64,000 bases of DNA from Hyphomicrobium sp. Its GTDB lineage: Bacteria > Pseudomonadota > Alphaproteobacteria > Rhizobiales > Hyphomicrobiaceae. A program made the position numbers and the translations under genes. Position 1 is the first letter of the stretch. The number at the start of each line of letters is the position of its first letter. Of this stretch, positions 1 to 64,000 are shown piece by piece. The notes beneath the pieces are model-generated. The model had not been told where the DNA came from. It did no database searches and worked only from the letters and a program-made list of their open reading frames with translations. The stretch is from the NCBI RefSeq assembly GCF_019744875.1, contig NZ_JAIETU010000002.1:1240001-1304000 (forward strand). Direction: 5' to 3'.

Positions 1-2345
<2,345 letters not shown>

Positions 2346-2497
2346 ACCCGATTTTTAGTGTGACTCGGCCGGGGCGGCACTTCGATTGCGCACGTTATGT
2401 TGTAGTTCCATCCATGATCCACAACCTTCCTATCCGTCAACGAAAACCAGAAACGCGGCTTGCCAGGGCGGGGCGGGGCAAGTACCGCTTGGCCAGC

Positions 2498-4096
2498 ATG
2501 GCGAACGCACTCACGAACATCTGGCGGCTGTCGCGAGCGGGCATCGTTCTGGCCCAGCACGGCGTGCGCTTTATTCCGAAGGGCCAGCCCGTTCCGCTGC
2601 CGCTGCGCGCGGCCCGGCTGCTGGCCCTGCCGATCACGCTGTTGGCTGCGCCCTTCAACGCGGGCAAACCCAAGGACCGGCGCATCTCGAACGCGCTCGC
2701 AGCCCTCGGCCCCTCCTACATCAAGCTCGGCCAGTTTCTCGCCACGCGCGGCGACGTGATCGGGCCCGACCTCGCCCGCGACCTTGGCCATCTGCAGGAT
2801 CGCCTGCCGCCGTTCAGCATGGCGGAAGCGCGCCGCGCCGTGGAAGAGGCGCTCGGCGGCAAGCTCGAAGATCATTTCGTGGAGTTCGGCCCGCCTGTCG
2901 CGGCCGCGTCCATCGCGCAGGTGCACAAGGCCGTCACGATCGGCAAGGACGGACAGCGCCGGACCGTCGCCGTCAAGATCCTGCGGCCGGGCGTCGAGAA
3001 GCGGTTCAAGCGCGACCTCGACAGCTACTTCTTCGCCGCGCGCCTCGTCGAGCGCGTGAGCGAGCCGGCTCGCCGCCTCAAGCCGGTAGCCGTGGTCGAG
3101 AACCTCGCGCGCACGACCGAGCTCGAGATGGATCTGCGCCTCGAAGGCGCGGCGATCTCCGAAATGGCCGAGAACATCCAGCCCGAGGAGCGCTTCCGCG
3201 TGCCCGGCGTCGACTGGACGCGCACGGCCAAGCGCGTGCTGACGACGGACTGGATCGACGGCGTGCCGATTGCCGATCACGCGCGCCTCAAGGCCGAGGG
3301 ACACGATCTCAAGGCCCTCGGCCTCGTCGTGCTCAGGAGCTTCCTCACGCATGCGATGCGGGACGGCTTCTTCCATGCCGACATGCATCAGGGCAATCTG
3401 TTCGTCGACAAGGCCGGCAACGTGGTGGCCGTCGATTTCGGCATCATGGGACGGCTCGGGCAGAAGGAACGCCGCTTTCTCGCGGAGATCCTGTACGGCC
3501 TCATCACGCGCGACTACCGGCGCGCGGCGGACGTGCATTTCTGGGCGGGATACGTGCCACCGCACCATCCGGTCGAGGTGTTCGCGCAGGCGCTGCGGGC
3601 CATCGGCGAGCCGATCCACGGGCGCACGGCGGACGAGATCTCGATGGCCGACCTGCTCGGCCAGCTGTTCGCCTACACCGACGTCTTCGACATGGAGACG
3701 CGGCCCGAGCTGATCCTGCTGCAAAAGAGCATGGTGATCGTGGAGGGCGTGGCGCGCGGGCTCGATCCGTCGCTCAACCTGTGGAGCGCGTCCGAGCCAG
3801 TGGCGGCAGAATGGGTAGAGGCCAACTACGGCGCACGCGGCGCGATGAAAAAGGCCGGCGAAGGCGCGACGACAATCGCCCGGATTCTCGCCGAGGTGCC
3901 GGGCATGCTCTCCGAGGCTGAGCGCGCGTCGGCGGGGCTCACGGAGATGGCGCGCAACGGCCTGCGGCTCGACCCGGCAACGGTCGAGAGCCTGGCGAAG
4001 GCGTCGCGCCGTCAAAACCGCTTCTGGCACGCGGCAACGTGGATCGGGGCGCTCAGCCTCGCCGTGCTGGCTGCGAAGTCGGCCGGGCTGTTCTGA
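2498..4096 (+). CDS. ubiB: UbiB/ABC1-family atypical kinase, ubiquinone biosynthesis
   Basis: ABC1/ADCK-family protein needed for ubiquinone biosynthesis; the family has a protein-kinase-like fold with ATPase activity and acts at the inner membrane. Visible motifs are KLGQ (about residue 75) in the family-specific N-terminal extension, the Ala-rich loop AAASIAQVH that replaces the kinase Gly-loop, VAVKIL (lysine), the catalytic-loop ADMHQGNLF and VDFGIMG in place of DFG. A hydrophobic C-terminus (about 20 residues) fits membrane anchoring. The frame is open back to 2360, but similarity to the family begins at the ATG at 2498 (532 aa), which also leaves room for a promoter between it and dnaE. 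No ubiE is adjacent. Confidence 0.93.
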   Translation: MANALTNIWRLSRAGIVLAQHGVRFIPKGQPVPLPLRAARLLALPITLLAAPFNAGKPKDRRISNALAALGPSYIKLGQFLATRGDVIGPDLARDLGHLQDRLPPFSMAEARRAVEEALGGKLEDHFVEFGPPVAAASIAQVHKAVTIGKDGQRRTVAVKILRPGVEKRFKRDLDSYFFAARLVERVSEPARRLKPVAVVENLARTTELEMDLRLEGAAISEMAENIQPEERFRVPGVDWTRTAKRVLTTDWIDGVPIADHARLKAEGHDLKALGLVVLRSFLTHAMRDGFFHADMHQGNLFVDKAGNVVAVDFGIMGRLGQKERRFLAEILYGLITRDYRRAADVHFWAGYVPPHHPVEVFAQALRAIGEPIHGRTADEISMADLLGQLFAYTDVFDMETRPELILLQKSMVIVEGVARGLDPSLNLWSASEPVAAEWVEANYGARGAMKKAGEGATTIARILAEVPGMLSEAERASAGLTEMARNGLRLDPATVESLAKASRRQNRFWHAATWIGALSLAVLAAKSAGLF

Positions 4097-4141
4097 GCTG
4101 GTTCGCTCAGGCACGCTCTCTCAGACTGGCTCACTCAGACA

Positions 4142-4209
4142 GGCGCGAGGATCGCGTTTTTCAGGTTGGCGCGAGGATCGCGACTTTTTAGTTTGGCGCG
4201 AGGATCGCG
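4142..4209. repeat. Triplicated 15-bp unit covering the 3' end of the MAPEG gene
   Basis: The 15-mer ggcgcgaggatcgcg occurs three times, at 4142-4156, 4168-4182 and 4195-4209, with period 26-27. The last copy is the 3' end of the MAPEG coding region (encoding ILAP before the stop). On the minus strand the two outer copies lie downstream of the stop and still read as AILAP followed by a stop codon, so the gene's tail has been duplicated in tandem. The bases at 4097-4141 hold weaker ctcag-containing echoes. Confidence 0.9.
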
Positions 4210-4589
4210 ACCAGGATCATCACAAGCCCCGCCATGCTCACCATCCAGGCCAGCGACCTGACGAACGGGATGCCGGCCGCATAGAGCGGCACATAAATAA
4301 CGCGCGCGGCGAGATAGAGCGAAGCGCCCCAGACCGTCAGCTCGCCGTTACGGCCCGCGACGTGCGCAATCAGCACGGCGGCCGCGAAGAGCGGCAGGGT
4401 CTCGAACAAATTCCGCTGTGCGCGCTGAAGACGGCCCGTGATCTTACCGACCGGGGCGGGTGAGGCGGTGTCACGCGCGCCCGCGTTGTAATCCAATCCC
4501 GTTTCGCGATTGCGCAGCATGGCGGGCAAGAGAATCTGCACGATTGCCAGAACGAGCGTCCAGGCGAGCAGTGTGAGTTCCGGTGTCAT
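4188..4589 (-). CDS. MAPEG-family membrane protein
   Basis: A 133-residue integral membrane protein of the MAPEG family (membrane-associated proteins in eicosanoid and glutathione metabolism). Four hydrophobic segments are visible (residues about 5-25, 63-80, 85-105 and 110-130). The family pattern RxQxNxxE appears as RAQRNLFETLP after the first loop. Bacterial members are usually annotated only as MAPEG; a glutathione-linked role is known for eukaryotic homologues but unproven here. The start is the ATG at 4589. Its 3' end overlaps the tandem repeat described separately. It is on the same strand as the DUF2147 gene, with a terminator between them, so it is probably transcribed separately. 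Confidence 0.88.
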   Translation of the reverse strand: MTPELTLLAWTLVLAIVQILLPAMLRNRETGLDYNAGARDTASPAPVGKITGRLQRAQRNLFETLPLFAAAVLIAHVAGRNGELTVWGASLYLAARVIYVPLYAAGIPFVRSLAWMVSMAGLVMILVAILAPN

Positions 4590-4650
4590 CGCGTGCCGTC
4601 CTCTCTGTTTGCCCGAAGTCTACGCGCTTCGCGGCGCTCGCTCGTTGCCC

Positions 4651-4686
4651 AAACAAAAAAAGGCGGCGAGCCTCAGCTCGCCGCCT
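4651..4686 (-). terminator. Rho-independent terminator after the DUF2147 gene
   Basis: On the minus strand an 11-bp perfect stem (arms 4676-4686 and 4661-4671, four-base loop 4672-4675) is followed by a T-rich tract (4651-4660, one G interruption). It sits 27 bases past the stop of the DUF2147 gene. Confidence 0.85.
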
Positions 4687-4712
4687 CGTGTCGCGCGTGG
4701 AGCGCGTCAATC

Positions 4713-5408
4713 CTACTCGCCGTCTTTCGACTTGTCCTTCTTGCAATCGATGTCGAGCTTGACCCAGGGCGTATCGAGCTTGCACTTGCCGTCCTTCATC
4801 GTGAACACGTCGCTGAAGTCGCCGGCATCGATGCCGCCTTCTTCCGTCTCGTTCTTCGCTACGGCGGGAGGTGCGTCGGCGGGGGCCTTTGCGCCCGGTG
4901 CAGGCTGCGTTCCGCTTGCGCCCTTTTCGCCGGAGACCGGCGGGGCTGCCGCTTCGGACTTCGGAGCCGCCGGGTTGGCTGCGGCCTGCTGTTCGCTGCA
5001 CCGCTCGATGTTGGCGGGCGCCTTGGTCCAGATCATCGTCTTCGACAGGAAGCTGATGCCCGCGTAGCCCTTCACCTTCAGCGTGCCGTCGGACAGCGGC
5101 GTGATCTCGACGTTGTAGTTCTTCTTTTTCTCGGGGCTGTAGATCCAGGCGTCGTCGCCGCCCCAGACTCCATCACCCGTCGATACGATGTTGTGAATGA
5201 TCTCGCGGCCGCAGCCGTTGGCGTCGCTGGTGTCTTTCAGCCAGACGACATGACCGCACAGCTTGCCGCCACAGTCCTTGATCTCGATGGCTCCGCGACC
5301 GGTGTCGTTCATCCAGACGCCCTGCGGATCGGCTGCGAAAGCAGGAAAGGACGCGAAGAGCGTAGCCGCGAGTGCGGCGAAGCGAAGAGCTTGTCTCTCG
5401 ATCGGCAT
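4713..5408 (-). CDS. Exported DUF2147 protein
   Basis: A 231-residue exported protein with a Sec signal peptide ending near PAFAA (residues 1-26), followed by a DUF2147 domain (residues about 28-130; GVWMNDTGRGAIEI and CGGKLCGHVVWL are typical). An Ala/Pro-rich linker (about 145-180) leads to a C-terminal segment with two cysteines, ending DKSKDGE. DUF2147 has a small beta-barrel-like fold of unknown function. The open frame extends upstream to 5495, but the ATG at 5408 is preceded by aaggaggcag six bases away and starts exactly at the signal peptide. A strong terminator follows. Confidence 0.88.
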   Translation of the reverse strand: MPIERQALRFAALAATLFASFPAFAADPQGVWMNDTGRGAIEIKDCGGKLCGHVVWLKDTSDANGCGREIIHNIVSTGDGVWGGDDAWIYSPEKKKNYNVEITPLSDGTLKVKGYAGISFLSKTMIWTKAPANIERCSEQQAAANPAAPKSEAAAPPVSGEKGASGTQPAPGAKAPADAPPAVAKNETEEGGIDAGDFSDVFTMKDGKCKLDTPWVKLDIDCKKDKSKDGE

Positions 5409-5556
5409 AGCTGCCTCCTTAGTTGTCTCGGTTTCCACGAAACCTCGCGTGGCTTCTGCCCGCGATGGTTCGCCCGTGATCGGGCTCGGCGGCATACTTG
5501 CTCATGCCGCGGCGCCGCGCTGTTCCCCTAGATACAGGGATTGAGACACGTCATCA

Positions 5557-6288
5557 TTACACGGATTGGGGATGGATTTCGACCAAAAGCCCGCTATCCA
5601 GCACAACGACGCGATCCATGCGCCGAGCCAACTCCAGATTGTGCGTGGCGATCAGGGCTGCAACCCCTTCGCTCCTAAATAGCCCAATCAGCTCGTGAAA
5701 AACGTGTTCCGAGGTCTTCGGGTCGAGATTACCCGTCGGTTCGTCGGCCAAAATGAGGCGCGGACGGTTGGCGAGCGCGCGGCAAATGGCCGTGCGCTGC
5801 TGCTCGCCGCCAGAAAGCTGGGCCGGGCGATGGTCGAGCCGCTCGGAGAGCCCCATGGACGACAGCAGCTTTTGCGCACGGGCCTCCGCGTCGCGGCGCG
5901 ACCGGCCCAGGATCATCTGCGGGATGGCGACGTTTTCCAGCGCCGAGAACTCCGGCAGGAGCTGGTGGAACTGATAGATGAAACCCATCTCGGCGCGGCG
6001 GATCAGCGTGCGCGCGTGATCGTCGAGCGAAGCGCAATCGCGACCCGCAACGATGACGCTGCCCTCGTCCGGCGTTTCGAGCAGGCCCGCAATGTGCAGC
6101 AGCGTAGACTTGCCGGAGCCGGACGGCCCAACGAGCGCCACGCATTGGCCGGCCCAGACATCGACGGAGGCGCCCGCGAGAACGTGGATCTCACGCGTGC
6201 CCTGGTGGAACGCGCGCTGCAGGCCCATCAGCCGCAGAACGGGAATATGCTGTGCAGACGTTTCGAGCACCGAGGCGTCCCTCATCAT
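5557..6288 (-). CDS. lolD: Lipoprotein-releasing ABC transporter ATPase LolD
   Basis: ATPase of the Lol complex that extracts outer-membrane lipoproteins from the inner membrane. Walker [10 protein letters not shown], signature [15 protein letters not shown] and Walker [12 protein letters not shown] are all intact, and the Q-loop region [10 protein letters not shown] is typical of LolD/MacB-type ATPases. The frame is open to 6333, but the ATG at 6288 overlaps the lolC/E stop in an ATGA arrangement, which implies translational coupling; a second ATG follows at 6285. Last gene of the proS-lolC/E-lolD series. Confidence 0.95.
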
Positions 6289-7553
6289 TCGTACCGCAGC
6301 GCTTCGACGGGATCGAGACGCGAGGCGCGCCACGACGGGTAGATCGTCGCGAGCACCGACAGCACGAGCGCCATGAGAACGATCGATCCGGTTTCAACCG
6401 GGTTGATGTCTGCGGGCAGGCGCGTCAGGTAGTAGACGTTGGGGTCGAAGACCTTGGTGCCCGCGGCCCAGGCGACGAACTGGCGGATCTCCTCGATGTT
6501 GGCGCAGAAGACGACGCCGATGATCAGGCCCGCAATCGTGCCGACGATGCCGATCGAGGCGCCGGTGATCAGGAAGATGCGCATCACGGAGCCCTTGCTG
6601 GCCCCCATGGTTCGCAAGACGGCGATGTCGCGCCCCTTGTCCTTCACCAGCATCATGAGGCCGGAAATGATGTTCAAGGCCGCCACCAGCACGATCAGCG
6701 ACAGGATGATGAACATCACGTTGCGTTCGACCTCGAGCACCGTGAAGAAGGTCTCGTTTCGTTGCCGCCAATCGGTGACGTTGATGGTGGGACCGGCCAC
6801 CGTGCGAATGCTTCGCGCCGCGTTGTCCACATCCTCGGGGTCGGAGATGACCACCTCCAGGATGTCCACCTCATTGGGTTTCGAGAAGTAGCGCTGCGCT
6901 TCCCCCAGCGGCATGAAGATCATGGTCTTGTCGTACTCGGACATGCCGAGCTCGAAGATCGTCGTGACCGGATATGTCTTGGATCGGGGCGCGGTGCCGA
7001 ACGGCGTTGCGGCGCCGCGCGGCGAGATGATCGTAATCGGGTCGCCGACGCTGATGCGCAACATGTTCGCGAGGCGCGTGCCAATCGCGAGCCCGCCGGA
7101 CTGGTCGAAGCCGTCGAGGGTGCCGAAACGGATGTTGTCGGCCACCAGCTTCAGGTGCTTCAGGTCTTCCTCGCCGATGCCGCGAACGGCGGCGCCCAGG
7201 GCCTGCACGGTCGACGACACCATCACCTGCCCCTCGATCAGGGGTATGGCCCGCTCGACGCCCTTGGCGGTCGAGACGGCCTTGGTGATGTCCGGATAGT
7301 CGTTGAACGGCGCGCCGATCTTGTAGACGACGACATGGCCGTTGAGGCCCAGGATCTTGGAGAACAGATCTTTGCGGAACCCGTTCATCACCGCCATGAC
7401 GATGATGAGGGTGGCAACGCCCAGCATGATGCCGAGGAAGGACACCGCCGCGATCACAGAGACGAATCCCTCCTTGCGGCGGGCGCGGAGATAGCGGGAC
7501 GCGAGCATCCACTCGAACGGTGCAAACGGCTTCGTGTCGGTCGTTGCTGCCAT
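6285..7553 (-). CDS. lolC: Lipoprotein-releasing ABC transporter permease LolC/E
   Basis: Inner-membrane permease (422 aa) of the lipoprotein-releasing complex. The N-terminal transmembrane segment (FVSVIAAVSFLGIMLGVATL, about residues 29-48) is followed by a large periplasmic domain and three C-terminal segments; the ending [15 protein letters not shown] is the hallmark of MacB/LolC/LolE permeases. Alphaproteobacteria commonly have a single fused-type LolC/E that works as a homodimer with LolD. It lies 24 bases after proS and overlaps lolD by four bases, so the three are one transcript. Confidence 0.95.
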   Translation of the reverse strand: MAATTDTKPFAPFEWMLASRYLRARRKEGFVSVIAAVSFLGIMLGVATLIIVMAVMNGFRKDLFSKILGLNGHVVVYKIGAPFNDYPDITKAVSTAKGVERAIPLIEGQVMVSSTVQALGAAVRGIGEEDLKHLKLVADNIRFGTLDGFDQSGGLAIGTRLANMLRISVGDPITIISPRGAATPFGTAPRSKTYPVTTIFELGMSEYDKTMIFMPLGEAQRYFSKPNEVDILEVVISDPEDVDNAARSIRTVAGPTINVTDWRQRNETFFTVLEVERNVMFIILSLIVLVAALNIISGLMMLVKDKGRDIAVLRTMGASKGSVMRIFLITGASIGIVGTIAGLIIGVVFCANIEEIRQFVAWAAGTKVFDPNVYYLTRLPADINPVETGSIVLMALVLSVLATIYPSWRASRLDPVEALRYE

Positions 7554-7577
7554 GCCCGCCTCCCCAAGTGGACGTGA

Positions 7578-8924
7578 TCAGACCAGAACGCGCTGGTCCA
7601 TGATGGACGTGATGACGCGCTCGAGCCCCGTGTCGATCGCAAGCGTCTCGCGCTCGCCGGTCTTGCGGTCCTTGATTTCGATCTCGCCGGCCTTCACGCC
7701 CTTGGGACCGACGATCACCTGGTAGGGGATGCCGATCAGATCCATGGTCGCGAACTTGCCACCGGCGCGCTCGTCGGTGTCGTCATAGATGACGTCAATG
7801 CCGGCGTTTTCGAGCCGGCGCTTGACGTCGAGGGCGGCCGCATCGGTTGCCGCGTCGCCCGCCTTGAGATTGATGACGGCGACCTCGAACGGTGCGACAG
7901 GCACCGGCCAGACGATGCCGGACGCGTCATGGCTCGCTTCGATGATGGCGCCGACGAGGCGCGATATACCGACGCCGTAGGAGCCCATCTCCAGCGTGAT
8001 CTGCTGCCCGTCGGGGCCTTGAACCCTGCATCCCATCGGCTCGGAGTATTTGGTGCCGAAGTAGAAAATGTGGCCGACCTCGATTCCGCGCGCCGAAACC
8101 CGCTTCTCGGCCGGAACTTCGGCCTCGAAACGCGCGGCGTCGTGCATTTCCTCGGTCGCGGCGTAGAGCGAGGTCCACTTGTCGAAGATCGGGCCGAGAT
8201 CGCCGTAAAAATCGGTGTTCGCGTCCGGAATCTCGCCTTCGATCAGGTCCTTGTGACAGAAGACCTGGCTTTCGCCGGTCTCGGCCAGAACGATGAACTC
8301 GTGGCTGAGGTCGCCGCCGATCGGGCCGGTGTCGGCCTTCATGGGCACGGAGCGCAGGCCGAGGCGGGCGAACGTGCGCAGGTAGGCCACGAACATGCGG
8401 CGGTAGGCGGCGCGCGCGTTCTCCTTGGTGAGATCGAAGGAGTAGGCGTCCTTCATCAGGAATTCGCGCCCGCGCATGACGCCGAAGCGCGGGCGGATCT
8501 CGTCGCGGAACTTCCATTGAATGTTGTAAAGGTTGCGCGGCAGATCCTTGTAGCTGCGGATGCTGTCGCGGAAGATCGTCGTGACGACTTCCTCGGCCGT
8601 CGGCCCGAACAGCATCTGGCGCTCGTGCCGGTCGGTGATGCGGAGCATCTCCTTGCCGTAAGCTTCGTAGCGGCCGCTTTCACGCCAGAGATCGGCCGAC
8701 TGGATGGTCGGCATCAGGATTTCGACGGCGCCGGCGCGGTTCTGCTCTTCGCGTACAATCGCTTCGATCTTTTTCAGAACGCGCAAGCCGAGCGGCAGCC
8801 AGGAATAGATGCCCGCCGAGGACTGGCGGACCATGGCCGCCCGCAGCATCAGCTGGTGCGATACGATCTCGGCCTCTTTCGGAGTTTCGCGCAGTACCGG
8901 CAGGAAGTAGCGGGATAGATGCAT
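7578..8924 (-). CDS. proS: Prolyl-tRNA synthetase, short alphaproteobacterial type
   Basis: Class II aminoacyl-tRNA synthetase that charges tRNA-Pro. At 448 residues it lacks the inserted editing (INS) domain found in the roughly 570-residue gammaproteobacterial enzyme. Motif 2 ([22 protein letters not shown], given here in part) and motif 3 ([17 protein letters not shown]) are present, and the C-terminal anticodon-binding domain starts near [11 protein letters not shown]. The ATG at 8924 begins MHLSRYFLP, the usual start. It heads the proS-lolC/E-lolD series, which is typical of Hyphomicrobiales. Confidence 0.96.
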
Positions 8925-9614
8925 GGGCCTGACTTATGTTGCGTTGCAAACGCGGCGGCGGGTACCCGAGGCGCACAAAAGGAAGGCGACGGGCTGGGCG
9001 AAGATCTCGTGAAGGCGTCAATAACGAGGATTATCGCGGAGGGCAAATCAAGCGTTGCGGGCCCGCACTGCAGTGCACTTTTGCCATCAAACCGTCACGC
9101 TAGCCATCGTGCGAGCAGGCCGGTGCATGAGCTTTGTGCAGCTATGATTTTTTTATGCGTCAACCCGTGACATAGCGACGCCGTTCGGTTATGGTGCCCT
9201 CGTTCAAGTGACAGGGGCGAAGCCAATGAGATCCAGATGGCTCGGGGCCCAGGTCTAGGGAGAAAATGGCCGCAGTACCGGACAACGAAACCGGACTGAG
9301 AGCCGAATAAACAGACGGCACGCAAAGTGTCGCTGACACGGGCTAAAAGCTAGCAAGAGCAAGGCGAATGCCTTGCTCTTTGCGTTTTGGGGCAGGCCGT
9401 CGGAATATATCCGTACGCAGACGATGCCCGCGTCACCCCGCAACATCCTCGCTCGCGACCATCATTAAGGACGACGCGCATCTTCCTCGGCCATCCACAA
9501 GCCGAGGCATAGGGGCGACGCTGGGTTTTGTGCCGAGAAGCCGGCAGGTTTTTTCACTGCCGAGATCTGCGGGGCACGCCGATGTTCAGGGCGTGCCCGG
9601 TGCAGGCGTGAGGC
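8925..9614. other. Long intergenic region with hairpins, no convincing gene
   Basis: This 690-base gap between proS and DUF1467 has no reading frame with a ribosome site or a familiar product. The proS promoter should lie here. Between about 9190 and 9345 several short hairpins can be drawn on the plus strand: gccct/aggggc (9203-9225), gcca/tggc (around 9223-9242) and gtgtc/gacac (9328-9340). A strong stem at 9353-9383 follows. A plus-strand structured RNA ending at that stem is possible but is not matched to any known family here. Confidence 0.4.
9353..9383. terminator. Strong hairpin, possible terminator
   Basis: An 11-bp perfect stem (9355-9365 with 9370-9380, loop gaat), extended by two more pairs across a one-base bulge. 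On the plus strand it runs into tgcgttttgg, and on the minus strand into a short ctttt stretch, so neither side has a clean T-tract. It may end an unseen plus-strand RNA or act for DUF1467-mce transcription on the minus strand. Confidence 0.5.
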
Positions 9615-9893
9615 TCAGCGCGTGACGCCCGCGGGCAGATTTTGTTCGGTCGGGACATAGAGCCCGAGCCAGTCGTTTTCGAGCGCCGCCCAGACAAAGG
9701 CGAAGGCAAACGCCGCCACGACGGTGTTGATGAGCATGGCGCGCAAAATCCGCGGCTTGACCGGCGCGCTCTCCGGCGTGCCGTCGACGACCTCTCCCGC
9801 TTCACCCTGCGTCCTGACGCCCAGCGGCAGAACCGCGAACAGCGTCATCCACCAGATCATGATGTAGAGCACAACGCCGAGGGTGAGGCTCAT
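9615..9893 (-). CDS. DUF1467 small membrane protein
   Basis: A 92-residue protein with two transmembrane segments: one at residues about 5-25 (VVLYIMIWWMTLFAVLPLGV) and one at about 50-70 (MLINTVVAAFAFAFVWAAL). The first segment with IWWMTLFAVLPLGVR matches the DUF1467 family, which sits next to mce in many Hyphomicrobiales. Function is unknown. It starts 13 bases after mce and is very likely co-transcribed with mce and rnj. Confidence 0.85.
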   Translation of the reverse strand: MSLTLGVVLYIMIWWMTLFAVLPLGVRTQGEAGEVVDGTPESAPVKPRILRAMLINTVVAAFAFAFVWAALENDWLGLYVPTEQNLPAGVTR

Positions 9894-9906
9894 GGTCGTC
9901 TCCCGG

Positions 9907-10311
9907 TCAGGCCTGCTCGAGCTCCGTCAGCGTGCCGCAGAAGTCCTTCGGATGAAGGAACAGCACCGGCTTGCCGTGCGCGCCGATCTTCGGGTTGCCA
10001 TCGCCAAGCACGCGGGCGCCCTGCTCCTTGAGCTTATCACGCGCGGCCAGGATATCGTCCACCTCGTAGCAAACGTGATGGATGCCGCCATCCGGAAACT
10101 TTTCCAGGAACTTGGCGATCGGGGAGTTGGCGCCCAGGGGCTCCAGGAACTCGATCTTGGTGTTCGGCAGGGTGACGAAAACGACGGTCACTCCGTGCTC
10201 GGGCTGCTCGACCGGGTCGGTCAATACCGCGCCGAGCGCGTTCTTGTAGACCGACGTGGCTGCAGCCAGATCCTTAACGGCGATAGCGACGTGGTTCAGG
10301 CGTCCAATCAT
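9907..10311 (-). CDS. mce: Methylmalonyl-CoA epimerase
   Basis: Glyoxalase-fold (VOC) enzyme, 134 aa, that interconverts (2R)- and (2S)-methylmalonyl-CoA in propionyl-CoA metabolism. Seen: the N-terminal LNHVAIAVKDL with the first metal His, the second module with IHHVCYEVDDI, and the C-terminal KPVLFLHPKDFCGTLTELEQ with the last ligand Glu. The ATG at 10311 is preferred over an upstream TTG because it begins MIGRLNHVAIAV, the usual family start. No mutase gene is in the window. Downstream of rnj, upstream of DUF1467. Confidence 0.92.
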   Translation of the reverse strand: MIGRLNHVAIAVKDLAAATSVYKNALGAVLTDPVEQPEHGVTVVFVTLPNTKIEFLEPLGANSPIAKFLEKFPDGGIHHVCYEVDDILAARDKLKEQGARVLGDGNPKIGAHGKPVLFLHPKDFCGTLTELEQA

Positions 10312-10384
10312 TTCCAAACCCCATGATCATACATTTCGGTCGCCCGCATCATTTCGGATGGCCGGCGGGCGCACGCACTCGGTT

Positions 10385-12097
10385 TCAGGACTTCCCTTCG
10401 ATCACGCTCGCCAGCACTTTGACAATGGGCTTCTTGCCCCAGGCATTGGCCACGCTGCTGCGGACGCTGCGCCGAACCGCTTCCACAACCATGTCCAGGT
10501 CCCGGCGGCGGGCGGGCGGGATCGACCGCAGCGTGCCCTCGACGGACGACAGGACGATATCCTCCATCGGATCGCCCTCGGCATCCTCGATGGGGATGCC
10601 GTCCAGGGCGACCTGGGGGTCGGCCACGATGTCGCCCTTGCGGGAGAAAACGAGCGAGACGGCGATGATGCCGACGCTGGCCAGCTTGCGGCGCTCGCGG
10701 ACGGGGCCCTCGCCCGAGGGAACAATGAGGCGGCCGTCGCGGAACAGGCGGCCGACGGGCGCGTCGTCGATGATCCGCAGGGGCCCGGGCGCAATCCGCA
10801 CGATTTCGCCGTTGTAGGCGACCTGCACTTCGCCGACGCCTGCTTCGCGCGCGAGCTCGGCATGCGCCTTCAGGTGGCGCGCCTCGCCGTGCATCGGGAT
10901 CGCCATTTTGGGGCGTACCCAGGAGTAGAGCTGGCGCAGCTCGTCGCGGCGGGGATGGCCGGTGACGTGCACGAGCGCCTCGGCGTCCGTCACGACCTCG
11001 ACGCCCATGCGCACGAGGCTGTTCTGAATCCAGCCCACGGCGCGCTCGTTGCCGGGAATGGTGCGCGACGAAAAGACGGCAATGTCGCCCTTGTCCAACG
11101 AGATGTCGGGGTGCTCGTTCTCGGCGATGCGAGCCATGGCCGCGCGCGGCTCGCCCTGGCTGCCGGTGCAGATGCAGACCGCCTTCGAACGCTTCAGCTC
11201 GCCGTACTGCTGCTGGTCGACGTAGCGGAAACCCTGCGGCAGATAGCCGGTGTCGATGGCGACCTGGATCACGCGATGCAGCGCACGGCCGGCCACGACA
11301 AGCTCGCGGCCCGCGGCGCGGGCGGCATCCGCCACCGCCTTGATGCGCGCGACGTTGGACGCAAACGTCGTGACGGCGACACGATGGGGCGCATCTTTCA
11401 CCAAGGCGGCGATGGTCTTAGCGACATCGCGCTCGGAGGGGGAGCTGCCTTCGCGCATGGCGTTGGTCGAGTCTCCGCAAAGCGCGAGCACGCCTTCGTC
11501 GCCCAGCGCCGTAAGGCGGGCCTCGTCCGGTCGGCCGCCGATGGTGGGCGTGAGATCGATTTTCCAGTCGCCGGTATGCAGGATCGTGCCGAGCGGCGTG
11601 CGGATTGCGAGCGCGCTGCTCTCAGGGATCGAGTGCGACATCTCCATGAACTCGACATCGAACGGGCCAGCCTGGAAGCGGCCGTTGAGCGGAATTTCAC
11701 GGATCGGGATTTGCAGCTTGTTGCCGTACTCGGAGAGCTTCGCCTTCAGCATGCCGGCGGTGAAGGGCGTGGCGTAGACCGGCACGCCGAGCCGGGGCCA
11801 CAGCTCGATCACCGCGCCGATGTGATCTTCGTGCGCATGCGTGATGACGATGCCGGCGAGCGTGCTCTTCTCTTCCTCGATGAAGCGCAGATCCGGGAAG
11901 ATGACGTCGACGCCCGGGTCGTCCTCGCCTTCAGGAAAAGTGATGCCGAGATCGACCATGAGCCAGCGGCGCGCGTCCGGCGGGCCGACGCCATAGAGAT
12001 AGGCGTTCATGCCGATCTCGCCCAAGCCGCCGAGCGCCAGGAAGACCAGCTCATCCCGGTCGCGGGACGACTGACGTTTCGTCTGATCAGATGGCAT
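10385..12097 (-). CDS. rnj: Ribonuclease J
   Basis: Metallo-beta-lactamase/beta-CASP ribonuclease (570 aa) that acts in mRNA decay and rRNA maturation with 5'-exonuclease and endonuclease activity. The zinc-binding motif is THAHEDHIGA (about residue 80), with GDWKIDLTP and CGDSTNAM further on; the MHGEARHL segment and a C-terminal domain complete the usual length. The start ATG 12097 gives MPSDQTKRQ. It lies 56 bases after birA; that spacer holds a 16-bp tandem repeat. Confidence 0.95.
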   Translation of the reverse strand: MPSDQTKRQSSRDRDELVFLALGGLGEIGMNAYLYGVGPPDARRWLMVDLGITFPEGEDDPGVDVIFPDLRFIEEEKSTLAGIVITHAHEDHIGAVIELWPRLGVPVYATPFTAGMLKAKLSEYGNKLQIPIREIPLNGRFQAGPFDVEFMEMSHSIPESSALAIRTPLGTILHTGDWKIDLTPTIGGRPDEARLTALGDEGVLALCGDSTNAMREGSSPSERDVAKTIAALVKDAPHRVAVTTFASNVARIKAVADAARAAGRELVVAGRALHRVIQVAIDTGYLPQGFRYVDQQQYGELKRSKAVCICTGSQGEPRAAMARIAENEHPDISLDKGDIAVFSSRTIPGNERAVGWIQNSLVRMGVEVVTDAEALVHVTGHPRRDELRQLYSWVRPKMAIPMHGEARHLKAHAELAREAGVGEVQVAYNGEIVRIAPGPLRIIDDAPVGRLFRDGRLIVPSGEGPVRERRKLASVGIIAVSLVFSRKGDIVADPQVALDGIPIEDAEGDPMEDIVLSSVEGTLRSIPPARRRDLDMVVEAVRRSVRSSVANAWGKKPIVKVLASVIEGKS

Positions 12098-12113
12098 CTA
12101 CGTGTTTGCGCCC

Positions 12114-12146
12114 TGTCTCTGAATGGAAGTGTCTCTGAATGGAAAG
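12114..12146. repeat. 16-bp tandem duplication between birA and rnj
   Basis: tgtctctgaatggaag at 12114-12129 is followed directly by tgtctctgaatggaaag at 12130-12146. It occupies most of the birA-rnj spacer, upstream of the rnj start. Confidence 0.9.
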
Positions 12147-12153
12147 TGTCAAA

Positions 12154-12921
12154 TCACACTGCAAGAGACACGTCGCCAAAGGCGAAACGCCTGATGCCCG
12201 CTCCCGCGTCGATCAATAGGCCGCCGTCGGCGTCCAATCCTTCAAATGTACCGGTAACGCGCTCAGACCCCGTAGTGATGCTCATCCGTTCCCCTATAGG
12301 ATGCGCACGCGTTAGCCAAGCCTTCCTGATCGCGGCAAAGTCCTCCCCATCGCGCCAGACCGCAATCCAGTGTTCTGCCGCTGCGGCGATGCGCGCGAGC
12401 AGGTCCTGAGGTGCCGGTGTTGCGCCGTGCGCGGCGAGGCTCGTTACCGGGCGGTCGAGATCCGCCGGGTGGGTCGCGATGTTGATGCCGATGCCGATGA
12501 TCGCCGCCAGCCGCATACCGTCGGCCGACACTGGCGCGCCGTCGCGCTCACGCGCGATGACCGTGCTCTCGATCAGGATGCCGCCGGCCTTGGCGCCGCC
12601 GATCAGAACGTCGTTGGGCCATTTCAAGCGCAGCGCCGCCTGGGCCTGAGGCGCCAGAACCGCGCTTAACGCCTCGTACACCATGACGCCGGACACAAGA
12701 GAGAGCTGGTAGGCCTTGGGGGCCGGGGCGGCCAGGCTGATAAGCAGGCTTGCAAAGAGGTTGCCGTCGTCAGAATTCCAGGTGCGCCCCGCGCGGCCGC
12801 GGCCGGCGGATTGGCGCCCGGCCGAAATCCAGAGCGGTCCCTGTTCCCCGGCCACAGCGCGGCGCATGGCCTCCGCGTTCGTGGAGTCGAGCTCCGGGAA
12901 ATGCTGAAAAGCGGTCTTCAT
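12154..12921 (-). CDS. birA: Biotin--[acetyl-CoA-carboxylase] ligase
   Basis: Biotin protein ligase (255 aa) that makes biotinyl-AMP and attaches biotin to carboxylase BCCP domains. Seen: SAGRQSAGRGRAGRTW (biotinyl-AMP binding loop), LRLKWPNDVLI with the catalytic lysine, and GIGINI. There is no N-terminal helix-turn-helix, so this is the non-repressor class, as usual in Alphaproteobacteria. In this group birA normally follows nuoN directly; here a PilZ gene on the other strand separates them. Confidence 0.94.
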   Translation of the reverse strand: MKTAFQHFPELDSTNAEAMRRAVAGEQGPLWISAGRQSAGRGRAGRTWNSDDGNLFASLLISLAAPAPKAYQLSLVSGVMVYEALSAVLAPQAQAALRLKWPNDVLIGGAKAGGILIESTVIARERDGAPVSADGMRLAAIIGIGINIATHPADLDRPVTSLAAHGATPAPQDLLARIAAAAEHWIAVWRDGEDFAAIRKAWLTRAHPIGERMSITTGSERVTGTFEGLDADGGLLIDAGAGIRRFAFGDVSLAV

Positions 12922-13098
12922 GATGCGGCCGATTGTCTTTTGCAGCCGTCGGGCGGCAAAATCCGATTAATTCTAGCGCTGACATACATGCGTTATTAAA
13001 CACTTGAAACTTATATCTTATATCAACCAACGCGCGCGCTTTGCCCATTCGCACGGGACAGCACGCGACCACCACCTCGCTATCCACGAGAGACTAGA

Positions 13099-13344
13099 AT
13101 GACGAAAGATACGCGGGAAACCAAGCGCCGGGCCACAAATCGCGCCGGGATCATCAAAGCTGCCGGCCGGGAAATGACGGTCGTGCTTCGCAACAGCTCC
13201 AAATCCGGAGCGTGCCTGCGCCTCGTCGCGGCGGGCGAAATCCCGGATACCTTCCGGCTTGTGTCGCCGATGGAGAAGATCGACGCCGATTGTGTCGTCG
13301 TCTGGCGGCGTGGCCGCGATTGCGGCATCAAGTTCGCGTCGTAG
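13099..13344 (+). CDS. Short PilZ-domain protein
   Basis: An 81-residue protein that is a single PilZ-like domain. It opens with TRETKRRATNRAGIIKA, which resembles the RxxxR c-di-GMP motif, then NSSKSGACLRL in place of D/NxSxxG, and ends with VVWRRGRDCGIKF, the usual last strand. It has no other domain. It lies on the plus strand between birA and nuoN, convergent with nuoN (seven bases between stops) and divergent from birA with a 177-base gap that must hold both promoters. Its ribosome site is weak. Confidence 0.82.
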   Translation: MTKDTRETKRRATNRAGIIKAAGREMTVVLRNSSKSGACLRLVAAGEIPDTFRLVSPMEKIDADCVVVWRRGRDCGIKFAS

Positions 13345-13351
13345 GCGACGC

Positions 13352-14797
13352 TCAGAGCTGCAGCGATTTGGCAGCGGTCTCCGCAGCCGCGACAAGCGGT
13401 TGCGGGTAGACTGCATAGAGAACCACGAACAGCCCAGCGGCAATCATGACCAGACGCACATAGGGTGCTGCCGGCGTGAACCTGGGCTTGGCCTCATCGA
13501 AGAACATCACCTTGACGATGCGCAGGTAGTAGAACGCGCCGACGACGCTCGCCAGCACGCCGATGATGGCAAGCCCGTAGAGCTCGGCTTTCACGGCCGC
13601 GGCGAACACGTAGAACTTGCCGAAGAAGCCGGCCAGAGGCGGAACACCCGCGAGCGAAAACAGCAGCATCGCTAGAATGAACGCCATCGGCAGGTTGTTC
13701 TGCGCGAGCCCCGAAAGCTCGCTGATGTCCTCGACGGGCTGGCCGTCGCGGCGCATCGCCAGGATGCAGGCGAAGGATCCCAGCGTCATCACGAGATAGA
13801 TCGCGAGATAGATCAGCAGCGCCTGCACGCCCTGCTCGCCGCCGGCCGCGAGGCCGACGAGCGCGAAGCCGACGTGTCCGATCGAGGAGTAGGCCATCAG
13901 GCGCTTGATGTTCGTCTGGCCGATGGCCGCGAAGGCGCCGAGCAGCATCGAGGCGATGGACAGGAAGATGATGATCTTCTGCCACTGGATGAAGAGACCA
14001 CCGAACCCATCCATCAGCACGCGCGCCAGCAGCGCCATGGCGGCGAGCTTGGGGGCGGCTGCGAAAAACGCCGTGATCGGCGTCGGCGCGCCTTCGTAGA
14101 CGTCGGGCGTCCACATGTGGAACGGCACGGCGGAGACTTTGAATGCAAGGCCGACGAGCAGGAACACAAGGCCGACGATGAGGCCCAGGTTCGCCGCCGC
14201 ATTCGGGGCCGCGGCGGCCGTCGCCAGCCCGGCGAAGGAGGTGGTGCCAGCAAAGCCGTACAGCAGCGAGGCACCGTACAGCAGCATGCCCGACGACAGC
14301 GCACCCAGCACGAAGTACTTCATGCCGGCTTCGCTCGAGCGGACGTCGTCGCGGCGGGCGGCGGCGAGGACATAGAGCGCGAGGCTCTGCAGCTCGAGGC
14401 CGAGGTAGAGGGCCAACAGATCGTTGGCCGAAATCATCATCATCATGCCGACGGTGGCGAGCAGGATGAGCACCGGGATCTCGAAGCGGTCGGCCTTGGC
14501 GCGGCGCAGGTCGTCCATCGAGAGCAGGATCGCGACCGCCGAGCCGGACAGCACGAGCAGCTTCACAAAGCGCGCGAAGTTGTCGGAAATGAACGCGTCG
14601 TTGAAGGCCCGCTCCGTGCCCGTCTGCATCGCGACGGCAACGCCCGTCGCCGCGAGGGCGAGGATCGCGAGCCATCCGGCGCGGTCACTGTTGCCTTGCG
14701 TGCCGCCGAACGCGCCGATCATGAGAAGCGCAATCGCACCCGCGGCGAGGATCATCTCGGGGTAGGCGGCGGCAAAGTTGAGCATATCGGCGGGCAT
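13352..14797 (-). CDS. nuoN: NADH-quinone oxidoreductase subunit N
   Basis: Antiporter-like membrane subunit of complex I (481 aa from ATG 14797), with about 14 hydrophobic segments. Landmarks are LGLELQSLALYVLAA (with the conserved glutamate), the lysine in LAFKVSAVPFHMWTPDVYEGAP, and KRLMAYSSIGHVGFAL. The open frame begins at 14848, but the ATG at 14797 (MPADMLNFAAAYPE) gives the normal length and lies 10 bases past the nuoM stop. Last nuo gene in the series. Confidence 0.95.
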   Translation of the reverse strand: MPADMLNFAAAYPEMILAAGAIALLMIGAFGGTQGNSDRAGWLAILALAATGVAVAMQTGTERAFNDAFISDNFARFVKLLVLSGSAVAILLSMDDLRRAKADRFEIPVLILLATVGMMMMISANDLLALYLGLELQSLALYVLAAARRDDVRSSEAGMKYFVLGALSSGMLLYGASLLYGFAGTTSFAGLATAAAAPNAAANLGLIVGLVFLLVGLAFKVSAVPFHMWTPDVYEGAPTPITAFFAAAPKLAAMALLARVLMDGFGGLFIQWQKIIIFLSIASMLLGAFAAIGQTNIKRLMAYSSIGHVGFALVGLAAGGEQGVQALLIYLAIYLVMTLGSFACILAMRRDGQPVEDISELSGLAQNNLPMAFILAMLLFSLAGVPPLAGFFGKFYVFAAAVKAELYGLAIIGVLASVVGAFYYLRIVKVMFFDEAKPRFTPAAPYVRLVMIAAGLFVVLYAVYPQPLVAAAETAAKSLQL

Positions 14798-14807
14798 CTC
14801 AGCGATC

Positions 14808-16304
14808 CTATGGTGCGACGGCTGCGGCGGCGTGGCCTGCGGCCTCAAGCGAGGTCACGAGCGCTTTGACCGACACCGCGGTGACGTCGAGAATGGGCGC
14901 GGGATAGATCCCGAACAGAATTGTGAGCACGACGAGCGGGGCGAGGATTGCGATCTCACGCGGGGTGACATCCGCCATGGCCTTGAGCGAGGGCTTTTCC
15001 AGCACCCCGAACACGACGCGCCGGTAGAGATAGAGCGCGTAGCAGGCCGAGAAGATCACGCCCGACGTGGCGGCCACCGCGACGTAAGTGTTGACCTTGA
15101 ACGAGGCGAGCAGCGTCAAGAACTCGCCGACGAAGCCGGAGGTGCCCGGCAGGCCGACGTTGCCCATGGTGAAGACCATGAAGATGACGGCGTAGATCGG
15201 CATCCGCTCGACGAGGCCGCCGTAGGCCGAGATCTCGCGGGTGTGCAGGCGGTCGTAGACGACGCCCACGCACAGGAAGAGCGCCGACGAGATCAGGCCG
15301 TGCGACAGCATCTGGAAAATGGCGCCGTCCAGACCCTGCTGCGTGAACGTGAAGATGCCCATCGTGACGAAGCCCATGTGGGCGACGGACGAATAGGCGA
15401 TGAGCTTCTTCATGTCCTGCTGCACGAGAGCGATCAGCGAGGTCGCGACGATGGCGATGACGGAGAGCGTGAACACCATCGGCGCGAAGGTTGCGCTCGC
15501 CTCCGGGAACATCGGGAGCGAGAAGCGCAGGAAGCCGTAGCCGCCCATCTTCAGCAGGATGCCGGCCAGGATGACCGAGCCCGCGGTCGGCGCCTCGACG
15601 TGCGCGTCGGGCAGCCAGGTGTGCACCGGCCACATCGGCATCTTGACCGCGAACGAGGCGAAGAACGCCAGCCACAGCCAGAATTGCATGTCGGACGGGA
15701 ACTTGGTCGTCATCAGGGTCGGGATGTCTGTCGTGCCCGCCTGCCAGTACATGGCCATCATGGCGAGCAGCATCAGCACCGAGCCGAGGAACGTGTAGAG
15801 GAAGAACTTGAAGCTCGCGTAGACGCGGCGCGGGCCGCCCCAGACGCCGATGATGAGGAACATCGGGATCAGGCCGGCTTCGAAGAACAGGTAGAACAGT
15901 ACGAGATCGAGCGCGCAGAAGACGCCGATCATCAGCGCTTCCAGCACCAGGAACGCGATCATGTATTCCTTGACGCGATCCTCGATCGCCTCCCAGGACG
16001 CCAGGATGCAGAGCGGCATCAGGAAGGTGGTGAGAATGACGAACAGCATCGAGATGCCGTCGACGCCCATCTTGTACTTGATGGGGCCGAGCCAGGCGCG
16101 CTCCTCGACGAACTGGAAGCTCGCGGTTGCGGGATCGAAGTTGATCCAGATGAGCAGCGAGACCGCGAACGTGATGAGCGTGGTCCAGAGCGCGGTGTAG
16201 CGGATGTTGGCCAGCGCCTCGCGCGACAGGAACGCGATGAAGATCGCGCCCGCAATCGGCAGGAACGTCACCAGCGACAGAATGGGAGCGTCCGAGATGT
16301 TCAT
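14808..16304 (-). CDS. nuoM: NADH-quinone oxidoreductase subunit M
   Basis: Proton-pumping, antiporter-like subunit of complex I, 498 aa with about 14 transmembrane helices. Typical stretches are [22 protein letters not shown] (conserved Glu), [20 protein letters not shown] and [15 protein letters not shown]. Its ATG overlaps the nuoL stop (ATGA), so the two are translationally coupled. Confidence 0.97.
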
Positions 16305-18253
16305 GGGGCCGACCCGCCGCCGCTAAGGATGAAGTACGTGAGCAGTGCGGCGACGCCGATCAGCATGGCGAAGGCGTAGTGATACACGTAGCCGGTTTGC
16401 AGTTTGACGATCCGGCCCGTGCCCCAGAGCACGCTCTTGCCGGTGCCGTCGATGGTGCCGTCGATCACCGCGCCGTCGATGCCCTTCCAGAGGAAGCGGC
16501 CGATGGCGAAGGCGGGGCGCACGAAGATGAAGTTGTACAGCTCGTCGAAGTACCACTTGTTCAGGAAGAACAGGTAGAGCGGGCGGAAGGCGCGCGCGGT
16601 GGCGGCGGGCAGGCCCGGCGAGACGATGTAGTAGAGCACGGCGAGGGCGAGACCTGAGAGCATGGCCACCGTCGGCGCCAGCGGCACCCAGCCCGGGACC
16701 TCATGCATGTGGTGGCGGATGTCCTTGCCCGGCGCCTCGAACAGGGCCGCGCGCCAGAAGTCGCCGTAGCCTTCGCCGATAAAGGCGTGATGGAAGGCGA
16801 TGCCGGCGAAGACCGCGCCGAAGGCGAGAACGAACAGCGGCACCAGCATGACCCACGGGCTTTCGTGCGCGTGGTCGTAGTCGTGATGGTCGGCGCGCGT
16901 CTCGCCGTGGAAGGTGAGGAAGATCAGGCGCCAGGAGTAGAACGACGTCATGAACGCGGCGACGACGAGCGCCCAGAAGGCGTAGTTGTTCGGCGTGTGC
17001 GCGGCATAGGCCGCTTCGACGATGGCGTCCTTCGAGTGGAAGCCCGCGAAGCCGCCAACGTGGGGGATGCCGACGCCGGTGAGCGCGAGCGTGCCGATCA
17101 GCATCATGATCCAGGTGATCGGCAGCTTCTTGGCGAGGCCGCCCATGCGGCGCATGTCCTGCTCATGATGCAGCCCGTGAATGACGGAGCCCGCTCCCAG
17201 GAACAGGAGCGCCTTGAAGAAGGCGTGCGTGAACAGGTGGAAGACGGCGGCCGAGTAGGCGCCGACACCGCAGGCGACGAACATGTAGCCGAGCTGCGAG
17301 CACGTCGAATAGGCGATCACGCGCTTGATGTCGTTCTGGACCAGACCGACGGTGGCGGCGAAGAACGCCGTGATGGCGCCGATCAGGGTCACGACCATCA
17401 GCGCCGTGGGCGCCAGCTCGAAAATCGGCGACAGGCGCGCGACCATGAACACGCCGGCGGTCACCATCGTCGCGGCGTGGATGAGAGCGGAGACCGGCGT
17501 CGGGCCTTCCATGGCGTCCGGCAGCCAGGTGTGCAGCAGGAACTGGGCTGACTTGCCCATGGCGCCCATAAACAGCAGAAGCGCGATGACCGTCAGGGTA
17601 TCGAGCTCGTAGCCCACGAACGACATCGTCTTGCCGACGAGATCGGGAGCGGCTGCGAAGACCGCGTCGAGGCCGATGGCATTGGTGGTCGCAAACAGGC
17701 CGAAGATGCCGAGCAGGAAGCCGAAGTCGCCGACGCGGTTGACGATGAACGCCTTCATCGCCGCGGCGTTCGCTTCCGGCTTCTTGTACCAGAAGCCGAT
17801 CAGCAGGTAGGAGGCGAGACCGACGCCTTCCCAACCGAAGAACATCTGCAGGAGGTTGTCTGCCGTCACGAGCGCCAGCATGGCGAAGGTGAACAGCGAG
17901 AGGTAGGCAAAGAAGCGCGGACGGCTGTCGTCCTCGTGCATGTAGCCGATCGAATAGAGATGCACGAGCGCCGAGACGGTGGTGACGACCACCAGCATGA
18001 CGGCCGTCAGCGTGTCGATGCGCAGCGCCCACGCCGTATCGAGCTCGCCCGACGTGACCCAGCGGAGCAGCGGCACGCGCGCGGTCTCGCCGTCGAAGCC
18101 GACGCGGGTGAAGACGATCCAGGACAGCAGAGCGGCGGTGATCAGAAGCGCCGTGGTCACGATCTCAGCAGGCCGCGGCCCGATCAGGCGGCCGAACAGC
18201 CCGGCGATCAGTGCGCCGGCGAGCGGAAGGAGCACGATAGCGGCGTAAATCAT
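16301..18253 (-). CDS. nuoL: NADH-quinone oxidoreductase subunit L
   Basis: Largest antiporter-like subunit of complex I, 650 aa from ATG 18253, with the long C-terminal lateral helix. Seen: [40 protein letters not shown] and [16 protein letters not shown]. The frame is open to 18307, but the ATG at 18253 ([15 protein letters not shown]) has gggggac upstream and is the family start. A 106-base spacer with a dispersed repeat separates it from nuoK. Confidence 0.96.
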
Positions 18254-18264
18254 TGAATGTCCCC

Positions 18265-18340
18265 CGGCAGCGGGCAGCAAACAGCCGGCGGCCGTGCCGC
18301 CAGACATGCGATGCTGCCGCTCGTTCCGTTGCCTGCTGCC
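18265..18340. repeat. Dispersed intergenic repeat, copy in nuoK-nuoL spacer
   Basis: The spacer carries cggcagcgggcagcaaacag (18265-18284), matched at 17 of 20 positions, on the opposite strand, by 29216-29235 downstream of dnaX. A gcctgctgcctg block near 18331-18342 makes an imperfect inverted repeat with it. Confidence 0.6.
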
Positions 18341-18359
18341 TGATGACCGGTGCCCACGT

Positions 18360-18668
18360 TCACCCCTTCATCATGTTGATGTCTTCCACCGCGATCGAGC
18401 CGCGGTTGCGGAAGAAGACGACGATGATGGCGAGACCGATCGCGGATTCCGCGGCGGCCACCGTCAGGATGAAGAGCGAGAAGACCTGGCCAACGAGGTC
18501 GCCGTGGAAATGAGAGAAGGCGACGAAGTTGATGTTGACGGCCAGCAGCATCATTTCGACCGACATCAGAATGATGATGACGTTCTTGCGGTTCAGGAAG
18601 ATGCCGAACATGCCGAGCGTGAACAGACACGCGGCGACCGTCAGATAATGTGCGAGCCCGATTTCCAT
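18360..18668 (-). CDS. nuoK: NADH-quinone oxidoreductase subunit K
   Basis: A 102-residue three-helix membrane subunit of complex I. It has the usual [24 protein letters not shown] segment with the conserved membrane glutamate and ends VEDINMMKG. It follows nuoJ by 26 bases. Confidence 0.97.
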
Positions 18669-18694
18669 GGCTGAGCGTTTCCTCTCCGGCTCGT

Positions 18695-19324
18695 TTATCG
18701 CTTGGGCGCGTCGGGAACGACGCTGCCGCCGGACGCGACTTTCACCATCTTCACCGCAGTCTTCGGGCCGCGCGCGACCTGGTCGGCGATCGACTGACGC
18801 TTGACTCCCTGCCGGTGGTGCAACGTCAGCACGATGGCGCCGATCATGGCGACGAGAAGCACGAGGCCCGCGCCCTGGAAGAAGTAGACGTATTTCGTGT
18901 AGAGAAGCTGGCCCAGCGCCTCGGTGTTGGTGACGTCCCGGGGGATCGGCGCGCCTGTGGCGGCGACCGGTGGAGGCACGATGGCGCGCGCGGAAAGCAG
19001 CGCCACCAGCTCGGCAAGCACGACGCCGCCGACAATGAGACCAACGGGCGCGTTCTTGATGAAGCCCGCGCGCAGCTCCGCGAAATCGACGTCGAGCATC
19101 ATGACGACGAACAGGAACATCACCGCCACCGCGCCGACGTAAACGATGACCAGCAGCATGGCCAGGAATTCAGCGCCGAGCAGAATGAACAGGCCAGCCG
19201 CGTTGAAGAACGTGACGATGAGGAACAGCACGGCGTGAACCGGGTTCTTGGCGACGATCACCATCGCGCCCGACGCAAGCGCCAGGGTCGCGAAGAGATA
19301 GAAGAAGATCGCAGTCAGTCCCAT
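18695..19324 (-). CDS. nuoJ: NADH-quinone oxidoreductase subunit J
   Basis: Membrane subunit of complex I, 209 aa, five helices. Typical stretches are [20 protein letters not shown] and [20 protein letters not shown], the latter containing the pi-bulge helix involved in the quinone-coupled movement. The cytoplasmic C-terminal tail (about 45 residues) is Lys/Arg-rich. Separated from nuoI by about 140 bases containing two palindromes. Confidence 0.96.
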
Positions 19325-19342
19325 GCCCCACTCCGCACTTCA

Positions 19343-19437
19343 CCTTCCCCCCTGTGGGGAAGGCCGGAAGAGGGAACCTGCAGGCTGTTGGCCAACTGAA
19401 GTCCCCCTCCCCTAACCCCTCCCCATCACAGGGAGGG
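19343..19437. repeat. Pair of C/G-rich palindromes between nuoI and nuoJ
   Basis: ccttcccc-cctgt-ggggaagg (19343-19363) and ccctccc-catcaca-gggaggg (19417-19437) are two hairpins 53 bases apart. Their style is that of dispersed intergenic palindromes known from Rhizobiales genomes; family membership is inference. They interrupt an otherwise tight operon. Confidence 0.7.
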
Positions 19438-19465
19438 ACCATGCCGTCTCATCGTTCCACGCGCT

Positions 19466-19954
19466 TCACCGGTACGGCGCGTCGAGCGCAAGGTTCTTCG
19501 CAATCTCGCGCTCCCAGCGATCGCCGTTCGCGAGCAGGCGCTCCTTGCTGTAGTAGAGTTCCTCGCGCGTCTCGGTCGCGAATTCGAAGTTTGGCCCCTC
19601 GACGATGGCGTCGACCGGGCAGGCCTCCTGGCAGAGGCCGCAATAGATGCACTTCACCATGTCGATGTCGTAACGCGTCGTGCGGCGCGTGCCGTCGTTG
19701 CGGCGCGGGCCGGCCTCGATGGTGATGGCCTGCGCAGGGCAAATGGCCTCGCACAGCTTGCAGGCGATGCAGCGTTCCTCGCCGTTCGGGTAGCGGCGCA
19801 AAGCATGCTCACCGCGGAAGCGCGGCGACAGCGGACCCTTCTCGAACGGATAGTTCAGCGTCTTCTTCGGCGCGAAGAAATAGCGCATGGCAAGGAAGAA
19901 CGCCGAAACGAACTCCAGCAGAAACAGCGATTTCAGCCCCTGGGCCGCCCGCAT
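19466..19954 (-). CDS. nuoI: NADH-quinone oxidoreductase subunit I
   Basis: Peripheral-arm subunit with two [4Fe-4S] clusters, 162 aa. Both motifs are intact: [16 protein letters not shown] and [16 protein letters not shown]. The ATG at 19954 ([11 protein letters not shown]) is preferred to an in-frame TTG six bases earlier. It starts 13 bases after the nuoH stop. Confidence 0.96.
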
Positions 19955-19967
19955 GGCCAACCGTCTC

Positions 19968-21035
19968 CTATGCCGATCTCATGAACTGCAGAACACCGGC
20001 GACGACCACGACCATCGCCAGCGACAGAGGCAGAAACACCTTCCAACCGAGCCGCATGAGCTGGTCGTAGCGATAGCGCGGCACCATGGCTTTGGCCATG
20101 GCGAACATGAAGAACATGAACACCACTTTGGCCCCGAACCAGAAGATGCCGGGCACAGCGTTCAGCGGCCAGATGTCGAGCGGCGGCAGCCAGCCGCCGA
20201 GGAAGAGAATGGTGGCCATGGCGCACATCGTGGTGATGGCCACGTATTCGCCGAGCATGAACAACAGGTAGGGCGTGGACGAATACTCCACCATGAAGCC
20301 CGCCACGAGCTCGCTTTCCGCTTCCACCAGATCGAACGGCGGGCGGTTGGTCTCGGCCAGCGACGAGATGAAGAACATGACGAACATCGGCAAGAGCGGC
20401 AGCCAGTACCAATCGAGCGCGGAAGCCGGCAGGCCGAACCAGGCGCCGACGCCCGATGTCTGCGCCGTGACGATTGCGGAGAGATTGAGCGATCCCACGA
20501 TCAGGAGCACGGTGATGACGACGAAGCCGAGCGAGACCTCGTAGGAGATCATCTGCGCGGCCGAGCGCAGCGCGCCCATGAACGGATACTTCGAGTTCGA
20601 TGCCCAACCGCCCATGATCACGCCGTAGACGCCGAGCGACGAGATGGCGAGGAGGTAGAGCACGCCGACGTTGAGGTCTGCGATGACCCAGGTGCCCCAG
20701 CCGTCCTTGCTCATCGGAATTACGGCCCAGGCGGCGAGAGCGCAGGTGGCAGTCACGAGCGGGGCGAGCAGGAACACGCCCTTGTCCGCGCCGGCCGGGA
20801 TGACCGGCTCCTTGAATACGAATTTCAGAAGATCGGCGAACGACTGCAGCAGGCCGAACGGCCCGACGACGTTCGGGCCCCGGCGCATCTGCACGGCCGC
20901 CCAGACCTTGCGATCCATGAGCAGCAGAAACGCGACGCAGAGCAGCAGGCCCACGAGCACGAGCAGCGACGCGCCGACCGCGATCAGCAGCCAGAGCCCG
21001 TAGTCCCAGAACATCGTCATCGTCTCGCTCGACAT
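19968..21035 (-). CDS. nuoH: NADH-quinone oxidoreductase subunit H
   Basis: Membrane subunit (355 aa, eight helices) that forms much of the quinone-binding chamber. The loop [20 protein letters not shown] is diagnostic, as are [20 protein letters not shown] and [19 protein letters not shown] with its conserved acidic residues. It follows nuoG by 13 bases. Confidence 0.97.
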
Positions 21036-21048
21036 GCTCCGCTCGCTC

Positions 21049-23166
21049 CTATTCGGCAGCCGACAGGCCGGCCTTGGCCTTGCCTGCCGCCGCCTTCAGC
21101 GCGCTCATCTCGGCCATGACGGCGGAGGCGCGCGCAATCGGGTTCGTGAGGTAGAAATCCGTCACCGCCGAGCTGAACGGCTCGTCCTTCACGGCGCCCT
21201 TGCTGCCCGCGAGAGCATCCAGAGCGTCGCCCGACGAGGGCGTCACGCGGTCCAGCGCGGCGAGCTGCGGGGCGACCTTGTACATGGCGGCGCGCAGAGC
21301 CGGCAGGCTGTCGTAGGGCAGCGTCTGTCCGACAAGCGGCGAGAGCGCACGGATGATGGTCCAGTCCTCGCGCGCGTCGCCCGGCGGGAACGCAGCACGC
21401 GCCGTCATCTGCGCGCGGCCCTCGGTGTTTACGTAGGTCGCGCTCTTCTCGGGATAGGCGGCCGCCGGGAAGATCACGTCGGCGCGGTGCGCGCCGGCAT
21501 CGCCGTGGCTGCCTTGATAAACGACGAACGTCTTGCCGAGGCGGGCGGTGTCGATGTCGTCGGAGCCGAGCAGGAACAGAACATCCAGCTCGCCGCCTTC
21601 AGCGGCCGCGACGATGTTCGCGACGCCCGTGGTTGCCGGCTTCTTCGGCACGAAGCCGAGATCGAGACCGGCGACGCGCGAGGCTGCCGTGTGCAGCACG
21701 TTGAAGCACGCCACGCTTGCGTCTTTGCCGGCGGACGCTGCTTTCGCAATGCGCGCTGCGGCAGCGAGCACGGCGCGTCCATCGGCGCGCGCGAGAGCGG
21801 CAGCGCCGACGATGACGAGCGGGGCCTGCGCCGCCGCGAGCTTTTCGGCAAAGGCATGCTTGCCATCCGCCAGCTCACGCAGCGTCTGGCCGCCCGCGCC
21901 CAGATAGTCATACGGGTAGCCGATATCGGCCTGCTCGCCGATCACGCCGACGGTGAGCCCGCCCTGGCGCCAGCGCTTGCGGATGCGCACATTGAGGACG
22001 GCGGCCTCGATGCGCGGATTGGTGCCGATCAGCAGAATGACGTCGGCGCTTTCGATGCCGGCGATGGTGGCGTTGAACAGATAGCCGGCGCGGCCAACGC
22101 CGGGATCGATCTTGGCGCCGTCTTCACGGCAATCGATGTTGCTGGCGCCGAGACGGCCGAAAAGATCCTTGAGCGCGAACATTTCCTCAGCGCCCGCGAG
22201 CGGACCTGCGATGGCGGCCATGCGGTCGGGCTTCGTGGCGCCGATCCGCTCGGCGACGGCTGCGAGCGCGTCCTCCCATGTTGCGGGGACGAGGCGGCCA
22301 TCCTTGCGGACGTAAGGTTGATCGAGGCGTTGCGTGCGCAGGCCGTCGGCGACGTGGCGCGTCTTGTCGGAGATCCACTCCTCGTTCACGGCGTCGTTGT
22401 TGCGCGGCAGGATGCGCATCACCTCGCGGCCGCGGCAATCGATGCGGATCGCGGAGCCGACCGCATCCATGACGTCGATGCTTTCGGTCTTGCGCAGCTC
22501 CCAGGGGCGCGCGTTGTGCGCCCACGGGCGATGGGTGAGCGCGCCGACCGGGCAGAGGTCGTTCACGTTGGCGCTCATCTCGGAGAGGATGCCGCGCTCC
22601 AGATAAGTCGTAATCTCCATGTCTTCGCCGCGGCCGATGGCGCCGAGCTCTTCGACGCCCGCGATCTCGGTCATGAAGCGGACGCACCGCGTGCAGTGGA
22701 TGCAGCGGTTCATGGACGTCTTGATGAGCGGGCCGAGGTACTTCTCCTCGACGGCGCGCTTGTTCTCGGCGAAGCGCGAGCCTCCCGCGCCGTAGCCCAT
22801 GGACTGGTCCTGCAGGTCGCACTCGCCGCCCTGGTCGCAGATCGGGCAATCGAGCGGATGGTTGATGAGCAGGAATTCCATCACGCCTTCGCGCGCCTTC
22901 TTCACGGTGGCGCTGCGGGTCGAGATGACCTTCGGAGTGTTGTCGCGATTGGGTGGCAGATCGTTGACGCCCATAGCGCAGGAGGCGATCGGCTTCGGGC
23001 TGCCCTGCACCTCGACGAGGCACATGCGGCAGTTGCCCGCGATCGACAGGCGCTCGTGATAGCAGAAGCGCGGGATCTCGGCGCCAGCCAGCTCGCACGC
23101 CTGCAACAGCGTGATGCCGTCCTCGACCGTGATGGCCTTGCCGTCGATGATGAGGTCCTTAGGCAT
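21049..23166 (-). CDS. nuoG: NADH-quinone oxidoreductase subunit G
   Basis: Iron-sulfur subunit of complex I, 705 aa. The N-terminal domain has the [2Fe-2S] cysteines ([19 protein letters not shown]...C), the HxxxC-type [4Fe-4S] site ([18 protein letters not shown]) and a further [4Fe-4S] site ([10 protein letters not shown] ... CPVGALT), followed by a molybdopterin-oxidoreductase-like domain. The frame stays open upstream to 23358, but the ATG at 23166 ([12 protein letters not shown]) is the family start and overlaps the stop of the pentapeptide gene by one base (TGATG). Confidence 0.96.
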
Positions 23167-23525
23167 CAGACTACGCCCTCGTTCGCTGGGCTGGAAATCG
23201 AAGCTTTGTAAGCGGCAAGGAGGTCGACCACCGGAACGCCGTCGATCGACAGCCCCTCGATCCGGCAGTTGGCAATCGCGGCGCCGGTGAGATTGGCGTT
23301 CTCGATCTTCAAGCCCGACAGGTTCACATCGTGAATGCGCCAGCCGGACATATTGCAATCGTCAAACCGGCAGCCGGACAGATTGATGTTGTGGTAGACG
23401 CCGCCCGAGAGATTCACGTTCTCGAACGTCGCGCCTGACAGATTGACGTCGTCAAACACGGACCCGGAGACATCCGAGCGGCTGATATCGAGCCGATGGT
23501 TCTCCTGGTGGATCTTCCTGGTCAC
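23166..23525 (-). CDS. Pentapeptide-repeat protein inside the nuo operon
   Basis: A 119-residue protein between nuoF and nuoG. Residues about 18-90 are built from pentapeptide repeats seen as a 10-residue period: [60 protein letters not shown]. Such repeats form a right-handed quadrilateral beta-helix. The C-terminal 25 residues are not repetitive. The start is a GTG (23525) overlapping the nuoF stop in a GTGA arrangement, and its stop overlaps the nuoG ATG by one base, so it is coupled on both sides. No signal peptide or membrane segment. A role in complex I assembly or control is suggested only by position. Confidence 0.88.
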
Positions 23526-24808
23526 TGCGCGGCCTCCTTGTGGGCCGCCTGATAGGCGTCGATGCGGGCTTCGATCTCGGGGCGGAAGTGGCGGATCAGG
23601 CCCTGAACGGGCCAGGCCGCCGCATCACCCAGCGCGCAGATGGTGTGACCTTCGATCTGCTTCGAAACGTCGAACAGCTTGTCGATCTCGGACTTTTCCG
23701 CTTCGCCGCGCGCCATGCGCTCGAGCACGCGCCACATCCAGCCGGTGCCTTCGCGGCAGGGCGTGCACTGGCCGCAGCTCTCGTGCTTGTAGAAGTAGGC
23801 GATGCGGGCGATGGCCTTGACCACGTCGGCCGACTTGTCGAGCACGATGATCGCGGCCGTGCCCATGCCGGACTTCAGCTTCGTCAGGCTGTCGAAGTCC
23901 ATCGTCAGCGTTTCGCACAGGTCGGCCGGAATGAGCGGCATGGACGAGCCGCCCGGAATGACCGCCATCAGGTTATTCCAGCCACCGCGCACGCCGCCGC
24001 AATGCTCATCGATGAGCTGGCGCAGCGGAATGCCCATCTCTTCCTCGACGACGCACGGCCGGTTCACGTGGCCGGAAATCTGGAACAGCTTAGTGCCCGT
24101 GTTATTTGGCAGGCCGAGTGCTGCGAACCAGTTGCCGCCGCGGCGCAGGATGTCCGGCACGACGGCAATGCTCTCGACGTTGTTGATCGTGGTCGGCGCG
24201 CCGTAGAGGCCGACGTTGGCGGGGAACGGCGGCTTCAGGCGCGGCTGGCCCTTGCGGCCTTCGAGGCTTTCGAGCAGCGCGGTTTCCTCGCCGCAGATGT
24301 ATGCGCCTGCGCCGTGCGCCAAGTAGAGATCGAAATCCCAGCCGTGGACGTTGTTCTTGCCGATCAGCTTGGCGGCGTAGGCTTCGTCGACGGCGCGCTG
24401 GAGGCGCTCGCGCTCGCGGATGAATTCGCCGCGGATATAGATGTAGCAGGTGTGGGCGCGCATCGCGAAGGCTGCGAGCAGCGCGCCTTCGATCAGAAGA
24501 TGGGGATCATTGCGCATGATCTCGCGGTCCTTGCAGGACCCCGGCTCGCTCTCGTCGGCGTTGATGACGAGATACGACGGGCGCGGATCGGCCTTCGGCA
24601 TGAAGCTCCACTTGAGCCCCGTCGGGAAGCCCGCACCGCCGCGCCCACGCAGGCCCGACGTCTTGACCTCGTGAATGATCCAGTCGTGGCCCTTGTCGAT
24701 GAAGAACTTGGTGCCGTCCCAGGAGCCGCGCTTGAGCGCGCCCTTGAGCCCCGAGTCGTGGAGCCCGTAAATGTTGCGGAAGATCCGATCCTTGTCCTCG
24801 AGCAGCAT
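23522..24808 (-). CDS. nuoF: NADH-quinone oxidoreductase subunit F
   Basis: NADH- and FMN-binding subunit of complex I (428 aa). The NADH-binding [16 protein letters not shown], the FMN-site [19 protein letters not shown] and the [4Fe-4S] cysteines [16 protein letters not shown] plus [10 protein letters not shown] are all present. It begins six bases after nuoE and its stop overlaps the GTG of the pentapeptide gene. Confidence 0.97.
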
Positions 24809-24814
24809 GGCGAT

Positions 24815-25522
24815 CTAACCCTCGGATTTGTCGGACGCGGGCGCATCACCTGCCGGTGCGCCGTCGCGGAGCTCAGGGAAGCGCGCCCGCCACGAGCCGA
24901 CCGTCGAGCCGTCGTAGAGCTCAGGATCGACAAGGCTGGTCGGCGCGCCTTCGGGCTCCGACGTCTTGCGGCCGATCTGCGAGCCGGACTTCGGCGCCGA
25001 TCCGCGCGCGAACGCGCCCAGGATCTTGTCCAGCGATTCGGGCGTCAGATCCTCGTAGGTGTCCTTGAAGATCTGCACCATCGGCGCGTTGGCGCAGACG
25101 CCGAGGCATTCCACCTCTTCCCACGAGAACTGCCCGTCCTCCGAGAGCGTGTGCGGATGTTCCGAGATGCGCCGCTTGCAGACTTCGATCAGGCCTTCGG
25201 CGCCGCGTAGCTGGCACGGCGTGGTGCCGCAAACCTGCACGTGCGCTTTCGCGCCGACGGGGGAGAGCTGGAACATCGTGTAGAACGTCGCGACCTCGTA
25301 GGCGCGGATGTAGGCGACGTCGAGCATGTCGGCGACGTAGCGCAACGCGGGCTCAGGCAGCCAGCCGTTCGACTGCTCCTGCGCGCGCCAGAGCAATGGA
25401 ATAATCGCGGAGGCTTGTTTGCCCGGCGGATATTTGGCGATCGTCTCGTTGGCCCACGCGAGGTTCTCTGGCGTAAACGAGAAATCGTGCGGCTGATCGG
25501 GATGAAGGCGGCGGACGGCCAT
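24815..25522 (-). CDS. nuoE: NADH-quinone oxidoreductase subunit E
   Basis: Thioredoxin-fold [2Fe-2S] subunit of complex I, 235 aa from ATG 25522 ([14 protein letters not shown]). The four cluster ligands are in [10 protein letters not shown] and [12 protein letters not shown] 70-residue C-terminal extension rich in Gly, Pro and Ala (from about residue 165) is common in Alphaproteobacteria. The open frame begins at 25600 but the family start is 25522. It is the first nuo gene of this cluster: no nuoA-D lie upstream. Confidence 0.95.
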
Positions 25523-25779
25523 GCTGGCTCCCCAGTGCGGATCACCCGCGGAGAATGGAGGCCGCACGGACCGCAGAATGGCCTCGACGGCCGCTCGCAC
25601 TACGGTCTCTGCGTGCGCTCACCCCCGCAGCAGTGTTAACCGTTCCAGTACGTCTATCGCAGCGCGAAAGCAAGGGCGCACGCGTGCGAAACGCCGCCAC
25701 AACCATATGATTCAGGAAGCAGACTTTGGTCGCAGCACGACGCGAAAGTCGAGCGCTGCCGTCAGGGATAAGCGCGCGC

Positions 25780-26124
25780 TCAGCCGAGCGGGATGCTGAG
25801 CCAGCCCGTGATCAGCAGCACGGTCGCGATCGGCGCGAGGAACAGCGAGATCTGCGAGCCGACGCGCAAAAAGCCGGTCCAGAAAATCGCGAGCAGAATG
25901 CCGAACAGAATGATCACCCAGCCGCCCGCTTCGGGACCGCGCGCAACGGCGAACCAGACCGAAACGGCGATGGCGACCAGCCCGATGAGGACCGGGATGG
26001 CCGGGAAATCCATCTGTAGGGCGCCCATCGGCCACTGGCGGCGCATCGCGAAAATGCTGTAGGTCGCGAGCGAAAGCCCCCAGCCCAGTGCTGCAACCGC
26101 CAACAGAAAAAGATTATCCATCAT
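25780..26124 (-). CDS. Small four-helix membrane protein
   Basis: A 114-residue protein that is almost entirely hydrophobic, with four predicted transmembrane segments (about 3-25, 40-60, 65-85 and 92-112). I do not recognise a family. It starts with two consecutive ATG codons (26124 and 26121). It is on the same strand as nuoE but 257 bases away, so co-transcription is uncertain. Confidence 0.65.
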   Translation of the reverse strand: MMDNLFLLAVAALGWGLSLATYSIFAMRRQWPMGALQMDFPAIPVLIGLVAIAVSVWFAVARGPEAGGWVIILFGILLAIFWTGFLRVGSQISLFLAPIATVLLITGWLSIPLG

Positions 26125-26309
26125 CGCTTTACTAGGCCCCCGAGCCCGAACCGGCTCCCGATTTTGCGCGGAATTCTGCCAGTTTTCCGGGCCCTTCGCT
26201 ACAGTCGGTTGAGAAGCCGGTTAAGGACGGCTCCGGTGGCCAGGCCGCCATGCCTCCCGATCCGGGCCTCGCTCCGCCGCCGCGCAGGCCGTCGCGGCCC
26301 GCAAGAGGC

Positions 26310-26338
26310 TTGCCTCACTCGCGGTCAGACGCCATATT
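26310..26338 (+). promoter_or_regulatory. Sigma-70-type promoter of the 4.5S RNA gene
   Basis: TTGCCT (26310-26315), a 17-base spacer and CATATT (26333-26338) end seven bases before the predicted 5' end of the RNA near 26345. The spacing and position fit well. Confidence 0.65.
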
Positions 26339-26344
26339 CCGCTT

Positions 26345-26442
26345 CGAGGCTGGCGGCGGACGAGACCATCGCCAACCGGGTCAGGTCCGGAAGGAAGCAG
26401 CCCTAACGACAGGTGCACGGGTCGTTCGTCAGCCTCTCTTTA
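26345..26442 (+). ncRNA. ffs: Signal recognition particle 4.5S RNA
   Basis: RNA component of the signal recognition particle, which pairs with Ffh to target membrane proteins co-translationally. The conserved domain IV motif ggtcaggtccggaaggaagc (part of 26379-26402) is unmistakable. The ends pair: gaggctggcg (26346-26355) with cgtcagcctc (26427-26436), giving a hairpin of about 95 nt, the usual bacterial short form. A run ctctttaattt follows and may end transcription. ffs upstream of dnaX is common in Alphaproteobacteria. Confidence 0.95.
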
Positions 26443-26490
26443 ATTTGCTCACGCCCGCGAGGCGGGCTCCGCAGGGGCGGCGCTCGCGCC

Positions 26491-26573
26491 GGGTCGCCTT
26501 GCTCCCGAGCCCTTCGGGCTAAGGGGCGGTTCACGTGGGCGCGGGTCGCCTTGCTCCCGGGCCCTTTGGGCCC
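26491..26573. repeat. Tandem hairpin repeats between ffs and the Cys-rich genes
   Basis: A 30-base unit beginning gggtcgccttgctccc occurs at 26491-26520 and 26543-26572 (period 52). Each copy ends in a hairpin: agccc-ttc-gggct and gggccc-ttt-gggccc. A third, decayed hairpin containing gctcccgggccgttcggc follows near 26595-26612. Confidence 0.8.
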
Positions 26574-26659
26574 AGAGTGAGGTTCGCCAAGACGCTCCCG
26601 GGCCGTTCGGCAGACGTGTTGTCCTTGGACAGAAGAGCTTTGGGGCATTGGAGCGAGGC

Positions 26660-26986
26660 GTGTTGAAGATCCTTCGCCCACTGCTGATGCTGCTTGCGGC
26701 TCTGCCGCTGATGATGGGCGTCGTCACAGCCAGCTTTGCCGAAGCGCCCTGTCCCTATGGCCACAACGGCGGCACCGATCGGTCTCCCTGCCCCTGTTGC
26801 GACAAGCTGATTTTGGCTGCAGCGGTGCCCTGCCTTCAGTGCCAATCGGCCATCGAATCCGCCACGGCCGGCTGGCTGCCGCGCCTTGACGCGACACGCA
26901 TTTCTTTCGCGCCGCTCAACCAGCGCGCGGGCGGGCTCAGCATCGAGCCGCCGCTTCCTCCTCCGCGATCGATGGGTCTTTCGTAA
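26660..26986 (+). CDS. Small secreted Cys-rich protein
   Basis: A 108-residue protein from GTG 26660, with GGAG six bases upstream; an in-frame TTG at 26648 is an alternative. Residues 1-28 are a clear Sec signal peptide (LRPLLMLLAALPLMMGVV) cleaved near SFAEA. The mature part has six cysteines in about 35 residues: APCPYGHNGG, SPCPCCDKL and VPCLQCQS. It ends in a Pro-rich tail (EPPLPPPRSMG). The overall layout resembles small exported heavy-metal-associated proteins of the DUF2946 type, but that is a weak analogy. It is 34 bases upstream of the next Cys-rich gene on the same strand, probably one operon. Confidence 0.7.
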   Translation: MLKILRPLLMLLAALPLMMGVVTASFAEAPCPYGHNGGTDRSPCPCCDKLILAAAVPCLQCQSAIESATAGWLPRLDATRISFAPLNQRAGGLSIEPPLPPPRSMGLS

Positions 26987-27020
26987 GTCCGAAATCCCAT
27001 CATCAAACAGGAGAAACCCA

Positions 27021-27140
27021 ATGACAAAAGTCATTGCATCGGCGGTCTTTGCGCTTCTGGCGCTGACCGTCACGGCCCAGGCTGCGCAGGTTTGCTGCGA
27101 CCTTCTGGTCTGCTGTGACGGCGGACCTTGCTGCGACTAG
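27021..27140 (+). CDS. 39-residue secreted peptide with three CCD motifs
   Basis: The gene encodes 39 residues: a 21-residue signal peptide (MTKVIASAVFALLALTVTAQ then A) and a mature peptide of 18 residues, AQVCCDLLVCCDGGPCCD. Six of these 18 residues are cysteine, arranged as three CCD units. The ATG is preceded by caggaga at a seven-base spacing. Export and a thiol-rich acidic core suggest metal binding, for example copper or zinc, but no experiment or recognised family supports this here. It is the second gene after the Cys-rich 108-residue protein. Confidence 0.75.
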   Translation: MTKVIASAVFALLALTVTAQAAQVCCDLLVCCDGGPCCD

Positions 27141-27309
27141 TCTCGCGAACGGCGCTCGCTCCGAAAGGGGCGAGCGCTATCGCAGCCCCTCCCCCGTACC
27201 CTTCGGGGGCTCGTCTTGCTGATCCGGCGCTTTAGATCCTAAGATCGCGCCGCGCTCTGCCGGGCCGGCACCAGCCCGCCCGCGACGAACGAAGTGAAAT
27301 GCAGGATCG

Positions 27310-29184
27310 ATGGCCAAGAAGAAATCGGATAGCGATGCGATGACGGCTGACGAGGCGAACTCGCCGGCCAAGCCGTATGTCGTGCTGGCGCGGAAATACC
27401 GGCCGCAGACGTTCGACGACCTGATCGGCCAGGAAACCATGGTGCAGACGCTGCGCAACGCGTTCACATCGGGGCGCATCGCGCACGGTTTCATGCTGAC
27501 CGGCGTACGCGGCGTCGGCAAGACGACGACGGCCCGCATTCTCGCGCGCGCGCTCAACTACGAGACCGACACGATCCATCAGCCGACGATCGACATGCCC
27601 GTGCTCGGCATCAATTGCCGCGAGATCATGGAGAGCCGGCACCCGGACGTGATCGAAATGGACGCCGCGTCCAACACCGGCGTCGACAACATCCGCGAGA
27701 TCATCGAAAGCGCGCGCTACCGGCCGCTCTCCGCCCGCACCAAGGTTTTCATTATCGACGAGGTGCACATGCTCTCGAAGGGCGCGTTCAACGCGCTCCT
27801 CAAGACGCTCGAAGAGCCGCCGGGGCATGTGAAGTTCATTTTCGCCACGACCGAAGTGCGCAAGGTGCCGGTGACGGTGCTGTCGCGCTGCCAGCGCTTC
27901 GACCTCAGGCGCGTCGACGTTCCGCGCCTCGCCCAGCACCTCAAGTCCATTGTCGCCAACGAAGGCGCATCAGCCGACGACGACGCGCTGACGCTCATTT
28001 CGCGCGCCGCGGAAGGCTCGGTGCGCGATGCGCTGTCGATCCTCGATCAGGCGATCTCCACCTCACTTGGCGCGGACAGCGCAGACGGCAGCACGGTCAC
28101 GGCGGCGGACGTTCGTGCGATGCTCGGGCTCGCCGACCGCGGGCGGATCTTCGATCTCCTCGAGCAGCTGGTCGCGGGAGATATCGCATCCGCGCTCCAG
28201 GCGCTCGACCGCCTGCACCACGATGGCGCGGAAGCCGCGCAGGTGCTCTCCGACCTCGCCGAAGCGACGCACATCACGGCGCGCATCAAGGCTGTCGGCG
28301 CGGACGCCGCCGGTGAAGACCTCGCCCTCGACGAAAAGCGCCGCGCAAGCGCGCTTGGCGAGCGCCTCTCGATGGCGCTTCTGGCGCGCCTCTGGCAGAT
28401 GCTGCTCAAGGGTCTCGAGGAAGCCGGCAAGGCGCCCAACCCGCTCGCGGCCGCCGAAATGGTGCTGATCCGGATCGCGCACACGTCCGATTTGCCGCCG
28501 CCGGACGAGATCATTCGCGCGCTTGGCGGCGCACCCACATCGCGCCGATCCGCCGAGCGGCCCCCCGCGGCCGAACGCAACGGAGCGGGCGCGCATGCAG
28601 CCTCCTCCACGGCACCCGTTGCCCGCCGCGACGCCGAGTTCGAAGGGGCAGACGGCGACGGTGCCGGCGACGCGGCGTTCGACTCGGAAAACCCCGGCGA
28701 TTTCGATTTTCCCTCCGACGGCGGGATCGACGAAGAGGCGGACGAGGACGGCGCGCCCGCCGTGGCGGCGCCCGGCCCGTCGCTGCGGCCTCTGTTGCGG
28801 TTTGCGGATGTGGTGGCGCTCGCCGGCGACCGGCGCGATGCGAAGCTGCGCATTGCGCTCGAAGATCAGGTGAGCCTCGTCAGCTACGACGGGACGGCCG
28901 GCACCATCGACCTGTTCCTGCTGCCGGGCGGCAACCCGGACGTCGCCAACGACCTGCGCGAGAAGCTCAACAAGTGGACGGGGCGGCGCTGGATCGTGGC
29001 GCTCTCGAAGGTGCCCGGCGAGCGGCCGATCGGCGAAGTGCGCCGCGAGCGCGATGCGCGCGAACTCGCGGCCCTGAAGCAGCACCCGGCAGTGGCGGCG
29101 GTGCTGGGTGCGTTCCCCGATGCGGAGGTGACGCCGGTGCGTCCCGTGCAGCGCGAGCGCGACGACGACAGCAAGACGGGGTGA
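27310..29184 (+). CDS. dnaX: DNA polymerase III subunit gamma/tau
   Basis: Clamp-loader ATPase subunit, 624 aa. Residues about 30-260 are the AAA+ module: Walker A GVRGVGKTTTA, Walker B FIIDEVHML, SRC motif VLSRCQRF and sensor 2 GSVRDALSILDQ. The zinc-finger cysteines of the E. coli protein are missing from the stretch between Walker A and DVIEMDAASNTG, which I understand to be usual for Alphaproteobacteria. An acidic, Ala/Pro-rich linker (about 415-490) leads to the tau C-terminal domain. No slippery A-run for a gamma frameshift is evident. Followed, after inserted genes, by ybaB. Confidence 0.96.
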   Translation: MAKKKSDSDAMTADEANSPAKPYVVLARKYRPQTFDDLIGQETMVQTLRNAFTSGRIAHGFMLTGVRGVGKTTTARILARALNYETDTIHQPTIDMPVLGINCREIMESRHPDVIEMDAASNTGVDNIREIIESARYRPLSARTKVFIIDEVHMLSKGAFNALLKTLEEPPGHVKFIFATTEVRKVPVTVLSRCQRFDLRRVDVPRLAQHLKSIVANEGASADDDALTLISRAAEGSVRDALSILDQAISTSLGADSADGSTVTAADVRAMLGLADRGRIFDLLEQLVAGDIASALQALDRLHHDGAEAAQVLSDLAEATHITARIKAVGADAAGEDLALDEKRRASALGERLSMALLARLWQMLLKGLEEAGKAPNPLAAAEMVLIRIAHTSDLPPPDEIIRALGGAPTSRRSAERPPAAERNGAGAHAASSTAPVARRDAEFEGADGDGAGDAAFDSENPGDFDFPSDGGIDEEADEDGAPAVAAPGPSLRPLLRFADVVALAGDRRDAKLRIALEDQVSLVSYDGTAGTIDLFLLPGGNPDVANDLREKLNKWTGRRWIVALSKVPGERPIGEVRRERDARELAALKQHPAVAAVLGAFPDAEVTPVRPVQRERDDDSKTG

Positions 29185-29187
29185 GGT

Positions 29188-29250
29188 GGACAGCAGGCAG
29201 CCGGTGAACCTGCTGCTGCCTGTTGCCCGCTGCCGACTGCCTGCGGGGGA
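29188..29250. repeat. Dispersed intergenic repeat, copy downstream of dnaX
   Basis: This stretch is a run of ctgcctg/caggcag units. Bases 29216-29235 read on the minus strand as cggcagcgggcaacaggcag, matching 17 of 20 bases of the nuoK-nuoL spacer copy. It can fold with cagcaggcag at 29191-29200. Confidence 0.6.
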
Positions 29251-29362
29251 ATTGCTCCCGATTTTCTGCGTGATGGGCCGTGTCCCCTCCCCGGTCAACA
29301 CTGGCAATGTTATAGCATGGCAATAGCTGCCGCTTGGACAGCGACGGCGGGGAGAAAACGCC

Positions 29363-29617
29363 ATGCGCTTTGTTTCACTTTCGGCTGCCCTGCTGGCGGC
29401 CCTGACCGGATCCGCCTTCGCGGCGTCCGAAGGCAAGTTCTCAAAGACCACCGTCGACGGCATCGCCAAATCGCTGACCGCCGATGGCTGCAAGCTCGGC
29501 GAAATCTCATCCGGCGACGGCTTCTATGCCATCTCGAACGCCGAGTGCGCCGACGGCAAGTACACCATCACCGTCGATACCAATTTCAAGATCACCGACA
29601 AAAAGAAGAAAGAGTAG
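29363..29617 (+). CDS. Small exported protein, possibly PepSY-like
   Basis: An 84-residue protein with a signal peptide (residues 1-20, cleaved near SAFAA) and a mature domain of about 60 residues: a helix (VDGIAKSLTADGCKLG), then strands (GDGFYAISNAECADGKYTITV) and a Lys-rich end. The helix-strand layout is like a single PepSY domain, a weak resemblance. A good ribosome site (gggag) precedes the ATG, and a rho-independent terminator follows at 29662. So it is its own transcript inside the dnaX-ybaB interval. Confidence 0.75.
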   Translation: MRFVSLSAALLAALTGSAFAASEGKFSKTTVDGIAKSLTADGCKLGEISSGDGFYAISNAECADGKYTITVDTNFKITDKKKKE

Positions 29618-29661
29618 CTCCGCGCACCTTCTCCCGCACAAGGACGCGATCGAGTAACTTG

Positions 29662-29688
29662 GCCGGGCGAAAGCCCGGCACTTTTTTT
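29662..29688 (+). terminator. Rho-independent terminator
   Basis: Seven-bp stem gccgggc-gaaa-gcccggc (29662-29679) followed by ac and seven T. It ends the transcript of the small exported protein at 29363. Confidence 0.9.
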
Positions 29689-29764
29689 GCGCCAACTCTG
29701 GTTCCCCAAGGCACTTCCCACCGCCCCGCGCGTTCTCATGCCGTCATCATGAGGAGGCGGACGC

Positions 29765-30133
29765 ATGGACGATCCCTTCAACCTGCAACGCTTCGTGGAT
29801 GCGCAATCGCTCGTCTACGAAACCGTGCTGCGCGAACTGCGCGCCGGACGCAAAGCCACCCATTGGATTTGGTTCATCTTTCCGCAGGAGGCGGGCCTCG
29901 GCCGCAGCGCTATGTCGGAGCGCTACGCGATCTCGTCCCTCGACGAGGCGCGCGCCTATCTCGCCCACCCGATCCTCGGCACCCGCATCCGGGAGTGCGC
30001 AGGTCTGGTGTTCTCCCACCGGAACATTCCGCTGGAAGACATTCTGGGTGAGCTCGACGCCCGGAAGTTCAGGTCGTCGATGGAGCTGTTCGCGCGCGCC
30101 GGGGTCGATTTGGCACGATGCGGCACCCCGTAA
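29765..30133 (+). CDS. DUF1810 protein with a shortened C-terminus
   Basis: A 122-residue member of DUF1810. The family signature is clear: NLQRFVDAQ, ELRAGRKATHWIWFIFPQ, SERYAISSLDEARAYLAHP and KFRSSMELFARA. Family members usually continue another 15-20 residues with a FxxxLxxxFGGxPDxxTL type ending; here the frame ends LARCGTP. An adjacent frame reads APRKLL and a stop, so the tail looks altered by a small deletion or frameshift. Function of DUF1810 is unknown. The ribosome site gaggagg is strong. Confidence 0.85.
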   Translation: MDDPFNLQRFVDAQSLVYETVLRELRAGRKATHWIWFIFPQEAGLGRSAMSERYAISSLDEARAYLAHPILGTRIRECAGLVFSHRNIPLEDILGELDARKFRSSMELFARAGVDLARCGTP

Positions 30134-30175
30134 ATTGCTCTAGGTTCTGGACAAAGCCACCCGGTAGGAGGACCG

Positions 30176-30496
30176 ATGAAAGACCTGATGGGCATGATGA
30201 AGCAAGTCAAGGACATGCAGGAGCGCATGCAGCGCATGCAGGAAGAGCTTGGCGCGCTCGAAGTCACCGGCACGTCCGGCGGCGGCCTGGTCTCCGTCAC
30301 GCTCTCCGGCAAGGGCGACATGAAGCGCGTGCATATCGATCCTTCGCTGCTCAAACCGGAAGAAGCCGAGATCATCGAGGACCTCATCGTCGCCGCGTCG
30401 AGCGACGCGAAAAGCAAGGTCGAGACGCAGCTTCAGGAGAAGATGAGCGAAGTCACCGGCGGGCTTCCGCTGCCGCCCGGCATGAAGCTTTTTTGA
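30176..30496 (+). CDS. ybaB: YbaB/EbfC-family nucleoid-associated protein
   Basis: A 106-residue DNA-binding protein of the YbaB/EbfC family, which forms tweezer-like dimers. Seen: an N-terminal Met-rich helix (MKDLMGMMKQVKDMQERMQ), the central VSVTLSGKGDMKRVHIDPSLL and the C-terminal PLPPGMKLF. The gene follows dnaX in most bacteria and is usually followed by recR; no recR is present here. The ribosome site aggagg is strong. Confidence 0.95.
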   Translation: MKDLMGMMKQVKDMQERMQRMQEELGALEVTGTSGGGLVSVTLSGKGDMKRVHIDPSLLKPEEAEIIEDLIVAASSDAKSKVETQLQEKMSEVTGGLPLPPGMKLF

Positions 30497-30706
30497 CGGC
30501 CGGACGATCCCTGGCGCGGCGGGCACGAAATTTATTTTGCTTCCAAGCGCCGCAAACCGCTGCGGGACGTTGAAATGCGCGGGGTTCTGGCCTATTTGCG
30601 GGCGCTTGCTCACCCGTGCTGTGCACGCGAGCAGTTCTTTCGACCGTGATCGCGTCCGGTCCCAGTGAAGTGCGACGCGCCAATCATTGTTAAGGGAGCT
30701 TCTCCT

Positions 30707-31921
30707 TTGGACAGCGTTCTTATCATCGGAGCCGGCGCGGCCGGCTCGGTTACGGCGCAGAAGTGCGCCATGAACCGCGACGTTTTCAAGAAAGTTCATC
30801 TGGCGTCGCGACGCCTCGAGAGCTGCGAGAACGTCGCCAAGCTCTGCGTCACGCCGATCGAGGTCAGCCAGGTCAACGCCGACGACGTCGACGAGACCGT
30901 GGCGCTGATCGAGCGCGTGAAGCCGGATCTCGTGATCAACATGGCGCTCCCCTACCAGGACCTGCCGATCATGGATGCCTGCCTCAAGACCGGCGTGCAC
31001 TACATGGACACGGCCAACTACGAGCCGCGCGATGTCGCGAAGTTCGAGTACTCGTGGCAGTGGGCCTACCAGGACAAGTATGCCTCCAAGGGCATCATGG
31101 GCGTGCTGGGCTGCGGGTTCGACCCCGGCGTCTCGAACATCTTCTGCGCCTACGCGCAGGAGCACCTGTTCGACACCATCGACACGATCGACATTATTGA
31201 TTGCAACGACGGCAGCCACGGCAAGTCGTTCGCGACCAACTTCAATCCGGAGATCAATCTCCGCGAGGTGACGCAGCGCGGCAAGTACTGGAAGAACGGC
31301 CAGTGGATCGACATCGACCCGCTGACCATCTCGTGCATGATCGATTATCCGGAAGTCGGCCCGCGCAAGAGCTACCTCATCTATCACGAGGAAGAAGAGA
31401 GCCTCGTCCAGAACATCAAGGGTCTGAAGCAGATCCGCTTCTGGATGACGTTCTCCGACAACTACATCAAGCATCTCGACGTGCTGCAGAGCGTGGGCAT
31501 GACGCGGATCGATCCCGTCATGTACAAGGGCACGCCCGTGATCCCGATGGAGTTCCTGAAGGAGCTGCTGCCGCCGCCGTCGTCGTTGGGTGAGAACTAC
31601 ACAGGGCGCACGTCCATCGGTTGCATCATCGACGGCACGAAGGACGGCAAGCGCAAGACGGTGCTGATCTATAACGTCTGCGATCACGCGCAGTGCTACG
31701 CGGAAACCAAGGCGCAGGCCGTGTCCTACACGACGGGCGTGCCGCCCGTCGTCGGCGCGATCCAGATGTTCCAGGGCGCGTGGGGCGGCAAGGGCGTGTT
31801 CAACGTCGAGCAGCTTCCCTCGAAGCCGTTCCTCGACGAGCTCGGCAAGCAGGGCCTGCCCTGGCACGTGCTCGACATGACGCCCGCCGACCAAGCGGAG
31901 CTGTTCGCGGTCAAGACCTGA
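30707..31921 (+). CDS. Carboxy(nor)spermidine dehydrogenase, saccharopine dehydrogenase family
   Basis: A 404-residue NAD(P)-dependent enzyme that condenses aspartate semialdehyde with a diamine (putrescine or diaminopropane) to form carboxyspermidine or carboxynorspermidine. The Rossmann motif is VLIIGAGAAGSVTAQK at the N-terminus, followed by LINMALPYQDL-like and TANYEP stretches typical of this branch. The TTG at 30707 is the preferred start (aagggag eight bases upstream); an upstream in-frame GTG lies at 30665. A terminator follows directly. The partner decarboxylase is at 35384 on the same strand. Confidence 0.9.
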   Translation: MDSVLIIGAGAAGSVTAQKCAMNRDVFKKVHLASRRLESCENVAKLCVTPIEVSQVNADDVDETVALIERVKPDLVINMALPYQDLPIMDACLKTGVHYMDTANYEPRDVAKFEYSWQWAYQDKYASKGIMGVLGCGFDPGVSNIFCAYAQEHLFDTIDTIDIIDCNDGSHGKSFATNFNPEINLREVTQRGKYWKNGQWIDIDPLTISCMIDYPEVGPRKSYLIYHEEEESLVQNIKGLKQIRFWMTFSDNYIKHLDVLQSVGMTRIDPVMYKGTPVIPMEFLKELLPPPSSLGENYTGRTSIGCIIDGTKDGKRKTVLIYNVCDHAQCYAETKAQAVSYTTGVPPVVGAIQMFQGAWGGKGVFNVEQLPSKPFLDELGKQGLPWHVLDMTPADQAELFAVKT

Positions 31922-31947
31922 TCGTTGCGAAGGCGTAAATCGATTGA

Positions 31948-31979
31948 GCCCGGAGCGTCCCACGTTCCGGGCTTTTTTG
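31948..31979 (+). terminator. Rho-independent terminator
   Basis: Stem gcccggagcg with cgttccgggc (one wobble pair, loop tccca) followed by six T. It lies 27 bases after the dehydrogenase stop. Confidence 0.92.
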
Positions 31980-32121
31980 TGCGCGGTCATATTCGATCCA
32001 GACACAACACGCGGCCGCGCATCCACCTTTCGCCGCGGTCCCGCAGAGGTGACGCGCCGGCCTGTTCGCCTTATGCTAGGCTCGAGATCTTGCGAGATCC
32101 GGGTTTCGTGAGGAAGCCGCC

Positions 32122-32634
32122 ATGGCCGATTCTCCTTCCATTGCGACCGTCGAAGGCACGGACAGCGCGGCCGTGCAGGTCCTTTTCGCAAAAGCGATCG
32201 GGCGCTGGAAGGACGGCGGCCTGCGCGTTGCGGGCGTGGTCGAGGAGACGCATGGTCTCCCGGGGCGCACCTGCAATGCCGGCGTGCTGCGCGACATCGC
32301 CTCGGGCCGCTCGCATTCCATTTTTCTCGCCACCCCGCCTGTCGATACCTCGTGCCATATCGATGCGCGCGGGGCGGAGGGCGCGTGCGCGGCCGTGCTG
32401 CCGCAGATCGCGGATTGCGATCTCGTCGTGCTGAGCAAGTTCGGCAAGCTCGAAGCGGCCCATGGCGGCTTGTTCGACGCATTCGTGGCGGCGTTCGAAG
32501 CGCGTAAACCCATCCTGACGACGGTTTCGGAAAAGCACCGATCCGCTTGGACGGCATTCGCGCCCGATTCCGTCGTGATTGAGCCTACGGATACCGCGAT
32601 CGATGCGTGGCGGAGAAGCGTGACCGGCGGCTGA
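32122..32634 (+). CDS. DUF2478 protein
   Basis: A 170-residue protein matching DUF2478, whose members often sit near molybdenum transport or molybdoenzyme genes; none is nearby here. Seen: LRVAGVVEETHGLPGRTCNAGVLRDIASG, the tract CDLVVLSKFGKLEAAHGGL and PILTTVSEKHRSAW. The fold is thought to be P-loop-NTPase-like, but the classical Walker A is absent. Good start at ATG 32122. Confidence 0.8.
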   Translation: MADSPSIATVEGTDSAAVQVLFAKAIGRWKDGGLRVAGVVEETHGLPGRTCNAGVLRDIASGRSHSIFLATPPVDTSCHIDARGAEGACAAVLPQIADCDLVVLSKFGKLEAAHGGLFDAFVAAFEARKPILTTVSEKHRSAWTAFAPDSVVIEPTDTAIDAWRRSVTGG

Positions 32635-32798
32635 GCCGAATGGCGCGCGCGACTTGCTGATCCTCTCCGACCTTTACCACGTCCTCAAGGGCGCACGTCG
32701 CGCCGCCCATTTTTTTGTTCCCATACGCCCTTTTCCCCTGAGATAACCAGCACAGGGGAGGTTGCGCGAATGCGGCGCGGCCGGGGGAGCACGATCAG

Positions 32799-34139
32799 AT
32801 GCACGACGCGACACGTGACAACGCAGCAGGGGCGAGCGGCAGCGCTGCGCGCGGTCCCGTCATCGTAACCGTGCACGGCACGAACGACGCGCATGCCGAG
32901 GACACCGGCGCACGCTGGTGGCAGCGCGGCTCGCAGTTTACGGAGCGGCTGATCACCGATCTCGCGCAGCGCGGCATCGGCGGCGTCGAAATCCTGCCGC
33001 TGCACTGGAGCGGGCAGAACTCGGATTTCGACCGGCTTCGCGGCGCCTCCGACTTGTCGCGCACGTTGCGCGGCCTCGATCGGGAGGGGCGACCGCACGC
33101 CATCATCGCACACAGCCATGGCGGCAACGTCACGGTCGAAGGCCTGACGCAGGCGCCGCGCTCGGCGCAACGCGGCGGCATCATCTCGTTCGGCACGCCG
33201 TTCTTCACGCGCCGCCTCAAGACCGTGCCGATGCTGATCGCGCTGTTCCAGACCGTGCTGGGTCTCGTCATTCCGCCCATCATGATCTGGTATCTCGTCG
33301 AGATCCTGCCCTCGGACACCAATAAGAAAATCGAAGCCGTGGTGTTCTTCGGCGGTCTGTGCGCGCTCGGGCTGTGGAGCCTCGCGGCGGGCGTGCGCAA
33401 GCTCGCGCGCCAGCAGTTCGCCACGCGGCTCTTTTCGAAATCGCTCGCGCCGTCGCAATGGCTCGTGGTGCACAGCCCGCGCGACGAAGCCATGCAGTTG
33501 CTCGAGCGGGCGGCGCAGATCTCGCCGCAGTACGTGAAGACCGCTTCGGCCATGCGCTCGCTGACGGCGTTCGCGTCGCTGGCAGGCGTCGTCGGCACCG
33601 CCCTCTTCTTCGTGTGGACGGGCTCCTACTTCCTCGATCCCATTCTGACGAAGCTCCAGGCCGGAGAGTTCGGGCTCGGGACGGCGGCGGATTTCACGTT
33701 CCTGCTGCTCGTGCCGGTGATCTATGGCGCGGTGTTCTTCGCGATCTGGCTCATCGCGCGCGCGGGCGGCGCGTGGGCCTACGCCAAGTTCCTGACCTCG
33801 GCGATCCACGGCGGCGTGATCGGCGCGGCATTCGGCGGCGACGGCGCCTTCCGCCTCGTCGGCGTAACGCGTCTTCCGCCCTACGCGATCAACGCGCGCG
33901 AGGAACGCATCGAGGCGGTCGACCTCGGCGGCATCAACGATGCGGCGTTGTTCGATGCGGCGCAGGGCCTTTACAACAGCGTCGTCGCGAGCGACGCGCA
34001 GGACGGCGGCATTCCCAATCCCGATATGATGTGGAAGCGGCTCAGCGATGCGCTCTATCACAACGCGTACATGCGCGATGACGGCGTGATTGCAACGGTC
34101 GCCGATCACATTGCGGCGACGCTGAAGCCCGCGCGCTAG
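32799..34139 (+). CDS. Alpha/beta hydrolase with membrane-embedded insert
   Basis: A 446-residue protein. The N-terminal half is an alpha/beta-hydrolase core: strand and oxyanion region VIVTVHGTND (21-30) and nucleophile elbow AHSHGGN with Ser106. Four hydrophobic segments follow at about 144-170, 179-199, 254-279 and 299-323. The C-terminal 120 residues are soluble and Asp-rich, and could supply the acid and His of the triad (DHIAATLK near the end), although this is not certain. The substrate is unknown. gggggag lies upstream of the ATG. Confidence 0.75.
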   Translation: MHDATRDNAAGASGSAARGPVIVTVHGTNDAHAEDTGARWWQRGSQFTERLITDLAQRGIGGVEILPLHWSGQNSDFDRLRGASDLSRTLRGLDREGRPHAIIAHSHGGNVTVEGLTQAPRSAQRGGIISFGTPFFTRRLKTVPMLIALFQTVLGLVIPPIMIWYLVEILPSDTNKKIEAVVFFGGLCALGLWSLAAGVRKLARQQFATRLFSKSLAPSQWLVVHSPRDEAMQLLERAAQISPQYVKTASAMRSLTAFASLAGVVGTALFFVWTGSYFLDPILTKLQAGEFGLGTAADFTFLLLVPVIYGAVFFAIWLIARAGGAWAYAKFLTSAIHGGVIGAAFGGDGAFRLVGVTRLPPYAINAREERIEAVDLGGINDAALFDAAQGLYNSVVASDAQDGGIPNPDMMWKRLSDALYHNAYMRDDGVIATVADHIAATLKPAR

Positions 34140-34295
34140 ATCGTCGTATCAGAGCCAACTTTGCGAAAAAGTGTCGGACCGTGGAATAAAAAAAGGCCCG
34201 CTACGCGCCAATTGTGGCGTTCTCCGTCCCCAGTGGAGTCACAAATTTTAGGAAACTTGAGCGTGTGATTCGACTCTCAATCAGCGGGGACCCCC

Positions 34296-34670
34296 ATGGC
34301 TCAACTTTCTCAGAAGCTCGCGGAGATGCATCGACGGCTGGCCGAGAACGCTCAGGAAGAGCAGGCGCTGGTGCGTGCCTTGAACGCCGCGCTCAACCAC
34401 GTCGATGAAAAGCTGCTGTCGGAAATCCGGCAGGTGACGGCGCAGCACGAGGTGCGGCGCGCCGTGATTATGAACGAGTTGCAGGGACTAGCCTCGCGGC
34501 TTTGCGCGTTTCCGGCACCGAGCGCGGAGCCGGTGGCCGCCATTGCGGACCAGTCCTACGCCAACGAGCAGGGCCGCTCGACGCACGCTCCGGGCAACTG
34601 GAGAATTGCGGCGCAGAACATCGAGGACGACCTGGATTTCTTTACGGACGCGGCGGCCTCGAGCCACTAA
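34296..34670 (+). CDS. Small coiled-coil protein of unknown function
   Basis: A 124-residue protein with a predicted coiled coil over residues 1-65 (heptad-like LAEMHRRLAENAQEEQALV and HVDEKLLSEIRQ), a short Pro/Ala linker, and a tail with NIEDDLDFF. No signal peptide or membrane segment. I do not recognise a family. Codon use fits the neighbourhood, and its position between genes on the same strand favours a real gene. Confidence 0.6.
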   Translation: MAQLSQKLAEMHRRLAENAQEEQALVRALNAALNHVDEKLLSEIRQVTAQHEVRRAVIMNELQGLASRLCAFPAPSAEPVAAIADQSYANEQGRSTHAPGNWRIAAQNIEDDLDFFTDAAASSH

Positions 34671-34828
34671 TCCCCGCGCCACGCTTCCCCCTGGGCTCCG
34701 TCGCAGGCCGCTTCGCCACGACCGGTTCCAGCTCTTTCGGCAAGCACTTTGACTGAAACGCACTTGACGGACGACCCCGTGCAGACCAGACCTCGCCGGA
34801 CGCGCGAGGCTGCGATGCCGGGGGGAAC

Positions 34829-35257
34829 ATGTCCGAAGCCGAGATCCTGTCGATCAGAAACGAGCTGACCGGGCTGGTTCTAACCGTCGTGTCCGTCAGC
34901 TTCGGAATGATCTCGGCCTACATCGCGGGATTGTGGCTGTTCCTCAAGGACGCTCCCCTGCTTCTCCGGTGCACCGCGTTCGCGCTTCTCTCCTGCGGGC
35001 TGGCTTTCATGGGCGGCGTGACGGCGGGCCTCAACGCGCTGCTGCTCGGCACGGAGCGCGCGTGGGGCGGGATTGCAAAGCCCGCCACCGGCATCGCCAG
35101 CTTCGGGGCGGAGCGGCCGGACTACCTGTTCGGCCTCTCGTACTTCGACATCTCGACCGCGCTCGGCGGCGTGGCGTTTCTGGCGATCTATCTCGTGCTG
35201 TTTTTCCTGACGTTTTTCTACACCTGGCCCAATCAGCGACCTGAAGCCCGGATCTAG
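34829..35257 (+). CDS. Small membrane protein of unknown function
   Basis: A 142-residue protein with three hydrophobic segments (about 12-36, 44-70 and 110-135); between the last two is a 35-residue loop with GIASFGAERPDYLFGLSYFD. No family is recognised. ggggga lies upstream of the ATG. It is 127 bases before the carboxynorspermidine decarboxylase gene. Confidence 0.6.
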   Translation: MSEAEILSIRNELTGLVLTVVSVSFGMISAYIAGLWLFLKDAPLLLRCTAFALLSCGLAFMGGVTAGLNALLLGTERAWGGIAKPATGIASFGAERPDYLFGLSYFDISTALGGVAFLAIYLVLFFLTFFYTWPNQRPEARI

Positions 35258-35383
35258 CGGGCCGCGCTGTTCCGTTCGCATGGGAAGCGCTGGAAGTCTT
35301 CACACTGCGATGCCATATAGCGCGCTTCCGCCTCGTTCCGCCGGTTCCGGCGGCGGCCCGCAATTCTGGATTTCAATCGCCCC

Positions 35384-36532
35384 ATGATCCCGCAAATTCC
35401 CGACGACATCCAGACGCCCGCCTACGTGCTCGACGTGGCGGCGCTCAAGCGAAACCTTGCGACGGCCACGCGCGTGCGCCGCGAGGCCGGCGTCAAGATC
35501 CTGCTCGCCACCAAGGCCTGGGCCATGCCGGCCGCGTTTCCGATGATGCGCGACGTGCTGGACGGCACGACGGCGTCCGGCGAGTACGAGGCGCGCATGG
35601 GCCGCGAGGAGTTCGGCCGCGAGGTGCACGTCTATGCGCCCGCTTACGGGCCCGGTGAAATCGAACGCCTGACGGGCATCGCCGATCACATCTATGCCAA
35701 CTCGCCCGAGCAGATGGCGAAGGTGCTGGACGTCGTGCGTGCTTCTGGCCGGACCGGGCTCGCGGTCGGCGCGCGCATCAATCCCGGGTACTCGAACGCG
35801 ACCGTCGGCGGCGCGCTTTACGACCCGTGTGCGCCGTGCTCGCGCTTCGGCACGACTGTCGAGGACATCGACCAGTTGCCATGGGACGACATCGACATTT
35901 TCCACGTCCACACGCTGTGCGAATCGCTGGCCGACGGCTCGGTCGGCCTGATCGAGCACGTCGCGCGCTCGTTCGAGCCCTATCTGCGCCGGGTCAAGGC
36001 CGTGAATTTCGGCGGCGGCCATTTCATGAACAAGCCGGGCTACGATGTCGGCAAGCTGATCGCGGCGCTCAAGGCGTTCCGGGGCGAGTTCGGCGTCGAG
36101 GTCTATCTGGAGCCGGGCGCGGGACTGGTGGTCGACACGGGCTATCTCGTCTCGACGGTCATCGGCCTGCACCGCAACGAGCGCGACATCGCGATCCTCG
36201 ATGCGTCCGCCTCGACGCACATGCCGGACGTGCTGGAAGTGCCTTACACGCCCGCCATCCTCGGCGCGGAGAAGCCCGGCGTGCTGGCGCACTCCTACAT
36301 TCTCGGCGGCAAGACCTGCATGACGGGCGACGTGATCGGCGAATACTCGTTCAACGCGCCGCTGGTGCCCGGCTCGCGCGTCATCTTCAGCGACATGATG
36401 CAGTACTCGTTCGTGAAGAACACCACGTTCAACGGCACGCCGCTGCCGGACCTCGCCATGCTGCACGAGGATGGGCGCTACGAGGTGGTGCGCTCGTTCG
36501 GGTATGAAGAGTTCCGCCGCCGGCTCGGATAG
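35384..36532 (+). CDS. nspC: Carboxynorspermidine decarboxylase
   Basis: PLP-dependent decarboxylase (382 aa, alanine-racemase/ornithine-decarboxylase fold III) that makes norspermidine or spermidine from the carboxylated precursor. Seen: the PLP lysine in ILLATKAWAMP (about residue 46), INPGYSNATVGGALYDPC, FHVHTLCES, VNFGGGHFMNKPGYD and the PLP-phosphate and specificity stretch EPGAGLVVDTGYL; YDPCAPCSRFGT is characteristic of NspC. It works with the dehydrogenase at 30707, 3.5 kb upstream. Which polyamine is made cannot be read from sequence alone. Confidence 0.93.
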   Translation: MIPQIPDDIQTPAYVLDVAALKRNLATATRVRREAGVKILLATKAWAMPAAFPMMRDVLDGTTASGEYEARMGREEFGREVHVYAPAYGPGEIERLTGIADHIYANSPEQMAKVLDVVRASGRTGLAVGARINPGYSNATVGGALYDPCAPCSRFGTTVEDIDQLPWDDIDIFHVHTLCESLADGSVGLIEHVARSFEPYLRRVKAVNFGGGHFMNKPGYDVGKLIAALKAFRGEFGVEVYLEPGAGLVVDTGYLVSTVIGLHRNERDIAILDASASTHMPDVLEVPYTPAILGAEKPGVLAHSYILGGKTCMTGDVIGEYSFNAPLVPGSRVIFSDMMQYSFVKNTTFNGTPLPDLAMLHEDGRYEVVRSFGYEEFRRRLG

Positions 36533-36647
36533 AGCCGACGGCGTGTTCCGCGGGGAACATCGCGCCCGGCGCGCGTGCGCGATGACATCGGCCCCACTCC
36601 CCGCGGAGCGATAGCCGATCCGCGCGCCAAGTTTCAGGTGCAATCTC

Positions 36648-38636
36648 GTGAACAAGTCTGTCCGTACTCCCCAGCGCATCGGCGTCAAGGGAGCCATCAT
36701 CGGTGCCGCGGTTCTTGCCGCCGTCTATGCAGCCACATCCTACCGCCCCGCAGCGGATCAGCCGGAGGCGCCCCTACCTGAGGCCGGACCGCAAGCCGCA
36801 TCACCTGCGGTCGAGCCTTCCGCCCCGGCCGAGACGGCCGCTGCGGCGCCCCAAGCGGACGAGACCGGTTTCGACACCAGCCGGCTGCCGCGTACGGCAG
36901 GGGCGAGCCAGCTCTACGCGAGCCCGGCGACGACCATCTTCATCTCCCAGGACAGCGTCTCCAAGACGGCTGAAATCCTCGCGTCCGAACTCGGCAGGGC
37001 GGGATGGCAGCGCTACGAGGCGCCGTTCTCGGCCAAGGCCGAAACGCCCGACCAGGCCATCATGACGTTCAAGAAGGGCAAGCAGGGCCTCAACGCCTTC
37101 ATCACCCTCGCGCCTGCGCAGGGCAACAAGACGAGCGTGCAGTACAGCGGCATTCCGTTCGAGAAGGACCTCCCGTTCCCGGCGGACGCGCGCGAGATTC
37201 TGTTCGATCCGTCGCGGCCGTATCTGAGCTGCTTTACGGATGTGCCCGTCGCCGAGACCATGCGTTTCCTCAACGGCGAGCTGATCGCGCGCGGCTGGGT
37301 GCCGTGGTCGACGAAGGACAAGGCGAAGAAGCTGGACGGCGCGATCCAGGACACCGATCACGGCCAGTTCTCGTACTTCGTGCAAGACGAGCGCACGGCG
37401 GTGATCGCGCTCGTGCAGCGTCAGAAGGACGGCCGCACGATTGCGAAGATCGAGCCGGTTCCGGCCGGCGTTCTCACCAAGTCGCAGGTGGCGGAGGAAG
37501 AACCCGCGCCCGCACCGGCAGCGCCCGAGCCGAGCGCGGCCCAGCGCGAGATGAATGACGCGTTCGACAAACTCGCGACCGACATCCTGAACCAGGCCCG
37601 CCAGGCGACAACCGACGCGATGAGCGGCATCGCCAAGGGCGGCGCACCCGCCCCGGCACGCGAAGCCGTGGCGGACGGCGCGCCGCTCGCTGCACTCCGC
37701 GACACCACCTCGCCCATTCCCCTGCCGGAGACGGCCGATAGCGTCGAACTCGACACGGACAGCGGCGCCGTGGATTTCAACGCGTCGTCGAGCGTGCGGG
37801 ATCTGGCGCGCTTCTATCGCGCTGAAATGAAGTCCAAGGGCTGGCGCGAGCAGCCGACGGTGATCGACAAGGACACGATGGCCGCGCTGCGCTTCTCGAA
37901 GGGCGACGACGACATCTCGATCACCATCATGCAGATGGGCAAGTCGGCGAAAGTGAGCGCCACGGGGTCGGGCCTTGCTAAGGCGGCATCGTCGGCGCCG
38001 GCCGCTACGGTCGAGGCTAAGCCCGCCACGACTGCGGACCCTGAACTCACAGTGCAGGAGATCGCGGGCTTTCCCGTGCCGTCACCGAACTCCCTCAACG
38101 GCAGCGAGAAGTCGCTCTATCGTATCCAGGTGAATGCGCGGGTGGCCGCGAGCGTTGCCAGTGTGCTCAAGTTCTATCGCCGTGAGCTCGCCAAGCGCAG
38201 CGATTGGAAGGAAGCTGCGGGCGCCATCGTCGAGCCCGGCCGCGCACTCGTGAGCTACGACACGAGCGAAGGCCCTGCCCGGCTCACGATCACCGCGGAC
38301 GGAGACGCGACCGTCGTGACGCTCGCGCTGCGCAAGCAGGCCCTGGCGTCCAAAGCCGGCATGCTGCCCAAGCCCGGCAACGTCAAGCTCATGCTCGGCA
38401 ACATTCTCGATGCCGACGCCGAGGTCACGATCGGCAAGACGAAGGTGAAGATCCCGGCAGGGCGCGGCGCCAAGAAGCCGGACGGACCCACGCTCGAAGT
38501 GCCACCTGGCAAGCAAACCGTCTCGCTGGCGGTGCCCGGCAAGCCGGCACAAACCGAAGAGATCGACGTCGCGGCCGGCGACGTGTGGGGCCTGATGATC
38601 GGACCCGGCGGCGTGCTGGCGCTGCAGATGTACTGA
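36648..38636 (+). CDS. Exported or anchored protein with four tandem GW-type domains
   Basis: A 662-residue protein from GTG 36648. Residues 12-30 are a hydrophobic signal or anchor, followed by an Ala/Pro-rich stretch to about 70. Four related units of 60-75 residues follow, each with a helix ending in a GW-like pair and then a strand-rich part: TAEILASELGRAGW (107-120), AETMRFLNGELIARGW (202-217), VRDLARFYRAEMKSKGW (383-399) and VASVLKFYRRELAKRSDW (503-520). An Ala/Pro linker separates the second and third units. The C-terminal 90 residues include strands with VPPGKQTVSLAVPGK, resembling a PEGA-type beta domain. No catalytic motif is visible; I do not recognise the family. Confidence 0.75.
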   Translation: MNKSVRTPQRIGVKGAIIGAAVLAAVYAATSYRPAADQPEAPLPEAGPQAASPAVEPSAPAETAAAAPQADETGFDTSRLPRTAGASQLYASPATTIFISQDSVSKTAEILASELGRAGWQRYEAPFSAKAETPDQAIMTFKKGKQGLNAFITLAPAQGNKTSVQYSGIPFEKDLPFPADAREILFDPSRPYLSCFTDVPVAETMRFLNGELIARGWVPWSTKDKAKKLDGAIQDTDHGQFSYFVQDERTAVIALVQRQKDGRTIAKIEPVPAGVLTKSQVAEEEPAPAPAAPEPSAAQREMNDAFDKLATDILNQARQATTDAMSGIAKGGAPAPAREAVADGAPLAALRDTTSPIPLPETADSVELDTDSGAVDFNASSSVRDLARFYRAEMKSKGWREQPTVIDKDTMAALRFSKGDDDISITIMQMGKSAKVSATGSGLAKAASSAPAATVEAKPATTADPELTVQEIAGFPVPSPNSLNGSEKSLYRIQVNARVAASVASVLKFYRRELAKRSDWKEAAGAIVEPGRALVSYDTSEGPARLTITADGDATVVTLALRKQALASKAGMLPKPGNVKLMLGNILDADAEVTIGKTKVKIPAGRGAKKPDGPTLEVPPGKQTVSLAVPGKPAQTEEIDVAAGDVWGLMIGPGGVLALQMY

Positions 38637-38641
38637 CGACA

Positions 38642-38698
38642 AGACGAGGATTGGCATCCCGGCTGGAAACAGCGGGGTCCAATCCTCTCGTCTTTTTT
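38642..38698 (+). terminator. Rho-independent terminator
   Basis: Arms 38642-38654 and 38679-38693 pair over 13 positions with a two-base bulge, followed by six T. It ends the tandem-domain gene. Confidence 0.85.
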
Positions 38699-38708
38699 AG
38701 GTGATGCG

Positions 38709-38748
38709 CTTAGTGCGTTGCGCGGTACGCGCCTAGCGCGTTGCGCGG
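38709..38748. repeat. Duplicated 3' end of the small Cys-rich gene
   Basis: cttagtgcgttgcgcgg (38709-38725) and cctagcgcgttgcgcgg (38732-38748) are 23 bases apart. The second includes the stop codon and last codons of the minus-strand gene at 38733; the first repeats it downstream. Confidence 0.85.
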
Positions 38749-38933
38749 CAGCCCTGCAGGCAGCGCGTGACCTGCGCACCGCAGGTGGGGCTGTCCTTGG
38801 TGGCGCGACGGCAGGCGTTCTCCTGCGCATAGCACCGCTGGGCGCAATCGTTCGCCACCGAGACTTCGGGAAGCGCGGACGATGCAGCCGCCGCGCACAA
38901 GGCGGCGATGGCAAGGCTGAGTGTCCGGCTCAC
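38733..38933 (-). CDS. Secreted mini-protein with twin CX3C motif
   Basis: A 66-residue protein from GTG 38933, with aaggag about nine bases upstream. Residues 1-28 are a signal peptide (LSLAIAALCAAAASSA). The mature region has six cysteines spaced symmetrically, CX3C-X6-C-X9-C-X6-CX3C, in DCAQRCYAQENACRRATK followed by DSPTCGAQVTRCLQGC. This predicts a helical hairpin held by disulfides, in the style of twin-CX3C proteins. The open frame continues upstream to 38999 but without a ribosome site. No family is recognised. Confidence 0.75.
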   Translation of the reverse strand: MSRTLSLAIAALCAAAASSALPEVSVANDCAQRCYAQENACRRATKDSPTCGAQVTRCLQGCRATR

Positions 38934-39230
38934 GAGGTCGATCTCCTTTTCTGTCGGCGGCTTTTGTCGTCCGGCTGCGGGCGCGTGATGCGGCCGCAAT
39001 CCTATCAGCGAACGTGCAGGGAGCGGAGCGTCTTCCTCCGCGAGATATGGTTTATGCCGCTAACGATGAACGTGGCCTGAACCGAGAGTCAACTGCCCGG
39101 AACTGCCTGGAACCGCTCGTAAATCGGGTTCAAAGTGCACGGGTGACGCGGGGCGCCCGAGGGATAACTCCGCTGAGCGCCCGAATCGTTCCATCTGGTC
39201 CGCATTGTCCGGGGCCGCGCTCTCCGGGGC

Positions 39231-40613
39231 CTAGAATGCGAATTCTTCGAACACCTTGTCGATGCAGCCGTTCCAGGGCCCGTGGAACCGCTCGAGAAGC
39301 TCGTCGGCGACCGTCCGGCCCGTGCCGACGAGGCGTTCGAGCGGCGCCAGATAGATGGTCTCGTCCTGGCTCCTGGCGTTGATCTCGCGGCGGTTGCGCA
39401 GCCCGAGCCGGGAAATGCCCAGGGCCTCCATGGACAACTGCTGGACGGTCGTATCGCGGAACGGGGTGGCGAGTGCGGTGCGCGGCACGCCCTCGCGCAG
39501 CGCCTGCCGTTCCTCGGCCGTCCAGGTCTTGACGAGGTCCCACGCGGCGTCGAGCGCGACGCGGTCGTAGAGCAGGCCCACCCAGAACGCCGAGAGGGCG
39601 CAGATGCGCGTCCATCGGCCTCCGTCGGCACCGCGCATTTCGAGGAAGCGCTTGAGGCGCACTTCGGGAAACAGCGTCGTCAGGTGGTCGGACCAGTCGT
39701 CGAGGGTCGGCAGCTCGCCCGGCATGGCGGCCAGCTTGCCCTGCATGAAATCTCGGAACGAGGCGCCGGCGACGTCGATGTATCGGCCTTCGCGGTAGAC
39801 GAAGTACATCGGCACATCGAGCGCGTAGTCGACATAGCGCTCGTAGCCCATGCCGTCCTCGAAGACGAAGGGGAGCATGCCTGTGCGGCGCGGGTCCGTT
39901 TCGCGCCAGACTTCGCTGCGCAGCGACCGCATGCCGTTGACGCGGCCTTCAGTGAACGGCGATGACGCAAACATCGCGGTTGCGATGGGCTGCAGCGCAA
40001 GACTGACCCGCAGCTTCTTGACCATGTCCGCTTCGTCGCCGAAGTCGAGGTTCACCTGGATGGTCGCAGTTCGATACATCATGTCGAGACCACGCTTGCC
40101 GACTTGCGGCATGTAGCGCGTCATGACCTTGTAGCGCTCCTTCGGCATGCGCGGCGTCTCGTCCAGCGTCCACTTGGGCGAAAAGCCGACGCCGAGAAAG
40201 CCGATGCCGAGGTCCTCGCCGACATCGAGCACCTCGCGCAGATGACCCTGCGTTTCATCCGCCGTGTCGTGCAGCGTGCGCACCGGCGCGCCGGACAGCT
40301 CGAACTGGCCGCCGGGCTCGAGGCTGATCGTGCCGCCCGGTTCGCCGTCCGGACGCTTCAGAGCGATGATGTTGTCGCCTTCGAGGATCGGCTGCCAGTC
40401 GTAGCGGACGATCATATGCTCCATGAGCGCGCGAATGCCGCGCGGCCCGGCATAGGGCACGGGCTCGAGGGTCTCGGTGTAGAAGACGAATTTCTCGTGC
40501 TCGGTGCCGATGCGCCAGGCGTCCTTCGGCTTTTCTCCGGCCGCGATCCAGCCGACAAGATCGGCGCGATTGCGCACGAGCGGGCTCTTGGCCCCGTCCT
40601 GACGGGTCGACAT
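39231..40613 (-). CDS. gshA: Glutamate--cysteine ligase, plant/alphaproteobacterial type
   Basis: A 460-residue enzyme that makes gamma-glutamylcysteine, the first step of glutathione synthesis. Seen: IGTEHEKFVFY (ATP/metal-site glutamates), GGTISLEPGGQFELSG, and MMYRTATIQVNLDFGDEADM. This is the class found in Alphaproteobacteria and plants, distinct from E. coli GshA. gshA near rsmE and ubiA is typical of this order; here they are separated by about 4-7 kb and other genes. Confidence 0.95.
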   Translation of the reverse strand: MSTRQDGAKSPLVRNRADLVGWIAAGEKPKDAWRIGTEHEKFVFYTETLEPVPYAGPRGIRALMEHMIVRYDWQPILEGDNIIALKRPDGEPGGTISLEPGGQFELSGAPVRTLHDTADETQGHLREVLDVGEDLGIGFLGVGFSPKWTLDETPRMPKERYKVMTRYMPQVGKRGLDMMYRTATIQVNLDFGDEADMVKKLRVSLALQPIATAMFASSPFTEGRVNGMRSLRSEVWRETDPRRTGMLPFVFEDGMGYERYVDYALDVPMYFVYREGRYIDVAGASFRDFMQGKLAAMPGELPTLDDWSDHLTTLFPEVRLKRFLEMRGADGGRWTRICALSAFWVGLLYDRVALDAAWDLVKTWTAEERQALREGVPRTALATPFRDTTVQQLSMEALGISRLGLRNRREINARSQDETIYLAPLERLVGTGRTVADELLERFHGPWNGCIDKVFEEFAF

Positions 40614-40780
40614 GCGTGGGCCTCTGGTCGTGCCGCAAATCTATTGGGGCGGGCGCTGCTCGGCAGGAGTTATGGCGAGAGGCGGGTGCGTTCACAAGGG
40701 GTGGCGCTGCTCCCCCCTCGCCAGTCGGATGCCAGACCGTGGTTGCCCGGCCACTCCTGGCAGGCCGGAGAGGCCATTCA

Positions 40781-41143
40781 TCAGCGCAGACGCGGCCTCG
40801 GAAGGCAAGCCGCCACCCGGGTGAGATCGTCCGGTATGGTTTCCGAGGCAACGCACGCCTCCAGGCGGCGGATCATGACCGGCCGGAAGTTGCCGCGCAG
40901 GCAATCGACGAACAGGCGAATGCCGGTTGCCGAGCACTGGGAGACCTCGGCCATGATGACGTCCGGCGCGTCCGTGTCCGGCTTGTCGCGCCGGGAAAGG
41001 TCGATATTGGGCTCGATGACAATGGTTGGCCGGCCATGCCGGCGCGGGTCTCGCCCGCCGTCTCCGGGGTGCTCGGCGAGCGCCGGGAGGGCCGCGAGGA
41101 GAAGGATCGAAGCACCGAGATACGTTTTGGCTTGCATGGCCAT
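40781..41143 (-). CDS. Small exported protein of unknown function
   Basis: About 120 residues from ATG 41143; a second ATG six bases on (41137) also fits. The N-terminus is a signal peptide (QAKTYLGASILLLAALPALA), cleaved before EHPGDGG. The mature part is charged at first (RRHGRPTIVIEPNIDLSRRD) and has four cysteines (SQCSATG, VDCLRG, EACVAS, AACLPR). No family is recognised. It is divergent from the gene at 41302. Confidence 0.65.
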   Translation of the reverse strand: MAMQAKTYLGASILLLAALPALAEHPGDGGRDPRRHGRPTIVIEPNIDLSRRDKPDTDAPDVIMAEVSQCSATGIRLFVDCLRGNFRPVMIRRLEACVASETIPDDLTRVAACLPRPRLR

Positions 41144-41301
41144 CTTTGCGACACCGCCTGCGCGTGCCGGCCGATCGGATCCATCCGACGACGGTTCAGG
41201 CTCCGCGCCAGCTTGTGATGATAGGGAGGGATCGTAAACGAATCGCTCCGCGCCGGGACGTTCCCGCGGCGCGTGAGCCGGATCGGGATGGAGCAAGCCC
41301 C

Positions 41302-41628
41302 ATGAAAAACGAGGCTATGATCGCGGGCGGCATTATCGTTGCCGGCATCGCCGCCGCCGCCTTCACGCTCGACGGCGAAACCGTGCCCAACAAGAAGCAG
41401 CCCGGCGGATCTGCCGCCTGCACCTATCACGCGGGCCCCATGGACTTCGATCTCATCAACGAGGGGTCAGATGCCGGCCAGCGCATCCTGCGATCGATCC
41501 TGGCGCTCGACCGGGCTTGCGAGTACGTGACGCTCGCTTATCCGGACGGCTCGCGGGAGATCATGAAGCTCGGCAAGGCCGGGCGGAAACCCGGCGACAA
41601 GGCGCCCGGCAGCATCCCGACGTTCTAG
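41302..41628 (+). CDS. Small anchored or exported protein of unknown function
   Basis: A 108-residue protein from ATG 41302 with ggag eight bases upstream. Residues 5-22 (AMIAGGIIVAGIAAAAFTL) are a membrane anchor or signal. The rest contains two cysteines (AACTYH, RACEYV) and ends in a flexible KPGDKAPGSIPTF tail. No family is recognised. It is convergent with ribF, with 29 bases between stops. Confidence 0.6.
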   Translation: MKNEAMIAGGIIVAGIAAAAFTLDGETVPNKKQPGGSAACTYHAGPMDFDLINEGSDAGQRILRSILALDRACEYVTLAYPDGSREIMKLGKAGRKPGDKAPGSIPTF

Positions 41629-41657
41629 CGCACAGCACCTCGCGCCCGAGGGCCTGA

Positions 41658-42605
41658 CTAGCGAGGGCCTGGCTGCGCCGCGTCCGCCGCGAGGATCTGG
41701 CGGGCCTTGGCGCAGTCCTCGTCCATCTGGCGCACCAGCTCGTCCATGCTCGCGAACTTGCGATCGTCGCGCACCTTGTCGATGAAGATGACTTCGATCT
41801 CGCGGCCGTAGATGTCGCCGTCGAAATCGAACAGGAAAACCTCGAGCACGGGGTGCCCGTCATCGAACGTCGGGCGCGTGCCGAGGTAGGCCGCGCCTTC
41901 GAGATGGCGGTCGCCCAGGTTCACGCGAACCGCGAAAATTCCATGCCCGAGCGCGGCTCCTTTCGGCAGGGCGATGTTGGCGGTTGGAAAGCCCATGCCG
42001 GTGCCGCGCTTGGCGCCGCCGATCACGGTGCCGCGCACGCTCCACGGCCGGCCCAGCGCCTCGGCCGCGCCGATGACGTCGCCTTCGGCAAGCATCAGGC
42101 GAACGCTTGTCGAGGAAAACGGCTCGCCGCGGTCGGAGACCGGCTCGACGACGGTGACGCCGAAACCGTGCTGAGCGCCTGCCTGCTTCAACGTTTCCGC
42201 CGATCCGGCGCGGCCTTTGCCGAAGAAAAAATGATAGCCGACGACAACGTGCGACACGGCGAGCGCGTCCACGAGGATGTCGTCCACGAACTTGTTGGCA
42301 TCGAGGCTGGCGAGCGCTCCATCGAAGGGCAGCACGACGGCGACGTCCAGCCCGAGCCCCTCGAACAGGTCGAGCTTGGCGTCGAGCGGCGTCAGCTCGA
42401 AATGGAGGGCGTCAGGCTTGAAGAACTTGCGTGGATTGGGCTCGAACACGAGCACGCCCGCGGGACGCGAGAGGCGCCGCGCAGCCGCGACGGCCGCGCC
42501 GATCAGGGCCTGATGGCCGCGGTGGACGCCGTCGAAATTGCCCAACGCAAGTGCTGCGCCCTTGGCCTCGGGCGGGACGTCTCGATAGCCGCGGACGATG
42601 CGCAT
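41658..42605 (-). CDS. ribF: Bifunctional riboflavin kinase/FAD synthetase
   Basis: A 315-residue enzyme that phosphorylates riboflavin to FMN and adenylates it to FAD. The N-terminal nucleotidyltransferase shows ALGNFDGVHRGHQALI (HxGH-type motif) and FSSTSVRLMLAEGD; the C-terminal kinase barrel shows RGTGMGFPTANI (the PTAN motif) and YLGTRPTFDDG with LEVFLFDFDGDIYG. Supplies flavin for NuoF among others. The MaoC gene lies 47 bases upstream on the same strand. Confidence 0.96.
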   Translation of the reverse strand: MRIVRGYRDVPPEAKGAALALGNFDGVHRGHQALIGAAVAAARRLSRPAGVLVFEPNPRKFFKPDALHFELTPLDAKLDLFEGLGLDVAVVLPFDGALASLDANKFVDDILVDALAVSHVVVGYHFFFGKGRAGSAETLKQAGAQHGFGVTVVEPVSDRGEPFSSTSVRLMLAEGDVIGAAEALGRPWSVRGTVIGGAKRGTGMGFPTANIALPKGAALGHGIFAVRVNLGDRHLEGAAYLGTRPTFDDGHPVLEVFLFDFDGDIYGREIEVIFIDKVRDDRKFASMDELVRQMDEDCAKARQILAADAAQPGPR

Positions 42606-42652
42606 GACGCTCCCTTCGGCGCGCTCCCGGCTGGTGCCGCCGGGCGCTTCGC

Positions 42653-43087
42653 TCAGGCTGCCGGACGGGACGGGATCATGAGCTGCGCTTCGCCGGTGAG
42701 AACCGGCTTGCCGCCCACGGTGCAGACGGTTTCGAAACGCGCGCGCTTCTTCTCGGGAACGAGCTCGACCACCTTCACCGTCGTGACCACGGTGTCGCCG
42801 ATCTTGACCGGCGCCTTGAATGCCAGGGTCTGCGAAATGTAGATGGCTCCGGGGCCGGGGAGCTTCATGCCGAAGACGGCGGAAATGTAGGCGGCCGATA
42901 GTATGCCGTGCGCAATGCGCTGCTTGAACATGGTCTTGGCCGCATAATCGGCATCGAGGTGGACAGGGTTGTGGTCTCCCGAGACGTCCGCAAACACCTG
43001 GATGTCGCGCTCGCTCACCGTGTTCGAAAGGGAAGCCTCCTGGCCGACCGTCAGGTCCTCGAAATAGATGGTGCTGGGGACTGTCAT
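42653..43087 (-). CDS. MaoC-family (R)-specific enoyl-CoA hydratase
   Basis: A 144-residue hot-dog-fold protein. The catalytic motif VSGDHNPVHLDADYAAKTMF carries the Asp and His of (R)-hydratase (PhaJ-like) enzymes, and GMKLPGPGAIYISQTLAFKAPV is the usual following strand-helix. Such enzymes hydrate crotonyl-CoA or medium-chain enoyl-CoA. The open frame extends to 43522, but the ATG at 43087 with aggaaagag upstream gives the family length. The upstream region has tandem hairpins. Confidence 0.88.
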   Translation of the reverse strand: MTVPSTIYFEDLTVGQEASLSNTVSERDIQVFADVSGDHNPVHLDADYAAKTMFKQRIAHGILSAAYISAVFGMKLPGPGAIYISQTLAFKAPVKIGDTVVTTVKVVELVPEKKRARFETVCTVGGKPVLTGEAQLMIPSRPAA

Positions 43088-43107
43088 GGAGCGCTCTCTT
43101 TCCTGGC

Positions 43108-43166
43108 TGGCCTCGTTCGGAGGCCCTGGTCTCGCCTGCCTGGCCTCAATTCCGAGGCCTTGGTCT
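43108..43166. repeat. Tandem hairpin repeat upstream of the MaoC gene
   Basis: tggcctcgttcggaggccctggtct (43108-43132, abbreviated pattern tggcctc..gaggcc..tggtct) recurs at 43141-43166, period 33. Each copy contains a ggcctc/gaggcc stem of six pairs. It starts 20 bases upstream of the MaoC start codon. Confidence 0.8.
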
Positions 43167-43234
43167 AGCGGCGTCGCCGCCCGGGCGCAACTCGGCGGGC
43201 CGCCCCGCCCGGAGGGGGCGGTCCCGACAAGTGT

Positions 43235-43263
43235 TGCGCTCAAGCCGCAATTTGCGGTATAAG
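43235..43263 (+). promoter_or_regulatory. Likely sigma-70-type promoter of trcR
   Basis: TTGCGC (43235-43240), a 17-base spacer and GTATAA (43258-43263) lie 75 bases upstream of the trcR start in the divergent region between the MaoC gene and trcR. Confidence 0.5.
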
Positions 43264-43337
43264 CTGTGATCCCCCATTTCCATTCAATTGAAATGGTTTT
43301 CGCGGTTCGCCCCGCGGAAGCCCGGAGAAGAGCCGCC

Positions 43338-44150
43338 ATGAGCGACCGTAAGCCCCTGATGCCTAAGGCGACCGCCGTTTGGCTGGTCGAGAACACCTCG
43401 CTGTCCTTCGACCAGATCGCCGAGTTCTGCGGACTGCACGTGCTCGAAGTTAAGGGCATTGCCGACGGAGACGTGGCGCAGGGCATCAAAGGCCATGATC
43501 CCGTGACGTCGAACCAGCTCACGCGCGACGAGATCGAGAAGGCGGAGAAGGATCCGTCCTACTCGCTTCGCATCGCCGAGCCCAAGGTCGTCATGCCGGA
43601 AGCGATCTCCAAGCGCGGCCCGCGCTATACGCCGGTGTCGCGCCGCCACGACCGCCCGAACGCGGTGCTCTGGCTTTTGCGCAACCACCCGGAGCTGAAG
43701 ACCAGCCAGCTCATGCGCCTCGTCGGCACGACCAAGCCGACGATTGCCCAGATCAAGGACCGGACGCACTGGAACTCGCCGAACCTCGTGCCGCAGGATC
43801 CGGTGACGCTCGGGCTCTGCTCGCAGGTCGACCTCGACAACGAGGTGAAGCGCGCCGCACGCCGCATGGATCGCGAACGCCGCGAGGCCACGAAGGAAGC
43901 CATTCGGGCGGGCACGCTGCTGCCGACGGAAGAGACGACGGCTCCGGCCGACTACGACAGCGATAGCGACGATGATGACGGTGACGGCGACGGCGTGTTC
44001 CGTCCGACCGCCGAGATCGTGCAGCCGAGAGAGGCGCCCGAAGCGCGCGAAGAAACGCCCGCCGAGGAAGAGGCGCGCATGTTCGCCAAGCTCAAGGAAA
44101 TGAAGGGCGCGCAGGACGAAGAGCCGTCCGACGAGGACGTCAAGCGCTGA
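43338..44150 (+). CDS. trcR: Cell-cycle transcriptional regulator TrcR (DUF1013)
   Basis: A 270-residue member of DUF1013, named TrcR in Alphaproteobacteria. The conserved core covers residues about 5-200: MPKATAVWLVENTSLSFDQI, an HTH-like HVLEVKGIADGDVAQGI, GPRYTPVSRRHDRPNAVLWLLRNHPEL and VGTTKPTIAQIKDRTHWN. The C-terminal 70 residues are highly acidic and probably disordered (YDSDSDDDDGDGDG). The ATG at 43338 with ggagaag upstream is preferred over the open frame start at 43266. Confidence 0.92.
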   Translation: MSDRKPLMPKATAVWLVENTSLSFDQIAEFCGLHVLEVKGIADGDVAQGIKGHDPVTSNQLTRDEIEKAEKDPSYSLRIAEPKVVMPEAISKRGPRYTPVSRRHDRPNAVLWLLRNHPELKTSQLMRLVGTTKPTIAQIKDRTHWNSPNLVPQDPVTLGLCSQVDLDNEVKRAARRMDRERREATKEAIRAGTLLPTEETTAPADYDSDSDDDDGDGDGVFRPTAEIVQPREAPEAREETPAEEEARMFAKLKEMKGAQDEEPSDEDVKR

Positions 44151-44235
44151 GCGCCGAGAGAGCGGGCCGGCGCACTTGCTGAAGCCGGCTTAGACGCCGG
44201 CTGAGGCCGTCAGCTCAGTTCGTCAACAATGGCGG

Positions 44236-45216
44236 TCAGCTCAGGCCGGCCCACCACGACAGCAGCGTATCCGTGACGAGGGCGAGGAAGATCGCCGCGC
44301 CCACGTCGCGATTGGCACGGAAACGGCGCAGGCAATTGCCTGCGTCTTTCGTATCCAGGGTCGAGACCTGCCAGGCCATCTGCAGCCCGACGAGGGCAAC
44401 GCCGAAGAAGAACACGAGATGGGTTCCAGCCAGGAAGCCCGCCGTGATCCAGAGCAGCAGCGCCACGACGTAGAAGCTTCCGATCCAGAACGGCGTATCG
44501 TCCCCGAACGTCAGTGCGGTGGACTTCAGGCCCAGCATCAGGTCGTCTTCGGTATCCTGGTGGGCGTAGATCGTGTCGTAGCCGATCGTCCACAGCACGG
44601 AGCCGGCGTAGAGCAGGATCGGCGGCCAGTCGAGCGAGCCTTTTACGGCGGCCCATCCCATTAGCGCGCCCCAATTGAAGGCGAGGCCGAGCACGGCCTG
44701 CGGCCAGTAGGTCAGCCGCTTCATGTAGGGGTAGATCGCGACCAGCCCGAGCGAGGCGATGCCGAGCAGGATCGTGAACAGGTTGAACCAGATCAGCACG
44801 CAAAAACCGATCAGCGCCAGCGCAACGGTGAACAGCAGCGCCGCCTCCGGCGTGACCTGCCCCGACGGAATGGGCCGGCTGGCCGTGCGCTGCACGCGGG
44901 CATCGAACTCACGGTCGACGTAGTCGTTGTAGGCGCAGCCCGCGCCGCGCATGACGACGGCGCCGACCGCGAACAGGAACAGCATCCACAGGTCGGGGTA
45001 GGGCTGGCCGTTCGAGACGGCCGCAAGCGTCAGCGACCACCAGCACGGAAACAGCAGCAGCCACGTTCCGATCGGGCGGTCCATGCGGGCGAGGCGCAGG
45101 TAGGGGCGCCAGGAAACAGGGGCGATCCGGTCGACCCAATTGCCGGCTTCGGCGTCGGCCACCGCCTTTGCGCCGTCATTGGGCTCCTGGCCCGGGCTCG
45201 CCGCGCTTGCCATCAT
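44236..45216 (-). CDS. ubiA: 4-hydroxybenzoate polyprenyltransferase
   Basis: Membrane prenyltransferase (326 aa, about eight helices) that attaches the polyprenyl chain to 4-hydroxybenzoate in ubiquinone synthesis. Both Asp-rich motifs are present: CAYNDYVDREFDARVQRT and YAHQDTEDDLMLG. RMDRPIGTWLLLFPCWWSL is the usual first helix. The start has two adjacent ATG codons (45216, 45213). Works with UbiB. Confidence 0.96.
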   Translation of the reverse strand: MMASAASPGQEPNDGAKAVADAEAGNWVDRIAPVSWRPYLRLARMDRPIGTWLLLFPCWWSLTLAAVSNGQPYPDLWMLFLFAVGAVVMRGAGCAYNDYVDREFDARVQRTASRPIPSGQVTPEAALLFTVALALIGFCVLIWFNLFTILLGIASLGLVAIYPYMKRLTYWPQAVLGLAFNWGALMGWAAVKGSLDWPPILLYAGSVLWTIGYDTIYAHQDTEDDLMLGLKSTALTFGDDTPFWIGSFYVVALLLWITAGFLAGTHLVFFFGVALVGLQMAWQVSTLDTKDAGNCLRRFRANRDVGAAIFLALVTDTLLSWWAGLS

Positions 45217-45279
45217 TGCGTCGTCGTCCTCGATCTCGATTGCGCCGGGACGTTAGCCGCCACGGCGTTCGACGGCAAC

Positions 45280-46935
45280 TCATGGCGGCGGACTTCGAGA
45301 GCCAGCCAGCAGGACCTCGACAACCTCGGCGGAAAACCGGCCGCGGCCGCCGCGAATGAGGACCCTCGTGTCGGATCCGCCCGGATCCGGCGCGGCGGGC
45401 GGAAGCCCGTGGGCCATCAGGGCCTCTGCGCAGCCCGCCCAGTCGCCTCCCTCGTGCGGCGCGTTCCACGACGCCCATGAGAGCGTACCGAGGACGTTGT
45501 CGCCGAAGGCGTGCTCCTCGGTCCACTGGGCGCCATGCTCCAGCAGAAAGCGGGTGAGAGGCGCATCGCCGCGCATGACCGCGTGGTTCAGCGCCGAGGC
45601 GTTCCAGTCGCCGCCGCGGACGCCGATCGGCCAGCCGAGGCTCACCATCAGGCGAACCGCATCATCGCCGGTTGGGCTGGCGGCAATTTCCGGCAGCAGC
45701 TTCAGATCCGGCTCGGTGAGCGCTGCGATCAGGCCCGGGTGCGCGGCGAGAAGGCTGCGCGCCGCCGGCTCATCGGCGCGCGTGCATGCGGCAATAAAGG
45801 CGTCCTCGGGCGTGAGATCGCTTTTGCCCCCCGCCGCCTCTCTCAGAAGGCGCGCGGCGTCGGGCAAGCCGAACTTGAGCGCGAGCAGCTCTGTGGTTTC
45901 GCCCCGCGGCGTCTTGGCCGATGGATCGGCTCCGGCGGCCAGCAGCGCCTCGATGTGCGCGAGGGACCTTCGGCGACGGATCGCCCACCCCAGCAGCGAT
46001 CCCCAGTCCGACGTCGGCGGGCCGAGAGGCGGCTCGTTCGCATTGCCGCCGTGGGCCAGCAGCACACGCAGGGGCGCCACATCCTCAAGGTCGAGGGCGC
46101 GGTAGAGCGCGTTCGATCCCATGACGCGCGCACCCGCTTTCAGCAGCAGCTCGGTGCAGGCGGGATTATCGAGCGAATGGTAGAGCGACTCGCCGTCGTT
46201 CGGATTGGCGCCGTGGTCGAGGAAGAGCTGAGTGAGAACCGGATCGTGGTTCTGTCCCGCCGCGCCATAGAGCGCCGAGAGTGGATTGGACGGGTCGGCC
46301 GTCTCCACCGAAGCCATCCACCGGTTCGCTACGGCCTGGTTCGGATCGGCACCGGCTTCCAGCAGCAGACGCGCCGAGGCGTGCAGGCGGTCGCGGTAGG
46401 CGGGCAAACGCATCAGGCTCGAATGCGCGACGGCAACGAGCGGCGGGAGCGCGAGCGGACCGCCTGCGCGATTGACCCAGCCCGGATCACGCGCCGTTTC
46501 GCGTTTCAGCACCGCTTCGTCGCCGAGGGCGCAGGCGAGATACGGATCGCCCGTCACAAGCTCGGGGGTTTCCTCAATCAGCCGGACAGCGGCGGCAGGA
46601 TGCGCGCGGTTCTCCCCGCCTGCGATGTCGCTCGCGTAGAGGAGCCGCCACAGGTTCAGGGTCGTCTCCGCCGCGTTCGCGCCGGCCATTGCATTGCGTG
46701 CTTCGACGAAGACTTTCAGCGCCGACCACGAGGGGAAGCCGTGCTCGCGCGCGATGCAGGATTGCGCATCGTGCAGGCGCAGCGCGGTGTTGGCGAGATT
46801 GCCGGCGGCGACGGCCGGAAGGGCTTGGCGGAACCGCTCAAGCGCTTCGGGGGCACCCTGGCGGGATCGGGCGAGCAGGTCTTTGGCCTGCTTCTTCAGT
46901 TGGCCAAGATCGGGGCGTGCGGGAAGCCGCTTCAT
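45280..46935 (-). CDS. Ankyrin-repeat protein
   Basis: A 551-residue soluble protein. The N-terminal 90 residues form a conserved leader (LGQLKKQAKDLLARSRQG, then AREHGFPSWSALKVFVEAR) often found on ankyrin proteins of this order. Ankyrin-type units run from about 110 to 530, for example ASARLLLEAGADPNQAVANR, TQLFLDHGANPNDGE, IEALLAAGADPSAKTPRG and TRFLLEHGAQWTEEHAFG. The ATG at 46935 has ggaggt six bases upstream. It separates ubiA from rsmE. Its partner is unknown. Confidence 0.88.
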   Translation of the reverse strand: MKRLPARPDLGQLKKQAKDLLARSRQGAPEALERFRQALPAVAAGNLANTALRLHDAQSCIAREHGFPSWSALKVFVEARNAMAGANAAETTLNLWRLLYASDIAGGENRAHPAAAVRLIEETPELVTGDPYLACALGDEAVLKRETARDPGWVNRAGGPLALPPLVAVAHSSLMRLPAYRDRLHASARLLLEAGADPNQAVANRWMASVETADPSNPLSALYGAAGQNHDPVLTQLFLDHGANPNDGESLYHSLDNPACTELLLKAGARVMGSNALYRALDLEDVAPLRVLLAHGGNANEPPLGPPTSDWGSLLGWAIRRRRSLAHIEALLAAGADPSAKTPRGETTELLALKFGLPDAARLLREAAGGKSDLTPEDAFIAACTRADEPAARSLLAAHPGLIAALTEPDLKLLPEIAASPTGDDAVRLMVSLGWPIGVRGGDWNASALNHAVMRGDAPLTRFLLEHGAQWTEEHAFGDNVLGTLSWASWNAPHEGGDWAGCAEALMAHGLPPAAPDPGGSDTRVLIRGGRGRFSAEVVEVLLAGSRSPPP

Positions 46936-47136
46936 AAATACCTCCGTGCATGAAGCGCCGACGATCCGCAAAACGGCTGCACAAAGGTTGAAGACTGATC
47001 ATGTGCCGAAGCAAGTGGGCTCTGCCCTTCCCGCGGATCCGGATGCGGCTTGCAACCGCGCCAAGAATGCTAGGTGAAGAGCCAACCTCCGTCAACGCGT
47101 GTTGGATCTCGATGGCCTTTCGGATATGGAAGCCGC

Positions 47137-47877
47137 ATGGCGATCCATGATTTCACTTCGCAGCGGCTGTACGTTGCTCACCCGCTGGCGGGCGGCGCGC
47201 GGGTGACGTGCACGCCCGAGCAGGCGAGCTATCTGCGCACCGTGCTGCGCCTCGGCGACGGCGCCGACCTCCTGATCTTCAACGGCCGCGACGGCGAATG
47301 GCGCGCGCGCCTGGAAGCATCCGGCAAACGCGGGGCCGTGCTCGACGTGCAGGAGCTCGTGCGCGAGCAGACCGGCGGCCCGGATATCGATTACATCTTC
47401 GCGCCGCTCAAGCGCTCGCGGCTCGACTACATGGTTCAGAAGGCCACCGAACTCGGCGTCGCGCGCATCGTGCCCGTGATCACGCGGCATACGATTGCCG
47501 AGCGCGTCAATCTCGACCGCATGCGCGCAAACGTCGTCGAGGCTGCGGAGCAATGCGGCGTGCTTCGCGTTCCTGACGTCGCCGAGCCGGTCAAGCTCGC
47601 GGCGCTGCTGGCGCAGTGGCCTTTTGGCCGCCGTCTGATCTTTTGCGACGAAGCGGCCGCGCAGCAAAGCCCGGTGGCGACGCTTGCCGATCTCAAACCC
47701 GGCCCGGTGGCCGTGCTGATCGGACCCGAGGGCGGCTTTTCGCCCGATGAGCGGGAGATGATCCTCGCCCATCCCGAGGCCATCGCATTGTCGCTTGGGC
47801 CGCGCATCATGCGCGCGGATACAGCGGCCGTCGCTGCGCTTGCCCTCGTGAACGCCGTGCTCGGCGACTGGCACTAA
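47137..47877 (+). CDS. rsmE: 16S rRNA m3U1498 methyltransferase
   Basis: SPOUT-class methyltransferase (246 aa from ATG 47137) that methylates U1498 of 16S rRNA. Seen: RLYVAHPLAGGARV, FAPLKRSRLDYMVQKATELGV, ERVNLDRMRANVVEAAEQCG, and the knot motifs VAVLIGPEGGFSPDERE and LGPRIMRADTAAVAAL. The frame is open to 47074, but the family start is the ATG at 47137. Confidence 0.95.
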   Translation: MAIHDFTSQRLYVAHPLAGGARVTCTPEQASYLRTVLRLGDGADLLIFNGRDGEWRARLEASGKRGAVLDVQELVREQTGGPDIDYIFAPLKRSRLDYMVQKATELGVARIVPVITRHTIAERVNLDRMRANVVEAAEQCGVLRVPDVAEPVKLAALLAQWPFGRRLIFCDEAAAQQSPVATLADLKPGPVAVLIGPEGGFSPDEREMILAHPEAIALSLGPRIMRADTAAVAALALVNAVLGDWH

Positions 47878-47892
47878 CCGAGAGGACACCCG

Positions 47893-48498
47893 ATGCTGAC
47901 GCTCTATCACAACCCGCAGTCGCGCTCGACGACCGTCCACCTGATGCTGCACGAGCTCGGCGAGCCGTTCGAGATCGTGCCCATCGATCTCAAGGCGGGC
48001 GAGCACAAGTTGCCCGAATTCCTGAAGATCAATCCGATGGGCAAGATCCCGGTGCTGCGCGACGGCGACGTGATCGTCACCGAGACGCCGGCGATCCTCG
48101 TCTACCTGGCTGACAAGTATCCGAAGGCCGGTCTGGCGCCCGCCATCGACGCCCCGGATCGCGGCACCTTTCTCCGTTGGATGTTTTTCTACGGAAGCTG
48201 CGTCGAGCCGGCCAGCATCGACATTGCCGTCAAACGCGAGACACCGCCGACGTTCGCCGGCTGGGGCACGCCCGAAAACGTCTTCGATACGCTCTCGGCC
48301 GGGCTTAAGCCGGGACCGTGGCTGCTCGGCGCGCGCTTCTCGGCGGCGGACGTCATGGTGGGCTCGGGCCTCGCTTACATGCTCGGGTTCGGCGTCCTTC
48401 CGCCGCGGCCGGAGTTCGTCGACTACGTGGCGCGGCTCGAAGCCCGTCCGGCTCGCATCGCCGCAAAGGCGGCGGATGCGGCACGCCTTGCCGGCTAA
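47893..48498 (+). CDS. Glutathione S-transferase family protein
   Basis: A 201-residue GST. The thioredoxin-like domain (1-80) has NPQSRSTTVHLMLHELGEPF with the likely catalytic Ser, MGKIPVLRDGD (cis-Pro) and TETPAILVYLADKYP (gamma-glutamyl binding); the helical C-terminal domain includes LGARFSAADVMVGSGL. Its substrate is unknown. It follows rsmE by 15 bases with a good ribosome site (gagagga), so the two are probably co-transcribed. Confidence 0.9.
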   Translation: MLTLYHNPQSRSTTVHLMLHELGEPFEIVPIDLKAGEHKLPEFLKINPMGKIPVLRDGDVIVTETPAILVYLADKYPKAGLAPAIDAPDRGTFLRWMFFYGSCVEPASIDIAVKRETPPTFAGWGTPENVFDTLSAGLKPGPWLLGARFSAADVMVGSGLAYMLGFGVLPPRPEFVDYVARLEARPARIAAKAADAARLAG

Positions 48499-48628
48499 GC
48501 CGGGCAGCCTTGGGGCCGGGCTTTTGGGGGGCGGGCTTTGCGTCTCGCCCCGCAGGTTGGTAGAACGCCTGCAAATCGGGGCGGCGCCGAATTCTGGGCC
48601 GCCCCTCCTGACATGAAAGACTGCGAAA

Positions 48629-51600
48629 ATGGCTAAGGGAAACGGCGTGGCCGATCAGGGCGTCAAAGGCGGCGAGGGCGCGGGTGAGCGCGACTGGAGC
48701 CAAACGCTCAATCTGCCCCAAACCGACTTTCCGATGCGCGCCGGGCTCCCCGAGCTCGAGCCGAAGCTGCTCGAGAAGTGGAAGGCGCGCGATCTCTACC
48801 GCGAGCTGCGTGAGGCCTCCAAGGGGCGACCGAAGTTCGTGCTGCACGACGGCCCACCCTACGCCAACGGCAACATCCACATCGGGCATGCGCTGAACAA
48901 GATCCTCAAGGATCTCGTGGTCAAGAGCCAGCAGATGCTCGGCTTCGATTCCAACTATGTGCCGGGCTGGGACTGCCACGGCCTTCCCATCGAATGGAAG
49001 ATCGAGGAGCAGTATCGCGCCAAGGGGAAGGAGAAACCGAACTTCTCCGATCCGGCCGCGATCAATGCGTTCCGCGACGAGTGCCGGGCGTTCGCCGCCA
49101 AGTGGGTGGACGTGCAGCGCGAGGAGTTCCAGCGGCTCGGCGTGATCGGCGACTGGGGGCACCCCTATCTGACGATGAGCTTTCCAGCGGAAGCGACCAT
49201 CGCGCGCGAGCTGATGAAGTTCGCCGCCAATGGGCTGCTCTATCGCGGCTCGAAGCCGGTCATGTGGAGCGTGGTCGAGAAGACGGCGCTGGCGGAAGCC
49301 GAGGTCGAGTATCACGACTATCAGTCGGACGCGGTGTGGGTGAAGTTCGAGGTATGGGGCCCTCAAGCGGCGGAAGAACATCTCTTGGTAGGGGCGAATG
49401 TTGTCATTTGGACCACGACACCTTGGACTTTGCCTGGAAACCGCGCGATCTCTTTTTCCTCAAAGATCGATTACGCAGTTTACGTCGTAGATGACGCCCC
49501 TGACGGAAATTGGCTTACGCCAGGCACTGAACTTATCCTCGCTGACAAGCGAGCAGCAGAGGTCATGGCAGCTGCAAAAGTGTCGAAGTACACGCGACTA
49601 AAGAGTGTACCCAACGACCTGCTCGCCACGCTCGTGTGCGTGCATCCACTTCGCCACCTCGGTTACGAATTTCCGGTGCCCCTCCTCGATGGCGATCACG
49701 TCACCGACGACACGGGCACGGGCTTCGTGCACACGGCGCCGGGGCACGGCGCGGACGACTACATCATCTGGATCGCGAACCAGAAGGCGCTGCGCGACCG
49801 CGCCATCGACACCACGATCCCGTTCACGGTCGATGCGGACGGCGTGCTGACGAAGGAAGCCCCAGGCTTCACGGGAAAACGCGTCCTGAAAGAGAACGGC
49901 GACAAGGGCGACGCCAACGACGCCGTCATCAAAGCCCTGAGCGAGGCCGGCAACATCATCGCGCGCGGCCGCCTCAAGCATCAGTATCCGCACTCGTGGC
50001 GCTCGAAGAAGCCGATCATCTTCCGCAATACGCCGCAGTGGTTCATCGCCATGGACAAGCCCTTCGCAGGCAGCGCCGACCGCTCGCTGCGCACTGTCGC
50101 GCTCGACGAAATCCGCGCCACCGAGTGGGTGCCGGAGACGGGCGAGAACCGCATCAACGGCATGATCGCGAACCGGCCCGACTGGGTCGTCTCGCGCCAG
50201 CGCGCCTGGGGCGTACCGATCAGCGTGTTCGTGGCCAAGCGCGATCATGACGCCTTCATCGAAGGCGACATCCTGCGCGACGAAGACGTGAACGACGCCA
50301 TTGCCGAGGCCTTCGCCAAGGAAGGCGCGGACGCATGGTTTGCAGCCGGCGCCGCCGAGCGCTTCCTCAGGCCGAAGTACGATCCGGCGAACTGGGAGCA
50401 GGTGCGCGACGTGCTCGACGTGTGGTTCGATTCCGGATCGACGCATGCGTTCACGCTCGAAGACCCGGAGCAGTTCCCCGGTCTCGCGGGCATCCAGCGC
50501 AAACCGCATGATGGGGTCCTGCCGGAGGCGGGCAAGCAATATGATCGCGTGATGTATCTCGAAGGCTCGGACCAGCACCGCGGCTGGTTCCATTCCTCGC
50601 TGCTCGAAAGCTGCGGCACGCGCGGGCGCGCGCCCTACGACGTGGTGCTGACGCACGGCTTCATCCTCGACGAAAAGGGGGATGAGAAGATGAGCAAATC
50701 GAAGGGCAACGTACTTTCCCCGCAGGACGTCATGAAGACGTCCGGCGCCGACATCCTGCGCTTCTGGGTGGCCTCCGCCGACACGACGAACGACATCCGC
50801 TTCGGACCCGCCATCGTGCAGTCCGCCGCCGAATCCTATCGCAAGCTGCGCAACTCGCTGCGCTGGATGCTCGGCGCGCTGCACTACTTCTCGCCGGACC
50901 TGCAGGTGCCGAAGGCCGAGCTGCCGGAGCTGGAACGGCTGATGCTGCATCGCCTTTCGGAACTCGACGCGGAGGTGCGCGCCGCTTACGCCGCCTACGA
51001 CTATCGCGGCGTGGTGGCGGCGCTGCTGCCGTTCATGAACACGGACCTCTCGGCGTTCTATTTCGATATCCGCAAGGACACGCTTTACTGCGAAGCCCAT
51101 TCGAGCGTGAAGCGGCGCGGGGCGCTGACCGTCATCGACCAGATCTTCGGCTGCGTGACGTCGTGGCTGGCGCCCATTCTTTCCTTCACGGCCGAGGAGG
51201 CGTGGGGACATCGCTACGGCGAAGCCCGCAGTGTGCATCTCGAAACGTTCCCCGAGGTGCCGGCCGCGTGGCGTGACGATGCGCTCGCCACGAAGTGGGA
51301 GCGCGTGCGCGATGTGCGCCGCGTGGTGACGGGCGCGCTTGAGATCGAACGGGCGGCAAAGCGGATCGGATCGAGCCTCGAAGCCGCACCCGAGGTCTAC
51401 ATCACGGATCCTCAGACGCTCACCCTCGTCGCCAGCCTCGATCTCGCGGAGATCTCCCTCACGAGCGGCGCCACCGTGACGGCCACGGCGGCTCCCGAGG
51501 ACGCCTTCACGTTGCCGGACGTGCCGGGCGTGGGCGTCATCGTTCGGCGCGCGGAAGGGCGCAAGTGCGCGCGCTCGTGGCGCGTAACCCAGGACGTGGG

Positions 51601-51679
51601 CTCGGATCCGGACTTCCCCGATCTCTCGGCCCGCGACGCGGCGGCGGTGCGCGAGCGTGACGCCATGGTGTCCGCATGA
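48629..51679 (+). CDS. ileS: Isoleucyl-tRNA synthetase
   Basis: Class I synthetase, 1016 aa. HIGH motif in [18 protein letters not shown] (about residue 90), KMSKS in [19 protein letters not shown] (about residue 690), and the CP1 editing domain with the Thr-rich [11 protein letters not shown] (about 261-271). The C-terminal domain ends without an obvious zinc-finger. Bases 49380-49620, encoding residues about 251-331 of the editing domain, have about 52% GC against 62-70% on either side, and use codons otherwise rare nearby; the frame is intact. The stop overlaps the lspA start (ATGA). Confidence 0.96.
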
Positions 51680-52227
51680 GCACCGCCGACGAAGACCGCA
51701 GCGGCGGACGCAGCCGTCTCTCGCGCTGGTTCTGGGGACCTCACGCCGCGCTCGCCCTGAAAGTGGCCGCGGCGGTGTTCTTGATCGACCAGGCGCACAA
51801 GTGGTGGATGCTGCTCATCTACCGGATCGCCGAAAAGGGGCGCGTCGAGATCACGCCGTTCCTCGACCTGGTCTTCGTGAAAAACACCGGCATCAGCTAT
51901 TCGATGCTCGACCAATCCGGACAGGGTTGGCAGAATGTTCTTGCTTTGTTTGCGGTTGTGGCGTCGCTCGCCCTGTGGGTCTGGCTGTCGGTGGCGGGAA
52001 CGGGCCGCCTGATGGCCATCGCGCTCGGCCTGATCATCGGCGGGGCCATCGGAAACGGGCTCGACCGGCTCCTGATCGGCGGGGTTGCAGACTTCTTCTC
52101 GCTGCACGCATTTGGTTACTACTGGTATGTCTTCAACATCGCAGATGTGGCCATTGTTGCCGGTGTAGTGGCCCTCCTGTATGACTCGATCGTGGGGAGT
52201 CGCAATGACGCCGCAAACCCGATGTAG
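51676..52227 (+). CDS. lspA: Lipoprotein signal peptidase (signal peptidase II)
   Basis: Aspartyl membrane protease (183 aa) that cleaves prolipoproteins after lipidation. Seen: [21 protein letters not shown] (the NTGxxFS-type motif), and both catalytic aspartates in [18 protein letters not shown] and [10 protein letters not shown]. Four transmembrane segments. Its ATG overlaps the ileS stop by four bases, the usual ileS-lspA pairing. Confidence 0.96.
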
Positions 52228-52267
52228 CCCGGGTGTGCAAGGGGCGAGACTCAATCGCTAAAAAACT

Positions 52268-52298
52268 CAATCGGTTACAGACACAATCGGTTACAGAC
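52268..52298. repeat. 16-bp tandem duplication between lspA and the lipoprotein gene
   Basis: caatcggttacagac occurs at 52268-52282 and again at 52284-52298 (period 16); a partial caatcg copy lies at about 52253. It ends 16 bases before the next start codon, so it covers the leader of the lipoprotein mRNA. Confidence 0.9.
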
Positions 52299-52314
52299 GG
52301 GGCTTGCGATCGAC

Positions 52315-52794
52315 ATGGCCAAAAGCTTGACCAGCCGCCGGCATCGCGCACGCATCGCGTTGCTCGCAGCCGTTCCGTTTTCGGTCGTCCTGGCGGGCTG
52401 CTCCGCCGACGACGTCGAGCTTAACGGCAAGATCTTCGATGCCGTGGGCCTCAACACCGCTAGCGTAAAGTCCGCCGAACCCAAGATGGCCGAGCGCGCG
52501 CCGCTCGTCATGCCTCCTAACCCGGAGCGCGTTCCTGAACCGGGCCTGCCGCCCGAGGTTGCGGCAAACGAAGTCGCCGCGCTCAAGGATCCCGACAAGG
52601 TCGCGAAGGTGTCGAAGCTGGAGCTTGAGCGCCAGCAGGCGGAGTACTGCAAGGTCAACTACGAGCAGGCGAAGGCGCGCGGCGACAACGATGCCGATCT
52701 CGCCGCCGGTCCGCTCGGACCGTGCCGCGGCTCGGTGCTTTCGGCGATCAAGACCTTCACGGGCACCGAGAACAGCGACGACAGCGAAGAGTAA
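52315..52794 (+). CDS. Putative lipoprotein downstream of lspA
   Basis: A 159-residue protein with a lipobox, VVLAGCSADD (Cys about 29), after an Arg-rich N-terminus. The mature part includes ELNGKIFDAVGLN, a stretch APLVMPPNPERVPEPGLPP of the kind seen in DUF3035/BamF-like lipoproteins (weak), and a helix with KLELERQQAEYCKVN. Proteins of this kind follow lspA in many Hyphomicrobiales. It is likely part of the ileS-lspA transcript and is itself a substrate of LspA. Confidence 0.75.
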   Translation: MAKSLTSRRHRARIALLAAVPFSVVLAGCSADDVELNGKIFDAVGLNTASVKSAEPKMAERAPLVMPPNPERVPEPGLPPEVAANEVAALKDPDKVAKVSKLELERQQAEYCKVNYEQAKARGDNDADLAAGPLGPCRGSVLSAIKTFTGTENSDDSEE

Positions 52795-53002
52795 CTCGCG
52801 CTGGCACTGCCGCCCCCTCATTTCATATTTTATTGCAACGACTTAGCGTGCGCGAACGCTTGCCAAATCACAGCGACATGAACGCGTTGTCATTTGACAT
52901 AACCGGCCTGAATGACGAGATCTGCTGCAGTCGCTTAACCTGGCCGTGCCGTCGGCGCCGGACGTCCAGATTGACCCGCGATCTCTCGCCACCGAGGATC
53001 AT

Positions 53003-54397
53003 ATGATGAACTTCCCGGGCGTTCTGCGCCTTCTCACGTGGACACTCACCCTCATGCTCGCCATCTCGCCCTCCCAAGCGCAGCCCCGCACTAGCGAGTT
53101 CAAGCTCGCCAACGGTCTTCAGGTCGTCGTGATCCCCGATCATCGCGCCCCCGTCGTCACGCATATGATCTGGTACAAGGTCGGCGCGGCCGACGAGCCC
53201 AAGGGCGTGTCGGGCATCGCGCATTTCCTCGAGCATCTGATGTTCAAGTCGACGGAGAAGATCCCGATCGGCGAGTTCTCGAAGATCGTCGCGCGTCTCG
53301 GCGGACAGGACAACGCCTTCACCGGCCACGACGTGACCAGCTATTTCCAGCGCATCGCCAAGGAGCGCCTCGAAACGGTGATGGAGATGGAGGCTGACCG
53401 CATGGTCAACCTGCGCCTCACCGAGAAGGAAGTGCTGACGGAGCGGGACGTCATCCTCGAAGAGCGGCGCAGCCGCATCGAGAACAATCCCGCCGCGATC
53501 ATGGACGAGCAGATGAACGCGACGCTCTACTACTCGCATCCCTACGGCATCCCGGTCATCGGCTGGGAGCATGAGATGGCTAAACTTTCGCCGCACGACG
53601 CGCTGACGTTCTACAAGCACTTCTACGCCCCCAACAACGCCGTGCTGATCGTTGCCGGCGACGTGACGGCCGAAGAGGTGCGCGCGCTCGCCGAGAAGAC
53701 CTACGGCGCGGTGCCTTCCAACCCTGCCGTCGACAAGTCGCGCAACCGGCCGTCCGATCCGCCGCAGCGCGCGGCGCGCCGCGTCGAGTATTCCGATCCG
53801 CGCGCGGGCAAGGCCTCGTTTCATCGCGACTACGTCGTGCCCAGCTACATGACCGCCAAGCCGGGCGAAGCCGAAGCGCTCGACCTGCTCATGAAGATCG
53901 CGGCCGACGGCGCAACGAGCCGCCTCTACAAGCGCCTCGTCGTGGAAGAGAAGATCGCCTCGTCCGCTGGCGGCAGCTACCAGGGCTCGAGCCTCGACTA
54001 CGGCACGATCAATCTCTACGCCATCGCGGCTAATGCCGGCGACCTGCCCAAGGTCGAAGCGTCGATCGACAAGGTGCTCGGCGAGTTGCGCGACAACGGC
54101 GTGACGGAAGCCGAGCTCAAGCGGGCGCGGTCGAGCTACATCGCCGACTACATCTATGAAAACGACGATCAGGCTTCGCTCGCGCGCCGCTACGGCTGGG
54201 GCCTCGCGGTCGGCCGCACGGTGGCGCAGATCGAAGGCTGGCCGGATGCGCTGTCGAAGGTCACGGTCGACGACATCAAGCGGGCCGCCGCGACCTACCT
54301 CGATGTGCGCCGCTCGGTGACCGGATACCTCACGCCTTCGGCCGAGAACGACGCCGCGCGCGCGCCTGAACTGCCGGCTCCGAAAAGCCGTTCCTGA
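53003..54397 (+). CDS. M16-family zinc metallopeptidase, catalytic
   Basis: A 464-residue exported peptidase from ATG 53003 (another ATG follows at 53006; gagg lies upstream). The signal peptide (LLTWTLTLMLAISPSQA) is followed by an M16 N-terminal domain with the inverted zinc motif HFLEH in SGIAHFLEHLMFKST and the downstream glutamate near ERDVILEERR, so it should be active. The second M16 domain runs from about 190. It probably acts in the periplasm with the next gene's product. Confidence 0.92.
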   Translation: MMNFPGVLRLLTWTLTLMLAISPSQAQPRTSEFKLANGLQVVVIPDHRAPVVTHMIWYKVGAADEPKGVSGIAHFLEHLMFKSTEKIPIGEFSKIVARLGGQDNAFTGHDVTSYFQRIAKERLETVMEMEADRMVNLRLTEKEVLTERDVILEERRSRIENNPAAIMDEQMNATLYYSHPYGIPVIGWEHEMAKLSPHDALTFYKHFYAPNNAVLIVAGDVTAEEVRALAEKTYGAVPSNPAVDKSRNRPSDPPQRAARRVEYSDPRAGKASFHRDYVVPSYMTAKPGEAEALDLLMKIAADGATSRLYKRLVVEEKIASSAGGSYQGSSLDYGTINLYAIAANAGDLPKVEASIDKVLGELRDNGVTEAELKRARSSYIADYIYENDDQASLARRYGWGLAVGRTVAQIEGWPDALSKVTVDDIKRAAATYLDVRRSVTGYLTPSAENDAARAPELPAPKSRS

Positions 54398-54483
54398 TGC
54401 CTTTGTCGGTCTTGCCGGATCGGGGCAGCCGCCTCGCTCCGGCTCGCCGCACCGGACGCCCTCGTCGCAAGGACCAGTCGTTT

Positions 54484-55875
54484 ATGGATAAGCTCCGCTC
54501 CGCCTGTCTGGATCAGCTCCGCTTCGGCGTGCGTGTTGCCCGTTCCGGCGCCGCGATCTTGCCGGTTCTTGCGCTCGCCCTTTGTCTCTCCTTCACCAGG
54601 CCCGCACACGCGATGAAAATCCAAGAAATCAAAAGCCCCGGCGGCATCGAAGCGTGGCTCGTCGAAGCCCATGAAAATCCGCTGCTCGCTCTCAAGTTCT
54701 CCTTCGAAGGCGGCAACGCGCAGGATCCGGCCGGCAAGGACGGCGTCGCAAACTTCCTGACGGCGATGCTCGACGAGGGCGCCGGCGACCTCACGTCATC
54801 GGATTTCCAGGAGCAGATGGAAACGCTGGCGATGCGCATGTCCTATGAGGACAGCCGCGACGCGTTCTACGGCAACTTCGAAACGCTGACGCAGAACCGC
54901 GACGAAGCTGTGAAGCTTCTCAAGCTCGCGATCACGAAGCCGCGCTTCGACGCGGACGCCGTGGAGCGCATCCGCAGTCAGCTGCTCGCCAATCTCGTCT
55001 ACGCCGACCGCAGCCCGGACAAGGTCGCGGCCCGGGAGTGGTTCGCAACTGCCTTCGCGGGGCATGTCTATGCGCGCCCCTCGCAGGGCACGGAAGCCAC
55101 AGTCGGTGCCATCACGAGCGCGGACCTCGAAGCGTTCCGCAAGCGCACCTTCGCGCGCAGCAACCTCAAGGTCGTGGCTGTCGGCGACATCTCTCCCGAG
55201 CAGCTCGGAAAGCTGCTCGACGACGTGTTCGGCGACCTGCCGGCGAACCCGGACCTCGTACCCGTGCCGATGACGACGCCGGTCGCGGGCACCGAGAAGC
55301 GCATCACGATGGACGTGCCGCAGTCCGTCGCCGTGTTCGGCCTGCCCGCGATGGCGCGCAAGGATCCGGATTTCATGCCCGCGTTCGTCATCAACCATCT
55401 CGTCGGCGGCGGCGGGTTCGCCTCGCGGCTGATGGAAGAGGTGCGCGAGCGCCGCGGCCTCGCCTATTCGGTCTACAGCTATCTGCAGCCCTTCAGGCAC
55501 ACGTCCATCCTGATGGGCAGCGTGGCGACGCGGGCGGACGCCATCAACCAGTCGCTCGACGTGATCCGTGCAGAGCTGAAGCAGGTCGCCGAGGAAGGCC
55601 CGAAGCCCGAAGAGTTCGAGAACGCGAAGAAGTACCTGATCGGCTCGTATGCGCTGCGGTTCGATACGAACGCCAAGATCGCGAGCCAGCTCCTCGGCCT
55701 GCTCGAAGATGATTTCGGCCCCGAGTACATCGAGAACCGCAACAAGATGATCGAGGCAATCACGCTCGACGACGCCAAGCGCGTTGCCAAGCGCCTGCTC
55801 GCGCCCGAGAACCTGATCATCACGATCGTGGGCCAGCCCGCCACCGCCGCGGCAGCTAGCGACAAGAAGGGCTGA
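54484..55875 (+). CDS. M16-family peptidase homologue lacking the zinc site
   Basis: A 463-residue exported protein from ATG 54484, with a signal peptide (AAILPVLALALCLSFTRPAHA). It has the two-domain M16 fold (GGIEAWLVEAHENPLLALKF; later GGGGFASRLMEEVRERRGLAYS, given in part), but where the active partner has HFLEH this reads NFLTAMLDEG. It is therefore a non-catalytic subunit, as in M16B heterodimers. It begins 86 bases after its active partner. The open frame reaches back to 54397 without a better start. Confidence 0.9.
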   Translation: MDKLRSACLDQLRFGVRVARSGAAILPVLALALCLSFTRPAHAMKIQEIKSPGGIEAWLVEAHENPLLALKFSFEGGNAQDPAGKDGVANFLTAMLDEGAGDLTSSDFQEQMETLAMRMSYEDSRDAFYGNFETLTQNRDEAVKLLKLAITKPRFDADAVERIRSQLLANLVYADRSPDKVAAREWFATAFAGHVYARPSQGTEATVGAITSADLEAFRKRTFARSNLKVVAVGDISPEQLGKLLDDVFGDLPANPDLVPVPMTTPVAGTEKRITMDVPQSVAVFGLPAMARKDPDFMPAFVINHLVGGGGFASRLMEEVRERRGLAYSVYSYLQPFRHTSILMGSVATRADAINQSLDVIRAELKQVAEEGPKPEEFENAKKYLIGSYALRFDTNAKIASQLLGLLEDDFGPEYIENRNKMIEAITLDDAKRVAKRLLAPENLIITIVGQPATAAAASDKKG

Positions 55876-55885
55876 CGCTTAACAC

Positions 55886-55913
55886 ACCCCGGTGGCGTCC
55901 GCGCCGCCGGGGT
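55886..55913 (+). terminator. Stem-loop after the M16 pair, possible terminator
   Basis: accccgg..ggcg pairs with cgcc..ccggggt across one mismatch at 55886-55913. There is no T-run, so it may only stabilise the 3' end. Confidence 0.4.
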
Positions 55914-56069
55914 CTCGACGTGCCTTCTGTCGCGCGCAACAAATTTCCTAGCTCTCCTCCCCTTGGCCACGCGCTCTCGCTTGGCGCGTCTCCGGAAAAC
56001 GGCTAATCCCTCCGGAAACCAACCGTCCGTCTCGCCGGTTCGTGGGACGCCCCGCCATCCCGGAACGCC

Positions 56070-57428
56070 ATGACCAAATCCTCTTCGCCTGCCTCCTCCG
56101 CTCCATATCGCCAGTCGATTGCCGGATGCCTGTCCGGCGCCATCGGCGCGCACGGGCTCAGCGAAAGCGAGCTTGGCCGCTGGCTCGAAAAATGCGCGCC
56201 CGCGCTGCACGACCTCAAGGCGGACCATGCGAGCGGGCGGCTGCCACTGTTGAAGATCGCCGAAGAGACCGCCGACATCGATGAGGCCGACGCGGCGCTG
56301 ACGCGCCTGCTCGAAGGTGGCAATGCCGTCGTGTTTTTCGGCACGGGCGGCTCCGGGCTCGGCGGGCAGACGCTGGCGCAGCTCGCGGGCTGGAACCTGC
56401 CCGGCGTGTCGTGCTGCTCCGATCTGCGCCACCCGCGGCCGCAAACTCGCTTCTACGACAATCTCGATCCGCTGACGCTCGCGGCGGGCCTCAACCGGCT
56501 GGATCTCGCAAAGACGCGTTTCGTCGTGACGTCGAAGTCGGGCGGCACCACGGAAACGCTGGCGCAGCTTCTGACGACGCTCGCAGCGGTGAAAGCCGCA
56601 GGCCTCGAAAGCCAGATCCCGAAGATGTTCCTCGGCATCACCGAACCCGAAGTTGCCGGCAAAACGAACGGCCTGCGCGCGCTGCTGGCGAGCCTCGGCG
56701 TTCCCATGATTCCTCACCACACCGGCATCGGCGGGCGCTTCTCGTGCCTCACCAACGTCGGGCTGATGCCGGCGATGGCGCGCGGGCTCGACGTGCGCAA
56801 GATCCGCGCGGGCGCGCAGGAGGTGATCGACAGCCTCGTTTCCTCATCCTTCCCGGCCGCGTTCGCGCCCGCCATCGGCGCGGCGACGGCCGTCGGCCTT
56901 TCCAAGGAGCGCGGCATCCGCACGCTCGTGATGATGCCGTACAACGACCGCCTCGGGCGCTTTTCTGAGTGGTACGTCCAGCTTTGGGCCGAGAGCCTGG
57001 GCAAGGGCGGCGAAGGCACGACGCCGGTTCCGGCGCTCGGACCGCTCGATCAGCACAGCCAGTTGCAACTGTTCATGGACGGCCCGCGCGAGATCGCGGT
57101 GACGCTCGTGCGCGTGGCGAGCGCCGGCGAAGGCCCCGTGCTTGACGCCGAGATGGCCAAGACGGCCGGCCAGGGCTTCCTGGGCGGCAGGACCATCGGC
57201 GACGTCGTCGATGCGCAGGCTCACGCCATCGCGGACGCGCTCACACAGGCGGGCCGCCCGGTCCGCACGTTCGATCTCGCGGCTCTGGACGAGCGCACGA
57301 TGGGTGCGCTGCTCATGCATTTCATGATCGAGACGATCCTGGCCGGACGGCTGCTTGAGCTCGATCCCTTCGACCAGCCCGCCGTGGAGCTGGCCAAGAC
57401 GCTCACGCGCGAGCGGCTGGCGCGCTAA
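56070..57428 (+). CDS. pgi: Glucose-6-phosphate isomerase
   Basis: A 452-residue SIS-fold enzyme that interconverts glucose-6-phosphate and fructose-6-phosphate. Seen: FFGTGGSGLGGQTLAQL, VVTSKSGGTTETLAQLL (phosphate loop), HHTGIGGRFSCLTNVGL and PALGPLDQHSQLQLFMDGP. It is shorter than E. coli Pgi and matches the roughly 450-residue alphaproteobacterial form. Its start is ATG 56070. Convergent with the response regulator. Confidence 0.94.
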   Translation: MTKSSSPASSAPYRQSIAGCLSGAIGAHGLSESELGRWLEKCAPALHDLKADHASGRLPLLKIAEETADIDEADAALTRLLEGGNAVVFFGTGGSGLGGQTLAQLAGWNLPGVSCCSDLRHPRPQTRFYDNLDPLTLAAGLNRLDLAKTRFVVTSKSGGTTETLAQLLTTLAAVKAAGLESQIPKMFLGITEPEVAGKTNGLRALLASLGVPMIPHHTGIGGRFSCLTNVGLMPAMARGLDVRKIRAGAQEVIDSLVSSSFPAAFAPAIGAATAVGLSKERGIRTLVMMPYNDRLGRFSEWYVQLWAESLGKGGEGTTPVPALGPLDQHSQLQLFMDGPREIAVTLVRVASAGEGPVLDAEMAKTAGQGFLGGRTIGDVVDAQAHAIADALTQAGRPVRTFDLAALDERTMGALLMHFMIETILAGRLLELDPFDQPAVELAKTLTRERLAR

Positions 57429-57461
57429 CCACGTTCGGCATCCGGCGCGACGGCGCGCGGT

Positions 57462-58079
57462 TTAGTTGCGGCGATTTTCGATCGAGAAGCGGATCAGGTC
57501 CGACGTTCTCGGCAGGTCGAGCTTTTCCTTGATGCGCCCGCACGAGTTCGCGACCGTCTTGTAGGCGATGCCGATGGCATCCGCGATGCCCTGCAGGCTC
57601 TTGCCCTCGCCGAGCATGCGCAGGATCTCGATCTCGCGGTTGGTCAGGTTGCGCATCGGATCCTCGGCGCGTACCGCGCTCATGGCGAGCTCTCCCGCCA
57701 GCGTCGTGTCGAGATAGCGCTCGCCCTGGAAGACGCGCAGCACGCCCGTGGTCAGTTCGTCGGCGCCGGCGCTTTTGCAGACGTAGCCGTAGGCGCCGGC
57801 CTGCAGAGCGCGGTTCGCGTAGATCGCTTCGGAATGCATGGAGAACATCAACACGCGCACGCTGCTGTTCTCGATGCGGAGGCGACGGAGCAGCTCGAGC
57901 CCGCTCGCGCCTTCGAGATTGATGTCCAGCACGACCACGTCGGGGTGCTGATTGCGCGCACAGGCCAACGCCTCGTGCGAGGTCGCCGCTTCGTAAACGA
58001 CGGCGTTCGGCAAGGTCGACAGCAGGCGCTGGACGCCCTGACGCACGATTGCATGATCATCGACAACGAGAATTTTCAT
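57462..58079 (-). CDS. LuxR-type (NarL/FixJ) response regulator
   Basis: A 205-residue regulator. The receiver (1-115) has the acidic pair DDH, the phospho-acceptor Asp in VVVLDINLEG (about 53) and the Lys in YGYVCKSAG. The LuxR-type HTH (140-200) shows LTNREIEILRMLGEGKSLQGI and IAYKTVANSCGRIKEKL. The ATG at 58079 overlaps the kinase stop by one base (TGATG); an in-frame TTG lies three bases earlier. It is the cognate regulator of the next kinase. Targets unknown. Confidence 0.92.
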   Translation of the reverse strand: MKILVVDDHAIVRQGVQRLLSTLPNAVVYEAATSHEALACARNQHPDVVVLDINLEGASGLELLRRLRIENSSVRVLMFSMHSEAIYANRALQAGAYGYVCKSAGADELTTGVLRVFQGERYLDTTLAGELAMSAVRAEDPMRNLTNREIEILRMLGEGKSLQGIADAIGIAYKTVANSCGRIKEKLDLPRTSDLIRFSIENRRN

Positions 58080-59497
58080 CAACCCACCTCTGGATCCGCG
58101 GATCCATCGAAAGCCGCGCTAGTTTCCCCGATCGGCAGGCGCACGTCCACCGTCACGCCTGCCGGAGTTTCGCTATTCCTAATTTCCACCGTGCCGCCCA
58201 GCGCGGTCACACGCTCGCGCATGGCAATGAGACCAAAGCCGCCCCCGGTCCCGCCCGGAGTGCCGCCCGGCGCGAGGCCGCCGCCATCGTCCTTCACCAC
58301 GACCCGTGCGCCGTCCGCCTCGCTCGTGACGGCCACATCGATGCGCGTCGGGCGCCCGTGCTTGAAGGCGTTGCTCACGGCTTCGCGCACGATGCCGTGG
58401 ATGACGGCATCTTCTTTCGCCGTGCCGCCGAGATCGTCCACCTCGACGTTGAAGGTGACTTTCGGATCGCGGAGCTTCCACGAGTCGACCAGGGTTTCGA
58501 TGGCGCTGGCGAGCCCGAACTCCAGATGGACCGTCGGACGAAGGCGGCCGAGGATGGATCTGACGTGCTTGTTCATGTGGGCGATGGCCACGCGGATGGC
58601 GTCCGCTCGCTCCAGAACCGCTTTGCGGTCCGGCGCCTGCGACATGTTCCGGATCGTCGACGCGTCGACTTCGACCGAGAACAGGAACGGGCTCACCTCG
58701 TCGTGAAGATCGCGGGCGAGATCGGCGCGCTCCTCTTCCTGGACGGTTGCGAGCTGGTCGTTCAACCGCCGATTGGCGGTTTCCATGTCGCCGAGGCGGG
58801 TCGCCATTTCGTTGAAGCCCGAGCACAATCGCACGAGCTCGGTCGGCCCGGTTTCCGCGACGCGCACATCGTAGTCGCCGCCGCCCAGCCTCTCGAACGC
58901 GGTCGACAGGTTCGGAAGCGGCGCAAGCGCGCGCCCGACGGTGACGTAAACGAGTGTCGCCACGAGTGCGCAGAAGACGGAGAGAATGGCGAGGCGAAGC
59001 AGAAAATCCTCCCAGACCTCTTCCACTTCGCTGCGCTGATCCGCTTTCAATTCCATCGCGCCGAAGCGAGCGAGATCTCCCGGCAGCTCGACGCGAACGA
59101 CATCGGGTACGCCCGCCATGATCGCATAGAACCAGTTCGGAAGCTCTTCGACGGGTGCGACGAAGCTCGAAATGCGTTGCGGGGACGGGCCCGCTTCCGC
59201 GAACGTGACCTTGACGTGGCGATTGCCGTCGAACACGCGGACGAGACGCACGAGCTGCAAGCGCGGATCGTCGTCGTGGGCAATTTCCTGGACCACCTTG
59301 CGGACGGTCTTTTCAGCAATGGCCAGCGCGGAGCCAACTTCCGTTTCGACCTTCGTGGCGGATTGCCAGTAGGTCAGAAGCAGAATGAACACCAGCGTGA
59401 GCGCCAGCACGCTCGAGATGTTGCGGATGAGGGTCGCGCTCAGTGACTCGGATTTGCGCGGTCCAAAAGGGCTTTTCAGTCCCAGTCGTTCGATCAT
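58079..59497 (-). CDS. HisKA_3-type sensor histidine kinase
   Basis: A 472-residue membrane kinase from ATG 59497 (a GTG at 59512 is also possible). TM1 is at about 28-45 (VLALTLVFILLLTYW), then a periplasmic domain of about 110 residues resembling the LapD/MoxY N-terminal sensor fold, TM2 (LAILSVFCALVATLVYVTVG) and a HAMP domain. The phospho-acceptor His is in ARDLHDEVSPFLFSVEVDA, the N-box in NAFKHGRPTRIDV, and a Gly-rich G-box follows. The layout is like MoxY/NarX kinases; the ligand is unknown. Coupled to the response regulator. Confidence 0.9.
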   Translation of the reverse strand: MIERLGLKSPFGPRKSESLSATLIRNISSVLALTLVFILLLTYWQSATKVETEVGSALAIAEKTVRKVVQEIAHDDDPRLQLVRLVRVFDGNRHVKVTFAEAGPSPQRISSFVAPVEELPNWFYAIMAGVPDVVRVELPGDLARFGAMELKADQRSEVEEVWEDFLLRLAILSVFCALVATLVYVTVGRALAPLPNLSTAFERLGGGDYDVRVAETGPTELVRLCSGFNEMATRLGDMETANRRLNDQLATVQEEERADLARDLHDEVSPFLFSVEVDASTIRNMSQAPDRKAVLERADAIRVAIAHMNKHVRSILGRLRPTVHLEFGLASAIETLVDSWKLRDPKVTFNVEVDDLGGTAKEDAVIHGIVREAVSNAFKHGRPTRIDVAVTSEADGARVVVKDDGGGLAPGGTPGGTGGGFGLIAMRERVTALGGTVEIRNSETPAGVTVDVRLPIGETSAAFDGSADPEVG

Positions 59498-59631
59498 CGC
59501 CCGGCCCCGCACCTATCGATCGACGCGAGGAGACGGCACGCCTGCTGCACGGAAAGCGGCGCGCGCGATCTCTGCAGGCACATGAGCCGGCTGGCTGCTT
59601 TGGGGCGCGGGTCGCATGGATGGGCTTTCAA

Positions 59632-59646
59632 TGTAACAAGGTTACA
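59632..59646. promoter_or_regulatory. TGTAAC-AAG-GTTACA palindrome
   Basis: A perfect inverted repeat with six-base arms, 135 bases upstream of the sensor kinase start and next to the AT-rich tatgttataaaatg. It may be an operator for the kinase-regulator pair; no regulator can be named. Confidence 0.4.
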
Positions 59647-59721
59647 CCTCGTATGTTATAAAATGACGCAGGGCGCAAGTGCCTCGCGATCAAGGAAGTG
59701 TCACCTGACGCCCCTCAGGAA

Positions 59722-59756
59722 CAAAAGCCCCCGGCGCACGGCATGCGCCAGGGGCT
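59722..59756 (-). terminator. Rho-independent terminator
   Basis: On the minus strand, arms of 12-13 bases (agcccctggcgca with tgcgccgggggct, one mismatch) are followed by tttg. It lies 30 bases past the stop of the repeat protein at 59786. Confidence 0.75.
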
Positions 59757-59785
59757 CATTGGGAGAATTCCGAACGTCCTTAGAG

Positions 59786-60181
59786 TTAAGGCGCGGACTT
59801 CTCGGTCGGGACGCGGGCGTCGGGATCGCCGCCGGCGGCCGGATCAGACGGGTTGATGTTGCTCGGGGCCATCTGCTGGTTCTCGTTGGTGTTCGGATCG
59901 CCCGGGAGGCCTGCCGGAGCTTCTGCCCCGGATTCACCGCTGCTCAGACCGTCGCTCGACGGGCCACTCGTACTGCTTCCAGTTCCGGGCGGAGAGGTCG
60001 GGACGCGTGCGCTCGGATTGGAGCCCGCTGCCGGATCGGCAGGGTTTACGTTGCCCGGCGCCATCTGCTGGTTTTCGTTCGTCGTCGGGTCTGCGGGACT
60101 GCCGGCCGGCGACTGCGCGAAGGCGGACGTAGCACCGGCTGCAAGCGCAAGTGCTGCAATGAGAGACGTTACCTTGATCAT
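59786..60181 (-). CDS. Exported disordered protein with two NENQQMAP repeats
   Basis: A 131-residue protein from ATG 60181 with aaagga upstream. The signal peptide (residues 1-22, cleaved after SAFA) is followed by an almost cysteine-free, Pro/Ala/Gly/Asn-rich protein. A 37-residue unit occurs at 26-62 and again at 90-126, identical at 28 of 37 positions; both contain TNENQQMAP and DPAAG. A Ser/Gly-rich linker joins them. The mature protein is probably disordered. A consensus EcfG-type promoter lies upstream at 60227-60251. No family is recognised. Confidence 0.8.
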   Translation of the reverse strand: MIKVTSLIAALALAAGATSAFAQSPAGSPADPTTNENQQMAPGNVNPADPAAGSNPSARVPTSPPGTGSSTSGPSSDGLSSGESGAEAPAGLPGDPNTNENQQMAPSNINPSDPAAGGDPDARVPTEKSAP

Positions 60182-60226
60182 CGCGTTTCCTTTGTTGTTG
60201 GAGTTCGATGCTCCCTCACTCAAGAA

Positions 60227-60251
60227 AACGCGACCTCCTCAGCACGGTTCC
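60227..60251 (-). promoter_or_regulatory. Consensus EcfG-type general-stress promoter
   Basis: On the minus strand GGAAC (60251-60247), a 16-base spacer and CGTT (60230-60227), exactly the GGAAC-N16/17-CGTT consensus of alphaproteobacterial EcfG sigma factors. It lies 46 bases upstream of the repeat-protein start. Confidence 0.75.
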
Positions 60252-60321
60252 GGCGGGCCGTCAGCGTGACGCACCCTGACCAGCCAATCCTGTCCAGTTT
60301 CCGAGGAATACGCTGCGCGCG

Positions 60322-61416
60322 TCAACGGCCCGCCTGAAGGGCGCCTGTCTCGATTCCGGTCTCGATGGCCGAAGCGGCCGGCGCCGCAGCCGAGACAGAA
60401 GATGCCATCTCGCGTGTGTCGGGGGCTCGCGTGTCTGGTGCTGCGAGGAAGCGATCGGCGATCGCACCCCAAGCGTCCCACCCCGCGCGATCGTTGGCGA
60501 TGTCATGGCCGTCGCTGCCGTAGGGCGGGAGAATGTCGAGCTCCGCCGCGGCCCCTCCTGCCCGCCAAGCCTCCGCCATGTCGGAAGCGAGCTTGGGCCC
60601 GAAATAGCTGTCGTTCTCCGAATAGAGCCACAGCGTCGGAATGCGCGCAGTGGAGCCGAAGCGGCCGGCGGCTTCAACCAGACGATCCCTGCCGCAGATG
60701 GCGTGCGGTTGGCCGCCCGCGTGTCCACCCCGTCCGCCGGCCATGTTCACGATAGCGCGAACCTCACCGGGATTGCGGGCCGCGAGCGCCAGGGACGCCC
60801 AACCGCCGGTCGATATGCCGACGACGACGGTCGCGTGAGGCGCAATATCCGGCTCGCGCGTCATGTAGTTGACCACGGCCTCAATGTCGTCGGCGGCGAT
60901 TTCGCCCGAGCGGGCATGATCCGGATTGGCGCAGGTGCCGACCGACTCATCCAGGTCCCCGCCGGTGGCACCATGACCACGGCGTTGCGGAACAACCACG
61001 ACGTAGCCGCGGTCGACGAACCACTTCGACAGCCAATAGTAGACGGGCATAGCAACGGACAGGCGCGTCGCGCTCGACGTGCCGTGATTGATCACGACAA
61101 GCGGATGCGGCTTCTGCTCAGCGCCTGCATTTTCGTCTGCGTCGTCGTCCTCTGGCCGAAACACCGTCGCGCGCAATCCGCGCGTGGGATCGCCGCTCGG
61201 CATAATCCAGAGCTGCTCGCGCATGCGCAGGCCTTCAGGACCGAACGCGCCGTACTGCTGGACGATCTGCTTGCGCACCTTCGCGGGAGCGCCTTCTTTG
61301 CCTTGTGCCGCGGCGCTGTCTTTCCCTTGCGCCGCGGCGCTGTGAGCGCATGCGCCAAGGGCCAGCACGGCCGCAAAAAACCCACCGGCGCGGCGCGCCC
61401 ATAAGCTGTTCGCCAT
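60322..61416 (-). CDS. Exported alpha/beta hydrolase (dienelactone hydrolase-like)
   Basis: A 364-residue protein from ATG 61416. The signal peptide (GFFAAVLALGACAHSAAA) contains a Cys, but the lipobox is poor. A short duplicated tract AAAQGKDSAAAQGKEGA follows. The hydrolase core has LVVINHGTSSATRL (oxyanion), VVVVPQRRGHGATGG, the nucleophile elbow VGISTGGWASLALA, LWLYSENDSYFGP (acid) and GSDGHDIA (His). The tail has small duplications (APDTRAPDTRE, IETGIETGA). Substrate unknown. The upstream open frame to 61692 has no better start. Confidence 0.85.
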   Translation of the reverse strand: MANSLWARRAGGFFAAVLALGACAHSAAAQGKDSAAAQGKEGAPAKVRKQIVQQYGAFGPEGLRMREQLWIMPSGDPTRGLRATVFRPEDDDADENAGAEQKPHPLVVINHGTSSATRLSVAMPVYYWLSKWFVDRGYVVVVPQRRGHGATGGDLDESVGTCANPDHARSGEIAADDIEAVVNYMTREPDIAPHATVVVGISTGGWASLALAARNPGEVRAIVNMAGGRGGHAGGQPHAICGRDRLVEAAGRFGSTARIPTLWLYSENDSYFGPKLASDMAEAWRAGGAAAELDILPPYGSDGHDIANDRAGWDAWGAIADRFLAAPDTRAPDTREMASSVSAAAPAASAIETGIETGALQAGR

Positions 61417-61609
61417 AGTCTCGAAATCCCCGCGCGTTGACGCGTAGCACCTGCCAAGCGCACGGGGCAAAGTTATGGCACGACTCAACTCCCGGACAAG
61501 GACGCCAGAGTGACAGTCGGCGAAATACGAAAGGCTGCAATCTCTTCGAAAAAGCGCGCTGCCGGCTCTCTTCATCAAGGCCTGGCGCGGCGCGATGCGC
61601 GGTGAAGCT

Positions 61610-61786
61610 CTAGTTTTCGCTCGCAGTTTCGTCACGCCGTGGCGACCGGGCCGCCTGCTCGGCGCGACGCAGTTTCGCCAGCTCGTTCGCAATCGGTTCG
61701 GGAAGCGCAGATTCGGATACGGCGTAGTCGCGCTTCAGCCGCGCGCCGACAACCTTAACCAAATCTACCTCGAACTCGCGTTCCAT
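61610..61786 (-). CDS. Small protein with NepR-like pattern
   Basis: A 58-residue protein from ATG 61786: an acidic-basic helix EREFEVDLVKVVGARLKRDY, then SALPEPIANELAKLRRAEQA and a charged tail. The arrangement LxRxY, a short gap, then xPxPxxxxLxxL resembles NepR, the anti-sigma factor of EcfG, although the match is short and NepR is normally beside phyR and ecfG, which are not here. A near-consensus EcfG-type promoter lies about 140 bases upstream. A small conserved protein of other function is equally possible. Confidence 0.5.
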   Translation of the reverse strand: MEREFEVDLVKVVGARLKRDYAVSESALPEPIANELAKLRRAEQAARSPRRDETASEN

Positions 61787-61922
61787 GCGTTGAGTCCCGT
61801 GTCGTCTATCGACGGCCGATGCGACCTTTGATCCTGCGCAGATCGTTGCCATACCGGATCGTGCGGCGCAGTCACGTCCGTTACTCACACTCAGCGAGCG
61901 GCGTGCCCCCCTGTCGATGACT

Positions 61923-61947
61923 AACAATGCGTTCAACATGTTGTTCC
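61923..61947 (-). promoter_or_regulatory. Near-consensus EcfG-type promoter
   Basis: GGAAC (61947-61943), a 16-base spacer and TGTT (61926-61923), one mismatch from consensus, on the minus strand upstream of the NepR-like gene. On the plus strand in the same gap GGAAAC (61984-61989), 17 bases, GGTT (62007-62010) may serve the PRC-barrel gene. Confidence 0.45.
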
Positions 61948-62078
61948 ATCAAAAAATGCGTCCGCGCGGGACCGTGGCGGATAGGAAACAAAAGGCTGGA
62001 TGACGGGGTTTAGCAGACAAGCCCGACGGGTCCGCATCTTCGCCCGTGGGGCAAACCTTCTAACCCAAGGAGGCTCCC

Positions 62079-62444
62079 ATGGGCCGAGCAACCGCACATC
62101 CCGATCACCGGCTGATTTCCAGCGAAGACGTGCACGGCACCGACGTGATCGGCGCCGAGGACGACGTGGTCGGCGAGATCGATCATCTGCTGATCGAAAA
62201 GATCTCCGGCCGCGTCGCCTACGCGGTCATGAGCTTCGGTGGCGTGCTGGGACTGGCGCACAGCCACTATCCCATTCCGTGGACCGCGCTCAAATACGAC
62301 GCCAAAGCGGGCGGCTATCGCACCGGCATCACCGCCGACCAGCTCCGCAATGCGCCGGAATTCAGCGATGATTCCTGGACCGACCGCGCATGGGAGATCC
62401 GCACGCACGAGCATTACGACGTGCCTGCGTACTGGGGGCGCTAG
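62079..62444 (+). CDS. PRC-barrel domain protein
   Basis: A 121-residue soluble protein with a PRC-barrel (residues about 10-90): LISSEDVHGTDVIGAEDDVV, IDHLLIEKISGRVAYAVMSFGGVLGL, then SHYPIPWTALKYD. PRC-barrel proteins of this layout are common in general-stress regulons of Hyphomicrobiales. The ribosome site aaggagg (62069-62075) is perfect. A strong hairpin follows the stop. Confidence 0.88.
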   Translation: MGRATAHPDHRLISSEDVHGTDVIGAEDDVVGEIDHLLIEKISGRVAYAVMSFGGVLGLAHSHYPIPWTALKYDAKAGGYRTGITADQLRNAPEFSDDSWTDRAWEIRTHEHYDVPAYWGR

Positions 62445-62477
62445 TGCCGCGCAGCCTGATTTCCACGTCTGCAATCA

Positions 62478-62509
62478 GACGGCCACGGAGCCAACCGTGG
62501 CCGTCCTTA
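62478..62509 (+). terminator. Strong hairpin after the PRC-barrel gene
   Basis: gacggccacgg-agccaa-ccgtggccgtc is a perfect 11-bp stem (62478-62505) followed only by ctta. It may end or attenuate transcription into the transporter gene. Confidence 0.55.
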
Positions 62510-62573
62510 TGCCGGCTGGTCCAGCTGTGGCAGGTGGCATGTGCTCCTGCTGCACGATGCGGCGGGAGGCGTC

Positions 62574-63602
62574 ATGTCTGACTGGCAGTTCGTTCGCCGC
62601 GTCCTCATCGTTGTGGCCATCGGCGCGCTCGCGGCCGCGATCTATGCGCTCTCCAATCTTCTGCTCGTGATATTCGCGGCGGTGCTGTGCTGCATCGCGC
62701 TGCGCACCCTGATGGCGCCATTGGTCCGCGCGACGAGTATGCCGGAGCCGCTCGCGCTCGCGGTGGTGGTCGTGCTCATTGTCACTGTCAGCGCCGGCCT
62801 TGTCCTACAGTTCGGATCGAAGCTCTCGGACCAGATCGCCTATCTCGCGCAGAATGCACCGCAGGCTCTGCACAAGCTGTCGGAGAGTTTCGATCTCGGC
62901 GCGGTCTCCGGTCAGGTCGGCGGTTCGGCGATCGGCGCGCTGGCGGCGGGGGCGCTCACGGTCGGATCGAGCATCGCGGGCGCGGTGGCAGGTTTCGTGC
63001 TCGTGCTGATCGGCGGCATCTACCTCGCCGCCTCGCCGCAGCTCTACCGCCGCGGTGCGATGGTGCTGGTGCCGAAGCATTGGCAGAGCGTCGTGTCCTC
63101 AACGCTCGACGACAGCGGATTTGCGCTCGGGCGGTGGCTTTACGCGCAGGGCATCGCAATGGTGGTGATCGGCGTCTTGACCGGCGTCGGCATGTGGGTA
63201 GCAGGCGTGCCCTCGCCGCTGGCCCTCGGCCTGATCGCGGGTGCAACCGAATTCATCCCGATCGTCGGGCCGATCGTCGGCGCCATTCCCGCGCTCCTGC
63301 TCGCATCGACCCTGGGGTGGGACACCACGCTCGCGGCCCTCGCCGTCGCAATCGCCGTGCAGCAGATCGAAAACAATCTCGTCATGCCGTTCGTGGTCGG
63401 GCGCGTCGTAGAGCTGCCGGCCGCCGTGGGCATGTTCGCCACCGTCGCTATGGGATTGCTGTTCGGGCCGCTCGGGCTGTTGCTCGGCTATCCTCTTGCC
63501 ATCGTGGCGGACGTCGCCATCCGCCGCCTCTACGTCCGGGAAACGCTCGGCAAGCCTGTCGAAATACCTGCCGAGCGGCAACGGAAAGCCGAGGGCGACT
63601 GA
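62574..63602 (+). CDS. AI-2E family transporter
   Basis: A 342-residue membrane protein of the AI-2E (PerM/TqsA) family, with seven to eight helices. Typical stretches are LLLVIFAAVLCCIALRTLMAP, AQGIAMVVIGVLTGVGMWVAGVPSPLALGLIAG, ATEFIPIVGPIVGAIPAL and VQQIENNLVMPFVVGRVVELP. Some members are Na+/H+ antiporters; the substrate here is unknown. The ATG at 62574 (gggagg five bases upstream) is chosen over 62541. Confidence 0.92.
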   Translation: MSDWQFVRRVLIVVAIGALAAAIYALSNLLLVIFAAVLCCIALRTLMAPLVRATSMPEPLALAVVVVLIVTVSAGLVLQFGSKLSDQIAYLAQNAPQALHKLSESFDLGAVSGQVGGSAIGALAAGALTVGSSIAGAVAGFVLVLIGGIYLAASPQLYRRGAMVLVPKHWQSVVSSTLDDSGFALGRWLYAQGIAMVVIGVLTGVGMWVAGVPSPLALGLIAGATEFIPIVGPIVGAIPALLLASTLGWDTTLAALAVAIAVQQIENNLVMPFVVGRVVELPAAVGMFATVAMGLLFGPLGLLLGYPLAIVADVAIRRLYVRETLGKPVEIPAERQRKAEGD

Positions 63603-63627
63603 CGGGCCCCCGGAAAACGAACCATTG

Positions 63628-63653
63628 GAACCTGTAGCCTTCGCCAAGCGTCA
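63628..63653 (+). promoter_or_regulatory. Possible EcfG-type promoter
   Basis: GGAAC (63628-63632), a 17-base spacer and CGTC (63650-63653), one mismatch from consensus, about 70 bases upstream of the sorbosone-dehydrogenase-like gene. Confidence 0.4.
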
Positions 63654-63681
63654 TTCAGTACCAAGCGTTGTTCAGTATCCT
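63645..63681. repeat. 17-bp tandem duplication
   Basis: ccaagcgtcattcagtacc (63645-63663) is repeated, imperfectly, as ccaagcgttgttcagtatcc (63662-63681), period 17, in the leader of the last gene. Confidence 0.8.
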
Positions 63682-63724
63682 GGGCCACATTCCGAGGGCC
63701 GGTGCTTTTTGCCAGGAGATCCAG

Positions 63725-64000
63725 ATGCCGTCATTCGCGTTCGCCCTCTCCGCATTCGCCGTGCTGCTGCTCGCGGGCTGCGGCGAGGAGCAGGCACTGC
63801 CGCCGGGCGCGACGACGGGCCCGCAACCGACGCTGGCCGCGCCCAAGCCCCAGCTCATCCCGACGGTCCAGATCGCCCCGGCCAAGGGCTGGCCCGAGGG
63901 CGGCAAGCCGAAAGCGGCCGACGGGCTCACAGTCACGGCCTTCGCGGGCAACCTGGATCATCCGCGCTGGCTCTACGTGCTGCCGAACGGCGACGTACTC
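63725..64000 (+). CDS. Sorbosone dehydrogenase-like lipoprotein, 5' part
   Basis: The first 92 codons of a gene that leaves the window. A lipoprotein signal peptide with lipobox LLLAGC (Cys about 19) is followed by a Pro-rich linker and GWPEGGKPKAADGLTVTAFA then LDHPRWLYVLPNGDVL, which is the N-terminal signature of PQQ-dependent (glucose/L-sorbosone dehydrogenase-like) beta-propeller proteins. aggaga lies five bases before the ATG at 63725. The catalytic part is not visible. Confidence 0.85.
   Translation, partial: MPSFAFALSAFAVLLLAGCGEEQALPPGATTGPQPTLAAPKPQLIPTVQIAPAKGWPEGGKPKAADGLTVTAFAGNLDHPRWLYVLPNGDVL

Follow-up and report, generated by a model that had tools for sequence, protein, structure and literature searches.

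Between ffs and dnaX, the Hyphomicrobium sp. DNA analysed here (a stretch of 64,000 nucleotides, hereafter the window) carries two very short genes whose products look exported and rich in cysteine, and the question raised by this locus is what such a pair of genes could be for. An earlier sequence-only reading saw in them a coupled pair of exported thiol-rich products, plausibly serving metal binding or redox chemistry, in an arrangement for which it knew no named family. We propose, with a probability of about 0.66, that they form a two-gene metal-response cassette, in which a nascent-chain metal sensor encoded by the first gene (ORF1) would control the production of a periplasmic metallothionein-like peptide encoded by the second (ORF2). 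The locus is organised as follows.

26343..26442, plus strand: ffs, bacterial small SRP RNA (Rfam RF00169, 48.1 bits), the upstream neighbour, outside the cassette.
26660..26986, plus strand: ORF1, putative CutF-like leader of 108 aa, GTG start (alternative TTG at 26648); Hyphomicrobium sp. LHD-15 preserves its frame and its Cys/Pro motifs.
26951..26968, plus strand: codons CCG CTT CCT CCT CCG CGA for PLPPPR, of which CUCCU (26958-26962) is predicted to pair with the ORF2 Shine-Dalgarno sequence.
26958..27013, plus strand: predicted stem-loop across the 3' end of ORF1 with its stop codon and the following spacer, with an outer helix CUCCU/AGGAG and an inner helix, which would hide the ORF2 ribosome site.
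27009..27013, plus strand: Shine-Dalgarno AGGAG of ORF2, read from the sequence.
27021..27140, plus strand: ORF2, a 39-aa precursor, probably of the secreted peptide AQVCCDLLVCCDGGPCCD with three CC pairs (translation, conservation).
27151..27178, plus strand: strong hairpin 3' of ORF2 (z -4.4; counterpart in LHD-15, z -6.9).
27310-29184: dnaX, named by reading its sequence.

The hairpin that follows ORF2 may mark the end of the ORF1-ORF2 unit; it has no T run and is thus no textbook terminator, and a terminator scan gave no call there. A plus-strand sigma-70-like promoter site was looked for at the locus and none was found. Beyond dnaX, at 29363-29617 (plus strand), lies an ORF of 84 aa with two cysteines, whose N terminus looks signal-like and which has no convincing Pfam match.

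ORF2 runs from an ATG at 27021 to a stop codon at 27138-27140 and its 39 codons read MTKVIASAVFALLALTVTAQAAQVCCDLLVCCDGGPCCD. Judging the signal peptide and its cleavage site by eye, we divide the precursor as MTKVIASAVFALLALTVTAQA^AQVCCDLLVCCDGGPCCD, which leaves a mature part of 18 residues, six of them cysteines, arranged in three CCD units. The sequence-only reading had described this gene well, including its ribosome site, its one-third cysteine content and its position between ffs (by Rfam) and dnaX (by reading), and erred in the spacing, which is CCDx3CCDx3CCD and not CCDx4CCDx3CCD. Upstream, with 34 nt between its stop codon and the ORF2 start, ORF1 encodes 108 aa with, as that reading had also stated, a signal-like N terminus (by eye) and six cysteines (C31, C44, C46, C47, C58 and C61), with the motifs CPCC and CLQC. 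The protein ends with PPLPPPR followed by SMGLS, its last residues being IEPPLPPPRSMGLS.

Both frames recur in LHD-15, a genome of the same genus, where they evolve at very different rates. ORF2 is 92% identical to its counterpart, which carries one additional C-terminal D, and has an omega of 0.047 (3 nonsynonymous and 14 synonymous changes), against 0.208 for dnaX. None of the 3 nonsynonymous changes falls in the mature part, whose sole difference is the extra D; the resulting omega of 0 is a small-sample figure, based on 11.7 synonymous sites. ORF1 shows only 46% identity (dN 0.44, omega 0.35), with its cysteines and the C-terminal PPLPPPR kept. Conservation, together with the omega of ORF2, rules out chance ORFs, and that both genes are coding and coupled is close to certain.

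In order to see how widely the pair occurs, we searched 60 genomes, including that of the window, and found clear matches to both ORF1 and ORF2 in one other, LHD-15, in the same order ffs, ORF1, ORF2, dnaX. Six other genomes of the genus (G002-G007) gave no ORF2 match and weak ORF1 matches (best E 0.011), so the expected joint conservation in close relatives holds for LHD-15, down to frames, cysteines and PPLPPPR, and fails for ORF2 in these six. The search for the CCD pattern in small ORFs that had been suggested was productive. A scan of the genome collection for CCD-x2/4-CCD-x2/4-CC gave at least 119 stretches, from which L059, L083, L089, L139 and a truncated copy, L074, were kept by eye. 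Among the matches listed, most in-frame stretches were by eye unrelated repeats, and four were intact, short, signal-bearing proteins, from LHD-15, a Rhodospirillaceae MAG, Erythrobacter colymbi and Blastomonas natatoria. Two others among the matches listed, L101 and L109, look signal-bearing and cysteine-rich, yet they are longer and different and were set aside, as were, after inspection, the weak matches L158-L160, L184, L185 and seven ORF2 matches among kin; L169 was likewise a weak match (E 0.9).

Profile searches brought the total to 18 intact peptide genes in 14 genomes: one each in the window and LHD-15, two in the MAG, three in E. colymbi, one in B. natatoria, one in each of three other genomes of the B. 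natatoria family and seven in six genomes of the E. colymbi genus. Two truncated copies from Porphyrobacter sp. SLTP (L165 and L168) are excluded from every count. The peptide family is rare and patchy. In the window's own family a true peptide was found in 2 of 103 genomes (a third match was dropped), while the samples of its order (1 of 297), class (1 of 385, two matches dropped) and phylum (1 of 249) each returned the window's own genome. The order of the Rhodospirillaceae MAG gave one true case in 297 (two matches dropped), the E. colymbi family 5 of 347 and the E. colymbi genus 8 of 114, one of these with truncated copies only. Among 72,556 plasmid records, searched with the low-complexity filter on, ORF2 and the E. 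colymbi peptide had no match, the Rhodospirillaceae peptide had one (E 8, under an Ancylobacter copper-binding protein) and ORF1 had three (E 3-6). In viral contigs 84 stretches fitted a pattern and none was confirmed.

Several cysteine-rich sequences met along the way are separate observations. The truncated Porphyrobacter CC peptides (L165 and L168, also L074) lack a start, signal part and leader; the same upstream DNA precedes both L165 and L168, and in L074 it includes an integrase-like ORF (by eye), a hint that these copies may have moved with a mobile element. L184 and L185 are ORFs ending in GGSCCSGSSCC, a short CC tail reminiscent of the motif in the peptides. Among the matches listed there were also six actinobacterial proteins of about 350-470 aa (L046, L056, L058, L113, L118 and L119) with dense CDCCDGCDCC-like tails, some of which start near FGIIRPCRHRL; they make up a separate recurrent cysteine-rich family.

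What the peptides share is the cysteine framework. In an alignment of 11 of them the only invariant columns are M1 and all six cysteines, and the seven intact copies outside the alignment all read CC-x5-CC-x5-CC. Two subtypes can be distinguished, one with a CC pair every six residues (the window, LHD-15 and the Rhodospirillaceae MAG) and one with a CC pair every seven residues (most sphingomonads), L180 being mixed; in the latter, the pairs would fall roughly on one helix face. Precursor length ranges from 39 to 49 aa. ORF2 has no match in Pfam or NCBIfam, so the absence of a named family stands for this gene, and the best peptide match among solved structures (PDB) had an E of 0.16. A Pfam hit of the E. 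colymbi peptide to Phage_coatGP8 (20.7 bits, below the cut-off of 24.6) covered the signal and helix-like residues, and was judged compositional. The peptide is thiolate-dense in the manner, we presume, of bacterial metallothioneins and copper storage proteins (Csp), which we take to be far larger, whereas the ORF2 product is tiny and by its look exported. That it binds metal is very likely.

The leader accompanies the peptide almost without exception. For 17 of the 18 peptides, an ORF on the same strand stops 19-49 nt upstream and has PPP[R/Q] near its C terminus, and in 14 of these 17 cassettes the gap is 33, 34 or 36 nt. By comparison, 1738 ORFs 80-150 codons long were called mechanically, from start to stop, in all six frames of the window and 116 loci; two of them end in this style, one of which is ORF1 itself. 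The 17 cassettes are not 17 independent events, since those of L166 and L206 are identical and those of L208 and L209 nearly so, leaving 16 distinct. The exception, L161, is an intact peptide gene with no leader, lying on the same strand 3' of a PCuAC copper chaperone gene. Ten leaders could be aligned, with 15-46% identity to ORF1; PPP is invariant in them, followed by R in nine (Q in L164), and four cysteine columns are nearly invariant, with variable spacing between the cysteines.

These traits recall CutF of Rhodobacter capsulatus, the leader of cutFOG (PMC8456105, PMC9973294). As far as the available parts of these two papers describe it, CutF, like ORF1, is about 110 aa long and has an N terminus that looks like a signal, a cysteine motif in its centre and a tail rich in prolines that contains PPPR; a short spacer follows, and a predicted stem hides the next gene's ribosome site. 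In the part of PMC9973294 available, CutF-like proteins are catalogued according to the genes that follow them, and CutF reportedly acts through a pause coupled to its export, upon which a stem covering the cutO ribosome site opens; the proline tail alone was no strong arrest sequence in an assay. The available part of PMC8456105 gives the CutF tail as PEPEGPPPRL, states that deleting this tail or the CxxxC cysteines lowers CutO activity by about 90%, and mentions other Cys variants among CutF-like proteins. ORF1 is shorter than 150 aa, has a hydrophobic N terminus that by eye may be a Sec signal peptide and carries a PP motif within its last 15 residues, and fits the rules that the accessible text of PMC9973294 sets for CutF-like proteins; with CutF itself it shares, by prediction, the stem over the next ribosome site. 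The statement that no named family is known therefore does not extend to ORF1. Two differences stand out from the same partial sources: ORF1 has CPCC and CLQC in place of the CxxxC of R. capsulatus CutF, and the gene downstream encodes a six-cysteine peptide of 39-49 aa instead of a multicopper oxidase, RND part, TonB receptor or PCuAC.

A second type of leader, CruR (DUF2946) of Bordetella pertussis, is likewise an upstream ORF with cysteine and proline arrest motifs that heads a metal operon, as described in the portion of PMC9426467 available; unlike ORF1, it has a RAPP arrest motif, acts via Rho and has its operon shut down by Cu. ORF1 ends in PPPR-SMGLS, whereas the tails of 15 DUF2946 relatives carry RGPP or RAPP. 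Membership of DUF2946 (PF11162) was rejected, as ORF1 has no Pfam match at E up to 10 and hhalign against these 15 relatives gave less than 3% probability. Two true DUF2946 (CruR-type) leaders, both with SARGPP in their tails, are encoded elsewhere in the window's own genome, at C7:66824-67168 (L189) and C1:692249-692587 (L202).

The predicted RNA fold gives ORF1 a possible means of acting in cis. In the window, the predicted partner of AGGAG of ORF2 is CUCCU, which lies within the PPP codons, with P=0.98 at four RNA lengths. Shuffled sequences have a mean P of 0.67-0.77 and 1.7-7.7% of them reach 0.98; the energy is reached by at most 0.3%. When the fold begins 9 nt beyond the Pro-Arg codons, as it would with a ribosome there, P falls to 0.45. 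In LHD-15 a stem of the same topology appears in one cut; the best fold of a longer cut has no outer helix, and its ribosome-site P is 0.59 against 0.58 for shuffles. Among the sphingomonad copies P is at least 0.73 in 10 of 12 (L164 and L211 excepted), with varying partners, from the leader's last codons to elsewhere. A stem over the ribosome site is absent in L164 (0.26), L211 (0.06) and L180 (0.23), and no Shine-Dalgarno motif was found in L179. Only L170 of eight relatives compared with shuffles exceeded its own. Since the fold in most relatives does not surpass their shuffles, the stem counts as a strong prediction in the window alone and is not general. Taken with the fast evolution of ORF1 and the invariant PPP, it points to a CutF-like cis-acting leader and not a second exported effector, and we consider CutF-like action of ORF1 likely.

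The neighbourhoods of the copies bear on the metal. Metal-related or RND-type efflux genes lie near 10 of the 18 copies within the fetched stretches, a count without a matched control. They include PCuAC (L083), CopA-type multicopper oxidase and CopB (L215 and L221), a BufA2 bufferin with the MNIO BufB (L172, E. colymbi), a CusA/CzcA-type RND pump above its cut-off (L171) and cation efflux proteins (L177, L217 and L218; L177 also has a MerT-like ORF that scores below cut-off, and L218 has ArsR). L174 and L216 have adaptor and outer membrane efflux genes only, recognised by generic models; in L174 the metal-exporter model IhpB matched below its cut-off. Other loci, where few flanking ORFs were scanned, showed a MerR regulator (L181), a TonB receptor (L183), Mfd (L182) or an MFS transporter (L220). 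The family scan covered the flanks of copies other than L173, L219 and LHD-15; in the window two flanking ORFs were scanned and the others read by eye, and no metal gene was recognised beside the pair, the neighbours being nuo genes, ffs and dnaX. Copper is plainest in four loci (L083, L172, L215 and L221), and certain neighbours suggest divalent metals, Hg or As instead. We lean slightly towards copper as the main metal.

Three of these loci hold further genes of note. In L172, 5497-6258 contains two bufferin-like ORFs, one per strand, the BufA2 match being above cut-off for one and far below for the other; they adjoin genes for MNIO BufB, DUF2063 and DoxX, near the CC-peptide cassette. In L218, 7224-10464 holds a cassette in an island of arsenic type, with ArsR, an SBF-family transporter, FMN reductase and, below cut-off, an ArsC-like protein as neighbours. 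In L182, RNase P RNA (RF00010; 9099-9481, minus strand) lies about 3 kb from the cassette, a housekeeping RNA near a copy, as is ffs in the window.

Other functions can be imagined for each gene. ORF1 could be a stable periplasmic metal-binding protein or chaperone that acts with ORF2 in trans, as its signal-like N terminus and clustered cysteines would allow and as was first proposed for CutF itself, a Cu-binding component or chaperone in the available part of PMC8456105. We find this rather unlikely: despite the fast evolution of ORF1, all ten aligned leaders retain PPP and nine the R after it, cysteine spacing varies, and gene order and closeness are kept in 17 of 18 loci; the accessible text of PMC9973294, moreover, has CutF working only in cis and being degraded after export. 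ORF2, in turn, could be the precursor of a modified metallophore (RiPP), its cysteines converted by an MNIO as in bufferins, oxazolins and methanobactins. L172 adjoins BufA2-type bufferins, BufB and a DUF2063 partner, the window-type peptide has CxxxxC units, and the consulted part of PMC12452194 describes a CxxxxC precursor class of MNIO clusters as well as small secreted Cys peptides, the bufferins, directed against copper stress. Unlike those, ORF2 has three CC pairs, and neither it nor two relatives matched the BufA models of NCBIfam. Among the part of the flanking ORFs that was scanned, an MNIO was recognised near one of the 18 copies only, and L172 has bufferin precursors of its own; none was seen by reading between ffs and dnaX in the window, an interval without room for a maturase. 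Modification of this kind is accordingly improbable.

Proximity to ffs might instead suggest a SecM-like export monitor, in which a failure of secretion or SRP targeting would make ORF1 pause and ORF2 would take part in an envelope stress response. The window and LHD-15 copies do adjoin the SRP RNA gene, and C-terminal proline arrest motifs are known from Sec/YidC-related monitors (PMC12992588 and PMC10987492, in the parts available). Nevertheless, no Rfam SRP RNA was found in the 4.9-16 kb stretches around the other 16 copies, SecM, VemP and MifM regulate secretion genes (PMC9973294, in part), 10 of 18 copies lie beside metal-related or efflux genes, and conserved Cys clusters would not be expected of such a monitor, which we regard as very unlikely. 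Equally unlikely is a thiol-redox buffer or disulfide-exchange substrate with no role as a metal ligand: adjacent CC pairs can form disulfides and both products look exported, but the flanking ORFs scanned (part of all) included no Dsb- or thioredoxin-type family, the neighbours being metal efflux, copper oxidase, copper chaperone and metallophore genes. The coupled, thiol-rich and probably metal-linked pair of the sequence-only reading, exported by its look, thus survives, while its second half, ORF1 as another thiol-rich effector in a redox system, gives way to a probable leader.

For the metal-response cassette, the steps that follow are our inference, from expression and export through pausing and metal binding to which metal is involved and in which direction regulation runs. 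ORF1 would be translated and exported while still bound to the ribosome. In the periplasm its cysteine cluster would meet a thiophilic metal, probably Cu(I), which would slow export and cause the ribosome to pause on the C-terminal PPP-R codons. In the window, a ribosome pausing there would cover the bases that pair with the ORF2 ribosome site, so that the stem would open and ORF2 be translated. After export and removal of the signal peptide, the 18-residue product with its three cysteine pairs would bind metal as a small periplasmic metallothionein-like scavenger. More metal would then give more peptide, as with CutF and not CruR, a direction suggested by the tail and spacer, which resemble those of CutF.

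The leader type is already known, while the peptide and its pairing with such a leader were not met in titles and abstract starts of the open-licence literature; the supplementary neighbour tables of PMC9973294 could hold unnamed cases of a six-cysteine peptide behind a CutF-like leader. We see an even chance that the cassettes, dispersed in Alphaproteobacteria, represent a new family of periplasmic metal-binding peptides that are made on ribosomes, probably stay unmodified and carry three cysteine pairs, every one of them under the control of a metal-sensing nascent leader of its own. Such a family is easily missed because the gene is so short. Genes of 39-49 codons can be skipped by ordinary annotation, and some CutF-like leaders may therefore control metal peptides that have gone unseen. 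Because the unit is small and self-contained, it could be used to test directly whether a nascent chain senses periplasmic metal and gates the production of a scavenger. If our reading is true, it is a minimal sensor-plus-scavenger unit, and exported thiol peptides would join bufferins, metallothioneins and Csp as a further class in bacterial metal tolerance.
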